Shown: positions 1-64,000 of the stretch, in pieces
Layout: each line of letters starts with the position of its first letter
Numbering within the stretch: position 1 is the stretch's first letter
Origin: Thermopolyspora flexuosa
Lineage (GTDB): Bacteria; Actinomycetota; Actinomycetes; Streptosporangiales; Streptosporangiaceae
DNA length: 64,000 nt
Direction: 5' to 3'
NCBI RefSeq assembly: GCF_006716785.1
Contig: NZ_VFPQ01000001.1
Location: 3,906,001-3,970,000 of the forward strand
Notes under the pieces: model-generated
What the model was told of the DNA's origin: nothing
The model's input: the letters and a program-made list of their open reading frames with translations, nothing else
Databases searched by the model: none
Position numbers and translations under genes: made by a program

Positions 1-1112
1 GAGAGCAGGAACATCGCCAGGGCGGTGATGAGCATGCCGACCGCCATCGGGATCCTGGGCCCGAGTTTGCTCTGCGCGAGCCCGGCGAGCGGCGAGGCGA
101 CGATCATGCCGGCGCTCATCGGGAGCATGCGCAGGCCGGCCTCGAGCGGGCTGAGCCCGTGCACGCCCTGGAAGAAGAAGGTGACGAAGAACATCGCGCC
201 GAGCATGGAAAAGCTCACCAGGATCATGAGCACGGTGCCGATCGAGACCGACGCGTTGCGGAACAGGCCGAGCGGCAGCAGCGGCTGGGCGGCCCGGGCC
301 TGCCAGGCGACGAAGAGCGCGCCGATCACCACGGCGGCGGCGAAGAAGCCGAGGGTCCGGCCGTCGCCCCAGCCGTACTCGGGGGCCTTGATGATCGCCC
401 ACACCAGGCAGAACATCGCGCCGGACAGCAGCACCACGCCGAGACCGTCGATCCGGGACAGCTGCTCGGCCCGGCTCTCGGCGAGCACCCACAGGCCGAG
501 GAGGATCGCGGCGATCCCGATCGGCACGTTGATGAAGAACACCGACTGCCAGTTCACCTGCTCCACCAGCACGCCGCCGACGATCGGCCCGGCCGCGGAG
601 GACAGGCCCATGACCGCGCCCCACACCCCGAACGCGACGTTGAGCCGGTCGCCGGGGAAGGCGACCCGCAGCAGGGCGAGCGAGGCCGGGTTGAGCAGCG
701 CGCCGAACAGGCCCTGCAGCACCCGGAAGGCGATGAGCCAGCCGATCGACCCGGTGAGGCCGATCGCGAGCGAGCTGGCGGCGAACCCGGCGACCCCGAG
801 GAGGAACACCTTCTTGTGGCCGAACAGGTCACCGAGCTTCCCGGCGGTGATCATGAAGACGGCGAGGGCGAGCAGGTAGCCGCTGGTGACCCACTGCAGG
901 TCGGAGAGCGAGGCGCCGAGCTCCCGGCCGATCGCCGGGTTGGCGATCGCCACCACCGTGCCGTCGAGCAGCACCATGATCGCGCCGAGCCCGACCGCGC
1001 ACAGCGTCAGCCACGGGTTCCGCGGGCGCGGCGCGCGGGCGCCGCGGGCTGGACGGTCACCGGTTGGGCCATGTATTCCCCCAAGTGGTCGCGACGGGCG
1101 GGCCGTCGGCAT
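1..1112 (-). CDS. DHA2-family MFS drug exporter, C-terminus beyond window
   Basis: Integral-membrane proton-driven multidrug exporter of the 14-helix DHA2 (QacA/EmrB-like) group. The visible part reads as alternating hydrophobic helices. It has the N-terminal signature LDGTVVAIANPAIG followed by a DLQWV segment, and an antiporter motif C of the form GLSSAAGPIVGG. The frame stays open to the left edge, so the C-terminus is missing. The start is uncertain. The in-frame ATG at 1112 has no ribosome binding site. An ATG at 1072 sits behind a strong GGGGG box but is in another frame that stops after 21 codons, so a lost base near 1015-1030 is possible. The gene lies downstream of the YqgE gene on the same strand, behind a hairpin. 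Substrate unknown. Confidence 0.8.
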   Translation of the reverse strand, partial: MPTARPSRPLGGIHGPTGDRPARGARAPRPRNPWLTLCAVGLGAIMVLLDGTVVAIANPAIGRELGASLSDLQWVTSGYLLALAVFMITAGKLGDLFGHKKVFLLGVAGFAASSLAIGLTGSIGWLIAFRVLQGLFGALLNPASLALLRVAFPGDRLNVAFGVWGAVMGLSSAAGPIVGGVLVEQVNWQSVFFINVPIGIAAILLGLWVLAESRAEQLSRIDGLGVVLLSGAMFCLVWAIIKAPEYGWGDGRTLGFFAAAVVIGALFVAWQARAAQPLLPLGLFRNASVSIGTVLMILVSFSMLGAMFFVTFFFQGVHGLSPLEAGLRMLPMSAGMIVASPLAGLAQSKLGPRIPMAVGMLITALAMFLL

Positions 1113-1270
1113 GGTGAACGGCGTTGCTGAAGGTCGGTGAGGAACGGCCGGTGACAGCGGGCGTGCCCGGGCCGCGCTGCCGCGTCACGGGTCACGGCGG
1201 CAGGCGGCGCCGGCCGGGCCGCCCGGTGCGCCCCGCGTCCCGGGCGGCGGCCCCGCGCAGGCGCGTCCGG

Positions 1271-1299
1271 ACGGCGGGTGAGCCGCGTCGGCCCGCCGT
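1271..1299 (-). terminator. Candidate terminator after the YqgE gene
   Basis: Perfect 8-bp inverted repeat (ACGGCGGG and CCCGCCGT) with a 13-base loop, about 20 bases beyond the YqgE stop and before the exporter start. There is no U-tract, as is usual for high-GC actinobacteria. Confidence 0.4.
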
Positions 1300-1319
1300 A
1301 CCCGGGTCCGGCCGTGGTG

Positions 1320-1898
1320 TCAGTTCATGTTGGGGTCGTCGGGGAAGGTCGCCACGAAGGCGAGCTCGTTCCGCTGCCGGCGCAGCACCGCACGCCAGAG
1401 GCTCTCGGGGTCGGAGTGGAAGGTGTCGCCCGGCTCGGCGTCGACGAGGTACCAGGCGCCCTGCCGGATCTCGGCCTCGAGCTGACCGGCCGACCACCCG
1501 GCGTACCCCGCGAAGATGCGCATCTGGGTGATCTCACCGGCGAGGATCTCCGGGGGCGCGTCGAGGTCGACGGTGCCCAGCCGCGCCACCGCCGGAGTGG
1601 GCGAGTGCAGCCGCCGCCAGCCCAGCGGCTCCTCCCCGCTCGGCACCGCCGCCAACGCCAGCGCGCTGTCGGTCTGCACCGGTCCGCCCTGGAACAGCAC
1701 CGATGGCCCGGTGACGAGGGAGTCCCAGGAGGGCAGCACCTGCGTCACGCTGATGTCACTCGGACGGTTCAGCACCACCCCGAGCGTGCCGCGGTCCTCG
1801 TCGTGCTCGAGGATCAGCACCACGCTGCGCCTGAAGTTGGGGTCGTCGAGCAGTGGCGTGGCCACCAGCAGCGCGCCGACGTAGATCCCCTCTGCCAT
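1320..1898 (-). CDS. YqgE/AlgH family protein (UPF0301)
   Basis: A 192-residue protein, the usual size for UPF0301, covering the family from end to end. Recognisable family segments are the N-terminal ALLVATPLLDDPNFRRSV, the GVVLNRPS loop, the FQGGPV turn and the C-terminal FAGYAGWSAGQLEAEI. The family has a solved fold, but its biochemical role is not settled; AlgH was named for effects on alginate expression in Pseudomonas. It is a soluble cytoplasmic protein with no signal peptide or membrane segment. It lies between the malic enzyme and the MFS exporter on the same strand, 153 bases after the malic enzyme stop. Assignment to the family is secure; function is not. Confidence 0.9.
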   Translation of the reverse strand: MAEGIYVGALLVATPLLDDPNFRRSVVLILEHDEDRGTLGVVLNRPSDISVTQVLPSWDSLVTGPSVLFQGGPVQTDSALALAAVPSGEEPLGWRRLHSPTPAVARLGTVDLDAPPEILAGEITQMRIFAGYAGWSAGQLEAEIRQGAWYLVDAEPGDTFHSDPESLWRAVLRRQRNELAFVATFPDDPNMN

Positions 1899-2051
1899 AC
1901 ATCCATGATGGCGGGTATTGCGCCATAAGCGAGCCTCGCCCCCCGAGTTCGCAGAGCCGTAACACGCCCGTGCCCGCCGGAGCGGTCCAGGCCCGGATCG
2001 GCGGGGACGCGGCGGGCCGGGCGACGGTACGGCACGGCCCCGGCGCGCGGC

Positions 2052-3461
<1,410 letters not shown>

Positions 3462-3809
3462 GGTGCTACGCTCCTTCGCCCCTGACCTGGGTGGGTTCCC
3501 TTATCGTGCCACGGTAAAGGATTCAATTACCCGCGTTCGCCGCACCCGCCGCGGTCCGGCGGCCGTCCCCGGGCACGCGACGGCCACCGGTCCACGCGAC
3601 ATCGGCACGGGGAACCCCGTTTCCGAACGGCGCACTCCGACCGCCTGGTCGGCACAGCGTCCGCGCTGCGTGGCGCCGTGTACGCCCACTGTATCGGCCC
3701 GTGCCGGGACGGCGCGGGCGCGGGCTCGGCACGGAACACCGGCCACCGCCGGGCGCGCGCCGACGGTGCGGTGCGCGGCCGGGGCGGGGCCGGACCGATC
3801 GCAAACCGG
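3462..3809. other. Gene-free stretch between malic enzyme and thioredoxin-TPR gene
   Basis: 348 bases. It holds the malic enzyme promoter near 3500 and a 7-bp hairpin at 3561-3585 (GGCCGTC and GACGGCC) that could end transcription of the upstream gene. I see no credible coding frame or RNA gene. Confidence 0.5.
3498..3526 (-). promoter_or_regulatory. Candidate promoter of the malic enzyme gene
   Basis: On the minus strand TTGAAT (3526-3521) is followed after exactly 17 bases by TAAGGG (3503-3498), about 40 bases before the GTG start. The -35 fits well; the -10 fits only partly. Confidence 0.4.
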
Positions 3810-4745
3810 TCAGAACAGGGCGTTCGCCAGCTGCCTGCGGGCCTTCGCCACGGTCGGGTCGTCGACGGGCAGGGTCTCGAACAAGCCGAGCAGGTGCAGC
3901 CGTACCTTGTCGCGCTCCTCCCCCGCGGTACGGCGCACCAGGTCGATCAGGCGGTTGAACGCCGACTCGGCCGCGCCGGACAGCATCTCCAGGTCGGCCG
4001 ACTTGAGCTGGACGTCGATGTCGTCGGGACGCTCCACGGCCTCGCGCAGCACCTTGGCCGGGTCGAGTCCCTGGGTACGGCGGAGCAGCCCGACGCCGGC
4101 GAGCCCCATCTTGGCGTCGGCGTCCTTCGGCGAGCGGTCGAGCACCCGCTGGTACGCGGCCTCGGCGGCGTCGAGGTCGCCCTTCTGCACCGCCTCCTCG
4201 GCGGCGACCAGGTCGGGGTCGGCGGGCCGCTGCGCCTCGGCGCCCTGCGCGGGGGGCAGGTACTGGGCGAGCGCCTGCATCACCTGGTCCAGCCACTGGC
4301 GCACCTGCGCCTCGGGCAGCGCGCCCTGGAAGCCGGTGATCGCCTGGCCCTGGAAGATCGCGAGCACGGTCGGGATGCTCTGCACCCGCAGCGCCTGGGC
4401 GATCTGCGGGTTGGCGTCGACGTCCACCTTGGCGAGCACCCACCGGCCGTTCGCCTCGGTGGCCAGCTTCTCCAGGATCGGGCTGAGCTGCTTGCATGGC
4501 CCGCACCAGGTCGCCCAGAGGTCGAGGATGACCGGGACCCGCATCGAACGCTCGACGACCTCGGTGGAGAACGTCTGGTCGGTGACGTCGATGACGGCCG
4601 GGCCCGCCGGGGCCGCTCCTCCGGCACCGGCCTGTGCCGCCGCGGCCTCACGCCGGGCCTGGGCCTCCAATGCCTGCTTGCGCGCGCCGAGGTCCACGGC
4701 GCCGTACAGCGATCCGGGTCGAGGATTGAACTCCGCTGGGCTCAT
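3810..4745 (-). CDS. Thioredoxin-domain TPR protein (co-chaperone YbbN-like)
   Basis: Cytoplasmic protein with a thioredoxin fold (residues about 50-155) followed by TPR-like helices to the end, the architecture of YbbN/CnoX-type chaperone-linked thioredoxins. The redox motif is WCGPC with cysteines at 81 and 84, so unlike E. coli YbbN it keeps both. The cis-proline loop is SIPTVL. I chose the ATG at 4745 (MSPAEFNPRPGS) rather than the upstream one at 4811. It gives the usual length of 311 residues. The gene stands alone, upstream of the malic enzyme on the same strand. Role inferred from the family: holding or reducing partner proteins under oxidative stress. Confidence 0.9.
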   Translation of the reverse strand: MSPAEFNPRPGSLYGAVDLGARKQALEAQARREAAAAQAGAGGAAPAGPAVIDVTDQTFSTEVVERSMRVPVILDLWATWCGPCKQLSPILEKLATEANGRWVLAKVDVDANPQIAQALRVQSIPTVLAIFQGQAITGFQGALPEAQVRQWLDQVMQALAQYLPPAQGAEAQRPADPDLVAAEEAVQKGDLDAAEAAYQRVLDRSPKDADAKMGLAGVGLLRRTQGLDPAKVLREAVERPDDIDVQLKSADLEMLSGAAESAFNRLIDLVRRTAGEERDKVRLHLLGLFETLPVDDPTVAKARRQLANALF

Positions 4746-4869
4746 AGGTCCAATCCTGCCATCCACCGTGAGCACGTGTTCACCCCCGGCCCGTGACGGC
4801 GCGGCGCGCACCGCTCACGGCGAACGGCGCCGGACCGGCGGCGGCACAGGGGTGGCGGGGCGCCGCCGG

Positions 4870-6537
4870 TCAGAACCGGGCGGGCTCGGCGTAGGTGCCC
4901 CACTCCTCGCGCAGCGCGTCGCAGATCTCGCCGAGCGTGGCCTCGGCGCGCACCGCCTCCAGCATCGGCGGGATGAGGTTGCCGTCGCCCCGGGCGACCT
5001 CCACCATGCGGGCGAGGGCCCGGTCCACGGCCGCCTGGTCGCGGGCCGCGCGCCGCTCGGCGAGCACCCGCCGCTGCTCGAGCTCGACCTCGTGGCTCAC
5101 CCGCAGGATCTCCAGCGGCTGCGACACGGTCGCGGTGTGGCAGTTCACGCCGACCAGGCGCTTCTCCCCCTTCTCCAGCTTCTGCTGGTAGGCGAAGGCG
5201 GCCTCGGCGATCTCCGAGGTGAACCAGCCCTCCTCGATGCCGCGCAGCACGCCGGAGAGCATGGTCCCGTCGCCGCCCATCTCCCGGATCCTGTCGAAGA
5301 TCGCCTCCGCCTCGGCCTCCAGCCGGTCGGTGAGCGCCTCGACGTACCAGGAGCCGCCGAGCGGGTCGATCACGTTGGTGACCTCGGTCTCCTCCATGAT
5401 CACCTGCTGGGTGCGCAGGGCGATCTCCGCGGCCTGCTCGCTCGGCAGCGCGAGCACCTCGTCGAGCGCGTTGGTGTGCAGCGAGTTCGTGCCGCCGAGC
5501 ACGGCCGCGAGCGCCTCGATCGCGGTGCGCACGATGTTGTTGTACGGCTGCTGCGCGGTGAGCGACACCCCGGCGGTCTGGGTGTGGAAGCGCAGCCACT
5601 GGGCGCGCTCGGTCTTGGCGCCGTAGACGTCGCGCATGTACCGCGCCCAGATGCGGCGGGCCGCGCGGAACTTGGCGATCTCCTCGAAGAAGTCGATGTG
5701 CGCGTCGAAGAAGAACGACAGCCCCGGCGCGAAGGCGTCCACGTCGAGCCCGCGGCTGAGGCCGAGCTCCACGTACGCGAAGCCGTCGGCGAGGGTGAAG
5801 GCGAGCTCCTGCGCGGCGGTCGACCCGGCCTCCCGGATGTGGTAGCCGGAGACCGACAGCGGCTTGTACGCGGGCATCTCGGCGGCGCAGAACTCCATCA
5901 GGTCGCCGATGAGCCGCAGGTGCGGCCGGGGCGCGAACAGCCACTCCTTCTGCGCGATGTACTCCTTGAAGATGTCGGTCTGCAGCGTGCCGTCGAGCTC
6001 CCGGTGCGGCACGCCCTGCCGCTCGGCGGCGACCAGGTACATGCAGAAGATCGGTACGGCCGGCCCGCTGATCGTCATCGAGGTGGTGACCTCGCCGAGC
6101 GGGATGCCGTCGAACAGGATCTCCATGTCCTGGGCGGAGTCGACGGCCACCCCGCAGTGGCCCACCTCGCCGAGCGCGCGGGGGTCGTCGGAGTCGCGGC
6201 CCATGAGCGTGGGCATGTCGAAGGCGACCGAGAGCCCGCCGCCCCCGGCGGCGAGGATCATCTTGTAGCGCTCGTTGGTCTGCCGGGCGTTGCCGAACCC
6301 GGCGAACTGCCGGATCGTCCAGGTCCGCCCGCGGTAGCCGGTCGGGTACAGGCCGCGGATGAACGGGAACTCCCCGGGCCAGCCGATGCGCTCGAAACGC
6401 GGGTCGTCATGATCGGGTGCGTACACCGGTTCGACCGGCAGGCCGGACAGCGTACAGAACTCGGCGTCCCGCTTACGGGCCGCGTCGTAACGCGCCTGCC
6501 AGCGGGCGCGCCCGGCCTCGATCTCGCCACGCTCCAT
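4870..6537 (-). CDS. Acyl-CoA mutase large subunit (methylmalonyl/isobutyryl-CoA mutase family)
   Basis: Catalytic TIM-barrel subunit of a coenzyme-B12-dependent carbon-skeleton mutase. The 555 residues cover the barrel from FIRGLYPTGYRG through SVAFDMPTLMGRDSDD, SGYHIREAGSTAAQE and the SLHTNALDE segment, then stop at the C-terminal helices. The B12-binding DxHxxG domain is absent, so a small subunit must be supplied in trans, as in two-subunit isobutyryl-CoA mutase or MutAB. Tyr68 matches the substrate-pocket tyrosine of methylmalonyl-CoA mutase. Many flanking segments (GEVGHCGVA, SFFFDAHIDFFEEIAKF) look more like the isobutyryl/MeaA branch, so I leave the substrate open. The start is an ATG at 6537 behind AGGGGGAG. 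MeaB, epimerase, thiolase and the adenosyltransferase are all in this window. Confidence 0.9.
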   Translation of the reverse strand: MERGEIEAGRARWQARYDAARKRDAEFCTLSGLPVEPVYAPDHDDPRFERIGWPGEFPFIRGLYPTGYRGRTWTIRQFAGFGNARQTNERYKMILAAGGGGLSVAFDMPTLMGRDSDDPRALGEVGHCGVAVDSAQDMEILFDGIPLGEVTTSMTISGPAVPIFCMYLVAAERQGVPHRELDGTLQTDIFKEYIAQKEWLFAPRPHLRLIGDLMEFCAAEMPAYKPLSVSGYHIREAGSTAAQELAFTLADGFAYVELGLSRGLDVDAFAPGLSFFFDAHIDFFEEIAKFRAARRIWARYMRDVYGAKTERAQWLRFHTQTAGVSLTAQQPYNNIVRTAIEALAAVLGGTNSLHTNALDEVLALPSEQAAEIALRTQQVIMEETEVTNVIDPLGGSWYVEALTDRLEAEAEAIFDRIREMGGDGTMLSGVLRGIEEGWFTSEIAEAAFAYQQKLEKGEKRLVGVNCHTATVSQPLEILRVSHEVELEQRRVLAERRAARDQAAVDRALARMVEVARGDGNLIPPMLEAVRAEATLGEICDALREEWGTYAEPARF

Positions 6538-6566
6538 GACTCCCCCTCTGCTCCCACGTGCTGCAA

Positions 6567-6580
6567 ATACTAGGACGTCC
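6567..6580 (-). promoter_or_regulatory. Mutase -10 box and adjoining palindrome
   Basis: On the minus strand TAGTAT (6572-6567) fits a -10 box about 30 bases before the mutase start. It abuts GGACGTCC (6573-6580), the core of a near-perfect 14-bp palindrome that could be an operator. No good -35 is seen. Confidence 0.35.
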
Positions 6581-6603
6581 AAGTAATTCCCGCCAGGAGC
6601 GGT

Positions 6604-6679
6604 CCGATCACGCCCGCGGCCACACCCGATCACGCGTTGATCGCGGATCACTGACAGATCATGACGGCGGCCGTAAAGA
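6604..6679 (+). promoter_or_regulatory. Subtilisin promoter with GATCA boxes
   Basis: CTGACA (6651-6656), 17 bases, then TAAAGA (6674-6679) form a candidate promoter 45 bases before the protease GTG. Upstream are two exact copies of CCGATCACGC (6604-6613 and 6626-6635) and the inverted repeat TGATC-GCG-GATCA (6638-6650) touching the -35. This suggests a bound regulator. Confidence 0.4.
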
Positions 6680-6724
6680 CCCTTCAGGATGACTGATCGT
6701 CAACTCTTCCTGTTGGGAGGTAGC

Positions 6725-8503
6725 GTGAAGCGCGTCAGCATCGTCGCCGCCGCCGTCCTCGTCACGGCCGCGCTGGCGACACCCGCGCAGGCCTTACCCT
6801 CGAGCGCCGTCACCTCGGGGCGGTCCGCCACGGAGTCGGAGTCGGAGTTCCTCGTCCTGTACGCCGAGGGTGCCGACCCCACCGCGGCCCGGAACGCGAT
6901 CGAGGCCGCGGGCGGCACCATCGTCAAGGAGAACGGCGCCATCGGCCTGGCCACCGTCACCAGCAGGGACGCCGGCTTCGCCGCCGCGCTGGCGGGCAAC
7001 GGCCTGATCGAGGGCGTCGCCCGGGACCGGGTGATCGGCGCGGTGCCGAAGACCAGGCCCGCCCGGCCGTCCGAGGCACTGCGCCGCGCGATCGCGGAGC
7101 GCGCGGTGGAGAAGGAGGGCCACCGCGACCGCAGGCACCTGCCGCACCGGCCCGGCAAGCCGCGCGACCTCGCCGAGCCGCTCGCCGAGCTGCAGTGGGA
7201 CATGAAGCAGATCGACGCCACCGCCACCGGCGCGCACCGGGTGGAGCAGGGCGACCGGCGGGTGCTCGTCGGCGTGATCGACACCGGCATCGACGGCTCC
7301 CACCCCGACATCGCGCCCAACTTCAGCCGGGAGCTGAGCCGCAACTTCACCGTGGACATCCCGTACGACGCCAACGGCGAGGAGGTCGACGGCCCGTGTG
7401 AGGCCGAGCCGGACCGCTCCTGCACCGACCCGGCGGACGTCGACGAGAACGACCACGGCACCCACGTCGCCGCGACGATCGCCGCGCCGATCAACGGCCT
7501 CGGCATCGCGGGCGTCGCGCCGAAGGTCACGCTGGTCAACCTGCGGGTCGGCCAGGACTCGGGCTACTTCTTCCTGCAGCCGGTCGTGGACGCGCTCACC
7601 TACGCCGCGGACATCGGGGTCGACGTGGTGAACATGTCGTTCTACATCGACCCGTGGCAGTTCAACTGCACTGACAACCCGGCCGACTCGCCGGAGGAGC
7701 GGGCCGAGCAGGCCACGGTCATCAAGGCGGCCCAGCGCGCCCTCGACTACGCCCACCGCCGCGGCGTCACCCTCATCTCCTCCCAGGGCAACGACGGGTT
7801 CGACCTCACCAAGGAGAACATCGACCGCGGCAGCCCGAACTTCGCCTCGGTGCCGGGCCTCGAGCCGCGCACCCGCACCGTGCCGCCGAGCTGCCAGGTC
7901 ATGCCCACCGAGGGCAACCACGTGATCTCGGTGAGCTCCACCGGCATCAGCCGCCGCAAGTCGTACTACTCCAGCTACGGCAACGGCTCGGTGGACGTCG
8001 CCGCGCCCGGCGGTGACGCCTACGACACCCCGACCGGCGACCTCGACCGCACCCGCACGATCCTCGCGGCCTACCCCAAGGCGCTCGCCGAGGAGCGCGG
8101 CGAGCTCAACCCGGACGGCACGCCGAACGTGCCGACCGTCGTCCGCGACTGCGACGCCAAGGGCACCTGCGCCTACTACCAGTACCTGCAGGGCACCTCG
8201 ATGGCGGCGCCGCACGCGGCCGGGGTGGCGGCGCTGATCGTCAGCCGGTACGGCAAGCCCGACCGGCACCGCGGCGGCCTCACCCTCGACCCGGACACGG
8301 TCGAGCGGATCATGAAGTCCACCGCGACGAAGATCGCCTGCCCGCCCGGCGGCTCCTACACCTACACCCGCCGGGTCCCGCAGCAGGACGGCAGCGTGAA
8401 CACCGTGGTGACCACGCACACCTGCGAGGGCACCGCCGCCCGCAACGGCTTCTACGGCTCGGGCCTGGTGAACGCGCTGAACGCGGTCCGCGCCCACCGG
8501 TGA
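6725..8503 (+). CDS. Secreted subtilisin-like serine protease (S8 family)
   Basis: Exported endopeptidase. From the GTG at 6725 (behind GGGAGG, 4 bases away) the protein begins with a Sec signal peptide: KR, a hydrophobic core, then AQA, with likely cleavage near residue 23. A propeptide-like inhibitor_I9 region follows to about 110. The S8 domain carries Asp176 in VIDTGID, His234 in DHGTHVA, the oxyanion Asn346 in SSQGNDG and Ser482 in GTSMAAPHAAG. At 592 residues it is long because of inserts around 210-230, 300-320 and 420-475. It stands alone, divergent from the mutase and ended by a strong hairpin. No sorting signal or carbohydrate module follows the domain, so it should be released or periplasm-side. 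Substrates unknown. Confidence 0.93.
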   Translation: MKRVSIVAAAVLVTAALATPAQALPSSAVTSGRSATESESEFLVLYAEGADPTAARNAIEAAGGTIVKENGAIGLATVTSRDAGFAAALAGNGLIEGVARDRVIGAVPKTRPARPSEALRRAIAERAVEKEGHRDRRHLPHRPGKPRDLAEPLAELQWDMKQIDATATGAHRVEQGDRRVLVGVIDTGIDGSHPDIAPNFSRELSRNFTVDIPYDANGEEVDGPCEAEPDRSCTDPADVDENDHGTHVAATIAAPINGLGIAGVAPKVTLVNLRVGQDSGYFFLQPVVDALTYAADIGVDVVNMSFYIDPWQFNCTDNPADSPEERAEQATVIKAAQRALDYAHRRGVTLISSQGNDGFDLTKENIDRGSPNFASVPGLEPRTRTVPPSCQVMPTEGNHVISVSSTGISRRKSYYSSYGNGSVDVAAPGGDAYDTPTGDLDRTRTILAAYPKALAEERGELNPDGTPNVPTVVRDCDAKGTCAYYQYLQGTSMAAPHAAGVAALIVSRYGKPDRHRGGLTLDPDTVERIMKSTATKIACPPGGSYTYTRRVPQQDGSVNTVVTTHTCEGTAARNGFYGSGLVNALNAVRAHR

Positions 8504-8534
8504 TCGCGCGCCGACCGGACCCGGAACACCATCT

Positions 8535-8560
8535 CGCCGGCGCCCGCCCGGGCGCCGGCG
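8535..8560 (+). terminator. Terminator after the subtilisin gene
   Basis: Perfect 12-bp inverted repeat CGCCGGCGCCCG / CGGGCGCCGGCG separated by two bases, 32 bases after the protease stop. It lies between convergent genes and may serve both. Confidence 0.6.
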
Positions 8561-8639
8561 GGCACGGCACCTCCACGGCGGCCGGCGGGGCCTCCCCGCC
8601 GGCCGTCCGCCGTCTCACCGGACGTTCCCCGGCGCGCCG

Positions 8640-9335
8640 CTACGCCTCCGCGCCCACCGCCCCGGCGGGATCCGGCGCGGCGGACTCCACGGCCCGGGCG
8701 GTCTCCCCGGCACCGTCGGCACCGCTCGGCCCCGGGGTGCGCTCCCCCGCCGCGGCGCCGTCCACCGTGTCGCCCACGGTGCCGCCCGCCTCGTCGCCCA
8801 CACGGGCGCCCGGGCCGTCCGCCACGAAGTCGCCCGCGGCCCGGCGCAGCGTGCGCAGCAGGTCGAACAGGTCGGCGAGCTCCTGCTCGCCGTACATGGT
8901 CATGCAGAAGCCCGCCGCCATGAGGTCGGCGGTGGCGCGGCGGACCACCTCCCGGCCCGCGTCGGTGATCTCGGCGAGCACGCCGCGGCCGTCCCGCGGG
9001 TTGCGCATCCGGCGGACCAGCCCGGCCCGCTCCAGCCGGGTCACCGTGTTCGTCACGCTCGTCGGGTGGACCATGAGCCGCTCGCCCATCTTCGACAGCG
9101 GCAGCGCCCCGGTACGGCTGAAGGTGAGCAGCACGAGCGCCTCGTAGCGGGCGAAGGTCAGGTCGTACGGCCGCAGCAGCGTGTCCAGTTGTGCCAGCAG
9201 GATCTGGTGCGCTCTCATGATCGACGTCACGGCGGCCATCGCCGACGAGGCGCCGAAGCGATCACGCCAGATCGCGACGGCCCGTTCGATGGGGTCGAAG
9301 GGGAGATTGAGCGGTTTGGGCCCACCGGTATGCAC
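8640..9335 (-). CDS. MarR-family transcriptional regulator
   Basis: Dimeric winged-helix DNA-binding repressor or activator. Residues about 35-165 hold the MarR core: a dimerisation helix, then LTFARYEALVLL, the recognition helix region HPTSVTNTVTRLERAGLV and the wing segment RRMRNPRDGRG. The last 65 residues are an Ala/Gly/Asp/Glu-rich disordered tail not typical of the family, giving 231 residues instead of about 150. It is transcribed away from the membrane-protein gene at 9665 and convergent with the protease. The shared upstream region at 9336-9450 could hold its own operator. The ligand cannot be deduced. Confidence 0.88.
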   Translation of the reverse strand: MHTGGPKPLNLPFDPIERAVAIWRDRFGASSAMAAVTSIMRAHQILLAQLDTLLRPYDLTFARYEALVLLTFSRTGALPLSKMGERLMVHPTSVTNTVTRLERAGLVRRMRNPRDGRGVLAEITDAGREVVRRATADLMAAGFCMTMYGEQELADLFDLLRTLRRAAGDFVADGPGARVGDEAGGTVGDTVDGAAAGERTPGPSGADGAGETARAVESAAPDPAGAVGAEA

Positions 9336-9664
9336 AGCCGTACCGTAGCGCGCCTCGCACGGGTTCGCCCAAACACATACCGTGATCCGATCACCCGTTT
9401 AACCAAGAAACACGACGGCAAACATCACGTTCAGTTATGGTTGTCGCGTCGAAAGGGTGAGGCTGCGGCAAAGTCGCGGGGGAAGGCCGCGCCACGACCG
9501 CGTGCCGGGGGTATGCGCGTGGTCGCGACGCGACGCAGGGGGCTTGCCCCGCGAGCGGTGCCAGGGGGACGGCACCGTGGAACGGCCGCCGCCCTCCCGT
9601 ACGGGGGGTTGGCAGATGAATATCGGAAAGCGACGGGCGGCGTGGCCGGGGGCCACGCGTACCC
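9336..9664. other. Gene-free leader upstream of the membrane-protein gene
   Basis: 329 bases between divergent genes. An AT-richer stretch with TATGGT near 9437 is a possible -10 for the rightward gene. If so, the leader is about 200 bases long and includes two hairpins (9556-9577 and 9593-9608). I could not match it to a known riboswitch class by eye. Confidence 0.4.
9556..9608 (+). promoter_or_regulatory. Two-hairpin RNA structure in the leader
   Basis: First hairpin CGGTGCC / GGCACCG (9556-9562, 9571-9577) exposes a G-rich loop AGGGGGAC. The second (9593-9608) is a 7-bp stem closed around CCGTACGG. They could form a regulatory leader or an attenuator. Assignment is by pairing only. Confidence 0.35.
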
Positions 9665-10981
9665 GTGCGTAGGCACAGGGGCGTCACGCGGGAGGAGCTG
9701 AACCAGAGCGCGGCGGTCGCGGTCGCCGTGCTGCTCGGGATCGGCCTCGTCACCGCGTGGAACGTCCTCATTCCGGGGGTCGCCGCCTGGGAGAACACGG
9801 TGGTCGCCGTGGTCGGCTCGCTGCGGCACACCGGTCCGGTCGCGGCGGCGTTCGCGGCCTGGGTCGCGCTGCGGGTACGGCGGGCACGCCGGCGCCGCGC
9901 CCCGGCTCCCGGGCCGTGGCGGGCGCTGCGGGTGCCGCTCGCGGTGCTCGCGGTGGTGGTGGGCGCGTTCGGCGCCACGGTGGTCGTGCTCGCGCTGCGC
10001 ACCGCGGTGAGCGACCAGGCGGGGAGGCTGCCGCCGAGCGGGCTGCTCGCCGGGGCGGCCGGGCTGGCGTTCTTCGTCGCCCTCGGCTGGATCGCGGGAT
10101 GGGCCCTGCCGCGGGGCATCACCCCGATCGCGGTGCTCGCCGCCGGATACGCGATCTCCCACTGGACGGAGCACGGGCCGGACTGGGCCGGGCGGCTCGG
10201 GCCGTCGATCCGCGAGCCGTACGACCTGTTCGGCGCGCTCGATCCGGAGCTGTTCACGGGGCAGGCGCTGTGGCTGACCGGCGCGGGCGCGGCGCTGCTG
10301 CTCGGCTGGTCCGCGGTGGTGAGCCGCCGGGTGCTGCCCGCGGCCGCGGCCGTGGTCGCCCTCGTCGCCGCCGGTGCCGGGGTGGCGCGGCTGCTCGCCC
10401 CGGCGGCGCGGGCGCAGGCCGCCGGGCCGGTGGCGTACGCCTGCCAGGAGTGGCCGATCACCGTGTGCGTGCACCCGGGCATGCGGGCCGGGCTCGACGA
10501 GCTGAGCGCGCGGTTCATCGGGCTCGCCTCCCGGGTGGCCGGCACCCCGGCCGCGTTCTCCCGGGTCGAGCAGCACTCCCGGCGCCACCATCCCGAGCTG
10601 CCCGCCGGGACGGTGGCGATCCACGTCGACGACCTGCGGCCGGGCTACGCCGACCGTGCGGTCGCGGAGTTCACCGAGCGGCTCGCGCCGCGGTGCGCCG
10701 AACCGGCGGGCGGCTACCGCGAGATCGTGATGGGCTGGCTGCGCGGCGGGCCGATCCCCGCCGGGCCGCTGCCGGAGCACCGCCGGGCCGCCGCCTGGTT
10801 CTCCGGCCTCACCGAGGCGCAGCGCCGCGACTGGCTGCAGCTCTTCTACACCGACTTCGCCCGGTGCGGGCTCACCGTGAACCACTTCGCGGACACCACC
10901 CCGCCGTCCGGCCCGGCGACGCTCGCGACCCACGACGTCTACCCGGTCAATCCGTCGCCGGGGCACGTGTCCGCGCGGTGA
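9665..10981 (+). CDS. Polytopic membrane protein of unknown function
   Basis: I do not recognise a named family with certainty. The 438 residues begin with about six predicted membrane segments up to residue 250, broken by short Arg-rich cytoplasmic loops. A hydrophilic C-terminal domain of roughly 185 residues starts at YACQEWPITVCVHPGM. A cysteine pair followed by CVHP occurs, to my recollection, in several actinobacterial ABC-associated membrane proteins, but there is no ATPase next to this one. The start at the GTG of 9665 is the longest option with only a weak G-rich box upstream. The DUF4230 gene begins 7 bases after its stop, so the two probably form an operon and act at the same membrane site. 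Confidence 0.6.
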   Translation: MRRHRGVTREELNQSAAVAVAVLLGIGLVTAWNVLIPGVAAWENTVVAVVGSLRHTGPVAAAFAAWVALRVRRARRRRAPAPGPWRALRVPLAVLAVVVGAFGATVVVLALRTAVSDQAGRLPPSGLLAGAAGLAFFVALGWIAGWALPRGITPIAVLAAGYAISHWTEHGPDWAGRLGPSIREPYDLFGALDPELFTGQALWLTGAGAALLLGWSAVVSRRVLPAAAAVVALVAAGAGVARLLAPAARAQAAGPVAYACQEWPITVCVHPGMRAGLDELSARFIGLASRVAGTPAAFSRVEQHSRRHHPELPAGTVAIHVDDLRPGYADRAVAEFTERLAPRCAEPAGGYREIVMGWLRGGPIPAGPLPEHRRAAAWFSGLTEAQRRDWLQLFYTDFARCGLTVNHFADTTPPSGPATLATHDVYPVNPSPGHVSAR

Positions 10982-10988
10982 GAACCCG

Positions 10989-11783
10989 ATGGAGGCACGG
11001 CCGGAGCGGCCCGCGGCGCGGATGACGGCGGCGCCGGCGGGGAACACACCGGTGGTGAACAGGCAGCCGTCCTCCTCCCGGGCCGCCACGCCGCCCGAGG
11101 CCGCGGACGCGTCCGGCGCGCCCGGCGGCCCGGCGGCCCAGGCCCCGCCCGAGCCGCGCCGCCGCCGGTGGTGGCCGCTTGCGGCCCTGCTCGTGCTCGT
11201 CGTGCTGCTCGGCGCCGGCGCGCGGCTCACCTGGGCGTGGCTCGGCCCGTCCACCGACCCGATCGACCGCGGCGGACCCGCGCTGCTGCGCTCGATCCAC
11301 GACCTGAGCCGGTTCCAGGCCGCGTCCGGCGACTTCCAGGTGATCGTCGACCTGGAGAAGGACGCGCCCTTCCTCCCCGACGCGGTCAAGGGCACCCGCA
11401 CCCTGTTCGTCGGCACCGGCAGCGTCGACGCCTACGTCGACTTCGGCCGCCTCGCCGAGGACGCCGTCACGGTCTCCCCCGACGGCGAGACGGTGACCGT
11501 ACGGGTGCCCCGCGCGCAGCTCGGCAGGACCGTCATCGACAACGCCCGCTCGTACGTGGTGGCGCAGCGGCGCGGGCTGATCGACCGGCTGGAGGAGTTC
11601 CTCTCCTCCTCGCCGCAGGACCAGCGGGAGCTCTACCTGGCCGCGGAGAAGAAGATCGCCGAGGCCGCGGCGGCGAGCGACCTGCGGCGGCGCGCCGAGC
11701 GCAACACCAGGGCGATGCTCGAGGGCATGCTCAAGGCCCTCGGCTTCACCACCGTGGTCGTCGAGTTCGCGGACGCGCCCTGA
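10989..11783 (+). CDS. DUF4230 membrane-anchored protein
   Basis: The 264-residue protein has a disordered N-terminus of about 55 residues, one membrane helix (about 58-80, WWPLAALLVLVVLLGAGA) and an exported DUF4230 domain from about 90. The domain matches the family segments SIHDLSRFQAASGDFQVIVD, GTRTLFVGTGSVDAYVDF and the downstream basic helix. Molecular function is undescribed for the family. It follows the polytopic membrane protein by 7 bases with no separate promoter, and is ended by the bidirectional hairpin at 11784. A later ATG at 11022 is a possible alternative start. The N-in, C-out topology is inferred from the Arg-rich stretch before the helix. Confidence 0.85.
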   Translation: MEARPERPAARMTAAPAGNTPVVNRQPSSSRAATPPEAADASGAPGGPAAQAPPEPRRRRWWPLAALLVLVVLLGAGARLTWAWLGPSTDPIDRGGPALLRSIHDLSRFQAASGDFQVIVDLEKDAPFLPDAVKGTRTLFVGTGSVDAYVDFGRLAEDAVTVSPDGETVTVRVPRAQLGRTVIDNARSYVVAQRRGLIDRLEEFLSSSPQDQRELYLAAEKKIAEAAAASDLRRRAERNTRAMLEGMLKALGFTTVVVEFADAP

Positions 11784-11809
11784 GCCGCCCTGCCGTACGG
11801 CGGGGCGGC
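11784..11809. terminator. Bidirectional terminator between DUF4230 gene and meaB
   Basis: A 12-bp stem (GCCGCCCTGCCG / CGGCGGGGCGGC, one G-U pair) around the bases TA, located exactly between two convergent stop codons. Confidence 0.6.
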
Positions 11810-11810
11810 G

Positions 11811-12797
11811 TCACAGCCCGGCGACGAGCTCGGCCGCCGCGGAGTACGGGTCGGTCTCCCCGGCGAGCACCCGGCCGGCGAGCTCGTCGAGCCGGCGGTC
11901 GCCGTGCACCCGGACGATCCGCGCCCGCAGGCTCGCCACCGCGATCTGCTCGATCTCGTCGCGGGCCCGGGCGTGGCGGCGGCGCGCCAGCTCGCCGGAC
12001 TCGGCGAGGTAGGCGTGGTGCTTGTCGAGCGCGGCGAGCAGGTCGGCGGCGCCCTCCCCGCGGCTCGCCACCGTCGCCACGATCGGCGGGCGCCAGGGTG
12101 CGGTGCCGAGCGCGAGCATGCCGCGCAGCTCCCGGATCGTGGCCTGCGCGCCCTCCCGGTCGGCCTTGTTCACCACGAACACGTCGCCGATCTCCATCAC
12201 GCCCGCCTTCGCGGCCTGCACGCCGTCGCCCATGCCGGGGGCGAGCAGCACCACCGTGGTGTCGGCGAGCCCGGCGATGTCCACCTCGGCCTGGCCGACC
12301 CCGACGGTCTCCACGAGGATCACCTCGCAGCCCGCCGCGTCGAGCACCCGCAGCGCCTGCGGCGTCGCCCAGGCGAGGCCGCCCAGGTGGCCGCGGCTCG
12401 CCATCGACCGGATGAACACCCCAGGGTCGGTGGCGTGCTCCTGCATCCGCACCCGGTCGCCGAGCAGCGCCCCGCCGGTGAACGGGCTGGACGGGTCGAC
12501 CGCGAGCACGCCCACCTTGGCCCCGCGCCGCCGCAGCTCGCCGACGAGCATCGAGGTGGTGGTCGACTTGCCCACGCCCGGCGCGCCGGTGAGCCCGATC
12601 ACCCGGGCCCGGTACGGCTCGCGCCCGTCCGGCCCCGGTGTGGCGAGGCCGGCCATCACCCGGCGCAGCGTGGCGGAGGCGGCCGAGTCGGCGGCCGCCT
12701 CGGCCGCGGCGCGTTCGATCAGTGAGATGAGCCGGGCCACCGCGCGCGGCCGTCCCGCCCGGGTGCCCGCGATCAGTTCCTCGACGTGGTCGGCCAC
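11811..12797 (-). CDS. meaB: MeaB/ArgK-type GTPase, mutase chaperone
   Basis: G3E-family P-loop GTPase that gates adenosylcobalamin loading and protects methylmalonyl-CoA-type mutases from inactivation. The 328 residues carry Walker A GAPGVGKSTT, the switch region VLAVDPSSPFTGGALLGDR, an ETVGVGQAEVDIAGLADT stretch and NKAD for guanine recognition. The C-terminal helices match the MeaB dimerisation arm. It follows the thiolase gene by 46 bases on the same strand, so they are probably co-transcribed. The client mutase subunit is 5 kb away (4870-6537). It is ended by the hairpin shared with the DUF4230 gene. Confidence 0.95.
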   Translation of the reverse strand: MADHVEELIAGTRAGRPRAVARLISLIERAAAEAAADSAASATLRRVMAGLATPGPDGREPYRARVIGLTGAPGVGKSTTTSMLVGELRRRGAKVGVLAVDPSSPFTGGALLGDRVRMQEHATDPGVFIRSMASRGHLGGLAWATPQALRVLDAAGCEVILVETVGVGQAEVDIAGLADTTVVLLAPGMGDGVQAAKAGVMEIGDVFVVNKADREGAQATIRELRGMLALGTAPWRPPIVATVASRGEGAADLLAALDKHHAYLAESGELARRRHARARDEIEQIAVASLRARIVRVHGDRRLDELAGRVLAGETDPYSAAAELVAGL

Positions 12798-12843
12798 GCG
12801 CGCCTCCCCTCAGGGTCCTCCCGCACAGGTCCCGCCCCGGCGC

Positions 12844-14031
12844 TCAGGCCGCGGGGACCTTGAGGATCAGGGCGTCGCCCTGGCCGCCGCCGCCGCACAG
12901 GCCCGCGGCGCCGACCCCGCCGCCGCGGCGGCGCAGCTCGTGGGCGAGGGTGAGCACGATGCGCGCGCCCGAGGCGCCGATGGGGTGGCCGAGCGCGATG
13001 CCGCCGCCGTTGACGTTGACGATGTCGAGCGGCACGCCGAGCTCCTTGACCGACTGGAGCACCACCGCGGCGAACGCCTCGTTGATCTCGATCAGGTCGA
13101 GGTCGGCCGGGGTGAGGCCCTGCTTGGCCAGCGCGTGCCGGATGGCGTTCGCGGGCTGGGCGTGCAGCGAGTTGTCCGGGCCCGCCACGTTGCCGTGCGC
13201 GCCGATCTCGGCGAGCCACGGCAGGCCGAGCTCCTCGGCCTTGCGCCGCGACATCACCACGACCGCGCAGGCCCCGTCCGAGATCTGCGAGGAGGAGGCC
13301 GCGGTGATCGTGCCGTCGGGCGCGAACGCGGGCTTGAGCTTGGCGAGCGCCTCCAGGGTGGTGTCGGGCCGCACGCCCTCGTCGACGGTGACGAGCACCG
13401 GGTCGCCCTTGCGCTGCGGCACCGGCACCGGGGTGATCTCGTCGTCGAACAGGCCGTTCTTGATCGCGGCGGCGGCGAGCTGATGCGAGCGGACGGCGTA
13501 GGCGTCCTGCTCCTCGCGGGTGAGCCCGAGGCGGGCGTTGTGCCGCTCGGTCGACTCGCCCATGGCGAGGTGGTCGAAGGCGTCGGTGAGGCCGTCGTAC
13601 GCCATCGCGTCGACGATCTGGGCCCCGCCGTACTTGACCCCCTTGCGCAGCGCGGGCAGCAGGTGCGGCGCGTTGGTCATCGACTCCATGCCGCCCGCGA
13701 CGACGATGTCGAACTCGCCGGCGCGGATGAGCTGGTCGGCGAGGGCGATCGCGTCGAGGCCGGACAGGCAGACCTTGTTGATCGTGAGGGACGGCACGGT
13801 CATCGGGATCCCGGCCCGGACCGCGGCCTGCCGCGACGGGATCTGGCCGCATCCGGCCTGGACGACCTGGCCCATGATCACGTACTCGACCTGGTCCGGC
13901 GACACGCCGGACCGCTCCAAGGCCGCCTTGATCGCGATGCCGCCGAGTTCGACCGCGGACAGCGCCGACAGCGAGCCGAGCAGGCGGCCGATCGGGGTGC
14001 GTGCTCCGGCGACGATGACCGATGTGGACAT
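12844..14031 (-). CDS. Acetyl-CoA C-acetyltransferase (thiolase)
   Basis: Thiolase II condensing two acetyl-CoA or cleaving acetoacetyl-CoA; it could equally act in beta-oxidation of short chains. The nucleophile is Cys88 in NKVCLSG. The general-base region is [15 protein letters not shown] (His349) and the second cysteine is Cys379 in [11 protein letters not shown]. The length of 395 residues is standard. The ATG at 14031 is preceded by GGGAGGGAGGC; frame-open codons further upstream give an atypical N-terminus and are not used. It is first in an operon with meaB and divergent from the epimerase gene, with direct repeats between the two promoters. Confidence 0.94.
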
Positions 14032-14070
14032 GGGGCCTCCCTCCCAGGCGCGAACCGCGTTTGCCACGAT

Positions 14071-14090
14071 ACCCATGTGGCACCCATGTG
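14071..14090. promoter_or_regulatory. Direct repeat in the thiolase/epimerase divergent promoter
   Basis: ACCCATGTG occurs twice, 11 bases apart (14071-14079 and 14082-14090), about one helical turn. On the minus strand the repeat overlaps TATCGT, a possible thiolase -10. It looks like a paired operator. Confidence 0.4.
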
Positions 14091-14134
14091 ATCGTGCCCG
14101 GCCTCGGAGTGAGGGGGAGGAATTGGACCAGCGC

Positions 14135-14563
14135 ATGTTCCTGCGTATCGACCACGTCGGCATCGCCTGCCGCAACCTCGAGGAGAGCATCGCCTTCTAC
14201 GAGTCGGCCTTCGGGCTGACCGTGGTGAGCAGGGAGGTGAACGAGGAGCAGGGGGTGCGCGAGGCGATGCTGCACGTGGCCGACGCCGAGGCCGGCGCCT
14301 CCTACATCCAGCTCCTGGAGCCGCTCGGGCCGGACACCCCTGTGGGGAAATTCATCGCGAAAAGGGGGGAGGGCGTGCACCACGTGGGCTACGGTGTGGC
14401 CGACGTGGCCAAAGCGCTCGAGGAGATCGAGGCCAAGGGTATCCGGCTCATCGACAGGCGCCCGCGGCACGGGTCGATGGGGGCCTCGATTGCGTTTCTC
14501 CACCCCAAGGACGTCGGGGGCGTTCTGACGGAGCTTGTCGAGGCGCCGCGGCGCACCACATGA
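14135..14563 (+). CDS. Methylmalonyl-CoA epimerase
   Basis: Glyoxalase-fold (VOC) metalloenzyme that interconverts the 2R and 2S epimers of methylmalonyl-CoA, the step before the mutase in propionate use. The 142 residues carry the paired beta-alpha-beta modules. Metal ligands are expected at RIDHVGIA (His), LLEP/QLLE (Glu), GVHHVGYGV (His) and the C-terminal strand. The ATG at 14135 is used; a TTG at 14123 directly behind GGGGGAGG would add four residues. It is divergent from the thiolase-meaB operon and upstream of the coiled-coil gene, matching the epimerase-scy adjacency I recall from Streptomyces. Confidence 0.92.
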
Positions 14564-14837
14564 TATCGACGGCCGCGAGAGCGATTTATTCGTAACAAGT
14601 CGCGCATAAAGTCGGAGCGGGCGTGCAAGAAGGCGGCGCCGGAGTACGCTGGCCTTCCAACGAATGTGGACCGTGCCGTTTGATGTGACGGACCGGGCAT
14701 ATGGGACAAAAGGGGTGAGTCTTGGCTCCCCCTGGCGCCACCGATGCCCGGCCGGCGTCGGCGGCAGAGGCCCGCTTCGGCAGTCCGAACCCCCCGTCCG
14801 GCCCGTGTAGCCGTCTCGACAACCAGGATCGAGCCTC

Positions 14838-16166
14838 ATGCAGTCCGACATCGACGCCCAGCTCAATAATTTCTTCGAGGACGCACCCGTGCGGGAATTC
14901 GACGTGGTGCTCCGCGGTTTCGACCGCCACCAGGTGCACGACCACCTGAAGCAACTCGACGCGGAGCTGCGCCAGGCGCGTGAGCAAGTCGTCGCCCTGC
15001 AGCGTGAACTCGCCGAGGCCAAGCGGCAGCTGCAGGAGAACGAGCGCCCGACCTACGCCGGGCTGGGCGCCCGGATCGAGCAGTTGCTGCGGCTGGCCGA
15101 GGAGCAGGCCACCGAGCTCGTCCAGGCGGCCCGGTCCGAGGCGAACGAGATCCGGGCCGCGGCGAAGGTGGAGGCCGCCGACACCCGCGCCGCCGCCGAG
15201 AACGAGGCCGCCGAGAAGCTCGCCCTCGCCTCCCGGGAGGCCGAGGAGATGCGCGCGAACGCCGAGCGTGAGGCCGAGGAGATACGTTCCACGGCGCGGC
15301 GCGAGGCCGAGGAGCTGACCGCCACCACCGAGCGCGAGGTGGCGAAGCTGCGCGCCGCCGCGGACCACGAGGTGGCCGAGAAGCGCGCCGCCGCCGAGCG
15401 CGAGATCGCCAAGCTGCGCACCACGACCGAGCGTGAGGTCGCGCAGCTGCGCGCCAACACCAAGCGCGAGCGCGACGAGATCCTCACCACCGCCAAGCGC
15501 CAGGCCGACGAGATGCGCGCCCAGGCGCAGCGGATCCTGGAGGAGAGCGAGGCCAAGCGCGCCCAGGAGGAGGCCGAGTTCGAGATCCAGCTCGCCGCCC
15601 GGCGCGAGGAGGCCGAGCGCCAGGACGCCGAGCGGCACGCCGCCGCGCAGGCCGCCACCCAGAAGCTGGTCGCCGAGGCCGAGCAGCGCGCCGCCACCGC
15701 CGAGCAGCGCGCCGCCAAGGCCACCCAGCAGGCCGAGCAGACCCGCCGCGAGGCCGACGCGCACGCCAAGCAGCTCATCGCCAACGCCCGCAAGAACGCC
15801 GACCAGCTGCTGTCCGAGGCGAAGGCGAACGCCGAGGCGATCGTCTCCGAGGCGAAGGCCGAGGCCGAGCGCATGCGCACCGCGGCGCAGCGCCAGGTCG
15901 ACGAGCTCACCCGCCAGCGGGACAGCATCACCAGCCACCTCGCCCAGCTGCGCCAGCTGCTCGGCGGCGCCGCCCTGCCGGGCATGGACGACCCCGCCCC
16001 GGCGGTGTCCGCGCCCACGCCGAAGCCTGCGCTCGCGGCGACGACCACGAGCCAGGCCACGGAGAAGCCCGCGAGCACGACGCCCGCCGCGTCGTCCGCC
16101 CCCGCCGCGTCGACGCCGCGCAAGAGCACCGAGCCGGACGAGGACGCGGAGTGGTGGCAGGAGTGA
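14838..16166 (+). CDS. DivIVA-domain coiled-coil protein (Scy/FilP-like)
   Basis: Cytoskeletal scaffold expected at hyphal tips. The N-terminus has a DivIVA-like motif, EFDVVLRGFDRHQVHDHL (residues about 19-36). About 320 residues of nearly continuous Ala/Glu/Arg-rich coiled coil follow, with repeated REAEE and EREVAKLR blocks to about 370. The tail is a Pro/Ala/Thr-rich disordered stretch ending in DEDAEWWQE. It is shorter than Scy and longer than FilP as I know them from Streptomyces. Its position next to the epimerase supports the Scy/FilP assignment. The ATG at 14838 has a modest AGGA box. It is ended by a very large hairpin. The exact orthology is open. Confidence 0.82.
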   Translation: MQSDIDAQLNNFFEDAPVREFDVVLRGFDRHQVHDHLKQLDAELRQAREQVVALQRELAEAKRQLQENERPTYAGLGARIEQLLRLAEEQATELVQAARSEANEIRAAAKVEAADTRAAAENEAAEKLALASREAEEMRANAEREAEEIRSTARREAEELTATTEREVAKLRAAADHEVAEKRAAAEREIAKLRTTTEREVAQLRANTKRERDEILTTAKRQADEMRAQAQRILEESEAKRAQEEAEFEIQLAARREEAERQDAERHAAAQAATQKLVAEAEQRAATAEQRAAKATQQAEQTRREADAHAKQLIANARKNADQLLSEAKANAEAIVSEAKAEAERMRTAAQRQVDELTRQRDSITSHLAQLRQLLGGAALPGMDDPAPAVSAPTPKPALAATTTSQATEKPASTTPAASSAPAASTPRKSTEPDEDAEWWQE

Positions 16167-16218
16167 TCCCGACCGGCACGCTCGTGTGACCGGCGGGCGC
16201 CGACCGGCACGGCGGTTC

Positions 16219-16288
16219 GGGGCACCGAGACGAAATCCAGGAGAGCCTGGCGACGCTCGATCGCTAGGCTCTCCTTCGTCTGTGCCCC
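16219..16288 (+). terminator. Large multi-stem hairpin after the coiled-coil gene
   Basis: Nested arms pair in order: GGGGCAC/GTGCCCC, GACGA/TCGTC, then AGGAGAGCCT/AGGCTCTCCT, and inside that GCGA/TCGC. Only a 5-base bulge and small mismatches interrupt it. It begins 52 bases after the stop and probably ends transcription before the permease gene. Confidence 0.6.
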
Positions 16289-16363
16289 GCCTCCGCCGTG
16301 CCGTACGGCGGGGCGGGCACCGTGACCCGCGACCGGGACGCCGAACTCGAGCAAGGAGCGCAC

Positions 16364-17614
16364 GTGACCGATTCGATCGCCTCCTCGGCATCGCGACCGG
16401 ACGCGGACAAGGCGCCCGCGCCCGAGAGCACGCGGCGGCCTTCCGCGGGTGACGGCCCGCCCGGCCCCGCGGCCGACGGTGCCGCGGCCGGTACGGCGGG
16501 CGACACCGCGAACGGCGCGGCGGGCACCGGCGGGCGCGCCGCGCACGGCACCGTCGACGGGGCGCCGCAGCACGACCTGCCCGGCAGGCCGTTCGGCGCT
16601 AGCCCGTTCATGTTCGGGCTCACCGCGGCGCTCGGCGTGCTCACCGCGCTCGGCCTCGCCCAGGCGCTGATCAGCGCGCGCAACGTGATCGTGCTCGTGC
16701 TGGTCGCGATGTTCCTCGCGGCCGGGCTCAACCCGATCGTGGAGGCGCTGCAGCGGCGCAGGCTATCCCGGCGGGCGGCGATCTCGATCGTGTTCGCCGC
16801 GGTGATCGCCTTCTTCGTGCTGTTCGGCTTCGCGATCGTGCCGCCGGTCACCGCGGAGACCACCCGGTTCGTGCAGGCGATCCCGGGCTACGTGAACGAG
16901 CTGCTCAGCGACGAGACGATCAAGCGGCTCGACGCGGAGTTCCAGATCCTGGCCAAGCTGCGGGACTACGTGACGAGCGGCGAGCTCGGCACCACGATCG
17001 CCGGGGGCATCGTCGGCGCGGGCGTGGTCGTGCTCGACGGCATCTTCTCCGGGGTGACGCTGCTCGTGCTCACCCTCTACTTCCTCGGCTCGCTGCCGGC
17101 GATCAAGGAGTACCTGCTGCGGCTCGTGCCCGCCAGCCGCCGGGACCGTACCCGGGCGATCAGCGAGGAGATCCTCCGCGGCATCGGCGGCTTCGTGGCG
17201 GGCGGCATGACCATCGCGGCGATCGCGGCCGTGTTCGCCTACCTGTTCCTCACCATCGCCGGGGCCGAGTACGCGCTCGCGCTCGCCCTCGTGATCGCGG
17301 TGACCGACCTCATCCCGCTCGTCGGCGCCACCATCGGCGCGGTGGTGGTCACCTGTGTGACGCTGCTGCAGTCGGTGCCGCTCGGCATCGCGAGCGGGGT
17401 CTTCTTCCTCGTCTACCAGCAGGTGGAGAACTACGTCATCTACCCGAAGGTGATGAAGCGCTCGGTGGACGTGGCGCCCGCGGTGACGGTGATCGCGGCG
17501 CTCTTCGGCGGCGCGCTGCTCGGCATCGTCGGCGCGCTCATCGCGATCCCCGCGGCGGCCGCCGTGGCGCTGATCATCCGCGAGGTGGTGATCCCCCGCC
17601 AGGCGGCCCGGTAG
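16364..17614 (+). CDS. AI-2E family transporter (PerM-type permease)
   Basis: Polytopic inner-membrane protein of the UPF0118/AI-2E exporter family, about seven helices. After a disordered Ala/Gly/Pro-rich N-terminus of roughly 85 residues come the helices starting at FMFGLTAALGVLTALGL. The family's long extracytoplasmic linker follows (about 175-220), and then the characteristic DLIPLVGATIGAVVV motif and QQVENYVIYPKVM. The GTG at 16364 sits behind AAGGAG. Members export signals, ions or organic solutes and the substrate cannot be told from the sequence. Ended by a hairpin shared with the convergent hydrolase gene. Confidence 0.9.
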   Translation: MTDSIASSASRPDADKAPAPESTRRPSAGDGPPGPAADGAAAGTAGDTANGAAGTGGRAAHGTVDGAPQHDLPGRPFGASPFMFGLTAALGVLTALGLAQALISARNVIVLVLVAMFLAAGLNPIVEALQRRRLSRRAAISIVFAAVIAFFVLFGFAIVPPVTAETTRFVQAIPGYVNELLSDETIKRLDAEFQILAKLRDYVTSGELGTTIAGGIVGAGVVVLDGIFSGVTLLVLTLYFLGSLPAIKEYLLRLVPASRRDRTRAISEEILRGIGGFVAGGMTIAAIAAVFAYLFLTIAGAEYALALALVIAVTDLIPLVGATIGAVVVTCVTLLQSVPLGIASGVFFLVYQQVENYVIYPKVMKRSVDVAPAVTVIAALFGGALLGIVGALIAIPAAAAVALIIREVVIPRQAAR

Positions 17615-17640
17615 CCCTCGGGTCCCGGCGGCCCGAGGGC
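17614..17640. terminator. Bidirectional terminator between permease and hydrolase genes
   Basis: Perfect 9-bp inverted repeat GCCCTCGGG / CCCGAGGGC with a 9-base loop, starting at the last base of the permease stop and ending just before the convergent hydrolase stop. Confidence 0.65.
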
Positions 17641-17646
17641 GTACGC

Positions 17647-18417
17647 TCACCCCAGGTTGCGGACGAACTCCGCGACCGCCCGGTTGAACGCCTCGGGCCG
17701 CTCGACCGCGCTGAGGTGACCGGCCTCCTCGATCGTGACGAGCGTGGCGTCGGGCACCGCCTCGGCCATCGCCTCGGCGTCGGCGCGCGGCGACAGCTCG
17801 TCCTCCTCCCCCACGATCACCAGGGCGGGCACCTTCAGCCCGCGCAGCGTGTCGAAGGAGTCCGGACGGCGGGCCATCGCCCGCGAGGCCCACGCCACCG
17901 CGGCCGGCGGCGCCGCCTGCACCAGGCCGCGCACCCGCCCGTACACCATGGGGCGGCGCTCCCGCGTCGTCGGCCCGACGAGGCCGGGCGCCAGCTCGTC
18001 CAGCAGGATCTTGCTGCCGTGCTCGGTGACGGCCTGGGCGATCCGCTCCCGGTTCGCCCGGGCGGCCTCCGGGTCGGCGCTCGCCTTGGTGTCGGCGAGG
18101 ATCACCCCGAGCACCCGGTCGGGGTGGCGGCGGCAGAACTCCATGGTCACGTAGCCGCCCATCGACTGGCCGCCGATGACCGCGCGCTCGATGCCCTCGG
18201 CATCGAGGGTCTCGGCCACGTCGTCGGCCATCACGGCGAGCGACGGCTCCTCCTCGCCGAGCACGGAGCCGCCGAAACCACGCAGATCCGGGGTGATCAC
18301 CCGGCAGACGCCGGAGAGCCCTTCCCGCTGCCCCAGCCACATGGCCGAGGAGAGCGGGAAGGCGTGAAGCAGGACGACCGGCACCCCGTCACCGGCCGAT
18401 CGTGAGTAGAGCCGCAC
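17647..18417 (-). CDS. Alpha/beta hydrolase
   Basis: Soluble alpha/beta-hydrolase-fold enzyme. The segment VPVVLLHAFPLSSAMW provides the oxyanion HxFP. The nucleophile elbow is GGQSMGGY, the acidic residue lies near VIVGEEDELSP and the catalytic His in EEAGHLSAVERPEAFN. It resembles 3-oxoadipate enol-lactonase and related esterases, but the substrate is open. The start is uncertain: I use the GTG at 18417 (VRLYSRSAGDG), which gives 256 residues. The frame is open further upstream with no convincing ribosome binding site. It lies 130 bases downstream of another hydrolase gene on the same strand, with a hairpin between, so separate transcription is likely. Confidence 0.85.
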   Translation of the reverse strand: MRLYSRSAGDGVPVVLLHAFPLSSAMWLGQREGLSGVCRVITPDLRGFGGSVLGEEEPSLAVMADDVAETLDAEGIERAVIGGQSMGGYVTMEFCRRHPDRVLGVILADTKASADPEAARANRERIAQAVTEHGSKILLDELAPGLVGPTTRERRPMVYGRVRGLVQAAPPAAVAWASRAMARRPDSFDTLRGLKVPALVIVGEEDELSPRADAEAMAEAVPDATLVTIEEAGHLSAVERPEAFNRAVAEFVRNLG

Positions 18418-18510
18418 GCCGAACAACGGTAGTACGAACGCGGCGACGCGAACACGACGAGTGTGCGCACCCGGGAGGGCACGCCCGGGCGGCGCCGGGC
18501 AACGGAACGA

Positions 18511-18541
18511 GGCCCGCGGCCGGCGCCGCATGCCGCGGGCC
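18511..18541 (-). terminator. Terminator after the second hydrolase gene
   Basis: Perfect 9-bp inverted repeat GGCCCGCGG / CCGCGGGCC, loop 13, six bases beyond the stop of the gene at 18548. Confidence 0.55.
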
Positions 18542-18547
18542 CGGCGA

Positions 18548-19258
18548 TCAGACCTCCGTGGGCAGCGGATGGGCGGCCGGGTTGACCCGCCGCACGATCT
18601 CGTTGAGCACGATGCGCACGTACGGCTCGCCCACCCACAGGTGCTTGGCCCGCTCCACCGCGACCACCTCGCACTGCGGCACCCGCGCGAAGCGCTTGCG
18701 CGCCTCGTCCGGCCGCAGGAAGTCGTCGAGCTCCGGCACTAGCGCGACGAGCGGCCGGCCGAACTCGGTCCACGCGTCGAGGTCCGCGTCCGTGGCCCGG
18801 CGCAGCGGCGGGGAGAGCAGGATCGCGCCCTCCACGAGCGGGTCGCGCCCCCACTTCAACGCCAGCTCGGTGCCGAACGACCAGCCGAGCAGCCACGGCC
18901 GCGGCAGGTCACGGAATTCCACGAACTCCAGGGCCGCCGCGACGTCGTACCGCTCGCCCTCGCCCTCGTCGAAGGTCCCCTCGGAGGTGCCGCGCTCAGA
19001 GCTCGTGCCGCGCGTGTTGAAGCGCAGCACGGCGAGGTCGGCGAGCGCGGGCAGCCGGTAGGACGCCTTGCGCAGCACGTGGCTGTCCATCATGCCGCCC
19101 GCGGTCGGCAGCGGGTGGAGGCAGACCAGGGTGGCCACGGGCGGCCGTTCCTCGGGCAGCGCGAGCTCTCCGACCAGGGTCAGCCCGTCCGCGGTGTGCA
19201 GCTCGATCGGCTCCCGCCGCGCGGGCAGCACCGTCGAGGCGCGTATGTCCATGTGCAT
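18548..19258 (-). CDS. Alpha/beta hydrolase family protein
   Basis: The 236-residue cytoplasmic protein has an alpha/beta-hydrolase core: oxyanion segment CLHPLPTAGG, arginine loop RFNTRGTSS, nucleophile elbow GWSFGTE, acid near PELDDFLRP and His in ERAKHLW. It belongs to the short YdeN/YpfH-like and prolyl-peptidase-type hydrolases used in actinobacteria, with no assigned substrate. The ATG at 19258 follows the zinc-ribbon-like gene at 19284 by 25 bases, so the two probably form an operon. Its own terminator hairpin is immediately downstream. Confidence 0.82.
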   Translation of the reverse strand: MHMDIRASTVLPARREPIELHTADGLTLVGELALPEERPPVATLVCLHPLPTAGGMMDSHVLRKASYRLPALADLAVLRFNTRGTSSERGTSEGTFDEGEGERYDVAAALEFVEFRDLPRPWLLGWSFGTELALKWGRDPLVEGAILLSPPLRRATDADLDAWTEFGRPLVALVPELDDFLRPDEARKRFARVPQCEVVAVERAKHLWVGEPYVRIVLNEIVRRVNPAAHPLPTEV

Positions 19259-19283
19259 CCTTCCAACGCTCGCGGTGGCGACG

Positions 19284-19613
19284 TCAGTAGCGCGTCCGGC
19301 CGGGGTTGCGCCGGATCCGCGCCCGCCAGCACGCGGTGTGCCAGTGCCGCCGCTCCCCTTCGCCGCCGGGCCAGGCCGGCCAGCTCACCACGTGCGGCAG
19401 GCCCGCGCGGATCTCCTGGTCGCAGCCGGGGCACCGGTAGACGCGCCCCTCCGCGCCGGTCACCCGCCGCACCACCCAGTCGCCGTCCGGCCACTCCTCC
19501 ACCTGGTCCACCCCGGGCACGGAGCCGAGGATCGGCCCGCGGCCGGGCACCACGCCGCGGCGGCGGTCCACCCGATCGTACGGCCCCACCCGGCGGGCCC
19601 TGCGCGGACTCAT
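19284..19613 (-). CDS. Conserved actinobacterial protein with Cys/His motif
   Basis: A 109-residue protein of the type often left as hypothetical next to nucS in actinobacteria. After a basic N-terminus (SPRRARRVG) it carries [13 protein letters not shown], then [18 protein letters not shown] and HWHTACW. The spacing CxxC...H...HxxxC looks like a small zinc-binding site. I chose the ATG at 19613 because earlier start codons add a low-complexity basic stretch. It is divergent from nucS (182 bases between starts) and upstream of the hydrolase at 18548. No function is known to me; a nucleic-acid or protein-contact role is a guess from the zinc motif. Confidence 0.7.
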
Positions 19614-19794
19614 GGCGTACGGCGCAACGCGGAACGACGTCCGGTTTCTTCCCGGCCCCCGGCGGCCCGGGCCGCTCGTGCCTCGATCCGCACGCTCCCT
19701 CCAACGTGTGCGTCCGAAAGTCGTTGTCACGCCGGTGGTCCAGTCTCGCAGACGCCGGACGCGAGCCATGCGGGCCCCGGTAGGGTTGACGGTC

Positions 19795-20454
19795 ATGCGG
19801 CTGGTCATCGCGAAATGCAGCGTGGACTACGTGGGCCGGCTCACCGCCCACCTTCCGATGGCGCCCCGGCTCATCCTGATCAAGGCGGACGGCTCGGTGT
19901 CCGTGCACGCCGACGACCGCGCGTACAAGCCCCTCAACTGGATGAGCCCGCCCTGCCGCCTGAAGGAGGAGGGCAACGTGTGGACCGTCACCCACAGCAA
20001 GACCGGCGAGCGGCTCATCCTCACCATCGACGAGATCCTGCACGACTCCACGCACGAACTCGGGGTCGACCCCGGGCTGATCAAGGACGGCGTGGAGGCC
20101 CATCTGCAGGAGCTGCTCGCCGAGCACATCACCACGCTGGGCGAGGGCTGGACGCTGATCCGCCGCGAGTACCCCACCGCGATCGGCCCGGTGGACATCC
20201 TCTGCCGGGACGCGAGCGGCCGGACCGTCGCGGTGGAGATCAAGCGCCGCGGCGAGATCGACGGCGTCGAGCAGCTCACCCGCTACCTGGAGCTGCTCAA
20301 CCGCGACCCGCTGCTCGCCCCGGTGCGCGGGGTGTTCGCCGCCCAGGAGATCAAGCCGCAGGCGCGGGTGCTCGCCGCCGACCGCGGCATCGACTGCGTG
20401 ACGCTCGACTACGACGCGCTGCGCGGCATCAAGCGCGAGGACACGCTCTTCTGA
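19795..20454 (+). CDS. nucS: Mismatch-specific endonuclease NucS/EndoMS
   Basis: Cytoplasmic nuclease that cuts both strands at mismatches and provides non-canonical mismatch repair in actinobacteria lacking MutS/MutL. The 219 residues contain the N-terminal DNA-binding and dimerisation domain (1-115) and a RecB-like nuclease domain with Asp134 in GPVDILC and Glu148-x-Lys150 in AVEIKRRGE. The C-terminus ends in EDTLF, a short hydrophobic tail that could contact the sliding clamp. The start is the ATG at 19795 with a weak TAGGG box. The gene is monocistronic, divergent from the Cys/His protein and followed by a hairpin. Confidence 0.95.
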
Positions 20455-20509
20455 CCGCTCCCGGCCGCCGCGCCGGGCCCGGCCGGACCGGATGACCGGC
20501 CGTACGACC

Positions 20510-20535
20510 GGGTGTCCTCCGTTCGGAGGACGCCC
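20510..20535 (+). terminator. Terminator after nucS
   Basis: An 11-bp stem GGGTGTCCTCC / GGAGGACGCCC with one G-U pair and a GTTC tetraloop, 55 bases after the nucS stop. Confidence 0.6.
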
Positions 20536-20590
20536 GATCTCGATCGTCCGTAGGTGCCGCCGACCTGCCCGTTTTCCGCATGCTCGAACC

Positions 20591-21433
20591 ATGGACGACA
20601 CGGCGGTGAAGGTCAGCGGACTGACCAAACGGTACGGCGCGGTGACCGCGGTCGACGGCATCGACCTGGAGATCCGGCGCGGCGAGGTGTTCGGCCTGCT
20701 CGGCCCGAACGGGGCGGGCAAGTCGACCACGGTGGAGATCCTCGAGGGCTACCGCAGGCGGGACGCGGGCGAGGTTCGCGTGCTGGGCGAGGACCCGGCG
20801 CACGCGGGCCGCGCCTGGCGGTCCCGCATCGGCGTCGTGCTCCAGTCGAGCAACGACCACGCCGAGCTCACCGTGCGCGAGCTGGTCCGGCACGTCGCCG
20901 GCTACTACCCCGACCCGCACGACCCCGACGAGGTGATCGAACGGGTGGGCCTGGCCGAGAAGGCCGGCACCCGCCTGCGCAGACTCTCCGGCGGCCAGCG
21001 CCGCCGCGTGGACGTGGCGCTCGGCATCGTGGGCCGCCCCGAGCTGCTCTTCCTCGACGAGCCGACCACCGGCTTCGACCCCGAGGTCCGCCGCCGGTTC
21101 TGGGACCTGATCGCCGGCCTCGCGGACGACGGGACCACGATCGTGCTCACCAGCCACTACCTCGACGAGGTCGAGGCGCTCGCCGACCGCATCGCCGTGA
21201 TCGCCGGCGGGCGGGTGGTGGCCGAGGGCGACCCGGCGACGCTCGGCGGCCGGGCGACCGCCAAGGCCACGGTGAGCTGGCTGGAGGACGGGGTGCGCCG
21301 CAGCGTGGAGACCGACGAGCCCACCCGGACCGTGCGCGAGCTCGCCGCCCGGTTCCCCGGCGAGGTGCCGGAGCTCACCGTCACCCGCCCCACGCTGGAG
21401 GAGGTCTACCTCGGCCTCATCCGGCAGGCCTGA
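20591..21433 (+). CDS. ABC transporter ATP-binding protein (ABC-2 export type)
   Basis: Cytoplasmic nucleotide-binding subunit of a drug/lantibiotic-type exporter. The 280 residues carry Walker A GPNGAGKS (38-45), the Q-loop VVLQSS, the ABC signature LSGGQRRRVD, Walker B LLFLDEPTTGFD and the switch His in LTSHYLDE. A C-terminal domain of about 70 residues ends in PTLEEVYLGLI, as usual for the DrrA/NodI group. The next gene is its permease, 132 bases downstream with a hairpin between. Four genes in a row (ATPase, permease, kinase, response regulator) suggest a self-regulated stress exporter. Confidence 0.93.
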   Translation: MDDTAVKVSGLTKRYGAVTAVDGIDLEIRRGEVFGLLGPNGAGKSTTVEILEGYRRRDAGEVRVLGEDPAHAGRAWRSRIGVVLQSSNDHAELTVRELVRHVAGYYPDPHDPDEVIERVGLAEKAGTRLRRLSGGQRRRVDVALGIVGRPELLFLDEPTTGFDPEVRRRFWDLIAGLADDGTTIVLTSHYLDEVEALADRIAVIAGGRVVAEGDPATLGGRATAKATVSWLEDGVRRSVETDEPTRTVRELAARFPGEVPELTVTRPTLEEVYLGLIRQA

Positions 21434-21452
21434 CCGGCCGTCCCGTTCCCCC

Positions 21453-21481
21453 GGTACGGCACGGCCGCGGCACGCCGTACC
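21453..21481 (+). terminator. Hairpin between ABC ATPase and permease genes
   Basis: Perfect 8-bp stem GGTACGGC / GCCGTACC with a 13-base loop. Inside a likely operon it may act as a partial terminator or mRNA stabiliser setting ATPase-to-permease ratio. Confidence 0.4.
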
Positions 21482-21565
21482 CGCTCCCCGGACGGGGCCG
21501 TCCCCGAGAACCCCGCAACCCCGGAACCCTGCCTGCCCTGTCACCCGGTTTCCCCAGGAGACGTG

Positions 21566-22417
21566 ATGAGCAAGACCACCACGCTTCCGGTCCCCGCCGC
21601 GGCGACGGCCGCGGCACGGCTGCCCGCGACGCTGCGCGTCGGCTGGTCGCGGGCGGTGCTCGAGACCAGGATGTTCTTCCGCGAGCGGGACTCCCTGATC
21701 TTCACGTTCAGCTTCCCGGTCGTCCTGCTCGTGCTGTTCGGCTCGATCTTCCGCGGCGAGTTCGAGGACTCCGGCGTCTCGGTGTCCCAGCTGTACGCGG
21801 CCGGGCTGATCGGCGCGGGCCTGATGAGCGTGAGCTTCCAGAACCTCGCGATCGCCATCGCGGTGGAGCGCGAGGACGGCACGCTCAAGCGGCTCGCCGG
21901 CACGCCGATGCCGCCCGCGGCGTACTTCGTCGGCAAGGTGCTGAGCGTGCTGCTCGCCGCCGTGCTCGAGGTCGCGCTGCTGCTCGCCGTCGGCGTGCTC
22001 CTGTACGACCTGGAACCGCCCGCGGACGCGGCCCGCTGGGCGACCTTCGCCTGGGTGTTCGTGCTCGGCCTCGCCGCCTGCTCGCTGCTCGGCATCGCGT
22101 TCAGCAGCCTGCCCCGGTCCGCGAAGAGCGCGTCGGCGGTGGTGACGCTCCCGTTCGTGGCGCTCCAGTTCGTCTCCGGGGTGTTCATCCCCTTCGCCGA
22201 GCTGCCGCAGTGGGTCACCCACCTCGCCTCGCTCTTCCCGCTGCGCTGGATGTGCCAGGGCTTCCGCTCGGTGTTCCTCGGCGACGCCGGGGCGGCGCTC
22301 GAGCTCACCGGCTCCTACGAGTTGGACCGGGTCGCCCTGATCCTGGCAGCCTGGACGGTCGGAGGGCTGCTGCTGTGTCTGAAGACGTTCCGCTGGACGA
22401 GCCGGCGCGAGGGGTGA
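21566..22417 (+). CDS. ABC-2 type transporter permease
   Basis: Six-helix integral-membrane subunit. After a 35-residue cytoplasmic N-terminus come helices near 45-65 (FTFSFPVVLLVLFGSIF), 75-95, 125-150, 160-180, 190-210 and 250-270. The ABC-2 signature region reads VTLPFVALQFVSGVFIPF, and EREDGTLKRLAGTPMPP is the family's coupling-helix stretch. The ATG at 21566 lies 5 bases after AGGAG; a GTG immediately before it is possible. Its stop codon overlaps the GTG of the kinase gene (GTGA), so kinase translation is coupled to it. Confidence 0.92.
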   Translation: MSKTTTLPVPAAATAAARLPATLRVGWSRAVLETRMFFRERDSLIFTFSFPVVLLVLFGSIFRGEFEDSGVSVSQLYAAGLIGAGLMSVSFQNLAIAIAVEREDGTLKRLAGTPMPPAAYFVGKVLSVLLAAVLEVALLLAVGVLLYDLEPPADAARWATFAWVFVLGLAACSLLGIAFSSLPRSAKSASAVVTLPFVALQFVSGVFIPFAELPQWVTHLASLFPLRWMCQGFRSVFLGDAGAALELTGSYELDRVALILAAWTVGGLLLCLKTFRWTSRREG

Positions 22418-23691
22418 CCGCGCCGATGGGCCCGGAGGCGTGGAAGCGGCTGCGCGTCTGGGAGGTGCTGCTCGGGATCGCCGTGGTCGTCCCCGCCCTC
22501 CACATCCTGTGGTACGGCACGGCCCCGGTGTGGCAGGCGGTCGTGATCGGCTGCCTGCTCGCGATCCCGGCCGCCTACCTGCTGCTCGGCCGGCGGGCGA
22601 TCCTCGCCGAGGACACCCGCCGCGGCACCTGGTACGCGGCGGTCCTCGTGGTCCTCTACGTGCCGATCGCGCTCATCAGCGACGTGGCCCTCTTCGTCCT
22701 GTTCGGGGTGTGCCCGCAGGTCTTCATGGCGGTGCCCGCGCGGCGCGGGGTGGTCGTCGCGGTCCTGCTCGCGGCGCCGAACGCGGTGCGGCTGGGGCTC
22801 ACCGAGCCGGACGTCGCCGGGCTCTTCTCGCTGGTGATGATGCTCACCACGACCGTGTTCTTCTCGTCGGCCTTCGGGATGTGGGGCGAGCGCGTGGTCC
22901 GGCAGAGCGCCGAGCGCGCCGAGCTGATCCGGCGGCTGGCGGCGAGCCACGCCGAGGTGGCCCGGCTGTCGGCCGAGCGCGGCGCCCTCGCCGAGCGGGA
23001 ACGGCTCGCCGGGGAGATCCACGACACCCTCGCCCAGGGCTTCAGCGGCATCATCATGCTGCTCCAGGCCGCGCAGGCGCAGCCGGACCCGTCCCGGCAC
23101 CTCGAGCTGGCGATCCGGACCGCCAAGGAGAACCTCGCCGAGGCGCGCGCCCTGGTGGCGGCGCTGCGCCCCGCGCCCCTCGACGGGTCGACGCTCGGCG
23201 CGGCGCTGCGCCGGATCACCGAGCGGTTCGGGGAGGAGACCGGCGTCGCGGCCGCCTTCGCGACGCGCGGCACCGGCCGGGCGCTGCCGCCGCAGTACGA
23301 GGTGGTGCTGATCCGGGCGGCGCAGGAGGCGCTGAGCAACGTGCGCAAGCACGCGGCCGCGACCCGGGTGGAGGTGGCCCTCGAGTACGGCCCGGCCGAG
23401 GTGACCCTGCGCGTGCGCGACGACGGCCGCGGCTTCGGCGGACACCGGCCCGGCCCGGCGTCCGGGGACGCGGCGGACCACGCGGACGTGCTCTCCGCCG
23501 GGTACGGCCTGCGCGCGATGCGCGCCCGCGTCGAGCAGGCGCACGGCACGCTCACCGTCGCCGACGCGGAGTCCGGCGGCGCCGAGCTCACCGTCCGCCT
23601 CCCGCTGCCGCCCGAGACACCGGCCCCGGTGCCGCCCGCGACGGTCCCGGCGGCCCGGCCGAGCACCGACCCCTTGCCGGAGGAGGTGTGA
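22414..23691 (+). CDS. Sensor histidine kinase (NarL/LiaS-type, HisKA_3)
   Basis: Membrane histidine kinase. Residues about 12-160 form four to five hydrophobic helices with short loops and no large external sensor, the intramembrane-sensing layout typical of cell-envelope stress kinases. The DHp helix has the phospho-acceptor His203 in RLAGEIHDTLAQGFSG. The HATPase domain shows the N-box EALSNVRKHA, the G1 box DDGRGFGG and the G2 region GYGLRAMRARV. The C-terminal 30 residues are Pro/Ala-rich. I use the GTG at 22414, overlapping the permease stop; an ATG at 22426 is the alternative. The ATG of the response regulator overlaps its stop (ATGA). Confidence 0.93.
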   Translation: MTAPMGPEAWKRLRVWEVLLGIAVVVPALHILWYGTAPVWQAVVIGCLLAIPAAYLLLGRRAILAEDTRRGTWYAAVLVVLYVPIALISDVALFVLFGVCPQVFMAVPARRGVVVAVLLAAPNAVRLGLTEPDVAGLFSLVMMLTTTVFFSSAFGMWGERVVRQSAERAELIRRLAASHAEVARLSAERGALAERERLAGEIHDTLAQGFSGIIMLLQAAQAQPDPSRHLELAIRTAKENLAEARALVAALRPAPLDGSTLGAALRRITERFGEETGVAAAFATRGTGRALPPQYEVVLIRAAQEALSNVRKHAAATRVEVALEYGPAEVTLRVRDDGRGFGGHRPGPASGDAADHADVLSAGYGLRAMRARVEQAHGTLTVADAESGGAELTVRLPLPPETPAPVPPATVPAARPSTDPLPEEV

Positions 23692-24344
23692 TGACGGACG
23701 ACCCGATCCGGGTGCTCATCGTCGACGACCACCCGGTGGTGCGCACCGGCCTGCGCGGCATGCTCGAGGGCGCGCCCGGGATCGTGATCGCCGGGGAGGC
23801 GGGCTCGGGTGACGAGGGGGTGGCGTTCGCCCGCGCCCTGCGGCCCGACGTGATCCTCATGGACCTGCGCATGCCGAACGGGGACGGGGTGAGCGCGACG
23901 CGCCGCATCCTCGCCGAGCGTCCCGAGGCGCGGGTGGTGGTGCTCACCACCTACGAGACCGACCAGGACATCCTGCGCGCGGTGGAGGCGGGCGCGACCG
24001 GCTACCTGCTGAAGGACACCGCGCGGGACGACCTGATCGCCGCGATCGCGGCGGCCCGGCGCGGGGAGACCGTGCTCTCCCCCGCGGTGGCGACCCGGCT
24101 CGTCTCCCGGATGCGCGCCCCGGCGCCGGAGGCCCTCACCCCGCGGGAGACCGAGGTGCTCGCCCTCGTCGCGCGCGGCCTGACCAACGCCGAGATCGGC
24201 CGGGCGCTGTTCATCAGCGAGACCACGGTGAAGACCCACCTCATCCGCGTCTTCGGCAAGCTCGGCGTCTCCGACCGCACCGCCGCGGTGACCACCGCGC
24301 TGGAGCGCGGCCTGCTGCCCCCGCTCGACCGCACGCTCGACTGA
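23691..24344 (+). CDS. NarL/LuxR-family response regulator
   Basis: Two-domain transcription factor partner of the kinase upstream. The receiver domain has the acidic pair Asp12-Asp13, the phospho-acceptor Asp58 in ILMDLRMPNGDG, the conserved Thr in VVLTTY and Lys in YLLKD. The C-terminal GerE/LuxR helix-turn-helix begins at LTPRETEVLALVARGLTNAE and ends with KTHLIRVFGKLGVSDR. The length of 217 residues is standard. The start overlaps the kinase stop by one base behind GGAGGTG, so the pair is translationally coupled. It probably controls the ABC exporter in the same operon. A hairpin follows. Confidence 0.95.
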   Translation: MTDDPIRVLIVDDHPVVRTGLRGMLEGAPGIVIAGEAGSGDEGVAFARALRPDVILMDLRMPNGDGVSATRRILAERPEARVVVLTTYETDQDILRAVEAGATGYLLKDTARDDLIAAIAAARRGETVLSPAVATRLVSRMRAPAPEALTPRETEVLALVARGLTNAEIGRALFISETTVKTHLIRVFGKLGVSDRTAAVTTALERGLLPPLDRTLD

Positions 24345-24364
24345 CCCCGCCACGGCTCGGTACT

Positions 24365-24384
24365 CGGCCGGTACGGCACGGCCG
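24365..24384 (+). terminator. Candidate terminator after the response regulator
   Basis: CGGCCG / CGGCCG arms around GTACGGCA, followed by TTCTAT, 20 bases after the stop. It carries the recurring GGTACGGCACGGCC word. TTCTAT might instead be part of the next gene's promoter. Confidence 0.4.
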
Positions 24385-24426
24385 TTCTATCGTGGCCCCA
24401 CGGCGAGAGGAACGTGAGGAGGCCTC

Positions 24427-25911
24427 ATGGCAACGGCTACGGAACGGCGGACCTTCGACTCGCTCGACCCGGCCACCGGGGAGGTGGTGGGCACCCACGT
24501 CATCCACGACGAGGCCGCCGTCGCCGCCGCGGTCGAGCGGGCCGCGCAGGCGGCGCGCTGGTGGGCCGGCCTCGGCTTCGCCGAGCGGAAGCGGCGCCTG
24601 CTCGACTTCGCCGCGGTGCTCACCCGCAACCTCGGCAGGGTGGCCGAGACGGTGCGCCGGGAGACCGGCAAGCCGATCGAGGACGCCAAGCTGGAGACCG
24701 TGCTGGCGATCGCGCACACCGGCTGGGCGGCCCGGAACGCCCGCGCGGTGCTCGGCCCGCGCCGGGTCTCCCCCGGCCTGCTCGGCGTCAACATGGCCGC
24801 CACCGTGGAGTACCAGCCGCTCGGCGTGGTCGGGGTTATCGGGCCGTGGAACTACCCGGTGTTCACGCCGATGGGGTCGATCGCCTACGCGCTCGCCGCG
24901 GGCAACGCGGTGGTGTTCAAGCCGAGCGAGCTCACCCCCGGCACCGGCGTGCTGCTCGCCGAGCTGTTCGCCGAGAGCGTCTCCGAGTACCCGGTGTTCC
25001 AGGTGGTGACCGGCCTCGGCGAGACCGGCGCCGCGCTCGCCGGGCACCCCGGCGTCGGCAAGATCGCGTTCACCGGCTCGACCGCGACCGCGAAGCGGGT
25101 GATGGCGGCCTGCGCCCGCAACCTCACCCCGCTCGTCGCCGAGTGCGGCGGCAAGGACGCGTTCATCGTCGACCGCGACGCCGACCTTGCGGCGGCCGCC
25201 GACGCCGCGCTGTGGGGCGCCTGCTCGAACGCCGGGCAGACCTGCGTGGGCGTGGAGCGCGTCTACGTGGTCGCCGAGGTCTACGAGGCGTTCCTGCGCG
25301 AGCTCACCGAGCGGGCCGCCGCGCTGCGCGCCGGGAAGGACTACGGCCCGATCACCATGCCCGGACAGCTCGACGTGATCCGCCGCCACGTCGGCGACGC
25401 GGTCGCGCGCGGCACGGCCGTGCTCGGCGGCACCGAGTCGATCCGCCCGCCGTACGTCGACCCGGTGATCGTCACCGACGTGCCGGAGGACTCGCCCGCC
25501 GTGCAGGAGGAGACCTTCGGTCCGGTGATCGTGGTGAACCGGGTCGCCGACGTGGACGAGGCGGTGCGCCGCGCGAACGCCACCGCGTACGGCCTGGGCG
25601 CAACGGTGTTCTCCCGGAACCGGCGGCGGGCCACCGCGCTCGCCCGGCGGCTGCGCACCGGCATGACCGCGATCAACTCGGTGATCTCGTTCGCGGGCAT
25701 CCCGTCGCTGCCGTTCGGCGGCGTGGGCGGCTCCGGGTTCGGCCGCATCCACGGCGCGGACGGGCTGCGCGAGTTCGCCCGGCCGAAGGCGATCTCCCGG
25801 CAGCGTTTCCCATTGCCGGGCGCGAACCTCACCTCTTTCCGCAGATCACCGGCGGATCTCGAGCGGGTCATCCGGCTGGTCACGTTCCTGTACGGCAGGC
25901 GCCGCCGATAA
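24427..25911 (+). CDS. Aldehyde dehydrogenase
   Basis: NAD(P)-dependent aldehyde oxidoreductase of the ALDH superfamily, 494 residues. Motifs in order: VGVIGPWNYPVFTPM (cofactor loop), KPSELTPGTG, the FTGSTATAKRV turn, the general-base Glu in AECGGKD, the nucleophile Cys in NAGQTCVGVER, ETFGPV, and the C-terminal LPFGGVGGSGFGRIHG. The ending, with a basic hydrophobic tail (VIRLVTFLYGRRRR), resembles the class acting on fatty or long-chain aldehydes and may associate with membranes. The ATG at 24427 has GAGG upstream. A TetR gene follows 83 bases later on the same strand and may control it. Confidence 0.9.
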   Translation: MATATERRTFDSLDPATGEVVGTHVIHDEAAVAAAVERAAQAARWWAGLGFAERKRRLLDFAAVLTRNLGRVAETVRRETGKPIEDAKLETVLAIAHTGWAARNARAVLGPRRVSPGLLGVNMAATVEYQPLGVVGVIGPWNYPVFTPMGSIAYALAAGNAVVFKPSELTPGTGVLLAELFAESVSEYPVFQVVTGLGETGAALAGHPGVGKIAFTGSTATAKRVMAACARNLTPLVAECGGKDAFIVDRDADLAAAADAALWGACSNAGQTCVGVERVYVVAEVYEAFLRELTERAAALRAGKDYGPITMPGQLDVIRRHVGDAVARGTAVLGGTESIRPPYVDPVIVTDVPEDSPAVQEETFGPVIVVNRVADVDEAVRRANATAYGLGATVFSRNRRRATALARRLRTGMTAINSVISFAGIPSLPFGGVGGSGFGRIHGADGLREFARPKAISRQRFPLPGANLTSFRRSPADLERVIRLVTFLYGRRRR

Positions 25912-25940
25912 CGCACCCCTGAACTTCCACCCAAAAGATC

Positions 25941-25974
25941 TTGCCGACATAATTATTGGTCCGTTGGTAAACCA
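25941..25974 (+). promoter_or_regulatory. Promoter/operator region of the TetR gene
   Basis: Unusually AT-rich for the window. TTGCCG at 25941 is a possible -35. TTGGT is repeated at 25956 and 25964, and TGGT-AA-ACCA at 25965-25974 is a short inverted repeat 20 bases before the ATG, suitable for autoregulation. Confidence 0.35.
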
Positions 25975-25994
25975 CCGGGCGAGGGGTGGGAGTC

Positions 25995-26597
25995 ATGGCA
26001 CGGGGTTACCGGGGGATGACACCGGAAGAACGATTGGCGGACCGCCGGGAACGCTTACTTTCGGCGGCCTACACGCAGTTCGCCGATCCCGGCTTTTCCG
26101 CGACCACCATCGAACGGCTGTGCAGCACCGCCCGCATATCCAATCGCGCCTTCTACGAGTGTTTCTCCGGCCGCGAGGAGCTCATGCGGGCGGTGTACGA
26201 ACGCTGCGTGGAGGACACCAAGGCCGCGGTGTACCGGGCGATCCACGCCGCGCCCGACGACCCGGAGGCCAGGATGGAGGCGGCGGTCCGGGAGTTCGTC
26301 ACCTTCGTGATGGCGGACCGCCGCCGCGCCCGCATCATGAACCTGGAGGTGCGCCGCGCCGGCGACACGGTGCACGCGTTCCGCCAGCAGAAGATATCCG
26401 CGCTGGCGCAAACGATTGAGAAATCACTGGCCGGTTTTCCCGGCGGGTTGCCGGAGAACTCCCACCTGCTCGTGGTCGGCCTGATCGGGGCCGTTCAGGA
26501 GTTGCTGCTCGACCGGATGATGTCGGCGAAACCGGCCCCGCTGGAATCCATCATCAACACGGCGGTGGCCATCTTCCGCAAGTCCCTCACCGGCTGA
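25995..26597 (+). CDS. TetR-family transcriptional regulator
   Basis: One-component repressor. The N-terminal helix-turn-helix spans about residues 17-62 (RRERLLSAAYTQFADPGFSATTIERL then ARISNRAFYECFSGREEL), typical TetR. The C-terminal all-helical ligand domain has no motif that names its ligand. I chose the ATG at 25995, 4 bases after GGGAG, in preference to a GTG nine bases earlier; the product is 200 residues. The gene lies directly downstream of the aldehyde dehydrogenase. Codon use around 26390-26530 is somewhat less GC-biased than its neighbours, hinting at a different history, but it is intact. Confidence 0.88.
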   Translation: MARGYRGMTPEERLADRRERLLSAAYTQFADPGFSATTIERLCSTARISNRAFYECFSGREELMRAVYERCVEDTKAAVYRAIHAAPDDPEARMEAAVREFVTFVMADRRRARIMNLEVRRAGDTVHAFRQQKISALAQTIEKSLAGFPGGLPENSHLLVVGLIGAVQELLLDRMMSAKPAPLESIINTAVAIFRKSLTG

Positions 26598-26788
26598 CCG
26601 GATACCCGGCCGCTTTCCGTACCGGCGGGCACGGGGATCCGAAAGAGCGCGAGAACGGCGCCGAGGGAACACCACCGGAAATCACCTGGAATCCGAAACG
26701 TCCGCCGTATTCCACCAAACCTCGCACCATCCCGCACGGCCGCGATCCCGGCGGAGCGCGGGAGCGGGCGGTGGCTAGGCTGGGCCCC

Positions 26789-27379
26789 ATGACACGCGCT
26801 GACAAGGACCGGCCGGTGGTGCTCTCCAGGATCTACACGAGGACCGGCGACAACGGGACCACCGGCCTCGGCGACGGGAGCCGCACCCGCAAGACCGACC
26901 CGCGCATCGCGGCCTACGCCGACGTGGAGGAGGCGAACGCCGCGATCGGCGTGGCGCTCGCGCTGGGCGACCTCCCCGAGCCGGTCGCCGAGGTCCTTCG
27001 CCGCGTCCAGAACGAGCTGTTCGACGTGGGCGCCGACCTGTGCACCCCCGTGGTCCCGAACCCCGAGCACCCGCCGCTGCGCGTGGAGCCCGCCGCGATC
27101 GAGTGGCTGGAGTCGCAGTGCGACCGTTTCAACGAGGGCCTGAAGCCGCTGCGCAGCTTCGTGCTCCCCGGCGGCGCGCCCGGCACCGCGCTGCTGCACC
27201 AGGCCAGGACCGTGGTACGGCGAGCCGAACGCTCGGCCTGGGCGGCGCTGGAGGCCCACGAGGACGTCAACCCGCTGACCGCGAAGTACCTCAACCGGCT
27301 GAGCGACCTGCTGTTCATCCTCTGCCGGGTGGTCGCGGACGGCGACGAGGTGCTGTGGCGGCCGGGCGGCACCCGCTGA
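26789..27379 (+). CDS. ATP:cob(I)alamin adenosyltransferase (PduO type)
   Basis: Converts cob(I)alamin to adenosylcobalamin, the cofactor needed by the mutase encoded at 4870-6537, and may hand it over directly. The 196 residues match the PduO trimer fold. The ATP-binding N-terminus is RIYTRTGDNGTTGLGDGSR. Then come the AYADVEEANAAIG helix, FVLPGG, and RRAERSAW with the salt-bridge arginine, ending in LSDLLFILCR. The ATG at 26789 has no strong ribosome binding site. It is convergent with the DUF2550 gene and located just outside the atp operon, as I recall for Streptomyces. Confidence 0.94.
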   Translation: MTRADKDRPVVLSRIYTRTGDNGTTGLGDGSRTRKTDPRIAAYADVEEANAAIGVALALGDLPEPVAEVLRRVQNELFDVGADLCTPVVPNPEHPPLRVEPAAIEWLESQCDRFNEGLKPLRSFVLPGGAPGTALLHQARTVVRRAERSAWAALEAHEDVNPLTAKYLNRLSDLLFILCRVVADGDEVLWRPGGTR

Positions 27380-27393
27380 CCCGGGGCCCGGCC

Positions 27394-27411
27394 CGCGCGC
27401 CGTACCGCGCG
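27394..27411. terminator. Hairpin between adenosyltransferase and DUF2550 genes
   Basis: CGCGCG / CGCGCG arms around CCGTAC, located between two convergent stop codons. It likely ends the atp-DUF2550 transcript and the adenosyltransferase transcript. Confidence 0.4.
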
Positions 27412-27415
27412 GCGC

Positions 27416-27817
27416 TCAGGCGTGGTCGAGCAGGTGGGCGCTCGGCGGCGCCGCCTCCAGCCAGGCGAGGAACCCGGTGAGGGCGTCCTCGCTCATCGCG
27501 AGGGTGACCGCGCCGCAGTCGACCGCCCAGTACCCCTTGGGGCCGTCGATGCCGTCGAGCCGACGGCGGCTGGAAATCTCGAGGCCGCGCCTCGCGATCG
27601 CGTGGCGCGGCCTCAGACGTACCGCAAAGAACGGGATCCAGTGGAGCTCGCCGCCGGCGTAGCGGGCCACCCCGCGACGCCAGCCCGAGCCGGCGGTGCG
27701 GAGCCGACAGATGATCGTGCCCCGCGAGCGCGCCAGCAACAGCGCGCGTACCGCGATGAGGGCGGCGGCCAGCAGCAGGACCGCGGCGATCGTCAGTGCC
27801 GCAAGCGCCACCCTCAT
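27416..27817 (-). CDS. DUF2550 membrane protein
   Basis: A 133-residue protein with one N-terminal membrane helix (about 5-28, ALTIAAVLLLAAALIAVRALLL) and a basic cytoplasmic domain matching DUF2550. Family features seen are GTIICRLR, GWRRGVARY with the following aromatic residues, LEISSRR and AMSEDALTGFLAWLE. Function unknown; the family is confined to actinobacteria and typically directly follows atpC, as here (19 bases after its stop). That placement suggests co-transcription with ATP synthase. GGAGG directly abuts the ATG at 27817, so the GTG two codons later (27811) is an equally good start. Confidence 0.85.
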   Translation of the reverse strand: MRVALAALTIAAVLLLAAALIAVRALLLARSRGTIICRLRTAGSGWRRGVARYAGGELHWIPFFAVRLRPRHAIARRGLEISSRRRLDGIDGPKGYWAVDCGAVTLAMSEDALTGFLAWLEAAPPSAHLLDHA

Positions 27818-27836
27818 CCTCCGTTTCGTTCGACGA

Positions 27837-28238
27837 TCAGACCTCTACGCCCGCGGCGCGCAGCCGGGCACGCGCCCGCTTGGCCTCAAGCTGGGCGTCG
27901 AATCCGGTGCCCTCGGCGTCGATGGAGGCGAGCGCCCGGTTGAGGGCGTCACGGGCGGCGGCGACGTCCACCTCGGAGCCCAGCTCGGCCGCCTCGGCGA
28001 GCACCGAGACGTCGTTGTTCGCCACGGCGATGAACCCGCCGTGGACCGCGGCCACGAGGTCGTCCCCGTCCCCGCGCTTCACCGTCAGCACCCCGCCGTC
28101 GACGAGGATGCCGAGTACCGGGGCGTGGTTAGGCATGATACCGATCTCGCCGTCGACCGTCTTGGCAATCACCATGTCGGCCTCGCCGGACCAGATCTCA
28201 CGCTCCGGCGAGACGACGCCGACGCGCAGCTTGGCCAT
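27837..28238 (-). CDS. atpC: ATP synthase epsilon subunit
   Basis: Central-stalk subunit that couples rotation and can inhibit ATP hydrolysis. The 133 residues show the beta-sandwich N-domain (KLRVGVVSPEREIWSGEADMV, then GEIGIMPNHAPVLGIL) and a C-terminal helical part with EAAELGSEVDVAAAR. Last F1 gene of the operon, 50 bases after atpD. The ATG is preceded by GGAGAGAGGA. Confidence 0.95.
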   Translation of the reverse strand: MAKLRVGVVSPEREIWSGEADMVIAKTVDGEIGIMPNHAPVLGILVDGGVLTVKRGDGDDLVAAVHGGFIAVANNDVSVLAEAAELGSEVDVAAARDALNRALASIDAEGTGFDAQLEAKRARARLRAAGVEV

Positions 28239-28288
28239 CCTGATCCTCTCTCCTATCCCGCGTCAGGTGTCCCGTTGTCCTCGAGAGG

Positions 28289-30626
<2,338 letters not shown>

Positions 30627-30629
30627 CTG

Positions 30630-32282
30630 CTACTTCTTCTCCGCCCGCGGGCGTACGTGCCGGACGACCTTCTCCTGACCGACGGCGTCCTCCTCGAGCG
30701 CCTCGACCGGCTCGTCCGCGAAGAGGAGCTGGCCGGAGGAGGTCTGGAAGCCCTTCTTGAACTCGGTGACGGCCTCCTTCAGCAGGGTGACCGTGTCGTC
30801 CGAGAGGGCCTTGGTCTCGCGGATCGTGTCGTAGATGCCCTTGTAGTTCCGGCCGACGTAGTCGAGGAACTCGGTCTCGAACCGGCGCACGTCCTCCAGC
30901 GGCACCTCGTCGAGGTGGCCGTTGGTGCCGGCCCAGATCGACACGACCTGCTGCTCGACCGGGTACGGGCTGTACTGCGGCTGCTTCATCAGCTCCATGA
31001 GCCGCGCACCGCGCTCGAGCTGCGCCCGGGACGCGGCGTCGAGGTCGGAGGCGAAGGCCGCGAACGCCTCGAGCTCCCGGTACTGCGACAGGGCGAGACG
31101 CAGCGTACCGGCGACGGTCTTCATCGCCTTGATCTGCGCCGAGCCACCGACTCGGGAGACCGAGATACCGGGGTTCATCGCCGGGCGCTGACCGGCGTTG
31201 AACAGGTCGGTCTCCAGGAAGCACTGGCCGTCGGTGATGGAGATGACGTTCGTCGGGATGTACGCCGAGATGTCGTTGCCCTTGGTCTCGATGATCGGCA
31301 GACCGGTGAGCGAGCCGCCGCCCATCTCGTCCGAGAGCTTGGCGCAGCGCTCCAGCAGACGGGAGTGCAGGTAGAACACGTCACCGGGGAACGCCTCACG
31401 GCCCGGCGGGCGGCGCAGCAGCAGCGAGATGGCACGGTAGGCGTCCGCCTGCTTCGACAGGTCGTCGAAGATGATCAGGACGTGCTTGCCGTTGTACATC
31501 CAGTGCTGGCCGATCGCGGACCCGGTGTAGGGCGCGATGTACTTGAAACCGGCCGGGTCGGAGGCCGGGGCGGCGACGATGGTGGTGTACTCCATCGCGC
31601 CCGCCTCCTCCAGGCGGGCCTTCACCTGCGCGATCGTGGAGCCCTTCTGGCCGACCGCGACGTAGATGCAGCGCACCTGACGCTGCGGGTCGCCGGAGAG
31701 CCAGGCCTCGCGCTGGTTGAGGATGGTGTCGACCGCGATCGCGGTCTTACCGGTCTGCCGGTCGCCGATGATGAGCTGGCGCTGGCCACGGCCGATCGGC
31801 GTCAGCGCGTCGATCGCCTTGATACCGGTCTGCAGCGGCTCCTTCACCGACTGGCGCTGCACCACCGAGGGGGCCTGCAGCTCGAGGGCGCGCAGCGTCT
31901 CGGCCTCGATGGGGCCCTTGCCGTCGAGCGGGTTGCCCAGCGGGTCGACCACGCGGCCGAGGAACGCGTCGCCCACCGGCACCGACAGCACCTCACCGGT
32001 GCGGCGGACGGTCTGGCCCTCCTCGATGCCCTCGAAGTTACCGAGGATGACGACACCGATCTCGCCCACGTCGAGGTTGAGCGCCAGGCCGCGCGTGCCG
32101 TCCTCGAACTCCAGCAGCTCGTTCGCCATCGTCGAGGGCAGGCCGGAGACATGGGCGATGCCGTCGCCGCAGTCGACGACGGTCCCGATCTCCTCGCGGG
32201 CCGCGCCTTCCGGCTCGTAGGCCTGGACGAAGCGCTCAAGCGCGTCCCGGATCTCGTCCGGCCGGATCGTCAGCTCCGACAT
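30630..32282 (-). CDS. atpA: ATP synthase alpha subunit
   Basis: Non-catalytic nucleotide-binding F1 subunit. Walker A is GDRQTGKT (173-180), with the adenine-contact region QRQSVKEPL and the arginine-finger segment [14 protein letters not shown]. The C-terminus extends to 550 residues with a charged tail ending [10 protein letters not shown], the kind of extension known to suppress hydrolysis in mycobacteria; here that is inferred. The ATG at 32282 has GGGAGACGG upstream, 39 bases after atpH. Confidence 0.97.
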
Positions 32283-32321
32283 CTTGATTCCGTCTCCCTA
32301 TTCATCGCCGCACCGCTCTCC

Positions 32322-33131
32322 CTAGCCGGCCAACCGGCGGCGGACTTCTTCGATACGTCCCAGGATGGTGGTGTCGATGACCTCGTCTCCGATGCGGACC
32401 GAGAAGCCACCGATCACCTTCGGATCCACCTCGCAGTTGAGGCGGATGTCGCGACCGTAGGTCGCGCTGAGCCACGCCGCGAGCCGGCCCCGCTGTGCGT
32501 CGCTGAGCGGCACGGCGCTGCGTACCACGGCCACCAGGCGCTGCCGCTGCTCGGCGACGAGCCGCCCGAACTCCTCCAGGGCTGCCTCCAGGCTACGTCC
32601 TCTCGGATGCACGACGACCTGGGCGATCAGTCGCAGCCCGGAGGGGGTGACCCGGTTGCGCAGCAGGTCCTCCAGGAGCGCCCGCTTGCGCTCCGCGGGA
32701 ATCGAGGGGTCGGACAGGGTCCACTGCAGCTGGGCGTGACCCTGGACGATCCGGCCGAACCGGAACAGCTCGTCGTCCAGATCGTCCAGCCGGCCCTGCC
32801 CCTCCGCCTCGGCCACGGTCGCGACCACACCGAACCGCTCGAGCACGTCGGCGAGGTCACGGGGCCGCGCCCACTTGGCCTCGGCGGCCGCGACGGCCGT
32901 CTCCAGTGCGGCCGGGCACACCTTGCCCTCGAGCAGCACGCGCATGACCTGCGCCTTCTGCTCGGCGGGGCGGGTGGGGTCGGCCACGGCGCGGCGCAGC
33001 CCGTGCTCGCGATCGAGCAGGTCGGCGATCGCGAACAGGTCATCGGCCAGCGTGCCGAAGTCGGCCGAGCCCGCGGCGCTGTTGAACCGCTCTTCGACCT
33101 CGGCGAGCGAGGTCCTGCTCACACCTCTCAT
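32322..33131 (-). CDS. atpH: ATP synthase delta subunit
   Basis: Peripheral-stalk subunit joining b to the F1 head. The 269 residues match the long actinobacterial delta: an N-terminal extension (about 1-95), then the OSCP core with RVTPSGLRLIAQVVVHPRGRS and the C-terminal signature VDPKVIGGFSVRIGDEVID. The start at the ATG 33131 (MRGVSRTSL) agrees with family N-termini; the in-frame GTG three codons later has no better signal. It follows atpF by 76 bases. Confidence 0.94.
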   Translation of the reverse strand: MRGVSRTSLAEVEERFNSAAGSADFGTLADDLFAIADLLDREHGLRRAVADPTRPAEQKAQVMRVLLEGKVCPAALETAVAAAEAKWARPRDLADVLERFGVVATVAEAEGQGRLDDLDDELFRFGRIVQGHAQLQWTLSDPSIPAERKRALLEDLLRNRVTPSGLRLIAQVVVHPRGRSLEAALEEFGRLVAEQRQRLVAVVRSAVPLSDAQRGRLAAWLSATYGRDIRLNCEVDPKVIGGFSVRIGDEVIDTTILGRIEEVRRRLAG

Positions 33132-33207
33132 CGGCCGCTCACCGTTCCCAAGCCGGGGTCCGAACCCAGGGCGAACCCCGGGCCGGACCTTGCGTTCACG
33201 TCAACGG

Positions 33208-33762
33208 TCATCCGCGGACCGCCCGCGCGTCGGTGGTGGTGGACTCCAGCTCCTCGAGGAACCGGTCGATGATGCGGCGCTGCCGCGCCTCGTCCTCGAG
33301 GGACTCGCCGACGATGCGGCCGGCCAGCTCGAGGGACAGCCGACCGATCTCCGCGCGGAGCTGGGTGAAGGCGGCCTGGCGGTCCGCCTCGATCTGGGCG
33401 TGCGCCGCCTCGATGATGCGGCGAGCCTCGGCCTGGGCCTCCTCGCGGAGCTCGGCCTTGATCTGCGCGCCCTCCGCCTTCGCCTCCTCGCGGATCCGGG
33501 CCGCCTCCTGCCGGGCCTCGGCGAGCTGGGCGCGGTACTCCTCCAGCGCCCGCTGCGCCTCGGCCTGAGCCTCCTCGGCCCGCTTGATGCCGCCCTCGAT
33601 CGCCTCGGTGCGCTCTTCCAGCGTCTTCTGGATCCGCGGGACGAGCATCCGGCCGACGACGAGGAAGACGACGAGGAAGGAGAAGACGCCGACGACGAGC
33701 TCGTAGGTGTGCGGCAGGATCGGGTTGTTCTCCGCCGCGAGGATCGTGGCTGTCAGTGGCAT
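33208..33762 (-). CDS. atpF: ATP synthase b subunit
   Basis: Peripheral-stalk subunit: one membrane helix (about 22-42, LVVGVFSFLVVFLVVGRML) followed by 120 residues of Ala/Glu/Arg-rich coiled coil, ending LSLELAGRIVGESLEDEARQ. 184 residues. The ATG is behind GGAAGG. It lies between the c-subunit and delta genes as in other actinobacterial atp operons. Confidence 0.95.
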   Translation of the reverse strand: MPLTATILAAENNPILPHTYELVVGVFSFLVVFLVVGRMLVPRIQKTLEERTEAIEGGIKRAEEAQAEAQRALEEYRAQLAEARQEAARIREEAKAEGAQIKAELREEAQAEARRIIEAAHAQIEADRQAAFTQLRAEIGRLSLELAGRIVGESLEDEARQRRIIDRFLEELESTTTDARAVRG

Positions 33763-33796
33763 AGGTCCAGCCTTCCGTCAGTGGTGGGGGGCGTCC

Positions 33797-34027
33797 TTAG
33801 ATGCCCGCGAAGATGAACGGCGCGACCAGACCGATCAGCGCGAGGGCCTCGACGAGAACGAAGCCCAGGAGCATGTTCTGGCGGATCAGGCCGTACGCCT
33901 CGGGCTGACGGGCGATGGCCTGCACACCCTGACCGAAGATCATGCCCACACCGATACCGGGACCGAGGGTGGCGACGCCGTACGCGATGGCGGTGATGTT
34001 GCCGGCGACCTCAGCGAGAGCTGCCAT
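33797..34027 (-). CDS. atpE: ATP synthase c subunit
   Basis: Ring-forming proteolipid, 76 residues, two membrane helices joined by the polar loop RQPEAYG. Helix 1 has the packing motif GPGIGVG. The proton-carrying carboxylate is Glu60 in GFVLVEALALIG. No sodium-binding pattern is evident, so proton coupling is likely. The ATG is behind AAAGGAAA. Confidence 0.97.
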   Translation of the reverse strand: MAALAEVAGNITAIAYGVATLGPGIGVGMIFGQGVQAIARQPEAYGLIRQNMLLGFVLVEALALIGLVAPFIFAGI

Positions 34028-34118
34028 GGGTGATTTCCTTTACTGATCAGGCCGGTGGAACGTCCACCGGTCCGCGCTTACGTACCGGAATGCTTTGACT
34101 ACGGTGGTCTTGGGTAGA

Positions 34119-34937
34119 TCAGTGCTCGGCGTGCAACGAGTTCCCGATGTACATCGCGGCGAGCATCGCGAACAGGTAGGCCTGCAGGAACTGGATGAAC
34201 ATCTCCAGGCCGGTCATCGCGATGGTCACCAGCGTCCCCAGGACGCCGACGGGGAGCCCGAGCACGCTGAAGTTCTGGAAGATGAAGTAGAAGCCGACCA
34301 TGCTGAAGAAGGCCAGGAGCATGTGGCCGGCGAACATGTTCGCGAACAGTCGCAGGGCGTGCGTGGCCGGCGCGAGGATGAGGTTCGAGAGGAACTCGAT
34401 GGGCGCCAGCAGCACGTAGACCGGCTTGGGCACGCCCGGCGGGAACATCATGTTCTTGAAGTAGCCGATCGGGCCCTGGTGCTTGATGCCCAGGTAGATG
34501 CGGAGCAGGTAGACCGCCGCGGCGAGCACGATCGGGAACGCGATGTGGGACGCCACCGGGAACTGGATCACCGGGAAGACGCCCATCAGGTTCCACACCA
34601 GGACCATGAAGAAGATGGAGAACAGCAGCGGCATGAACCGATCGGTGTCCTTGCCGAGGAACGGCCGGCCGATCTGGTCCCGCACGAACGTGTAGCCGAT
34701 CTCACCGATGTTCTGCAGGCCCCGGGGGACGAGCTTGGGGTTGGCGAAGGCGCCCCAGAACACCGCGATCAGGATCACCGCGCTGAGCATGGCGAGCAGC
34801 GTCGGCTTGGTCAGCCAGGTGGGGGCACCCTCCCAGAGCGGGGGGAGGTCGAAGATCTCCGGTCCCGGAGCGTGGAACCCCTCCGGGTCTTCGGCTTTCA
34901 AAGGGAGGGCGGCGAGGAGGAGCGTCGGCGTGTTCAC
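34119..34937 (-). CDS. atpB: ATP synthase a subunit
   Basis: Membrane stator forming the proton half-channels. The 272 residues have a hydrophilic N-terminus and five to six helices. The essential arginine is in THALRLFANMFAGH and the channel-lining polar residues in the last helix FLQAYLFAMLAAMYI. The GTG at 34937 is preceded by AAGGGAA. It follows the small AtpZ-like gene by 58 bases. Confidence 0.95.
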   Translation of the reverse strand: MNTPTLLLAALPLKAEDPEGFHAPGPEIFDLPPLWEGAPTWLTKPTLLAMLSAVILIAVFWGAFANPKLVPRGLQNIGEIGYTFVRDQIGRPFLGKDTDRFMPLLFSIFFMVLVWNLMGVFPVIQFPVASHIAFPIVLAAAVYLLRIYLGIKHQGPIGYFKNMMFPPGVPKPVYVLLAPIEFLSNLILAPATHALRLFANMFAGHMLLAFFSMVGFYFIFQNFSVLGLPVGVLGTLVTIAMTGLEMFIQFLQAYLFAMLAAMYIGNSLHAEH

Positions 34938-34995
34938 GCGGCGTTCCCTTCAACAGTGTTGATCAACAAAAGTTTGTGTGCGCCGACCTGCGCGG

Positions 34996-35211
34996 TCAGC
35001 GACCGTGCTTGAGGTACACGAGGTACACGGCGAGCCCCACTCCGAGGATGACCCCTATGGGGATAAACGCGGACACGCCGGTCCAACGGCTCAACAGCCA
35101 GCCGACACCGCCCCAAACCAGGATTCCCGAGAGAATGTACGCGGGAACTGACCAAGCGGCGTCGGCGAAGGCGCGGCCGTCGTCTTCGGGCGTGCGCTTC
35201 TGCTCGCTCAT
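34996..35211 (-). CDS. AtpZ/AtpI-like small membrane protein
   Basis: A 71-residue protein with two membrane helices (about 22-40 and 48-66) after a charged N-terminus (SEQKRTPEDDGRAF). The helix pattern, GGVGWLLSRWTG then PIGVILGVGLAVYLVY, matches the AtpZ/AtpI family thought to help c-ring assembly or ion supply. Second gene of the atp operon, 72 bases after the preceding gene and just before atpB. Confidence 0.8.
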   Translation of the reverse strand: MSEQKRTPEDDGRAFADAAWSVPAYILSGILVWGGVGWLLSRWTGVSAFIPIGVILGVGLAVYLVYLKHGR

Positions 35212-35283
35212 CGCGGCCCCGACGATAGCAGGTGGGAAGGGGACTAGTCATATCAGGCCCTTTTCGGTGGACCGGCCGTCGGT

Positions 35284-35709
35284 TCATGGCTCCGCCCGGC
35301 CCGGTGCCTTGGCGACGGAGTCGTCCACGTACAGCATCTTCAGCCTGGTGAACGCCCACACCTCGCCGGCGATCCAGGCGATGGTGCCCGCCACCACGGT
35401 CCAGGCGAAGGTGGGGAAGTGCCATGCGCCGATGCCCTCGAACACCTGCAGCAGGATCCCGATGACGATCACCTTCAGCAGGTAGCTCACCATCGCCGCG
35501 GCGAACATCGCCGTCGGCGAGATGCGACCGGCCCAGCTCACGGCGACGAGGCCGATGGTGAAGAACACCGCCACCAGCAGCACGCCGACGGCCGCGCCGA
35601 GCGCCCCGCTCGCCCCGACGGCGAACAGGGAGACGATCGCGGCCACCAGGCCGACGACGGCCGTGGGCAGCGCCGCGCTCTTGAGTACGCGGACGTCGTT
35701 GACCTGCAT
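35284..35709 (-). CDS. atpI: ATP synthase protein I-like membrane protein
   Basis: First gene of the atp operon: 141 residues, four membrane helices (about 12-30, 35-55, 70-95 and 103-125) with a short hydrophilic tail. The position and the helix content match actinobacterial AtpI, a non-essential assembly factor. The ATG at 35709 has CTGGAG upstream. The 180 bases before it hold the preceding gene's hairpin (35822) and an AT-richer stretch where the operon promoter should lie, but I see no convincing -35/-10 pair. Confidence 0.8.
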   Translation of the reverse strand: MQVNDVRVLKSAALPTAVVGLVAAIVSLFAVGASGALGAAVGVLLVAVFFTIGLVAVSWAGRISPTAMFAAAMVSYLLKVIVIGILLQVFEGIGAWHFPTFAWTVVAGTIAWIAGEVWAFTRLKMLYVDDSVAKAPGRAEP

Positions 35710-35821
35710 CGATGCTCCAGGCGGGTGGTTATCAAGCGAGCGATTGCTACCGAGCAGGACGCATAACGCTCGTCCTTGCTAGTGAAAGGTATCACAAGCT
35801 CGGACAGGTACGCCTTTACCT

Positions 35822-35836
35822 GCCCTTTCGAAGGGC
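35822..35836 (-). terminator. Hairpin after the MraY-like transferase gene
   Basis: GCCCTT / AAGGGC around three bases, 57 bases beyond the transferase stop and upstream of atpI. A second stem (GAACCGC / GCGGTTC, 35871-35894) overlaps the stop codon itself. Confidence 0.4.
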
Positions 35837-35892
35837 CGCCGGGTCGCGCCGGAACGCCGCCCCCGCCCGGGAACCGCGGCGCGGCGGGCGGT

Positions 35893-37530
35893 TCAGTTCC
35901 CCGCGAACAGGCCGCCGTCGGCCCCGCTCCGGCCACGGCCGGTCGGCCCCTGGCCGGTGGAACGCCGCAGGTCAGCGGGCTTGTCGGCGCCCGGCCGCGC
36001 CTCCGCGAGGCCGGTGCGCGGCCGCTCCGCGGGGGCCGTGCCGTACGGGTGACCGCCGCGGATCCGCCGCGCGCCGAGCGGCTTGACCGGGCTGAGCTCC
36101 TGGGTCTCGGCGGCCTGCTCGAGCGCGAAACGTTCCGCGAGGCTGGGGCGGCGCACGCCGGCGAACGGGTCGGCGGGGGCGGCCGCTCCCCCGTCACCCG
36201 GGGCGACGCCGGAGGCGACCGGGCCGCCGGGCGCCGCGGCCGAACCGCCGGACGCCTCGCCGGACGCGCCGCCGGAACGCTCGCCGGACACGCCCGGACG
36301 GGCCTCCGGGCTGTTCGCCGCGGGCGGAACCGGGGACGGCCGGTCCGCGGCGGCGGCCGGCGCGCCCGCGGTGGCCGTGGCCGCGGACGGCCCGCCGCCC
36401 GGCCCGGGCCGTTCGCCGGCCGCCGCGGTGCCGCGGCCCCTGCGCGAGCGCCACTTCGGCAGCCACATGAGCATGAGCACGGCGATCGCGAAGACGACGG
36501 TGAACGGGAAGACGATGAGCGCGACGCCGAAGATCGACAGGCCGACGACGGTGAACGCGAACAGGAACGTCCAGGAGTAGAGGATCAGCACCGCGCTGCG
36601 CTGGGAGTGCCCGGTGTCGAGCAGCCGGTGGTGGAGGTGGCCGCGGTCCGGCGCGAACGGCGACTTGCCGTACGACATGCGGCGGACCACCGCCATGAGG
36701 AAGTCGGCGAGCGGCGGCACCAGCACCGCGACCGGCACCAGCATCGGCAGGATCACCGGGAACCGGTTGAGGTCCGGCAGGATGCTCGGGTCGATCGGGG
36801 TCACCTTGACCATCGACGCCGCGAGCACGAGCCCGAGCAGCATCGCCCCGGTGTCGCCCATGAAGATCTTGGCCGGGTGGAAGTTGTGCGGCAGGAACCC
36901 GGCGCACATGCCGATGAGCAGCGCGGTGATCACCGCGGTGCTGTTGATCCGGGTGTCCTGGATGTCCCACGACAGCGCGATCGAGTACGCGAAGGTGGCC
37001 ATCCCGGCGATCGCCACGATGCCCGCGGCGAGCCCGTCGAGCCCGTCGACGAAGTTCACCGCGTTGATGCTGATCACCACGATGAGGATGGTGACGACCG
37101 CCTGGAGCGTGCTGTCGAGGTTGTAGCCCGCGCCGCCCGGCACCGGGATCGAGGTGAGGCTCATGCCGAAGTAGACCATGAGGCCCGCCGCCCCGATCTG
37201 CCCGGCGAGCTTGACGAAGGGGTCCATGCCCCACCAGTCGTCGAGGAAGCCGGTGACCACGATGAGGCCGCTCGCGGCGAGCAGCGGCAGCATGATCTGT
37301 TCCTGGGCGATCACCTGGCCGACGTACGGCAGGTGGGAGGCGACGAGCAGCCCGACCACGAACCCCGCGTACATGGCGAGGCCGCCCAGCCGCGGCGTGG
37401 GCGTGGTGTGCACGTCTCTCTCACGGATCTCGGGTGCCGCGCCGATGCGGAGGGCGAACCTCCGGACCAGCGGAACCAGCAGGTACGTGACGGCCGCCGT
37501 GACCAGCGCCGTGAGAAGGTATTCGCGCAC
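35893..37530 (-). CDS. Polyprenyl-phosphate sugar-1-phosphate transferase (MraY/WecA family)
   Basis: Integral-membrane enzyme that moves a sugar-1-phosphate (for WecA/TagO relatives GlcNAc-1-P) from a UDP-sugar to decaprenyl phosphate, starting synthesis of a cell-wall glycan linker. About 11 helices span residues 1-355. Catalytic loops are TPRLGG, VTGFLDDWWG (Asp pair), NFVDGLDGLAAG, FHPAKIFMGDTGAM and the cytoplasmic RGHLHHRLL. The last 170 residues (about 375-545) are an Ala/Gly/Pro-rich disordered tail, which makes the protein much longer than the usual 350-400. It is upstream of the atp operon on the same strand and 60 bases downstream of glyA. Confidence 0.92.
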   Translation of the reverse strand: MREYLLTALVTAAVTYLLVPLVRRFALRIGAAPEIRERDVHTTPTPRLGGLAMYAGFVVGLLVASHLPYVGQVIAQEQIMLPLLAASGLIVVTGFLDDWWGMDPFVKLAGQIGAAGLMVYFGMSLTSIPVPGGAGYNLDSTLQAVVTILIVVISINAVNFVDGLDGLAAGIVAIAGMATFAYSIALSWDIQDTRINSTAVITALLIGMCAGFLPHNFHPAKIFMGDTGAMLLGLVLAASMVKVTPIDPSILPDLNRFPVILPMLVPVAVLVPPLADFLMAVVRRMSYGKSPFAPDRGHLHHRLLDTGHSQRSAVLILYSWTFLFAFTVVGLSIFGVALIVFPFTVVFAIAVLMLMWLPKWRSRRGRGTAAAGERPGPGGGPSAATATAGAPAAAADRPSPVPPAANSPEARPGVSGERSGGASGEASGGSAAAPGGPVASGVAPGDGGAAAPADPFAGVRRPSLAERFALEQAAETQELSPVKPLGARRIRGGHPYGTAPAERPRTGLAEARPGADKPADLRRSTGQGPTGRGRSGADGGLFAGN

Positions 37531-37590
37531 GGACCTAGTTTCCCGAATTGCCCGGCCTCAGGGGCCGGAAATCGTCACACAACCAACCGT

Positions 37591-38850
<1,260 letters not shown>

Positions 38851-39144
38851 GTCGCACACCCCCGTGCCGGCCGCCCCGGTCCCTCGCCCGGGCGGCCTCG
38901 CCGTGCCTTCCGCTCGCGTCCGGCCGGGCCGTACGGCCGCGCCCCGGGCGTCGGGCGACGCCTCGCCGTACCGCCGGCCGTGCCGACCGAAATCTCGGCC
39001 TACCCCCTTTTCGCCCGCTTTCGACCTAGAGACCCAAAATGAATCCTGGGAACGGGCGATCCGCACCATGCGATGACCGGCCGGTGAACGCCGGTTTCCG
39101 GATCCGGCGGACCGGGCGCGGCGTGCCGGGAGGGCCGATACCGG

Positions 39145-39531
39145 TCAGAACAGGAAGGCGCGGGGGGCATCGGCGCCGCTCGGGATCCACCTCGGGGTGT
39201 CCGCGGCCTCGTCGCTGATCGCGGTGAGCACGCCCTGGCGGTAGAGGCTGAGGCGCTTGCGCCACTCGGCCATGTCCTTCAGGTACCGCTCCGCCACCGG
39301 CGCGTCCCACACCTCCCGGCTCTGGGCCTTCTTCTGCACGTCGGCCAGTGACGCGTTGAGCTTGTCCAGCAGCGGTACGACCTGGTCCCACAGGTCGACG
39401 AGCTTCTGGTACTCGGGGTTGAACACCCAGGTGGTCGCCTGGCCTCCGGGCGCGAGCTGCTCGGCGGGCGACTGCCGGGGCGGCGACTCGCCGGGTGCCA
39501 TCGGCTTCGGCCGGGGCGGGTCAACGAACAT
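39145..39531 (-). CDS. Small helical protein, possibly WXG100-like, partner of the repeat protein
   Basis: I do not recognise this 128-residue protein. After a Pro-rich N-terminus of 35 residues it is predicted largely helical. The first helix is NPEYQKLVDLWDQVVPLLDK. A second hairpin starts at VWDAPVAERYLKDMAEWRKR and runs to about residue 110. A W-x-x-x-x-A/Y-F/Y turn between two long helices is what WXG100/ESX small proteins look like, and that is the only basis for the comparison. The ATG at 39531 lies 12 bases after the stop of the repeat-protein gene, with AAGGA between, so the two are one operon. The tail ends RAFLF. Confidence 0.6.
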   Translation of the reverse strand: MFVDPPRPKPMAPGESPPRQSPAEQLAPGGQATTWVFNPEYQKLVDLWDQVVPLLDKLNASLADVQKKAQSREVWDAPVAERYLKDMAEWRKRLSLYRQGVLTAISDEAADTPRWIPSGADAPRAFLF

Positions 39532-39543
39532 GCGCGATCCTTT

Positions 39544-41607
39544 CTACGTTCCCATCGACCGGCCCGGGCGCTCGCCGTCGTCGCAACGGCCGCCGCCGTC
39601 CGCCCGGCCGTCGCCCGCGGCGCCGGCGCCGCCGGTCCCCGTGCCGTCCGTACGCGCTCCGGCGGAGGCTCGGCCGCCGGGCTCGTCCTGCCCCTGACGC
39701 GCGCCTGTCTCCGTCCCCGCCGCGCCGTCCGCGGTCGCCGGCGCGTCGACGTACGGCATGAGCGTGACGCCGTCCCTGGAGGCGAACGGGCCGCCGCTCT
39801 CCTGGCCCAGGGCCGCACCGCGTACCGCCGGGTACGGCTCGCCGTACCGCGCGGTGGCCGCGCCGTCGCCGGCACGGGCACCGCCGACCGGCTCCGCCCG
39901 CTCCTGCCGCCCGTTCGCGTCCGTCCCGGCCGCGCCGTCCCCGCTCCCCGAGCCCTCCAGGTACGGCATCAGCGAGATGCCGTCCCGGTTGACGATCGAC
40001 ACGTCGCCACGCGCGAACGCATCCTCCGTACTCACCGCACCGCCACGCTCGACACCCTGCGACCCGGCCGACTCCACCCCCGCGACCTCACGATCGGTGA
40101 TCGGATACCGCGAAGCGTCCGAGGGGGCCTCCGCGCGTCCACCGGCCCCGTCCGTGCCCGCGGCGCCCGCCGGATCACCGGCCGTGCCGGCGCCGGGTGT
40201 GGTGGGCTCCATCCGCCCGGCGGCGCCGTCCGCCCGTGGCCCGCCGCCGTCGGAGGCGCCGAGTCGTCCGTCCTCCGCCCCGGGCATGCCGAACGGCTGG
40301 ATCCTGTCCATGTTCTGCTCCAGCCACCGCAGGTAGGCCTCGCTCGGCGGCTGAAGGGAGCCGGTCACCACCTTGACGCCGTCGACCTCGATCACCCGCA
40401 GACCCCTGCTCGCAGGGATGTCGTCCGGGTGATCCTTGCCGTCGGTGTCCGCGATCGCGTCCCCGCCGGCCCCCTTGCCGGCGTCGGCGCGGTCACCACC
40501 CTTGTCCGTCCGCGCGTCCCCGGCCGCGTCGGGTTTCGCACCGTCCGGCTCACATCCGCCCTTACCACCGGCGGCACCCTCACCGGAACCGCGGCGCTCG
40601 GCCTCACCCTTACCGCCGGACTCCCCGGACTCGCCCTTACCACCGGCGGCATCCCCACCGGAGCCACGACGCTCGGCCTCACCCTTACCGCCGGACTCCC
40701 CGGACTCGCCCTTACCACCGGCGGCATCCCCACCGGAACCGCGGCGCTCGGCCTCACCCTTACCGCCGGACTCCCCGGACTCGCCCTTACCACCGGCGGC
40801 ACCCTCACCGGAACCGCGACGCTCGGCCTCACCCTTACCGCCGGACTCCCCGGACTCGCCCTTACCACCGGCGGCATCCCCACCGGAGCCACGACGCTCG
40901 GCCTCACCCTTACCGCCGGACTCCCCGGACTCGCCCTTACCACCAGCGGCACCCTCACCGGAACCGCGACGCTCGGCCTCACCCTTACCGCCGGACTCCC
41001 CGGACTCGCCCTTACCACCAGCGGCATCCCCACCGGAGCCACGGCGCTCGGCCTCACCCTTACCGCCGGACTCCCCGGACTCGCCCTTACCACCAGCGGC
41101 ACCCTCACCGGAACCGCGACGCTCGGCCTCACCCTTACCGCCGGACTCCCCGGACTCGCCCTTACCACCAGCGGCATCCCCACCGGAGCCACGGCGCTCG
41201 GCCTCACCCTTGCCACTCGACTCACCCTTGCCGTCACCGGCGGCGCTCTCACCGGGACCGCGGCGCTCGGCGTCACCCTTGCCCTTGGATTTGGCGGAGT
41301 CCTCCGGTTTCGCGCCGGGGTCGTCGGCGGGCTTCTTTTCGCCCATCGCGTCCGGGGTCGTCACGGACGGCTTCTTCTGCTTCTCCTCCTTCTCGAGGAG
41401 GGCGAGCCGGGCCTCGACGTCGCGGATCATCTTGTCGACGTCGTCGGCCACCTGGGAGGGACGGTACGTGGTCTTCGCGGACAGGCCGGCGTTGCTCAGC
41501 AGTTGGGTGACCCTGGCGTCGACCGAGCGCATCTCCTTGGCGGCCTGGCGCAGCTCGGCGAGGAGCCTGCGGACCGGCCCCGGGTTCATGCCGTCCAGCT
41601 TGGGCAT
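39544..41607 (-). CDS. Large disordered protein with nine tandem 25-residue repeats
   Basis: No named family recognised. The 687 residues have four parts. (1) A helical N-domain (1-85) of two amphipathic helices, VRRLLAELRQAAKEMRS and ADDVDKMIRDVEARLALLEK. (2) A charged Gly-rich array of 25-residue units, GGKGEAERRGSG followed by GD or EG, then AAGGKGESGES. (3) A conserved-looking linker with VIEVDGVKVVTGSLQPP and YLRWLEQNMDRIQPFG. (4) A low-complexity C-terminus with two copies of a motif, NRDGISLMPYLE and SRDGVTLMPYVD. No signal peptide or membrane helix. The ATG at 41607 follows GGGAGACGGT at ideal spacing, better than the GTG at 41640. The downstream 128-aa gene is coupled. Confidence 0.75.
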   Translation of the reverse strand: MPKLDGMNPGPVRRLLAELRQAAKEMRSVDARVTQLLSNAGLSAKTTYRPSQVADDVDKMIRDVEARLALLEKEEKQKKPSVTTPDAMGEKKPADDPGAKPEDSAKSKGKGDAERRGPGESAAGDGKGESSGKGEAERRGSGGDAAGGKGESGESGGKGEAERRGSGEGAAGGKGESGESGGKGEAERRGSGGDAAGGKGESGESGGKGEAERRGSGEGAAGGKGESGESGGKGEAERRGSGGDAAGGKGESGESGGKGEAERRGSGEGAAGGKGESGESGGKGEAERRGSGGDAAGGKGESGESGGKGEAERRGSGGDAAGGKGESGESGGKGEAERRGSGEGAAGGKGGCEPDGAKPDAAGDARTDKGGDRADAGKGAGGDAIADTDGKDHPDDIPASRGLRVIEVDGVKVVTGSLQPPSEAYLRWLEQNMDRIQPFGMPGAEDGRLGASDGGGPRADGAAGRMEPTTPGAGTAGDPAGAAGTDGAGGRAEAPSDASRYPITDREVAGVESAGSQGVERGGAVSTEDAFARGDVSIVNRDGISLMPYLEGSGSGDGAAGTDANGRQERAEPVGGARAGDGAATARYGEPYPAVRGAALGQESGGPFASRDGVTLMPYVDAPATADGAAGTETGARQGQDEPGGRASAGARTDGTGTGGAGAAGDGRADGGGRCDDGERPGRSMGT
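40562..41236. repeat. Nine 75-bp tandem repeats
   Basis: Units start at 40562, 40637, 40712, 40787, 40862, 40937, 41012, 41087 and 41162. They are nearly identical over 75 bp; only the last decays from about 41212, and a tenth, degenerate trace runs to about 41290. Two variants, differing at the EG/GD codons, mostly alternate, so a 150-bp higher-order unit exists with one slip. A silent C-to-T difference splits units 1-5 from 6-9. There are no spacers, so this is not a CRISPR array. Confidence 0.95.
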
Positions 41608-41657
41608 ACCGTCTCCCAGGTAGGTGACCAGCGATTTCACGCTAGCCGGGAGACGGT
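41608..41657 (-). promoter_or_regulatory. Inverted repeat enclosing the repeat-gene ribosome binding site
   Basis: Perfect 10-bp arms ACCGTCTCCC / GGGAGACGGT (41648-41657 and 41608-41617) 30 bases apart. In the minus-strand mRNA the second arm contains the GGGAG ribosome binding site and ends one base from the ATG, so pairing would hide it. Confidence 0.5.
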
Positions 41658-41743
41658 CTTCTCACCTGCCGGGATATCCAGACGGCATGACTTCGAACCG
41701 GTGACGGTCCGTAATCGCGGCCCTTGCCGTACTCGGCCGCCGC

Positions 41744-42865
41744 TCAGTCGTCCGTGGCGACGTACCCGACGACGCCCTTGAGCTTCTCCACCGAGATCGC
41801 GCCCTTGCGGAGCACCCGGGGCACGGGCGTGGTCAGGTCGACGATGGTGGACGGGATCGGCTGGGTGCACCGGCCGCCGTCGAGGTACACCGCGACCGAG
41901 TCGCCGAGCTGCTCCTCGGCCTCGGCGATGGTCGTCGCGGGCGGCGCGCCCGACCGGTTCGCGCTGCTGACCGCCATCGGGCCGGTCTCCTTGAGCAGGT
42001 CGAGGGCGACCGCGTGCAGCGGCATGCGCACCGCGACCGTGCCCTTGGTCTCCCCCAGGTCCCACTGGAGGGAGCGGACCGCGTGGCCGATGATCGTGAG
42101 CGGGCCGGGCCAGAACGCGTCGATCAGGTCCTGGCCGTACGGGCCGAGGTCGTCCAGCAGGGCGTTCGCGGCCCTGACGCTGCCCACGAGCACCGGAACC
42201 GGCATGTCCCGGCCCCGCCCCTTGGCGGCGAGCAACGCGCTGACCGCGGACGGCGTGAACGCGTCGGCGCCGATGCCGTACACGGTGTCGGTGGGGATGA
42301 CGACGAGCTTGCCCTGCCGCACCGCGTCCACGGCGGCCTCGATGCCCGCCGCGCGCTGCTCCGGGATCGAGCAGTCGAACCGCAGGACCTTCTCCTTGGC
42401 GGCCTCCATGACGACCGCGGGGGCCTCGGGCGTGCCCTCCCCCGGCTTCTCCGCCGCCTCGGCGCCCGCACCCGCCGCCTCCGCCTTCGGCTCGCCGGAG
42501 GACGCGCCCTCGGCCGGCTCGGGCGCCGCGGCCTTCGCAGTGGCCTCCTCGGCGGCCTTGCCCACGCCGGCACCCTTCGCCTCGCCCTCGCGATCGTCCT
42601 GCCCGGCGGCGGCTCCCTCGCCGCGCGGCGCATCGGCGGACGCGGCCGCCTCACGCACGGGGTCGCCGTGCGGCCCGGTGGAGGAGGGCGCGGCGGGCTG
42701 CGCGGCCGGTTCCCCGCCGGGTACGGCGGGCCCGGACGACGCGCGGGACTCCTCCGATGCCGCGGTGCTCTCCGCCTGCGGGTCGGGCCGCCGGTCCGGT
42801 GCCGGCCCGCCCTGCTCGTCGGCGGGCTTACCGGCGTCCGGGGCCGGGTCCTTTCGCTCGCTCAC
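41744..42865 (-). CDS. tsaC: Threonylcarbamoyl-AMP synthase (TsaC/YrdC) with long disordered N-terminus
   Basis: Makes L-threonylcarbamoyl-AMP from threonine, bicarbonate and ATP for the t6A37 modification of ANN-decoding tRNAs. The YrdC domain begins near residue 165: KLVVIPTDTVYGIG, LLAAKGRGRDMPVPVLV, FWPGPLTII, VAVRMPLH and MAVSSANRSGAPPATT. It is preceded by about 152 residues of Ala/Pro/Glu-rich sequence in the same frame from the GTG at 42865. The ATG at 42409 would give the ordinary 221-residue enzyme, but neither start has a strong ribosome binding site. It is part of the prfA-prmC-tsaC block, 92 bases after prmC. Confidence 0.9.
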   Translation of the reverse strand: MSERKDPAPDAGKPADEQGGPAPDRRPDPQAESTAASEESRASSGPAVPGGEPAAQPAAPSSTGPHGDPVREAAASADAPRGEGAAAGQDDREGEAKGAGVGKAAEEATAKAAAPEPAEGASSGEPKAEAAGAGAEAAEKPGEGTPEAPAVVMEAAKEKVLRFDCSIPEQRAAGIEAAVDAVRQGKLVVIPTDTVYGIGADAFTPSAVSALLAAKGRGRDMPVPVLVGSVRAANALLDDLGPYGQDLIDAFWPGPLTIIGHAVRSLQWDLGETKGTVAVRMPLHAVALDLLKETGPMAVSSANRSGAPPATTIAEAEEQLGDSVAVYLDGGRCTQPIPSTIVDLTTPVPRVLRKGAISVEKLKGVVGYVATDD

Positions 42866-42957
42866 GCAGACGATCCTAGTCAGTCCCGGGCGGTGACCGA
42901 TCCCGGTCGCCCGCACGGCCACGGGCCGCCGGGCGGGCGACCGGGCGGCGCGGACGC

Positions 42958-43812
42958 TCAGTCCTGGCCGAGCCGGGCCGTCACGAACCGGTCCCGCCCG
43001 GTGAGGTCCTGGTGGTTGCGCACGTCGCGCCAGCCGTGCTCCTCGGAGAAGATCCAGTAGACCGCGGTGCCCTGCTCGTCGGCGTGCTCCACCACGACGT
43101 ACCCGCCGGGGCGGAGCAGCCGCCGGGCGGTGCGCTCGACCGCGCGGATCTCGCCGAGCCCGTCCTCGTCGGACCCGTACAGCGCGCGGGCGGGGTCGTA
43201 GTCGCGCACCTCGGGGTCGCGCGGCACCGAGCCCGGCGGGATGTACGGCGGGTTGGAGATGACCAGGTCGACCCGGCCGTTGAGCTCCGGCAGGCAGTCG
43301 CGCATGTCCTCCGGATGGAGGTGCACCCGTCCCTGGCCGAGCTCGACGATGTTGCGCTTCGCCCAGGCGTACGCGTCGGGGTCCACCTCGACGGCGTGCA
43401 CCTCGGAGAGCGCGACCTCCTGGGCGATGGAGAGCGCGATCGCGCCGGATCCGGTGCCAAGGTCGACGACGAGCGGGTTGGCGACATCCATCTCGCGCAG
43501 CCGGTCGATCGCCCAACCGGCCACGACCTCGGTCTCCGGGCGGGGGATGAACACGCCGGGTCCCACCTCCAGCGACAGGTAGCGGAAGTAGGCCCGGCCG
43601 GTGATGTGCTGGAGGGGTTCGCGGGCCGCGCGGCGCGCGATGCCCTCCCAGAACAGCGCGTCGAAGTCGCAGTCGCGGACGGTGTGCAGCTCGCTGCGCC
43701 GTACGCCGTGGACGAACGCGGCGATCTCCTCGGCGTCGGTGCGCGGCGAGGGCACACCCGCCTCCGCGAGTCTGGCGGTGGCGAGTGCGATCTCGTCCAG
43801 CAGCAGCGTCAT
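42958..43812 (-). CDS. prmC: Release factor glutamine methyltransferase
   Basis: S-adenosylmethionine-dependent enzyme that methylates the GGQ glutamine of release factors. The 284 residues have the helical N-domain and a Rossmann domain with VVDLGTGSGAIALSIA (SAM site) and the catalytic ISNPPYIP loop. The ATG at 43812 lies 10 bases after the stop of prfA, its substrate, so the two are co-expressed. Confidence 0.95.
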   Translation of the reverse strand: MTLLLDEIALATARLAEAGVPSPRTDAEEIAAFVHGVRRSELHTVRDCDFDALFWEGIARRAAREPLQHITGRAYFRYLSLEVGPGVFIPRPETEVVAGWAIDRLREMDVANPLVVDLGTGSGAIALSIAQEVALSEVHAVEVDPDAYAWAKRNIVELGQGRVHLHPEDMRDCLPELNGRVDLVISNPPYIPPGSVPRDPEVRDYDPARALYGSDEDGLGEIRAVERTARRLLRPGGYVVVEHADEQGTAVYWIFSEEHGWRDVRNHQDLTGRDRFVTARLGQD

Positions 43813-43822
43813 GTGGTGTGTC

Positions 43823-44878
43823 TCACGAGTGGGCGGCGAGTTTTTCCGCCATTTCTGCGTCGAGCAATGCCTGTATCACCGCGCTGAGGTCGCCGTCCAG
43901 CACTTGGTCGAGGTTGTAGGCCTTGAACCCCACGCGGTGGTCGGAGATGCGGTTCTCCGGGAAGTTGTAGGTGCGGATGCGCTCGGACCGGTCGACCGTG
44001 CGGACCTGCGACTTGCGCTCGGCCGCCGCGGCCGCCTCGGCCTCCTGCTGTGCCATCGCGAGCAGGCGGGCGCGCAGGATGCGCAGCGCCGCCTCCTTGT
44101 TCTGCAACTGGCTCTTCTCGTTCTGGCACGTGACCACCACGCCGGTGGGCAGGTGGGTGATGCGCACCGCCGAGTCGGTGGTGTTGACGCTCTGGCCGCC
44201 CGGGCCGCTCGACCGGAACACGTCGATGCGCAGGTCGTTCGGGTCGATCTGCACGTCGACCTCCTCGGCCTCGGGGTAGACGAGCACGCCGGCCGCGCTC
44301 GTGTGGATCCGGCCCTGGGACTCGGTCACCGGGACGCGCTGCACCCGGTGCACGCCGCCCTCGAACTTGAGCCGGGACCACACGCCGCCCTCGCCGTTCC
44401 GGCTCTTGATCGCGATCGTGACGTCCTTGTAGCCGCCGAGGTCGGAGGGCTGGGCGCTGATGATCTCGGTCTTCCAGCCCTCGCGCTCGGCGTAGCGCAG
44501 GTACATCCGCAGCAGATCCGCGGCGAACAGGGCCGACTCCTCGCCGCCCTCGCCCGCCTTGATCTCCATGAGGATGTCCTTGTCGTCGTTCGGGTCACGG
44601 GGGATGAGCAGCTTCTTGAGCCGGTCCTCCAGCGGCCCGATCCGCCCCTCCAGCTCGGCCGCCTCCTCGGCGAACGCCGGGTCCTCGGCGGCGAGCTCCT
44701 TGGCGGTGGCGAGGTCCTCGCGGACGCGCTGCAGCTCGCGGTAGGTGTTGACGATCGGGGTCAGCTCCGCGTACCGCTTGCCGAGCGTCCGCGCCTGGTT
44801 CTGGTCGGCGTGCACCGAGGGGTCGGCGAGCCTGTTCTCAAGCTCCGCGTACTCCTTGAGTAGCTCGTCGAGATTCAC
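43823..44878 (-). CDS. prfA: Peptide chain release factor 1
   Basis: Recognises UAA and UAG and releases the peptide. The codon-reading tripeptide region is RVPVTESQG (the P-x-T of RF1 rather than the SPF of RF2), and the peptidyl-transferase GGQ is in [18 protein letters not shown]. The C-terminal helices include [18 protein letters not shown]. The 351 residues are standard. The ATG is behind AGGAGG, 208 bases after rpmE, with a hairpin between. Confidence 0.96.
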
Positions 44879-45041
44879 CGTGCCTCCTCTTCACACCTCG
44901 CACCACGCCGGCTCCGCCCGCGGCGGAACCCACCGACCGGTCGCTCCGAAACCCCGCCGTCCCGTCGGTCCGCTCGGGCGGTACGGCGACGCCGCGCGTC
45001 CGGCACCCGCCCGATCACGACGAACGCCGACCCGGGCACGC

Positions 45042-45057
45042 CCCTGCCACGGCAGGG
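45042..45057 (-). terminator. Hairpin after rpmE
   Basis: CCCTGCC / GGCAGGG around two bases, 30 bases beyond the rpmE stop. It may be a partial terminator limiting read-through into prfA. Confidence 0.45.
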
Positions 45058-45086
45058 ACGATTCCGAGCCGGCGTCGTGAAAGTTG

Positions 45087-45299
45087 CTACTTGGACTTCT
45101 TGCCGAACCGCTTCTCGAAGCGGGCGACCCGGCCGCCGGTGTCCAGGATCTTCTGCTTGCCCGTGTAGAACGGGTGGCAGGCCGAGCACACGTCAGCGTG
45201 GATGACGCCGTTCTTCGCGGTGCTGCGAGTGACGAAGCTGTTGCCGCACGTACAGGTCACCTGCGTGACGACGTAGTCCGGGTGAATATCGGCCTTCAT
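45087..45299 (-). CDS. rpmE: Ribosomal protein bL31, zinc type
   Basis: 50S surface protein, 70 residues. It carries the cysteine pairs of the zinc-binding form: CTCG in the first half and [11 protein letters not shown] in the second. The zinc-free paralogue is used under zinc starvation, so this copy is the one for zinc-replete growth. The ATG at 45299 follows GAGAGGAAG. A candidate TTGAAC-containing promoter region lies near 45390. It is followed by prfA. Confidence 0.96.
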
Positions 45300-45695
45300 G
45301 ATCTTCCTCTCGCATTCGGGCGGTCGCCGGGTCGTCCGGTCCGGGACGTGAACCGGTACCGCTGCGGTTCGGCTACCAGTGTGCCAGACGTTCAAACCCG
45401 CGCAGGCCGGATGGTATTCCTGCCTGGCATCCCTGCGCGGCGTGCGGCCCGGGCGTCCCGGCACCGCGAGTTCGCACGGCGTTCCGGTACGGCGGGGCCG
45501 ACCGGCGATGCCACGCGGCCACGCGCATCAGGCGGTGCCGCGCGCCGTGACGTGCGGATGCGCCGCGGCCCCGGGCACGGGCGATCGCGGCGCAGGAGGG
45601 GCGCCTCACCGAGGCGCCGCGAAGGCGTTCCCGGCGAGGTTCCCGGAGAGGCGGCGACGGCCCGGCGTGGCCGTGACCACGCCGGGCCGGACGTC
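45300..45695. other. Gene-free stretch between rpmE and rho
   Basis: 396 bases holding the rho terminator (45658-45689), a second small hairpin (GGCGCCTC-ACC-GAGGCGCC, 45600-45618) and the rpmE promoter region near 45380-45400. No coding frame with family resemblance or RNA gene seen. Confidence 0.5.
45658..45689 (-). terminator. Terminator after rho
   Basis: Perfect 13-bp inverted repeat CGGCCCGGCGTGG / CCACGCCGGGCCG with a 6-base loop, starting 6 bases past the rho stop. Confidence 0.65.
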
Positions 45696-47669
45696 CTAGT
45701 CGCGGTCGGAGACCGTCGTCTTCTGCACCTGGAGCAGGAACTCCGCGTTCGACTTGGTCTCCTTCATCTTCTCCAGCAGGAGCTCCAGCGCCTGCTGCTG
45801 GTCGAGCGCCTGCAGCACCCGGCGCAGCTTCCAGACGATGTTGAGCTCCTCCGGCGACATCAGGATCTCCTCCTTGCGGGTGCCGGAGGCCACGACGTCG
45901 ACGGCGGGGAAGATGCGCTTGTCGGCGAGGGCCCGGCTGAGCTTCAGCTCGGCGTTACCGGTGCCCTTGAACTCCTCGAAGATGACCTCGTCCATCTTCG
46001 AGCCGGTCTCGACCAGCGCGGTGGCGAGGATCGTCAGGGAGCCGCCGTTCTCGATGTTGCGCGCGGCGCCGAAGAAGCGCTTCGGCGGGTAGAGCGCGGT
46101 GGAGTCGACGCCACCCGACAGGATGCGCCCGGACGCCGGGGCGGCGAGGTTGTACGCGCGGCCCAGGCGGGTGATCGAGTCGAGCAGCACGACCACGTCG
46201 TGGCCGAGCTCCACCAGCCGCTTGGCCCGCTCGATGGCGAGCTCGGCGACCGTGGTGTGGTCCTCGGCCGGCCGGTCGAAGGTCGAGTGGATGACCTCGC
46301 CCTTCACCGACCGCTGCATGTCGGTGACCTCTTCCGGACGCTCGTCGACGAGGACCACCATCAGGTGGCACTCGGGGTTGTTGCGGGTGATCGCGTTCGC
46401 GATCGCCTGCAGCACCATCGTCTTACCGGCCTTGGGCGGCGAGACGATGAGCCCACGCTGACCCTTGCCGATCGGGCAGACCAGGTCGATGATCCGCGTG
46501 GTCAGGATGTTGGGCTCGGTCTCGAGGCGCAGCCGCTCCTGCGGGTACAGCGGCGTCAGCTTGCTGAACTCCGGGCGGTTCTTGGCCTGCTCGGGGTCCA
46601 TGCCGTTGACCGTGTCGAGGCGGACCAGCGCGTTGAACTTCTCGCGCTTCTCGCCCTCGCGCGGCTGGCGCACCGCACCGGTGATCACGTCACCCTTGCG
46701 CAGACCGTAGCGGCGGATCTGGGCGAGGGAGACGTACACGTCGTTCGGGCCGGGCAGGTAGCCGCTGGTGCGCACGAACGCGTAGTTGTCGAGGATGTCG
46801 AGGATGCCGGCGATCGGGATGAGGACGTCGTCCTCGGCGATCGTCGGCTCGCTGTCGCCGTACCGGTCGCGTCCGCGGCGGTTGCGCTCACGGAACCGGC
46901 CGCGGCGGCTGCGGCGCTCCTCGTCCCCACCCTGCTGCCGGCCACCGTTGCCCTGGCCCTCGCCGGACTCGGCGGCGGCCGGCCGCTGCTGCGGCTGCTG
47001 CGGCTGCTCGGTGCGGGTCTCGGCACCGTTGCGCTCGCCGTTGCGCTCCCCGCCGTTGCGCTCGCGGCGGTCCCGGCCGCGGCGGTCGCGGCGGAACTCA
47101 CCGCGATCGGCCTTCGCCTCGCCCTGACCGGCCTCGCCCTGGCCGACCTCACCCTGGTCGGCGACCGCGGGCGCGGGCTCGGCGGGGCTCTCCGCGGCGG
47201 CGGGAGCGGCCTCGGCCGAGGGCTGCTCCGCGGCCTCGGGAGCGGGCTCGGCGGCAGCGGCGGCGCGGGACCGCTCGCGGCGGCGCGACGGCCGCTCGCG
47301 GGTCTCGGTCTTCGCCGCGCCCTCGGGCGCCGCCTCGCTCTTCACCTCGGGCGTCGTCCCGGACGCGGCGGACTCGGACGCCGCCGCGGCGGGCTTGGAC
47401 GTGCCGGCGGCCTCCGGCGTGGCGGCGGAGCCGTCGGCCGAGACGCCCTGCTTCTCCTGGATGGCCGCGATCAGCTGGCTCTTGCGCATCCGCCCGACAC
47501 CGCTGATGCCCAGGCTCGAGGCGAGCCTCTGCAGTTCGGGGAGCAGCATGGCGGACAGGCCGGTGCCGGAGCGACGGCGCCGGCTGGTGGCGCGAGTGGG
47601 GGTGTCGCCGGCGGCCTGCTGCGGCGCTGAGCCGGAGGCGTCGGTGAGGAGTTCAGTGGTGTCGCTCAC
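45696..47669 (-). CDS. rho: Transcription termination factor Rho with extended N-terminal domain
   Basis: Hexameric RNA helicase that ends transcription. The N-terminal helix bundle (about 35-75, [18 protein letters not shown]) is followed by a 230-residue insert: first Ala/Glu/Pro-rich, then Arg/Asp/Asn/Gly-rich (about 205-285). The insert resembles the extra RNA-binding region known from actinobacterial Rho. The cold-shock RNA-binding domain and the ATPase core follow: Walker A PPKAGKT, Walker [18 protein letters not shown]-loop and R-loop near GGVDSTAL. The C-terminus ends [10 protein letters not shown]. 657 residues. The 471-base stretch upstream may be a regulatory leader. Confidence 0.95.
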
Positions 47670-48140
47670 TAAGGGTCCTTCCCAGGGGTCGGGCGCCGGG
47701 CTTGATCAGCCTGGCGTCCCGGTGATGCGACCCGGCGGGACAGACCGGGTCGGGATTCGCGAATTACTGGAATGGTTGGAGGCGTCGGAGACCGGTGCGT
47801 TGGAGTCGAACCGGCTCGTGGCCGTCACCGTCCTGATCCGCGAGCTTCTGATGCTCGGGGGTGACCCCCCGGCTGATTGCCGCCGACCAGATGTCAAGGT
47901 GATCCGAACGCGCACGTCTCTGAGATCGCCGCCTCGCGGGGTGCCAACCGGATGTGGCCCAACCGGAGGCAACGGATTCAGGGAGGTCGCCGTGCCACCC
48001 AGACCTGCGGGCACAGGCATCGCAAGTATGGAATGGCAATGTGGGGCTGACAAGCACGCGCCCGGCACGGGGGCATCTGGTGCGGCTATCAGCCTAACAT
48101 CACCAGCGCGCACGGCTATTCCCTGAAGGTCGAAGAGATT
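47670..48140. other. Gene-free rho leader
   Basis: 471 bases between the thrB stop and the rho start, noticeably lower in GC than the genes. It holds TTGACA near 47898 (minus strand) without a good -10. Neither strand has a credible gene. A long untranslated leader fits autoregulation of rho, which is known in other bacteria; no stem-loop terminator for thrB is obvious. Confidence 0.4.
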
Positions 48141-49172
48141 TCAGCGTGTCTCGGGAAACTGAACGAACGAGCCGACCGGATCGACGCTCAGCGGCTGGAT
48201 AAGCCAGTCATTACCCACTTCTGGTGCGATCAAATCCTGCGTGTCCGGCGTTGTGAAGGCCAGAACGGTTGGACCCGCACCCGAGACCACCGCGGGCACG
48301 CCCTTCGCGCGCAGAGTTTTCACCAGATGTGCGGTCTGCGGCATCGCAGGCGCACGGTAATCCTGATGCAGCCGGTCTTCGGTGGCGGCGAGCAGCAACC
48401 GGGAATCCGGCCGCCGGGTCAACGCGGCGATGAGAAGGGCGGCCCGCCCCGCGTTCGCCGCGGCGTCCGCGTGGGGCACGTCCCTGGGTAGCAGTCCACG
48501 CGCCCGTTCGGTGGACAACCGCTGCCTCGGTACGCACACCACCGGACGGATGCCCTCGTGCGGGTTCAGTTTCACCATACTCGGCCGACCGGACTGGTCG
48601 AGCCATGCGATGGTAAGGCCTCCCGCAAGACACGGGGCCACGTTGTCCGGATGGCCCTCGAGCTCGGTGGCGAGGGCGAACACCTCGTCGTCGGAGAGGA
48701 GCTCCGCCCCCGGCGCCCGGCGGTTTCCGCCGGTCGCGTCGTCGTCCCCCGTCGCTCCCCCGTGGCCGCCCTCCGGGCCCGCGCGGGCCGCGTACGGCGC
48801 GGCGAGCGCCCGGGCGGCGAGGATGCCGGCGCAGATCGCGGCGGACGAGGAGCCGAGGCCGCGGGCGTGCGGGATGCGGTTGACGCAGTGGAGCCGGATG
48901 TTGCGCGGCTGGTCGACCCCCATGCGGTCGAAGGTCTTCCGCATCGCCTTGATGATCAGGTGGTCCTCGCCCTCGTCGAGTTCCCCCGCGCCCTCCCCCT
49001 CGATGCTGATGCGGACGCCGGCGTGCGGCCCGGTGCCCGATCCTCCTCCGGGCTCGTCGAGGGTGACCTCGATCTCGTCGTGGAGGTCGAGCGCGAGGCC
49101 GAGCGCGTCGAAGCCCGGCCCCAGGTTTGCGCTCGTCGCAGGCACACGAACGCGGACAGTGCTAGTGGTCAT
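48141..49172 (-). CDS. thrB: Homoserine kinase
   Basis: GHMP-family kinase that phosphorylates homoserine before threonine synthase. VRVPATSANLGPGFDALGLAL opens the protein, the phosphate loop is ARGLGSSSAAICAGI and the C-terminal motif is VVSGAGPTVLAF. The 343 residues exceed the usual 300 because of a Gly/Asp-rich insert (about residues 125-150, GGHGGATGDDDATGGN) between two core helices. It follows thrC by 32 bases and is expected to be co-transcribed. Confidence 0.95.
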   Translation of the reverse strand: MTTSTVRVRVPATSANLGPGFDALGLALDLHDEIEVTLDEPGGGSGTGPHAGVRISIEGEGAGELDEGEDHLIIKAMRKTFDRMGVDQPRNIRLHCVNRIPHARGLGSSSAAICAGILAARALAAPYAARAGPEGGHGGATGDDDATGGNRRAPGAELLSDDEVFALATELEGHPDNVAPCLAGGLTIAWLDQSGRPSMVKLNPHEGIRPVVCVPRQRLSTERARGLLPRDVPHADAAANAGRAALLIAALTRRPDSRLLLAATEDRLHQDYRAPAMPQTAHLVKTLRAKGVPAVVSGAGPTVLAFTTPDTQDLIAPEVGNDWLIQPLSVDPVGSFVQFPETR

Positions 49173-49204
49173 GCATCACCGGACTCTCTTGCGTGTTGCG
49201 AGGA

Positions 49205-50263
49205 TCATGCGAGTTCGAGGGCGGCCGCGGCCGCCTGGGCGTCGACCGGGATGGTGATCGGGGCGGGCGCGCCCGCGATCGCCCAGTCGGGATCCTTCAG
49301 CCCGTTTCCGGTCACCGTGCACACCACGCGCTCGCCCCGCCGTACCAGTCCGCGCTCGTGCGCCTGGAGCAGGCCGGCCACGCTCGCGGCCGAGGCGAGC
49401 TCGACGAACACCCCCTCCTCCTGGGCGAGCAGCTTGTACGCGGCGGCGATCTGGCGGTCGGTGACCGACTGGATGTCGCCGCCGGACTCGTCCCGGGCGG
49501 CCTCGGCGAGCTTCCACGAGGCCGGGTTGCCGATCCGGATCGCGGTGGCGATCGTGTGCGGATGGGGCACCGGGGCACCGGTCACGATCGGGGCCGCCCC
49601 GCTGGCCTGGAAGCCGAGCATGCGCGGGGTCCTGGTGGCGACCCCGTCCTCACGATACTCCTTGTAGCCCATCCAGTACGCGGAGATGTTCCCGGCGTTT
49701 CCGACGGGGAGGCAGTGCACGTCCGGCGCGTCGCCGAGCACGTCGACGATCTCGAACGCCGCGGTCTTCTGCCCCTGCAGCCGGTCCGGGTTCACCGAGT
49801 TGACGAGGGCGATCGGGTAGTCCGCCGACAGCTTCCGGGTCATCTCGAGGCAGTCGTCGAAGCTGCCGTTCACCTGGAGCAGCTTGGCCCCGTGCACGAG
49901 CGCCTGGGCGAGCTTGCCCATCGCGATCTTCCCGCGGGGCACGAGCACCGCGCAGGTGAGGCCGGCGCGCACCGCGTACGCGGCGGCCGACGCGCTCGTG
50001 TTGCCGGTGGACGCGCAGATGACCGCCTTCGCCCCGGCCTCGACGGCCTTGCTGATGGCGACGGTCATGCCGCGGTCCTTGAAGCTGCCGGTGGGGTTGA
50101 GGCCCTCGACCTTGAGGTACACCTCACAGCCGGTGAGCTGGGACAACCGCGGTGCGGGGAGCAGCGGCGTGCCGCCCTCCAGCAGGGTCACCACGGGCGT
50201 CTTGGCGGTCACCGGAAGCCGGTCACGGTACTCCTCGATGACTCCACGCCAGCCCCTGGCCAT
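49205..50263 (-). CDS. thrC: Threonine synthase
   Basis: PLP enzyme converting O-phosphohomoserine to threonine. The PLP lysine is in [11 protein letters not shown], the phosphate loop is [13 protein letters not shown], and [12 protein letters not shown] and the C-terminal VTGNGLKDP are present. The 352 residues match the short bacterial class. The ATG at 50263 follows GGGAGGAG. It should be contiguous with hom in related genomes; here the glycosyltransferase island lies between them. Confidence 0.95.
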
Positions 50264-50866
50264 GTGGGTGCTCCTCCCGTGCGGCGGCGCGGACGGCCGC
50301 CTGCTGATATATCCGATCCGGTATTCAGTGCGGTGTTCGGCAGGGTTCGGCACGGTGCGCAGTGCGGGTTGCGGCACACCGCCCGTCCGATGCGCGATGA
50401 TCGATCGTATTCACGGCCACGGCGCCCGGGTCCCGCGGGACCGGCACCCCCGTCGGCACTGCCCGTCCCGTCGCCGGTCACCCGGCCCGTTCCGCCGTTA
50501 CCTGCGGTGTTGCAAAGAGTCTACGATGAACCGGCGACGCTCGCAGGAGGGGATGCCGGTGAGCCGATTTCCACGGCGGGGGCCGTGGAACGTTCACCCG
50601 GGAACCCCGGCCTTCGGCGCTCCGCGGGCCGTCCCGCGGCGTGCTCCGCACGCCCGGTCACCGTAGGCCCGACGACGCGTTCCCATGGTTTCGCAAACGT
50701 CACAACGTTATCAAGGGGCGAACCGAAACCCGGGGAGCAGGACCGCGGCCCCGGCGCGCGGGAATTCGGTCACGGCGCACACCGGCCCGTTTCTCCGGCC
50801 CGGCCGTACCCCGTCGTCGATGCACTACAGTCGTGATCGCGACCGCAACGGACGAGGAGCGGATGG
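50264..50866. other. Gene-free divergent region between thrC and the first glycosyltransferase
   Basis: 603 bases, left edge of the glycosyltransferase island. TAGACT on the minus strand (50523-50518) is a possible thrC -10, giving a leader of about 250 bases. The rest shows imperfect TTCGGCA repeats and no convincing gene, threonine leader peptide or RNA gene. Confidence 0.4.
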
Positions 50867-52453
50867 ATGACGGGTGATCGGGAGCCGGCGCGACCGAGGA
50901 TCCGGCACAACGACTATTCCCCGCTGACCCCGCCGGACCTGGGCGCGTGGACGCCGACGCTCACGGTGAGCGTCGTCATCCCGGCGCGGTCGCAGCGCCT
51001 GCTCGACCTCGCCCTCGCCGCGCTCGCCGCGCAGACCTACCCGGCGCACCTCACCGAGGTCATCGTCGTCGACGACGGCGCCGAGCCGCCGCTGCGGCTG
51101 CCGGAGATCGCACCGGAGAACACCCGGATCGTGCCGTCCGCGCCGGACGGCTGGGGCATCGCGCACGCGATCAACACCGGCGCGGCGCAGGCCGAGGGCG
51201 AGATCCTGCAACGGCTCGACTCCGACATGGTGGTCTGCGCCGAGCACCTGGAGGCGCTGCTGCGCTGGCACCACCTCACCGACTACGTGGTGACGATCGG
51301 CGGCAAGCACTTCATCGAGGACTTCGGCGAGGTCACGCCGGAGCGGGTGCGCGACGCGGTCGCCCGCGACGCGCTCGGCGAGCTGTTCGACCTGTCGAAG
51401 GCGATCCCCAGCTCCACCGAGGAGACGATCCGCAGGCTCGACGGGCTGAAGGCCGCGAAGAACCCGTACCACAACTGCACCGGGCCCACGCTGTCCCTGC
51501 GCCGGTCGCTGTTCCAGCGGGTGGGCGGCCTCGACGCGGCCGTGCTGCGGGGCTCGGACACCGAGTTCGCCTACCGGCTCGCGATGGCCGGCGTGGTGTT
51601 CGTGCCCGACCTCGCCGCGCGGGCGGTGCACCTCGGCCTGCCCGCGCAGCGGGTCAACCGGGAGCGCACCGTGCGCTCGGTCGAGCCGTACCTGGCGCAC
51701 CGCATCCCGCTCCGCCGCGACCTGCGCAAGGAACGCGGCCGCAGCTGGCTCGTGCCGTACGTCGAGGTGGTGTACGAGGTCGGCGGGCACACCGAGCCGG
51801 AGGTGCGGGCGGCGGTGAACGCGGCGCTCGACGGCTCGCTGCCCGACGTGACGGTCACGCTCGTCGCGCCGTGGTCGAAGCTGCCCACCGGGCGGCACGC
51901 GGTGCTCGACGATCCCGACTTCGAGCTGCGGCTGCTGCGAGCCGGGTTCGCCGACGACGCCCGGGTACGGCTCGCCGACGAGCCGGCCGACACCCCGTGG
52001 CCCGTGCCGTACCGGTATGTCGGGCCGGTCGACGTGCCGCTCGGCCGGGACACCCTGGAGCGCATGATCAAGGTGATGACCGCGGACCGGCCGCTCGGCG
52101 TACTCGTCGCCGAGCTGCCCGACGGCCGCACCGCGCGCCTGGAGCGCACCGACGCGGTCAACCGCGCCCGCCTGCTCGCCGCGCCGGGCGAGGACCTCGA
52201 CGCGGTCATCGACGCCACCCACGGGGTACGGCGCGCCCCGATGGCCGAGTTCTGGCCGCCGAAACCGGCCCCGGCCGCCCAGGCCAAGACCCAGCCCAAG
52301 CCGCCCGCCGCGGCCGCGCAGGCCAAGGCGCCCGCGAAGCCCGCGGCCCAGGCGGCCGACCGGCCGAAGGACGGCGCCGCACGGGAGGCCGCGCCGCGGC
52401 GGCGGTCGTTGCTCACCCGGCTGCGCGGCACGCTCCGCGACCGGCTGCCCTGA
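50867..52453 (+). CDS. Family 2 glycosyltransferase with Ala/Pro/Lys-rich tail
   Basis: Inverting GT-A glycosyltransferase, 528 residues. The N-domain has TVSVVIPARSQ, EVIVVDDG (69-70) and the metal/nucleotide D118-S-D120. The acceptor side includes NCTGPTLSLRRSLF and GSDTEFAYRLAMAG. A second half (about 260-455) matches the paralogue at 52471-54240. The tail (about 460-510) is Ala/Pro/Lys-rich and the end is a basic amphipathic stretch (LLTRLRGTLRDRLP) that could sit on the membrane. The ATG at 50867 follows GAGGAG. It is convergent with its paralogue, 17 bases between stops. Sugar and acceptor unknown; a surface glycan is likely. Confidence 0.88.
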   Translation: MTGDREPARPRIRHNDYSPLTPPDLGAWTPTLTVSVVIPARSQRLLDLALAALAAQTYPAHLTEVIVVDDGAEPPLRLPEIAPENTRIVPSAPDGWGIAHAINTGAAQAEGEILQRLDSDMVVCAEHLEALLRWHHLTDYVVTIGGKHFIEDFGEVTPERVRDAVARDALGELFDLSKAIPSSTEETIRRLDGLKAAKNPYHNCTGPTLSLRRSLFQRVGGLDAAVLRGSDTEFAYRLAMAGVVFVPDLAARAVHLGLPAQRVNRERTVRSVEPYLAHRIPLRRDLRKERGRSWLVPYVEVVYEVGGHTEPEVRAAVNAALDGSLPDVTVTLVAPWSKLPTGRHAVLDDPDFELRLLRAGFADDARVRLADEPADTPWPVPYRYVGPVDVPLGRDTLERMIKVMTADRPLGVLVAELPDGRTARLERTDAVNRARLLAAPGEDLDAVIDATHGVRRAPMAEFWPPKPAPAAQAKTQPKPPAAAAQAKAPAKPAAQAADRPKDGAAREAAPRRRSLLTRLRGTLRDRLP

Positions 52454-52470
52454 CCGGCGGCGACGGGCGC

Positions 52471-54240
52471 TCAGCTCTTCGGCTTGCGGCCGACCGCGCG
52501 CGCGGCGTAGACGGCGAGCGGGATGCGCCGGACCGCCGAGCGGAACCCGCCGCCGCCCTTCTTGCGCAGCGTGCCGATCTCCTTGCGCAGGCTGCCGATC
52601 TCGCGGCGGAACTCGACGGCGCTCTTGCGCCAGCGGGCGGCCTCCTCGCGCCACTTGGACACCTGGCCCTTGAGCCGCTCCACCTCCTTGGTGAGCCGCG
52701 CGACCTCGGCCTCGGCCTCCTGCAGCGCGCGGTAGGTGCTGCGGCGGCCCCTGATCTTCGGCGCCTCGGCGGCGGGGACGAACCCGTAGCTCTCGCCGTC
52801 CACCCAGATCGTTCCGAACGTCTCCTCGACCACGTCGACGAGGTCCTCGCCCTCCTCGCGGGCGAGCTCGGCGCGGGCGAACGCCGCGGTGCGCTCCAGC
52901 CGGGCGGCGACGATGCCCACGCCCCGTCCCCCGCCGCCCGCGCCGGACGCCCCGGCCCGCCCGGCGCCCGCGGTCGCGGCGTCGGCGGCGGAGTCGGCGG
53001 CGGGCGTGGCCCGGCCGGGTTCCGGCCGCTCGGCGAGCAGCACGGAGACGAGCCCGTAGCCGTCCTCGATCGCCAGGTCGACGAGCCGGGCGATGGTGTC
53101 CTCGCCCGGCACCCAGCCCGCGGGGACGCGCAGCCGGAACGGCGCCTTGGTGGGCGCGACCTCGCGCGTCAGCCGTACCCGGCCCTCGTGCCGGTAGTGG
53201 CCGTGGATGAGGGCGAGGTCGAGACGCGGGTCCTTGAGCGGGGCGCGGCGCTCCGGGTCGAGCGTGTCCCACGGGCCGGTGAGCACGACCGCGACGTCGG
53301 GCACGGTCCCGGCGAGGCAGGCGTCCACGGTGGCGCGCACGTCCTCGTACGTGGCGCCCTCGGCGTCGACGACCACCTCCACGTACGGCACGAGCCACTG
53401 CCGGCCCGGGTGCGAGCGCAGCCACCGGTACTGCGGGATGCGGTCGGCGATGAACGCGTGGCTGACCCGCGTGATCGGCTCCTTGTTCCGCATGCGCATG
53501 GTCGGGCCGAGGTGGTAGCCGCGGGCGAGCGGCTCGGGGATGAACGCGGCGCCCGCCTGCGCCAGCCGGTACCCCATCTCGGTGTCCTGGCCGAGGAACA
53601 GCTGCTCGTCCATCGGCCCGGCGACCTCGAACAGCCGCGCGTTCACCGAGGTGCAGCCGCCGATGTGCAGGCTGAACGTGCGGTGCGCGTGCTCGCGCAG
53701 CCCGCCGGTGCGCTCCACCAGGTCGACGATCCACTCGTGCGGCTCGCTCGGCTCGAAGAGCAGGCCGAGGTCCTGGGCCGCGACGACCGCCTGCGGGCTG
53801 GGCGGCTCGGCGGACGAGAACCGCAGGTAGCCGGTGACGACGAGGTACGGCGCGAGGTGGTGCCAGCGCATGTGCGCCTCGACCGCCTCCCGGTCGAGCA
53901 CCACGTCGGAGTCGAGCCAGTGGATCACGTCGCCGGTGGCGATGGCGAGGCCGGCGTTGCGGGCGCTCGCCCGGCCCGGGGTGTCGCAGCGGATGATGCG
54001 GGTGCCGGGCGGGCGCAGCGCGGGCAGGGTGAGCCGGGGCTCGCTGCCGTTGTCGACGACGATGACCTCCATCAGCTCGGCCGGGTAGGTCTGCGTGGCG
54101 AGCCCGGCGAGGGTGAGGTCGAGTTTGTCCTGGTTGTTGTAGGCCGGGATGACGATGCTGACCCGCATCGTCGGCGTCCACGCGCCGATCCGCGGCGGGT
54201 TGAGGGACGTGTAGTCGTTTCCGCGGATGCGCGGTGTCAC
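52471..54240 (-). CDS. Family 2 glycosyltransferase with C-terminal coiled coil
   Basis: A 589-residue paralogue of the convergent neighbour: same opening (RIRGNDYTSLNPP versus RIRHNDYSPLTPP), VSIVIPAYNNQDKLDLTL, EVIVVDNGS, the D110-S-D112 metal site and FLGQDTEMGYRLAQAG. After a Gly/Ala linker (about 400-440) it adds a coiled coil of roughly 70 residues (ALQEAEAEVARLTKEVERLK onward) and a basic tail. The GTG at 54240 overlaps the stop of a 53-codon gene (GTGA) and has GGGGAGGAA upstream, so its translation is coupled to that small gene. Probably part of a surface-polysaccharide machine. Confidence 0.88.
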   Translation of the reverse strand: MTPRIRGNDYTSLNPPRIGAWTPTMRVSIVIPAYNNQDKLDLTLAGLATQTYPAELMEVIVVDNGSEPRLTLPALRPPGTRIIRCDTPGRASARNAGLAIATGDVIHWLDSDVVLDREAVEAHMRWHHLAPYLVVTGYLRFSSAEPPSPQAVVAAQDLGLLFEPSEPHEWIVDLVERTGGLREHAHRTFSLHIGGCTSVNARLFEVAGPMDEQLFLGQDTEMGYRLAQAGAAFIPEPLARGYHLGPTMRMRNKEPITRVSHAFIADRIPQYRWLRSHPGRQWLVPYVEVVVDAEGATYEDVRATVDACLAGTVPDVAVVLTGPWDTLDPERRAPLKDPRLDLALIHGHYRHEGRVRLTREVAPTKAPFRLRVPAGWVPGEDTIARLVDLAIEDGYGLVSVLLAERPEPGRATPAADSAADAATAGAGRAGASGAGGGGRGVGIVAARLERTAAFARAELAREEGEDLVDVVEETFGTIWVDGESYGFVPAAEAPKIRGRRSTYRALQEAEAEVARLTKEVERLKGQVSKWREEAARWRKSAVEFRREIGSLRKEIGTLRKKGGGGFRSAVRRIPLAVYAARAVGRKPKS

Positions 54241-54398
54241 GGATGTTCCTCCCCGGTCACCTCGGCCTCGGACGATGCCCGCACGACCTTGCGCTCCGCC
54301 GCGCGTCGTACGGCGGGCCCCGTGCGGTGGCGGGCGACGGGCCCGACGCCGCCCGCGCGGGCGCCCCGCCCGCGGATCTCCCCCGTATGCTCGGTCAT
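54237..54398 (-). CDS. Small 53-residue protein bridging two glycosyltransferase genes
   Basis: A short frame that exactly fills the gap. Its ATG overlaps the stop of the upstream glycosyltransferase (ATGA at 54398) and its TGA overlaps the GTG of the next (GTGA). The product is basic, rich in Arg/Gly/Ala (RGARAGGVGPVARH) with an acidic end (EAEVTGEEHP), and without helices or motifs I recognise. The double overlap argues that it is translated; a role purely in coupling translation is equally possible. Confidence 0.5.
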   Translation of the reverse strand: MTEHTGEIRGRGARAGGVGPVARHRTGPAVRRAAERKVVRASSEAEVTGEEHP

Positions 54399-55549
54399 TC
54401 CGCTTCCATGATCCGGCTCGGCCGGAAGCCCCGCCACTGGTTCGTGGCGACCCGCAGGAAATGCGCCAGCGGGAGCTGCCAGGTGTGCTCGGCCGCGCTC
54501 GACCGGCGCAGCATGTACCCCAGGCCGTGGGTGCGGTAGATGCGGCCGCCCGCGCCGTGGATGGTCTTGAGCAGCGCCGAGTCCACGCCCTTGGGCAGCG
54601 GCTGGAAGCCGCCCGCCTCGGCGAGGGTGTCCCGGCCGAGCAGGATCGTGCCGCCCGCCACGTGGTCGGACCACACCTCGCTCTTGTAGTCGGTACGGCG
54701 GATCGTGACGTCGAGCGGCTCGAGGTAGAAGAACTCGGCGGCGGTGCCGACCACGTCCGCGCCCGAGTACAGGCGGGCCATGAGCAGGTCCGCGAGGTGT
54801 TCCGGGCCGTACCAGTCGTCGTCGTCCCACTTGGCGATGAGGCCCGCGTCGGCGCGTGCGGCCGCCTGGGCGAGCACCTCGCCGAACACCGTGGCCGCGT
54901 CGGCCTCGATCACGGTGATCGGCAGCGGGAAGGCCCGTACGGCGGGCCGTACCAGGTCGGCGGTGAAGCCGTGCAGGGCGAGCACGACCTGCACCTCCAC
55001 GTGCCGCTGCCGGGCGATCTGCGCGAGCGCCTCCGGCACGTGGTGCGGGCGGCGCGAGGCGAGCACCACGGTCACGGGGGCGTCGGCGGTGTGCGACCGC
55101 CAGGCGTGGCGGCGCAGCCGTACGCTGTGCTCCTCGCGCCGCAGGTCGGTCACCGAGCGCCTGGCGTCCGCGCCCTTCGGGGGAGCGGACGGGTCCCCGG
55201 CGCCGTCGGGCCCGCCCTCCGGCCAGGACCGCAGCAGATCGGCGAGCACGGGGTCGGCCCGCTCCGCCCACGGCGGCACCGCCTCGGCGGTGAGCGGCAC
55301 CCCGGCACCGGCGAGGGCGGCGAGCAGCGCCATCGCCTCCTGCCGCCCCTCGTTGTACGGCCAGCGCACGCGCAGCCCGGTCAGCTCGCGCAGCCAGGCG
55401 AGGTCCTCGGCGCTCGGCGGATCCGCGAGCCGCCGCTCCCCCGCCCACCAGCGGCCGGCCTCACGCCGCAGCTCCTCCATCGGCCGGGTCGGGGTGCGCT
55501 GGTAGCCCTCGGGCGTCAGCGTGCTGGATCCACTGGCAATGACGGTCAT
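54395..55549 (-). CDS. Family 2 glycosyltransferase
   Basis: A 384-residue GT-A enzyme with an N-terminal segment of about 155 residues lacking family motifs. The catalytic domain then has PVTVVLASRRPHHVPEAL, the acidic metal site KWDDDDWYGPEHL, GGTILLGRDTLAEAGGF and TIHGAGGRIYRTHG. It is unlike the two paralogues next door but is coupled to them through the 53-codon gene (ATGA overlap). First gene of the minus-strand glycosyltransferase group; the 260 bases between it and hom contain the hom hairpin. Confidence 0.85.
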   Translation of the reverse strand: MTVIASGSSTLTPEGYQRTPTRPMEELRREAGRWWAGERRLADPPSAEDLAWLRELTGLRVRWPYNEGRQEAMALLAALAGAGVPLTAEAVPPWAERADPVLADLLRSWPEGGPDGAGDPSAPPKGADARRSVTDLRREEHSVRLRRHAWRSHTADAPVTVVLASRRPHHVPEALAQIARQRHVEVQVVLALHGFTADLVRPAVRAFPLPITVIEADAATVFGEVLAQAAARADAGLIAKWDDDDWYGPEHLADLLMARLYSGADVVGTAAEFFYLEPLDVTIRRTDYKSEVWSDHVAGGTILLGRDTLAEAGGFQPLPKGVDSALLKTIHGAGGRIYRTHGLGYMLRRSSAAEHTWQLPLAHFLRVATNQWRGFRPSRIMEAE

Positions 55550-55756
55550 CTACTGATCTCAACGGTTCTGCCGGAAACGCGATCGACGCCGGAAACGGCG
55601 GAGACCAGTATCTCCGAGACTGACCAGCGGATGTGTCAATTCGGACGAGATGGACACGTCCCGCGCCGCTCAGGTGCCGCGGGACGGCATGCGCGCCCAC
55701 CGCGGGTCATCCGGAACCCGGCCGCGCCGGGCCGTACGCACGCCGGGGGGCCGGTC

Positions 55757-55787
55757 GGGCGGACGCCGGGCCGGCCGTCATCCGCCC
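55757..55787 (-). terminator. Candidate terminator after hom
   Basis: GGGCGGA / TCCGCCC with a 17-base loop, 25 bases after the hom stop. It would insulate hom from the glycosyltransferase genes. Confidence 0.35.
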
Positions 55788-55811
55788 GGAAGGCGGTGGG
55801 CGCCGCGGTGA

Positions 55812-57146
55812 CTAGCGCTCGTCCTCGCCCTCGACGCGCATCACGCTCGCCACCGCGCGGACGATGTCGAGCTCGCGCAGCGACTCGACCGTGGCCGACA
55901 GGGCGGCGTCCTTGGCGTGGTGGGTGACGATGACGAGCTGGGCGTCGTCGCCGTGGCCCTCCTGGCGCACCGTCTGGATCGACACGTCGTGCTTGGCGAA
56001 GATCTCCGCGACCCGGGCGAGCACGCCGGGCTTGTCGGCGACGTCGAGCGCGACGTGGTACCGGGTGACGGTCTCGCCGATCGGGTGCACCGGCAGGTCG
56101 GCGTACGTGGACTCGTCCGGGCCGCGGGTGCCGGCGAGGCGGTTGCGGGCGACGGCCACGATGTCGCCGAGCACGGCCGAGGCGGTCTGCGGGCCGCCCG
56201 CGCCCGCGCCGTAGAACATGAGCCGGCCGGCGGACTCGGCCTCGACGAACACCGCGTTGTACGCCTCGCGCACCCCGGCGAGCGGGTGGCTCCGCGGGAT
56301 CATCGCCGGGTGCACGCGCACGCCGACCGAGCGGCCGTCCTCGGACCTCGCGCAGATGGCGAGCAGCTTGATCACGTACCCCATCGCCGCGGCGCTCGCC
56401 ACGTCGGCGGCGGTGATCTCGGTGATGCCCTCGCGGTGCACGTCGGCGGCGGTCACCCGGGTGTGGAAGGCGATCCCGGCGAGGATCGCCGCCTTGGCCG
56501 CGGCGTCGAAGCCCTCCACGTCGGCGGTCGGGTCGGCCTCGGCGTACCCGAGCGCCTGGGCCTCCTCCAGGGCGTCGGTGAACGACGCGCCGGTGGAGTC
56601 CATCTTGTCGAGGATGTAGTTGGTGGTGCCGTTGACGATGCCGAGCACCCGGTGGACGTGGTCACCGGCGAGGGACTCGCGCAGCGGGCGCAGCAGCGGG
56701 ATCGCGCCGCCGACGCTCGCCTCGAAGTACAGGTCCACGCCGTGGCGGCGGGCCGCGCCGTGGATCGTGGCGCCGTCCTCGGCGAGCAGCGCCTTGTTCG
56801 CGGTCACGATCGACTTGCCGCGCTCCATCGCGGCGAGGATGAGCGTGCGGGCGGGCTCGATGCCGCCGATCACCTCGACGACGATGTCGACGTCGTCGCG
56901 GGTGACCAGGCCCATGGCGTCCGTGGTGAGCAGCGCCGGGTCGATCTCCACGTCGCGGCGGCGGTCGATGCGCCGCACCGCGACACCGGCGAGCTCCAGC
57001 GGCGCGCCCACGCGTGCCTCCAGGTCACGGGCCTGCTCCCGCAGCAGCCGTACCACCTGGGAGCCCACCGTCCCGCAGCCGAGCAGCGCGATCCGCAGCG
57101 GACGGCGCTCCCCGGCCGGCTTGCCCACAGCGTCACCGGGTTTCAC
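55812..57146 (-). CDS. hom: Homoserine dehydrogenase
   Basis: NAD(P)-dependent enzyme reducing aspartate semialdehyde to homoserine, the branch point to threonine and methionine. The cofactor loop is [12 protein letters not shown], the substrate region [11 protein letters not shown], and the catalytic lysine is in the [12 protein letters not shown] stretch after TADVEG. A C-terminal ACT domain (about 360-440, [20 protein letters not shown]) implies threonine feedback inhibition. 444 residues. The GTG at 57146 overlaps the lysA stop (GTGA), so the two are translationally coupled. thrC and thrB, normally next, are displaced by the glycosyltransferase island. Confidence 0.95.
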
Positions 57147-58564
57147 AGCTGCCCCCTCAGCAGGTCTTCTTCGGTCTCCCGTCGGATGATCACCCGTGAC
57201 CGCCCGTCGCGGACCGCGACGACGGCGGGCTTGGGCAGGTAGTTGTAGTTGTTGGCGAGCGAGCGGCAGTACGCGCCGGTGCCCGCCACCGCGAGCAGGT
57301 CGCCCGGGACGATGTCCGCGGGCAGCCACAGGTCGCGCACGATCATGTCGCCGCTCTCGCAGTGCTTGCCGACGAGGCGCGACAGCATCGGCCCGGCGTC
57401 GCTCACCCGGGAGGCGAGGCGGCAGGTGTACTCGGCGCCGTACAGCGCGGTGCGGATGTTGTCGCTCATGCCGCCGTCCACGCTGATGTACGTGCGCAGC
57501 CCCTCGACGTCCTTGACCGTGCCGACCTCGTACAGCGTGATGCCGGCGAGACCCGCGATGCCGCGTCCCGGCTCCACGGTGAGCCGCGGGATCGGCAGGT
57601 CGGCGCCCTTGCAGGCGCGGGCCACGATCTCCCGCAGGTTCTCGGCGAGGATCTTCACGTCGAGGGTGTCGTCGCCCTCGACGTACGGGATGCCGTAGCC
57701 GCCGCCGAGGTCGAGCTCGGGGAGCACGACGCCGTGCTCGTCGCGGATCTGCACGAGCAGCGACGCCACCCGCTGCGCGGCGACCTCGAAGCCGGCGGTG
57801 TCGGTGATCTGCGATCCGATGTGCGAGTGCAGGCCGACGAGCTCGAGCTGCGGCATGGCGAGCACCCGCCGCACCGCCTCGGCCGCGGCGCCGCTGGACA
57901 GCGAGAACCCGAACTTCTGGTCGTCGTGCGCGGTCGCGATGAACTCGTGGGTGTGCGCCTCGACGCCCGTGGTGACCCGGATCAGCACCTTGGGCCGCCG
58001 GGTGCCCGTGCCGCGGTCCCGCGCGCCCGGCACGGAGCCGTTGATCTCGTCGACGAGGTAGCCGAGCCGCGCGATCTCCTCGAACGAGTCGATCACGATG
58101 CGCCCGACGCCGACCTCGATCGCCTTCCGCAGCTCGGCGACCGACTTGTTGTTGCCGTGCATCGCGATCCGCTCCGGCGGGAACCCGACGCTGAGCGCCA
58201 CGGCGAGCTCGCCGCCGCTGCACACGTCGAGGCCGAGCCCCTCCTGGTCGATCCAGCGGGCGGTCTCCCGGCACAGGAAGGCCTTGCCGGCGTAGTACAC
58301 GTCGCTGTCGGAGAACGCGGACCGGTAGTCGGCGCACCGCGACCGGAAGTCCTCTTCGTCGATCACGTACAGCGGCGTGCCGTACTCTTTCGCCAGATCC
58401 CTCACGTCCACGCCGCCGACGGTCAGCGCGCCGTCCACACGGCAGGCCGTACGCGGCCAGATCTCCGGGTTGAGCGCGTTCAGGTCGGCCGGGAGCAGCG
58501 GAGGACGTTCCTCGGGCAGCAGATCTGCATGCCGGTCACCGGCGGGATGGGCGAATCGACTCAC
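57143..58564 (-). CDS. lysA: Diaminopimelate decarboxylase
   Basis: PLP enzyme of fold III performing the last step of lysine synthesis. The PLP lysine is Lys94 in [19 protein letters not shown], the [13 protein letters not shown] phosphate loop, EPGRGIAG and the dimer-contributed CESGDMI are present. The GTG at 58564 ([10 protein letters not shown]) gives 473 residues; it has no strong ribosome binding site, and an in-frame upstream extension is low-complexity. It overlaps hom by 4 bases. No argS is seen upstream, though lysA often follows it in relatives. Confidence 0.95.
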
Positions 58565-58956
58565 CCGAACGAGGGTATCCGAACCGCAGAACCCCCGCGT
58601 CGCGTGACCACCTGGCGAGACATCGGCCCTCCCGTCCCGACCACCATTCGTCCCCCACGGCCCTGCCCATCCCGTCGCCGGCACGGCTCAGCCGGGTACC
58701 CACGCGGTCGGCGTGCACCGACCCGAGTGAGATGACCGCCGTTTTCAACGCGCTGGGACGTTGCGCCGCAAGGTCGTCGGCCGGAGGCGCGCAGATGCCA
58801 TGCCTCGTGCAGTGGCGATGCCCTGGACGCCCCGGTCGTCCGGACGCCTCGGGCACGTCCCGCGATCGGGCCGAATAACACCCTGCGGGATGAGCAACAG
58901 GAACACCGCGGTGCCCAGGCTACGTCAAAGAACCAGCCGGCAGTGGTACACGCAAA
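58565..58956. other. Gene-free stretch between lysA and the decayed patch
   Basis: 392 bases with lysA's upstream region. I searched it by eye for a tRNA, argS remnant or strong hairpin and found none. GC begins to fall from about 58900. Confidence 0.45.
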
Positions 58957-59571
58957 TCAATTTATGTTGAATTCTGCTATTCGCCGGTCCGCCCCCTTCA
59001 CCATCTCCAGAAAGACATCCCGTTCCAGGCCGCGGTTGGAGTCCGGATCCCGGTGACTACTGAAGGTGACCTCAACGACATACTTGCCGTAGCGTCCGTA
59101 AAAGGCCCAGCCGAAACAACTGGGTCGACGCTCTTCACGCCAGGGCATACAGCCAAGCGAGGCCGCGTCCGCCTTCGGACCCTCGGCACCCAGATCGACG
59201 GGTCGAACAGTGGCAAGATGGTCTTCATCGTTGTACACCCTGCCATAGGGCGCCATTTGCAATTCACGTGCCGCTGAAGCCTCGCCGGAAAATCTGATCA
59301 CAGTTTGCCGAAGTGGATAGCGGCCCTGCCGGGCGCCCCAGCCTCCATCTGCCGCAATCTCCGCACCCCACCAAGGTTCACGGCCGACCGTGACGTCCTT
59401 TGCAACCCGGATGAAGGACACCTTGGGCAGGTCGTCTTTTTCCGCCAGCAACTTCCATGGTTCGACATCTGCGGATCGACGCCCGGTCACGCGGTCGAAG
59501 ACAGAAACCCGATCAATACGCCACCTACGACCGCGATGGCTCCGAGGAACGCCGAGAAAAGCCCTACCCAT
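58957..59571 (-). CDS. Hypothetical protein, probably the frameshifted body of a membrane-anchored protein
   Basis: No family recognised. The 204-codon frame looks coding from about residue 25 on (RVTGRRSADVEPWKLLAEKD, then PWWGAEIAADGGWG and FGWAFYGRYGKYVVEVTF). Its first 24 residues are basic and overlap, in another frame, the membrane-helix stretch of a 34-codon gene. A single-base frame change near 59490-59510 would join the two into an N-anchored protein of about 225 residues. GC and codon use are less biased than in flanking genes. Ends with EFNIN. Confidence 0.5.
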   Translation of the reverse strand: MGRAFLGVPRSHRGRRWRIDRVSVFDRVTGRRSADVEPWKLLAEKDDLPKVSFIRVAKDVTVGREPWWGAEIAADGGWGARQGRYPLRQTVIRFSGEASAARELQMAPYGRVYNDEDHLATVRPVDLGAEGPKADAASLGCMPWREERRPSCFGWAFYGRYGKYVVEVTFSSHRDPDSNRGLERDVFLEMVKGADRRIAEFNIN

Positions 59572-59591
59572 TCCTTCGGGATCTTCCTCAT
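59487..59591 (-). CDS. 34-residue membrane-helix fragment upstream of the hypothetical body
   Basis: Short gene MRKIPKEW... with a membrane helix (VGLFSAFLGAIAVVGGVLIG) ending at a TGA. Its ATG overlaps the stop of the 111-codon frame upstream (ATGA), which argues that translation normally begins here. It probably represents the N-terminus of the downstream protein, detached by a frameshift. Confidence 0.4.
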   Translation of the reverse strand: MRKIPKEWVGLFSAFLGAIAVVGGVLIGFLSSTA

Positions 59592-59923
59592 CTCGCCAAC
59601 CCTGCGGCGGTCGGTTGATTCACGGATTGGAGCACCAGGAGCACCACTTCCCTGCGCTCGCTTGTTCTCCTGAGCCCCGCGATCACCTTGGCCGGCTGCG
59701 GCTCCATAGGGCCGGATGCCTCGGCGAACCCGGCACCCTTGAGATCGGCGATGGTTCTCCTGGGCTCGCTCCGCTCCAGTCGTATGAATTCATCGTGCGG
59801 CCTCCCGACGACCGTCCAAGTCGGCACGTGTGCTCCCCGATTCGGCGCGGGAGGTATTGGCAGGAGTACTCCTCGTTGAGCCGGCCACGGTCGTTCGTCA
59901 CGCCCGCACATTTCGGCGGGCAC
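59588..59923 (-). CDS. Unrecognised 111-residue protein
   Basis: A frame with plausible coding character in its last 80 residues (GRPHDEFIRLERSEPRRTIA, EVVLLVLQSVNQP) but no motif I know. The N-terminal 30 residues look non-coding, so the true start may be further in. It overlaps the next gene by ATGA and lies 63 bases after the anti-sigma-like gene. It may be a decayed or fast-evolving regulatory partner. Confidence 0.35.
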   Translation of the reverse strand: MPAEMCGRDERPWPAQRGVLLPIPPAPNRGAHVPTWTVVGRPHDEFIRLERSEPRRTIADLKGAGFAEASGPMEPQPAKVIAGLRRTSERREVVLLVLQSVNQPTAAGLAR

Positions 59924-59986
59924 TGAGGGGCCACTCCCGCCAGGCCGTACCTCTCGGTCTCCGGTCGGGCGCCAAGCCCTTCCGCG

Positions 59987-60382
59987 TCAGTACTTGACCG
60001 TGAACCAGACAACACGGCCGGTCGCGTCGTCGTGGAAGCCCCACTCCTGGGAGAGCTGCTCCACGAGGAACATGCCGCGGCCGCCCTCGCCCTCAGGGTT
60101 CCGGCAGACCCGTGGCACCGACTCCCCTCCCTCGTCGGTGACGTCGCCGTGGACGAGTCCGTCCCCCTGGGTGATGGCGACCCTGATCCGTCCGCCCTGC
60201 CCGGATCGCGAGTGCCGGACCGAATTGGTCACCAATTCCGACACGATGAGCATCACGTTGTCCAGCGCTGGATGTCCGGCGCCGAGCACGCCCTTGACCC
60301 AGGATCGGGCATACGAGACGGACGCCGCTTCCCCCGTCAACTCCACGCTGCCCAGAACTCCACCCCGCCCCGTCGTCGGCAT
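59987..60382 (-). CDS. Anti-sigma-factor-like serine kinase (GHKL ATPase)
   Basis: Small cytoplasmic ATP-binding protein of the RsbW/SpoIIAB type, 131 residues. The N-box is VSELVTNSVRHS, the G1 box DVTDEGG and the G2 region GGRGMFLVEQLSQEWG. Actinobacteria encode many of these; some bind sigma factors, others act with STAS or XRE partners. No sigma factor or anti-anti-sigma gene is adjacent. A sigma-F/B-like promoter sits 25-48 bases before the ATG. Confidence 0.85.
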   Translation of the reverse strand: MPTTGRGGVLGSVELTGEAASVSYARSWVKGVLGAGHPALDNVMLIVSELVTNSVRHSRSGQGGRIRVAITQGDGLVHGDVTDEGGESVPRVCRNPEGEGGRGMFLVEQLSQEWGFHDDATGRVVWFTVKY

Positions 60383-60406
60383 CGATACGCTTCGTCACCG
60401 AGGTCT

Positions 60407-60430
60407 TTACCCATTCGTTGGGTCTTTAAC
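60407..60430 (-). promoter_or_regulatory. Candidate SigF/SigB-type promoter
   Basis: On the minus strand GTTA (60430-60427), 14 bases, then GGGTAA (60412-60407): close to the GTTT-N14/16-GGGTAA pattern of actinobacterial stress sigma factors. TAAAGACC is also directly repeated here at a 19-base period. Confidence 0.45.
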
Positions 60431-60878
60431 GACGTAGGCGGGCCGGCTTTTGAGGCTCCGTGTCCTCACAGGATTCACCGTGGCACGTGAATCAGACAAG
60501 AAAGACGCATGCCACTGACGACAGGGATCACGGCGGAAAGCGTCTCTCCGACCGCTACACCCGCGTATCGGACGCCGAGGAGAGACACGGCCACTCTGCT
60601 ACACAGCCACGAAATGCCGGTGTGGAGCAGCCATCAGGTATCGACATGTGAACTTTATCAACATTAACAAGCGCCGATTCCAGAATCCAAGGGCATCCGG
60701 AATCGGCGGCGAGGCTTCACAGGCGCGACGACGGTGCCACCGTCCGGGTCCGGCCGTACTTCCGGATGCGGAGCCGATGCGGTGTGCGGAATCGACCGCT
60801 TGGTATCGACCGTTTTGGTGCGGTCCATACGGCCCGCAGGCCGGCCGGGTGCCGGGGCGGGGACGACGCGCGTGCACC

Positions 60879-60916
60879 GGTGGCGGGGCCGAGCGCCGTT
60901 GATCGGCCCCGCCACC
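60879..60916 (-). terminator. Terminator after treS
   Basis: Perfect 14-bp inverted repeat GGTGGCGGGGCCGA / TCGGCCCCGCCACC with a 10-base loop; after a small internal loop the flanking GTGC and GCAC also pair. 92 bases past the treS stop. Confidence 0.65.
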
Positions 60917-61008
60917 TGGCACGACGGCAGCGTGGTGCCGCCAGGGCGCGGGTCACGGCCGGTGCAGATCCGTCGGGCGGCCGTGACCCACGGCGAGCTG
61001 GAACGTTC

Positions 61009-62724
61009 TCAGTCGATCGGCGACTGGGGCTCGCCCTTGAGCTCGAACCAGTAGAAGCCGTGGCCCGGGAGGGTGAGCAGGTAGGGCAGGTCGCCGATCG
61101 GCGGGAAGACCACGTTGCCGCGGCACTCGACCGGGCTGATGCCCTTGAACCGGCTCAGGTCGAGCTCGACCGGCTGCGGGTACTTGGAGAGGTTGTTGAC
61201 GCAGAGCATGCGGTCCTCGCCGTCCTCACGGAGGAAGGCGAGCACGGCCTGGTTGCTGCAGTAGAGCTCGATGTAGTCGCCGGTGCCGAAGACGGGGTGC
61301 CGCCGCCGGGTCTCCAGCATCTGCCGGGTGAAGTTGAGCAGCGACGTGGGCTGCTTCATCTGCGCCTCGACGTTGATCGCCTGGTACCCGTAGATCGGGT
61401 CCATGATCACCGGCAGGTAGAGGCTCGCCGGGTCGCCGTCGGAGAAGCCGCCGTTGCGGTCCGGCGTCCACTGCATGGGCGTGCGGACCGGGTCGCGGTC
61501 ACCGAGCCAGATGTTGTCCCCCATGCCGATCTCGTCGCCGTAGTAGAGCACCGGCGAGCCCGGCAGGGAGAGCAGCAGCGCGGTGAACAGCTCGATCTGG
61601 TCGCGGTTGTTCTCGAGCAGCGGCGCGAGCCGGCGGCGGATGCCGAGGTAGGCCCGCATGCGCGGGTCCTTGGCGTACTCGGCGTGCATGTAGTCCCGCT
61701 CCTCCTCGGTCACCATCTCGAGCGTGAGCTCGTCGTGGTTGCGGAGGAAGATGCCCCACTGCGCCTTTTCCGGGATCTTGGGGGTGCGGGACATGATCTC
61801 GCTGATCGGCATGCGGTTCTCCCGCCGCACCGCCATGAAGATGCGCGGCATGAGCGGGAAGTGGAACGCCATGTGGCACTCGTCACCGCCGGTGGCCGGG
61901 TCGCCGAAGTACTCCACGACGTCCTCCGGCCAGCCGTTCGCCTCGGCGAGCAGCACCCGGTCCGGGTAGAGCCGGTCGATCTCCTTGCGGATGCGCTTGA
62001 GGTAGGCGTGCGTCTCCGGCAGGCCGGCGCAGGTGGTGCCCTCCCGCTCGAACAGGTACGGCACGGCGTCGAGCCGGAAGCCGTCGATGCCGAGGTCGAG
62101 CCAGAACCGCAGCACCTCGAGCATGGCCTCCTGCACCGCCGGGTTGTCGTAGTTGAGGTCCGGCTGGTGGTGGAAGAACCGGTGCCAGTAGTACTGGCCG
62201 CGCACCGGGTCGAAGGTCCAGTTGGACTCCTCTACGCCGACGAAGACGATCGGCGCCTCCTTGTACTTGTTCGGGTCGTCCGACCAGACGTAGAAGTCGC
62301 CGTACGGCCCGTCGGGATCGCGGCGGGAGGCCTGGAACCAGGGGTGCTGGTCGCTGGTGTGGTTCATCACCATGTCGGTGATGATCCGCAAGCCCCGCTT
62401 GTGCGCCTGCTCCACCAACTCCACGAAGTCCGACAGATCGCCGAATGCCGGAAGGATCTTCATGTAGTCGGAGACGTCGTAGCCGCCATCACGCAGCGGG
62501 GACTCATACAGCGGGAGCAGCCACAGGCAGTCCACGCCGAGCCACTTCAGATAGTCGAGCTTCTCGATGAGCCCGCGCAGGTCGCCGGTGCCGTCGCCGT
62601 TCGAGTCCTTGAAGCCGCGGACGAGCACCTCGTAGAAGACGGCCCGCTTGTACCACTGCGGATCCCGGGAGACGAAGTCCTCTGAAACCGGGTCAGGGCA
62701 GGCTGAAGCGCACATGAGTCTCAC
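61009..62724 (-). CDS. treS: Trehalose synthase (maltose alpha-D-glucosyltransferase)
   Basis: GH13 enzyme that isomerises maltose and trehalose, joining trehalose and glycogen metabolism. The (beta/alpha)8 barrel shows [15 protein letters not shown], the nucleophile in [14 protein letters not shown], the acid/base in [12 protein letters not shown] and the third carboxylate in [12 protein letters not shown]. At the C-terminus is the treS-typical GFYWFEL strand. The 571 residues equal the single-domain form; no maltokinase domain is fused and none is adjacent in the window. The GTG at 62724 has a weak GAG box; an ATG three codons later is possible. A promoter with an operator-like palindrome lies 140 bases upstream. 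Confidence 0.95.
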
Positions 62725-62852
62725 TCACATGATGAGGGAAGCAGGGTGTTACCGGTGGAAGTCCGCCGCCTGGGGAGCTGTGTGACAAGCCCCTCGCCCT
62801 GGATAGAACCCCTGATCGTGTCGCGGTTCCCCCGTGCCTGGGCGGCGTTCTG

Positions 62853-62885
62853 GCCGAACATTACCAGTTCGGCGACCCGTCCGAA
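62853..62885 (-). promoter_or_regulatory. treS promoter with overlapping inverted repeat
   Basis: On the minus strand TTCGGA (62885-62880), 16 bases, TAATGT (62863-62858). The -10 lies within the perfect inverted repeat GCCGAAC / GTTCGGC (62853-62859, 62867-62873), placed to block polymerase if bound by a repressor. Confidence 0.45.
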
Positions 62886-62977
62886 TCCATTTCAGCGGGA
62901 GTCGTCGATTAGCAACGGATCCGTCATCATCCCAGGTGAATAGCCACGTGATCGCTCGGTCACGGTCCGCCCAACAG

Positions 62978-64000
62978 TCAGGCCCACGGCGGAGTGAGGT
63001 CGCCGAGCAGGTCCTCGTAGTCGGCGAGCCAGGCGCCGAACAGCACCAGCCCGCGGAGCCAGAACCGGGAGTTCCACGACCGGAACGCGGTGAGCGCGTC
63101 CGGGCCGTCGGCGACCACCCGGAGCATCTCCTCCGACAGCAGCCCCTCGACGGCGGCGACGCGCCGCAGCATGCGGTGGCTCCACTCCCGCGCGGCCGGG
63201 CCGCCCGAGCGCAGCGGCACCCGCCGGTTCGGCAGCAGCGGCACGTTGGTGGACGGCAACGCCGCCACCCGCGGGTTCGCCGCCTGCAGGATCTCCCGGT
63301 AGAACCGGCCGCCCTCCTTGCGCGTCACCGGCACCGACAGCGCCGCGTCGAAGAACTCCGGATGCAGGAACGGGAAGATCGGCGTGACCTCGGGCCCGAC
63401 CAGGTTCACCGGGGAGCGCGCGATGCCCCGGGCGGTGCGGGTGTGCAGCACGCTCAGCGGCAGCTCGGCGCGGTGGCCGCGCAACATCGAGGTGGCCCGG
63501 CCGAACGCCTCCCGCACCCGCTCGTCGATCCACGCCGCGGCCCGCTCCGACAGCACCGGCAGGTGCGCCTCGCCGTTCGCGAGCGACCGCAGCAGCGCCT
63601 CGCGGCGCGCCGCCGCGCTCTCCGCGCCCACCGCCGCCGAGCTGATGAGAAAGTTCTTCATCAGCGGCCCGCCGGCGAGGCCGTCCACGATCGGCCGCCC
63701 GGCCGCGTGGACCTGGCGGGCGAACGGCGCGTACCAGGCGTGGTGGCTGGTGAGGTACTCGAGCCGGCGCGCCGTCCACAGCGCCTCGTCCGGGTAGGCG
63801 GCGGGGTCCTGCGGGATCACCCGGTGCGGGATGCCGAGCTCGCGGGTGATGTACCGGGCGAAGTCGATGTCGTTGTCGAGCCCGTCGTCCGGGCTCGTCG
63901 TCCACGACTCGACGTCCATCCTCCGGGCCACCGCCACGCTCGCGAGCAGCCGCGAGTCGTACCCGCCGCTCACCGGCACGAGCACCGGCCGGTCCTCGTA
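62978..64000 (-). CDS. Asparagine-synthase-like amidotransferase, N-terminus beyond window
   Basis: C-terminal synthetase domain of the asparagine synthase family. The ATP pyrophosphatase loop VPVSGGYDSRLLA opens the visible part, followed by a DFARYITRELGIPHR helix and a long all-helical remainder ending LLGDLTPPWA. The frame is open through the right edge, so the N-terminal glutaminase half, if present, is outside. The sequence is divergent from housekeeping AsnB. It is more like the specialised synthase-like proteins of antibiotic, lasso-peptide or surface-glycan clusters, so asparagine synthesis should not be assumed. It lies upstream of treS on the same strand, with 253 bases between. 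Confidence 0.82.
   Translation of the reverse strand, partial: YEDRPVLVPVSGGYDSRLLASVAVARRMDVESWTTSPDDGLDNDIDFARYITRELGIPHRVIPQDPAAYPDEALWTARRLEYLTSHHAWYAPFARQVHAAGRPIVDGLAGGPLMKNFLISSAAVGAESAAARREALLRSLANGEAHLPVLSERAAAWIDERVREAFGRATSMLRGHRAELPLSVLHTRTARGIARSPVNLVGPEVTPIFPFLHPEFFDAALSVPVTRKEGGRFYREILQAANPRVAALPSTNVPLLPNRRVPLRSGGPAAREWSHRMLRRVAAVEGLLSEEMLRVVADGPDALTAFRSWNSRFWLRGLVLFGAWLADYEDLLGDLTPPWA

What the first reader, a model, noticed from the sequence alone, without database searches (positions are those of the whole stretch)
39145..41607. Undescribed two-gene cassette: repeat-bearing disordered protein plus a small helical partner
Directly seen: a 687-residue protein with a helical head, a 25-residue charged Gly-rich repeat array, a linker with a WLEQNMDRIQPFG-like segment and two LMPY motifs, followed after 12 bases by a 128-residue helical protein. 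Neither matches a family I know. The helical hairpins resemble WXG100/ESX substrates or their adaptors in pattern only. The cassette lies between core genes (glyA and tsaC), so it may be a lineage-specific envelope or secretion component.
Basis: partly seen in the sequence, partly recalled or inferred. Interest (0 to 1): 0.72.

Follow-up and report, generated by a model that had tools for sequence, protein, structure and literature searches.

The report
Disordered protein with WXG100-like helical partner
Two neighbouring genes, found together at the same place in over 70 species of one soil-actinobacterium family, encode what looks like a distant cousin of the paired proteins that type VII secretion machines export, here carrying a long floppy tail instead of a toxin or enzyme.

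Summary
The large gene (39544-41607, minus strand, 687 aa) has a helical head and a 75-bp/25-aa tandem repeat. After 12 bases comes the small gene (39145-39531, 128 aa). The pair is under purifying selection. It is present as an intact, syntenic pair (tsaC - large - small - [glyA] - wecA) in every one of 73 Streptosporangiaceae loci long enough to show it, and was not found outside that family in the genomes searched. Pair-less relatives have tsaC next to wecA.

The pair matches no Pfam or NCBIfam family, but it is not without relatives. The small protein is homologous to paralogs with a true W-x-G motif and, more distantly, to canonical WXG100 proteins. The large head is homologous to the heads of the 650-750 aa proteins encoded with those paralogs. 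Such paralogous pairs also lie beside EssC/EccC-type ATPases in other genomes. Both folds are modelled as helical hairpins.

Best reading: a diverged WXG100-type substrate pair with a lineage-specific disordered acidic passenger, probably exported by an FHA-EssC type VII-like system elsewhere in the genome. Two defining marks of classical substrates, W-x-G and YxxxD/E, are missing. Export and dimer formation are inferred, not shown.

The parts
39544..41607 (-). large gene, 687 aa: helical head, repeat array, disordered acidic linker, conserved C-block, variable tail
   Evidence: dN/dS 0.26 overall
41353..41607 (-). head, residues 1-85 (K-L-D-G-M-N-P...): helical hairpin H9-39/H50-78, most conserved part of the large protein
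   Evidence: AF2 pLDDT 84.7; alignment A5; homologous to paralog heads, hhalign score 32.7 vs null max 16.8
40557..41280 (-). 75-bp (25-aa) tandem repeat array, about 9.7 copies, charged Gly-rich
   Evidence: sister genome has fewer, diverged copies
40198..40455 (-). conserved C-block (residues about 385-470): KDHPDDI...RVIEVDGVKVV...PPSEAYLRWLEQNMDRIQPFGMP...GPRADGAAGRMEP
   Evidence: [VIL]DGx[KR][VI] in 64 of 78 distinct orthologs; dN/dS 0.24
40282..40326 (-). WLEQNMDRIQPFGMP segment inside the C-block; the 'xxMxDIxPMDMP' element recurs in several orthologs
39960..39971 (-). LMPY motif 1, only in the window and its sister (LLPY there)
39751..39762 (-). LMPY motif 2, only in the window and its sister
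39145..39531 (-). small gene, 128 aa: Pro-rich N-terminal arm (DPPxPxPxxPGExPP), helical hairpin, AADTPRW segment
   Evidence: 113 GTDB stretches encode a relative
39202..39417 (-). helical hairpin of the small protein (H39-70, H78-110)
   Evidence: AF2 mean pLDDT 82.5, helices mostly above 90
39301..39309 (-). W75-D-A in the inter-helix turn, in the place of W-x-G of the paralogs
39538..39543 (-). AAAGGA, likely ribosome-binding site of the small gene in the 12-base gap
   Evidence: read directly

Best explanation
The cassette encodes a diverged WXG100-type heterodimeric substrate pair. The small protein is a helical hairpin in which the W-x-G turn has become W-D-A. It pairs, as in EsxA/EsxB or PE/PPE, with the hairpin head of the large protein to form a four-helix bundle. 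The bundle escorts the rest of the large protein, a long acidic disordered chain of variable length with a conserved C-terminal block, to an EssC/EccC-type FtsK ATPase encoded elsewhere in the genome, and so out of the cell, where the disordered chain acts on or in the cell envelope or extracellular matrix. Shown here: the gene pair, its strict co-conservation, purifying selection, predicted hairpin folds, homology of both partners to a paralogous pair with a true W-x-G motif, and location of such paralogous pairs beside EssC-type ATPases. Inferred: the dimer, export, and the extracellular role.
For: (1) Two-sided homology to one paralogous system. Small vs paralog smalls: hhalign probability 98.1, score 79 against column-shuffled null max 24. 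Head vs paralog heads: 32.7 against null max 16.8. (2) The paralog smalls have W-x-G (13 of 13) and reach WXG100 profiles (score 44 vs null max 14.6; TIGR03930 at E 0.0029 and 0.0009). The small family itself scores 26.4 against canonical WXG100s (null max 15.9; unrelated helical controls about 14). (3) Relatives of the small gene lie beside 1500-aa EssC-like ATPases in six genomes, and head-bearing partners are there too in at least four of those loci (L163, L164, L166, L168). (4) The head is found in exactly the 20 genomes that have the small gene, plus weak hits in one other, and directly precedes it in 73 of 73 loci long enough to show it. (5) All 20 pair-bearing genomes have an EssC-like ATPase, against 28 of 41 pair-less family members (Fisher p 0.006). 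(6) AF2 hairpins; Foldseek's top PDB row is an EsxA for both.
Against: No W-x-G (47 of 49 sequences have WDA or WNA) and no C-terminal YxxxD/E in the window protein. No Pfam or NCBIfam hit above cut-off for either protein. Fold matches have Foldseek E about 1 or more and Z below 8, which for helical hairpins may mean only a common arrangement. Head vs canonical WXG100 is weak (score 18.4, helical controls up to 15.4). The ATPase is not near this locus, so the link to it is by paralogs and co-occurrence only, and the co-occurrence test ignores phylogeny. Column shuffles also remove helix periodicity, so that null is lenient.
Confidence: 0.55

Rival explanations
1. The pair descends from a WXG100-type pair but is no longer secreted: a cytoplasmic or membrane-associated scaffold, with the hairpin bundle as oligomerisation module and the disordered tail as a flexible hub that binds partners through its 'DIxPMDMP' motifs.
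For: Loss of W-x-G and lack of YxxxD/E, no signal peptide or transmembrane stretch, vertical single-copy inheritance at one core-gene site in contrast to mobile effector loci, ATPase not linked at this locus.
Against: Paralogous pairs sit beside EssC-like ATPases; every pair-bearing genome keeps such an ATPase. Other type VII partners are only structurally similar to WXG100 (Lap proteins, PMC9600955), so a missing W-x-G does not exclude export.
Confidence: 0.25
2. The small protein is a chaperone or targeting factor (Lap-like) that stays inside while only the large protein is exported and displayed.
For: T7SSb LXG effectors need small WXG100-like partners encoded beside them (PMC9600955; PMC10653861); same gene arrangement here.
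Against: Differs only in a detail that sequence cannot decide; the conserved AADTPRW segment after helix 2 could equally be a recognition signal.
Confidence: 0.12
3. A generic pair of helical hairpins unrelated to type VII secretion; the similarity is amphipathic-helix convergence.
For: Fold-library matches are not significant; helical hairpins are common.
Against: Both partners match the same paralogous pair independently; unrelated helical controls score about 14 against 26-79 for the small protein.
Confidence: 0.08

Closest known systems
WXG100 family (EsxA/EsxB; PF06013, TIGR03930)
   Same: Small protein is a helical hairpin with a Trp turn, encoded in a pair; profile similarity through paralogs with W-x-G.
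   Different: W-D-A in place of W-x-G; a 35-residue conserved Pro-rich N-terminal arm; no curated family hit; no YxxxD/E.
PE/PPE pairs and EspB-type substrates (T7SSa)
   Same: Hairpin head plus long, low-complexity or disordered C-terminal passenger; two-gene operon (analogy from general knowledge).
   Different: Partner order is large then small; no PE or PPE family hit; no EccD in the genome; different lineage.
LXG effectors with Lap1/Lap2 partners (T7SSb, PMC9600955)
   Same: Large protein with helical N-terminal targeting domain and a small WXG100-like partner encoded next to it.
   Different: One partner only; C-terminus is disordered and shows no toxin domain; no LXG; no immunity gene seen.
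Paralogous pairs of Streptosporangiaceae: 650-756 aa head-bearing protein (some with DUF6571, PF20211) + 93-102 aa W-x-G protein, often with a small lipoprotein
   Same: Both partners homologous to the present pair; three such pairs lie in the window's own genome (L021, L169, L170).
   Different: Those have a helical domain of about 500 aa, and often an extra lipoprotein, where this pair has a disordered tail; gene order varies.

Membership tests
WXG100 family | W-x-G motif in the turn between two helices | tested here: not met
   W75-D-A; 47 of 49 orthologs WDA/WNA; W lies in the turn
WXG100 family | helical-hairpin fold of about 100 residues | tested here: met
   AF2 H39-70/H78-110, mean pLDDT 82.5
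WXG100 family | reaches the curated profile cut-off (PF06013, TIGR03930) | tested here: not met
   no hit for P0001
WXG100 superfamily (homology in the wide sense) | profile-profile similarity to W-x-G proteins above controls | tested here: met
   score 79 to W-x-G paralogs, 26.4 to canonical WXG100s; controls about 14
WXG100 superfamily (homology in the wide sense) | significant fold match to Esx structures | tested here: inconclusive
   EsxA ranks first in Foldseek but E about 1; Esx rows Z 6-7
T7SSa (ESX) substrate pair | YxxxD/E export motif near the C-terminus of the bundle | tested here: not met
   absent in the window's small protein; 11 of 49 orthologs have only W/HxxxD/E
T7SSa (ESX) substrate pair | EccB-E membrane complex in the genome | tested here: not met
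   no EccD (TIGR03920) in the window's genome; EccB and EccE not searched; EssC/EccC-like ATPases present
Type VII-like substrate pair (any subtype) | secretion dependent on an EssC/EccC ATPase | not testable with these tools
   needs an experiment; co-occurrence 20 of 20
Type VII-like substrate pair (any subtype) | heterodimer of small protein and head | not testable with these tools
LXG effector | LXG domain and C-terminal toxin domain | tested here: not met
   no such Pfam hit; tail is 70-88% disorder-promoting residues (PGSTQEKDNA) across orthologs

The most novel reading that the evidence does not exclude
A family-wide, single-copy secreted disordered polymer of Streptosporangiaceae, exported by an FHA-EssC type VII-like machine that has no EccD, as an extracellular or sporangial matrix component: a housekeeping rather than antagonistic use of WXG100-type export.
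Probability: 0.2. Interest if true: 0.75.

Novelty: new variant of a known kind. Interest (0 to 1): 0.5.

Why it matters
It extends WXG100-type pairs to a case where the passenger is a rapidly changing disordered chain and the pair is a core, vertically inherited trait of a whole family of soil actinobacteria, not a mobile toxin. It also gives a handle on the FHA-EssC systems of these bacteria that lack EccD: the pair and its paralogs are candidate substrates with which to test whether those systems secrete at all.

Tried and rejected
Pfam and NCBIfam scans of both proteins: nothing above cut-off. Scanning 27 members: only scattered sub-threshold hits. Fold searches of both models against the PDB: Esx proteins at the top but not significant, mixed with unrelated hairpins such as LSD1 and seryl-tRNA synthetase, so not used as proof. 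Direct head-to-small homology (were they duplicates of each other?): no signal, score 10.2, 34 of 60 shuffles as high. Head vs W-x-G paralogs: not significant (4 of 60 shuffles). Toxin reading: rejected, since the tail shows no domain and there is no immunity-like gene. Chance ORF or repeat artefact: rejected by dN/dS and by 73 of 73 synteny. Papers on type VII secretion in Streptosporangiaceae or on DUF6571: none in the library.

Full report
Observation. The repeat is a clear 75-bp tandem array, 9.7 copies at 91% match. Both genes have ribosome-binding-like sequences (GGGAG before the large, AAAGGA before the small). Against the nearest relative, a 6.3-kb contig of metagenome-assembled genome ZC4RG28, dN/dS is 0.33 for the small gene, 0.24 for the head, 0.24 for the C-block and 0.20-0.33 for the rest. 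These are genes, and repeat copy number is what changes fastest.

Distribution and synteny. Searching 100 relatives, the small gene is strong (E below 1e-35) in 20 of 61 same-family genomes (the window's own included) and in none of the 39 outside the family. The head profile hits the same 20 genomes, plus weak hits in one other. In GTDB, 113 stretches encode a relative. The 80 kept are from named Streptosporangiaceae genera (Planotetraspora, Acrocarpospora, Microbispora, Sphaerisporangium, Microtetraspora, Sphaerimonospora, Herbidospora, Streptosporangium, Planomonospora, Planobispora, Spongiactinospora, Nonomuraea, Sinosporangium, Thermocatellispora, Thermoactinospora, Bailinhaonella) or unnamed relatives of them. 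In 73 of the 80 loci the head-bearing gene directly precedes the small one; the other 7 stop at a contig end. tsaC lies upstream and wecA downstream in nearly all, with glyA between in most. In most of the pair-less relatives examined, tsaC is followed directly by wecA. So the pair probably entered one site in the ancestor of this group and stayed.

Anatomy. The large protein varies from 325 to 1143 aa. Its first 80 residues are conserved (G6, M7, P9, V12, R13, L16, A40, G41, P50, A54, D63, R67, L71, E72, K73 invariant in 34 sequences). The middle is 70-88% disorder-promoting residues and mostly net acidic, with no transmembrane stretch in 78 proteins. Near the end comes a C-block around 'KDHPDDID...VDGVKVV..PLxPPS...DIxPMDMP' (64 of 78 by a short regular expression), whose last part can recur up to about six times. 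The small protein has a conserved Pro-rich arm, a hairpin and an AADTPRW segment. AF2 gives two-helix hairpins for both.

Relatives beyond the orthologs. The own genome and others encode distant paralogs: a 93-102 aa protein with a true W-x-G (VWTGPxA) beside a 650-756 aa protein whose head begins '(S/C)G(I/M)(D/N)P', often with a small lipoprotein. Profile comparison with shuffled-column nulls gives small vs paralog smalls score 79 (null max 24), paralog smalls vs a set of canonical WXG100s 44 (null max 15), small vs those WXG100s 26 (null max 16), and head vs paralog heads 33 (null max 17). Unrelated helical alignments (atpF, atpH) score 12-15 with the small protein and head. Both halves of the cassette thus trace to the same kind of pair, and the small half traces on to WXG100.

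Link to type VII machinery. The window's genome has two 1500-2000 aa FtsK-type ATPases that match EssC and EccC models below their cut-offs (TIGR03928 561 and 506 bits) with weak FHA-like N-termini. Canonical WXG100 genes lie close by, and a Tad pilus operon beside one. The genome has no EccD. Relatives of the small protein lie beside such ATPases in six genomes, and in at least four of those loci a head-bearing protein is there too: G023 (L164), G082 (L166), G002 (L168), and G012 (L163; here the adjacent small proteins called as genes did not themselves hit the profile). All 20 pair-bearing genomes have such an ATPase, against 28 of 41 pair-less ones (p 0.006, not corrected for phylogeny).

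Mechanism. I take the most likely function to be a type VII-like substrate pair: hairpin and head form the targeting bundle, and the disordered chain is the passenger. LXG effectors of T7SSb are exported with the help of small WXG100-like partners (PMC9600955), and partner proteins encoded with substrates are reported for the newer subtypes T7SSc-j (PMC11217815). The missing W-x-G and YxxxD/E mean it cannot be filed as a classical WXG100 or ESX substrate. They also leave room for a non-secreted scaffold, the main rival. Dimer, export and outside role are inferences.

Novelty. No paper found in the searched library describes type VII secretion in this family or DUF6571, and the pair has no curated family. 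I rate it a new variant of a known kind.

Noticed in passing
G000:C1:4255001-4295000 (L048, L049); also L051 (G035): An FHA-EssC-like ATPase with canonical WXG100 genes near a Tad pilus operon in Actinomycetota, without EccD in the window's genome. Tad adjacency was reported for the Bacillota subtypes T7SSg/h (PMC11217815); this may be an unnamed subtype.
   Followed up: partly
L021 9509-12502, L169 8630-10981, L170 5414-8591 (own genome): Three paralogous pairs of a W-x-G protein and a 650-708 aa head-bearing protein, two with a small lipoprotein gene that could be an immunity or anchoring partner. A homologous 714-aa protein (L023) carries DUF6571.
   Followed up: partly
L163 3345-4304 (G012): A 319-aa protein with the GMNP head, a Ser/Gly-rich disordered stretch and one hydrophobic (transmembrane-like) segment, 4 kb from an EssC-like ATPase: a possible membrane-anchored relative of the large protein.
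   Followed up: no
window 37591-38787: A glyA gene is present at this site only in part of the pair-bearing genomes and was not seen in the pair-less ones examined, so it was gained or lost apart from the pair.
   Followed up: no
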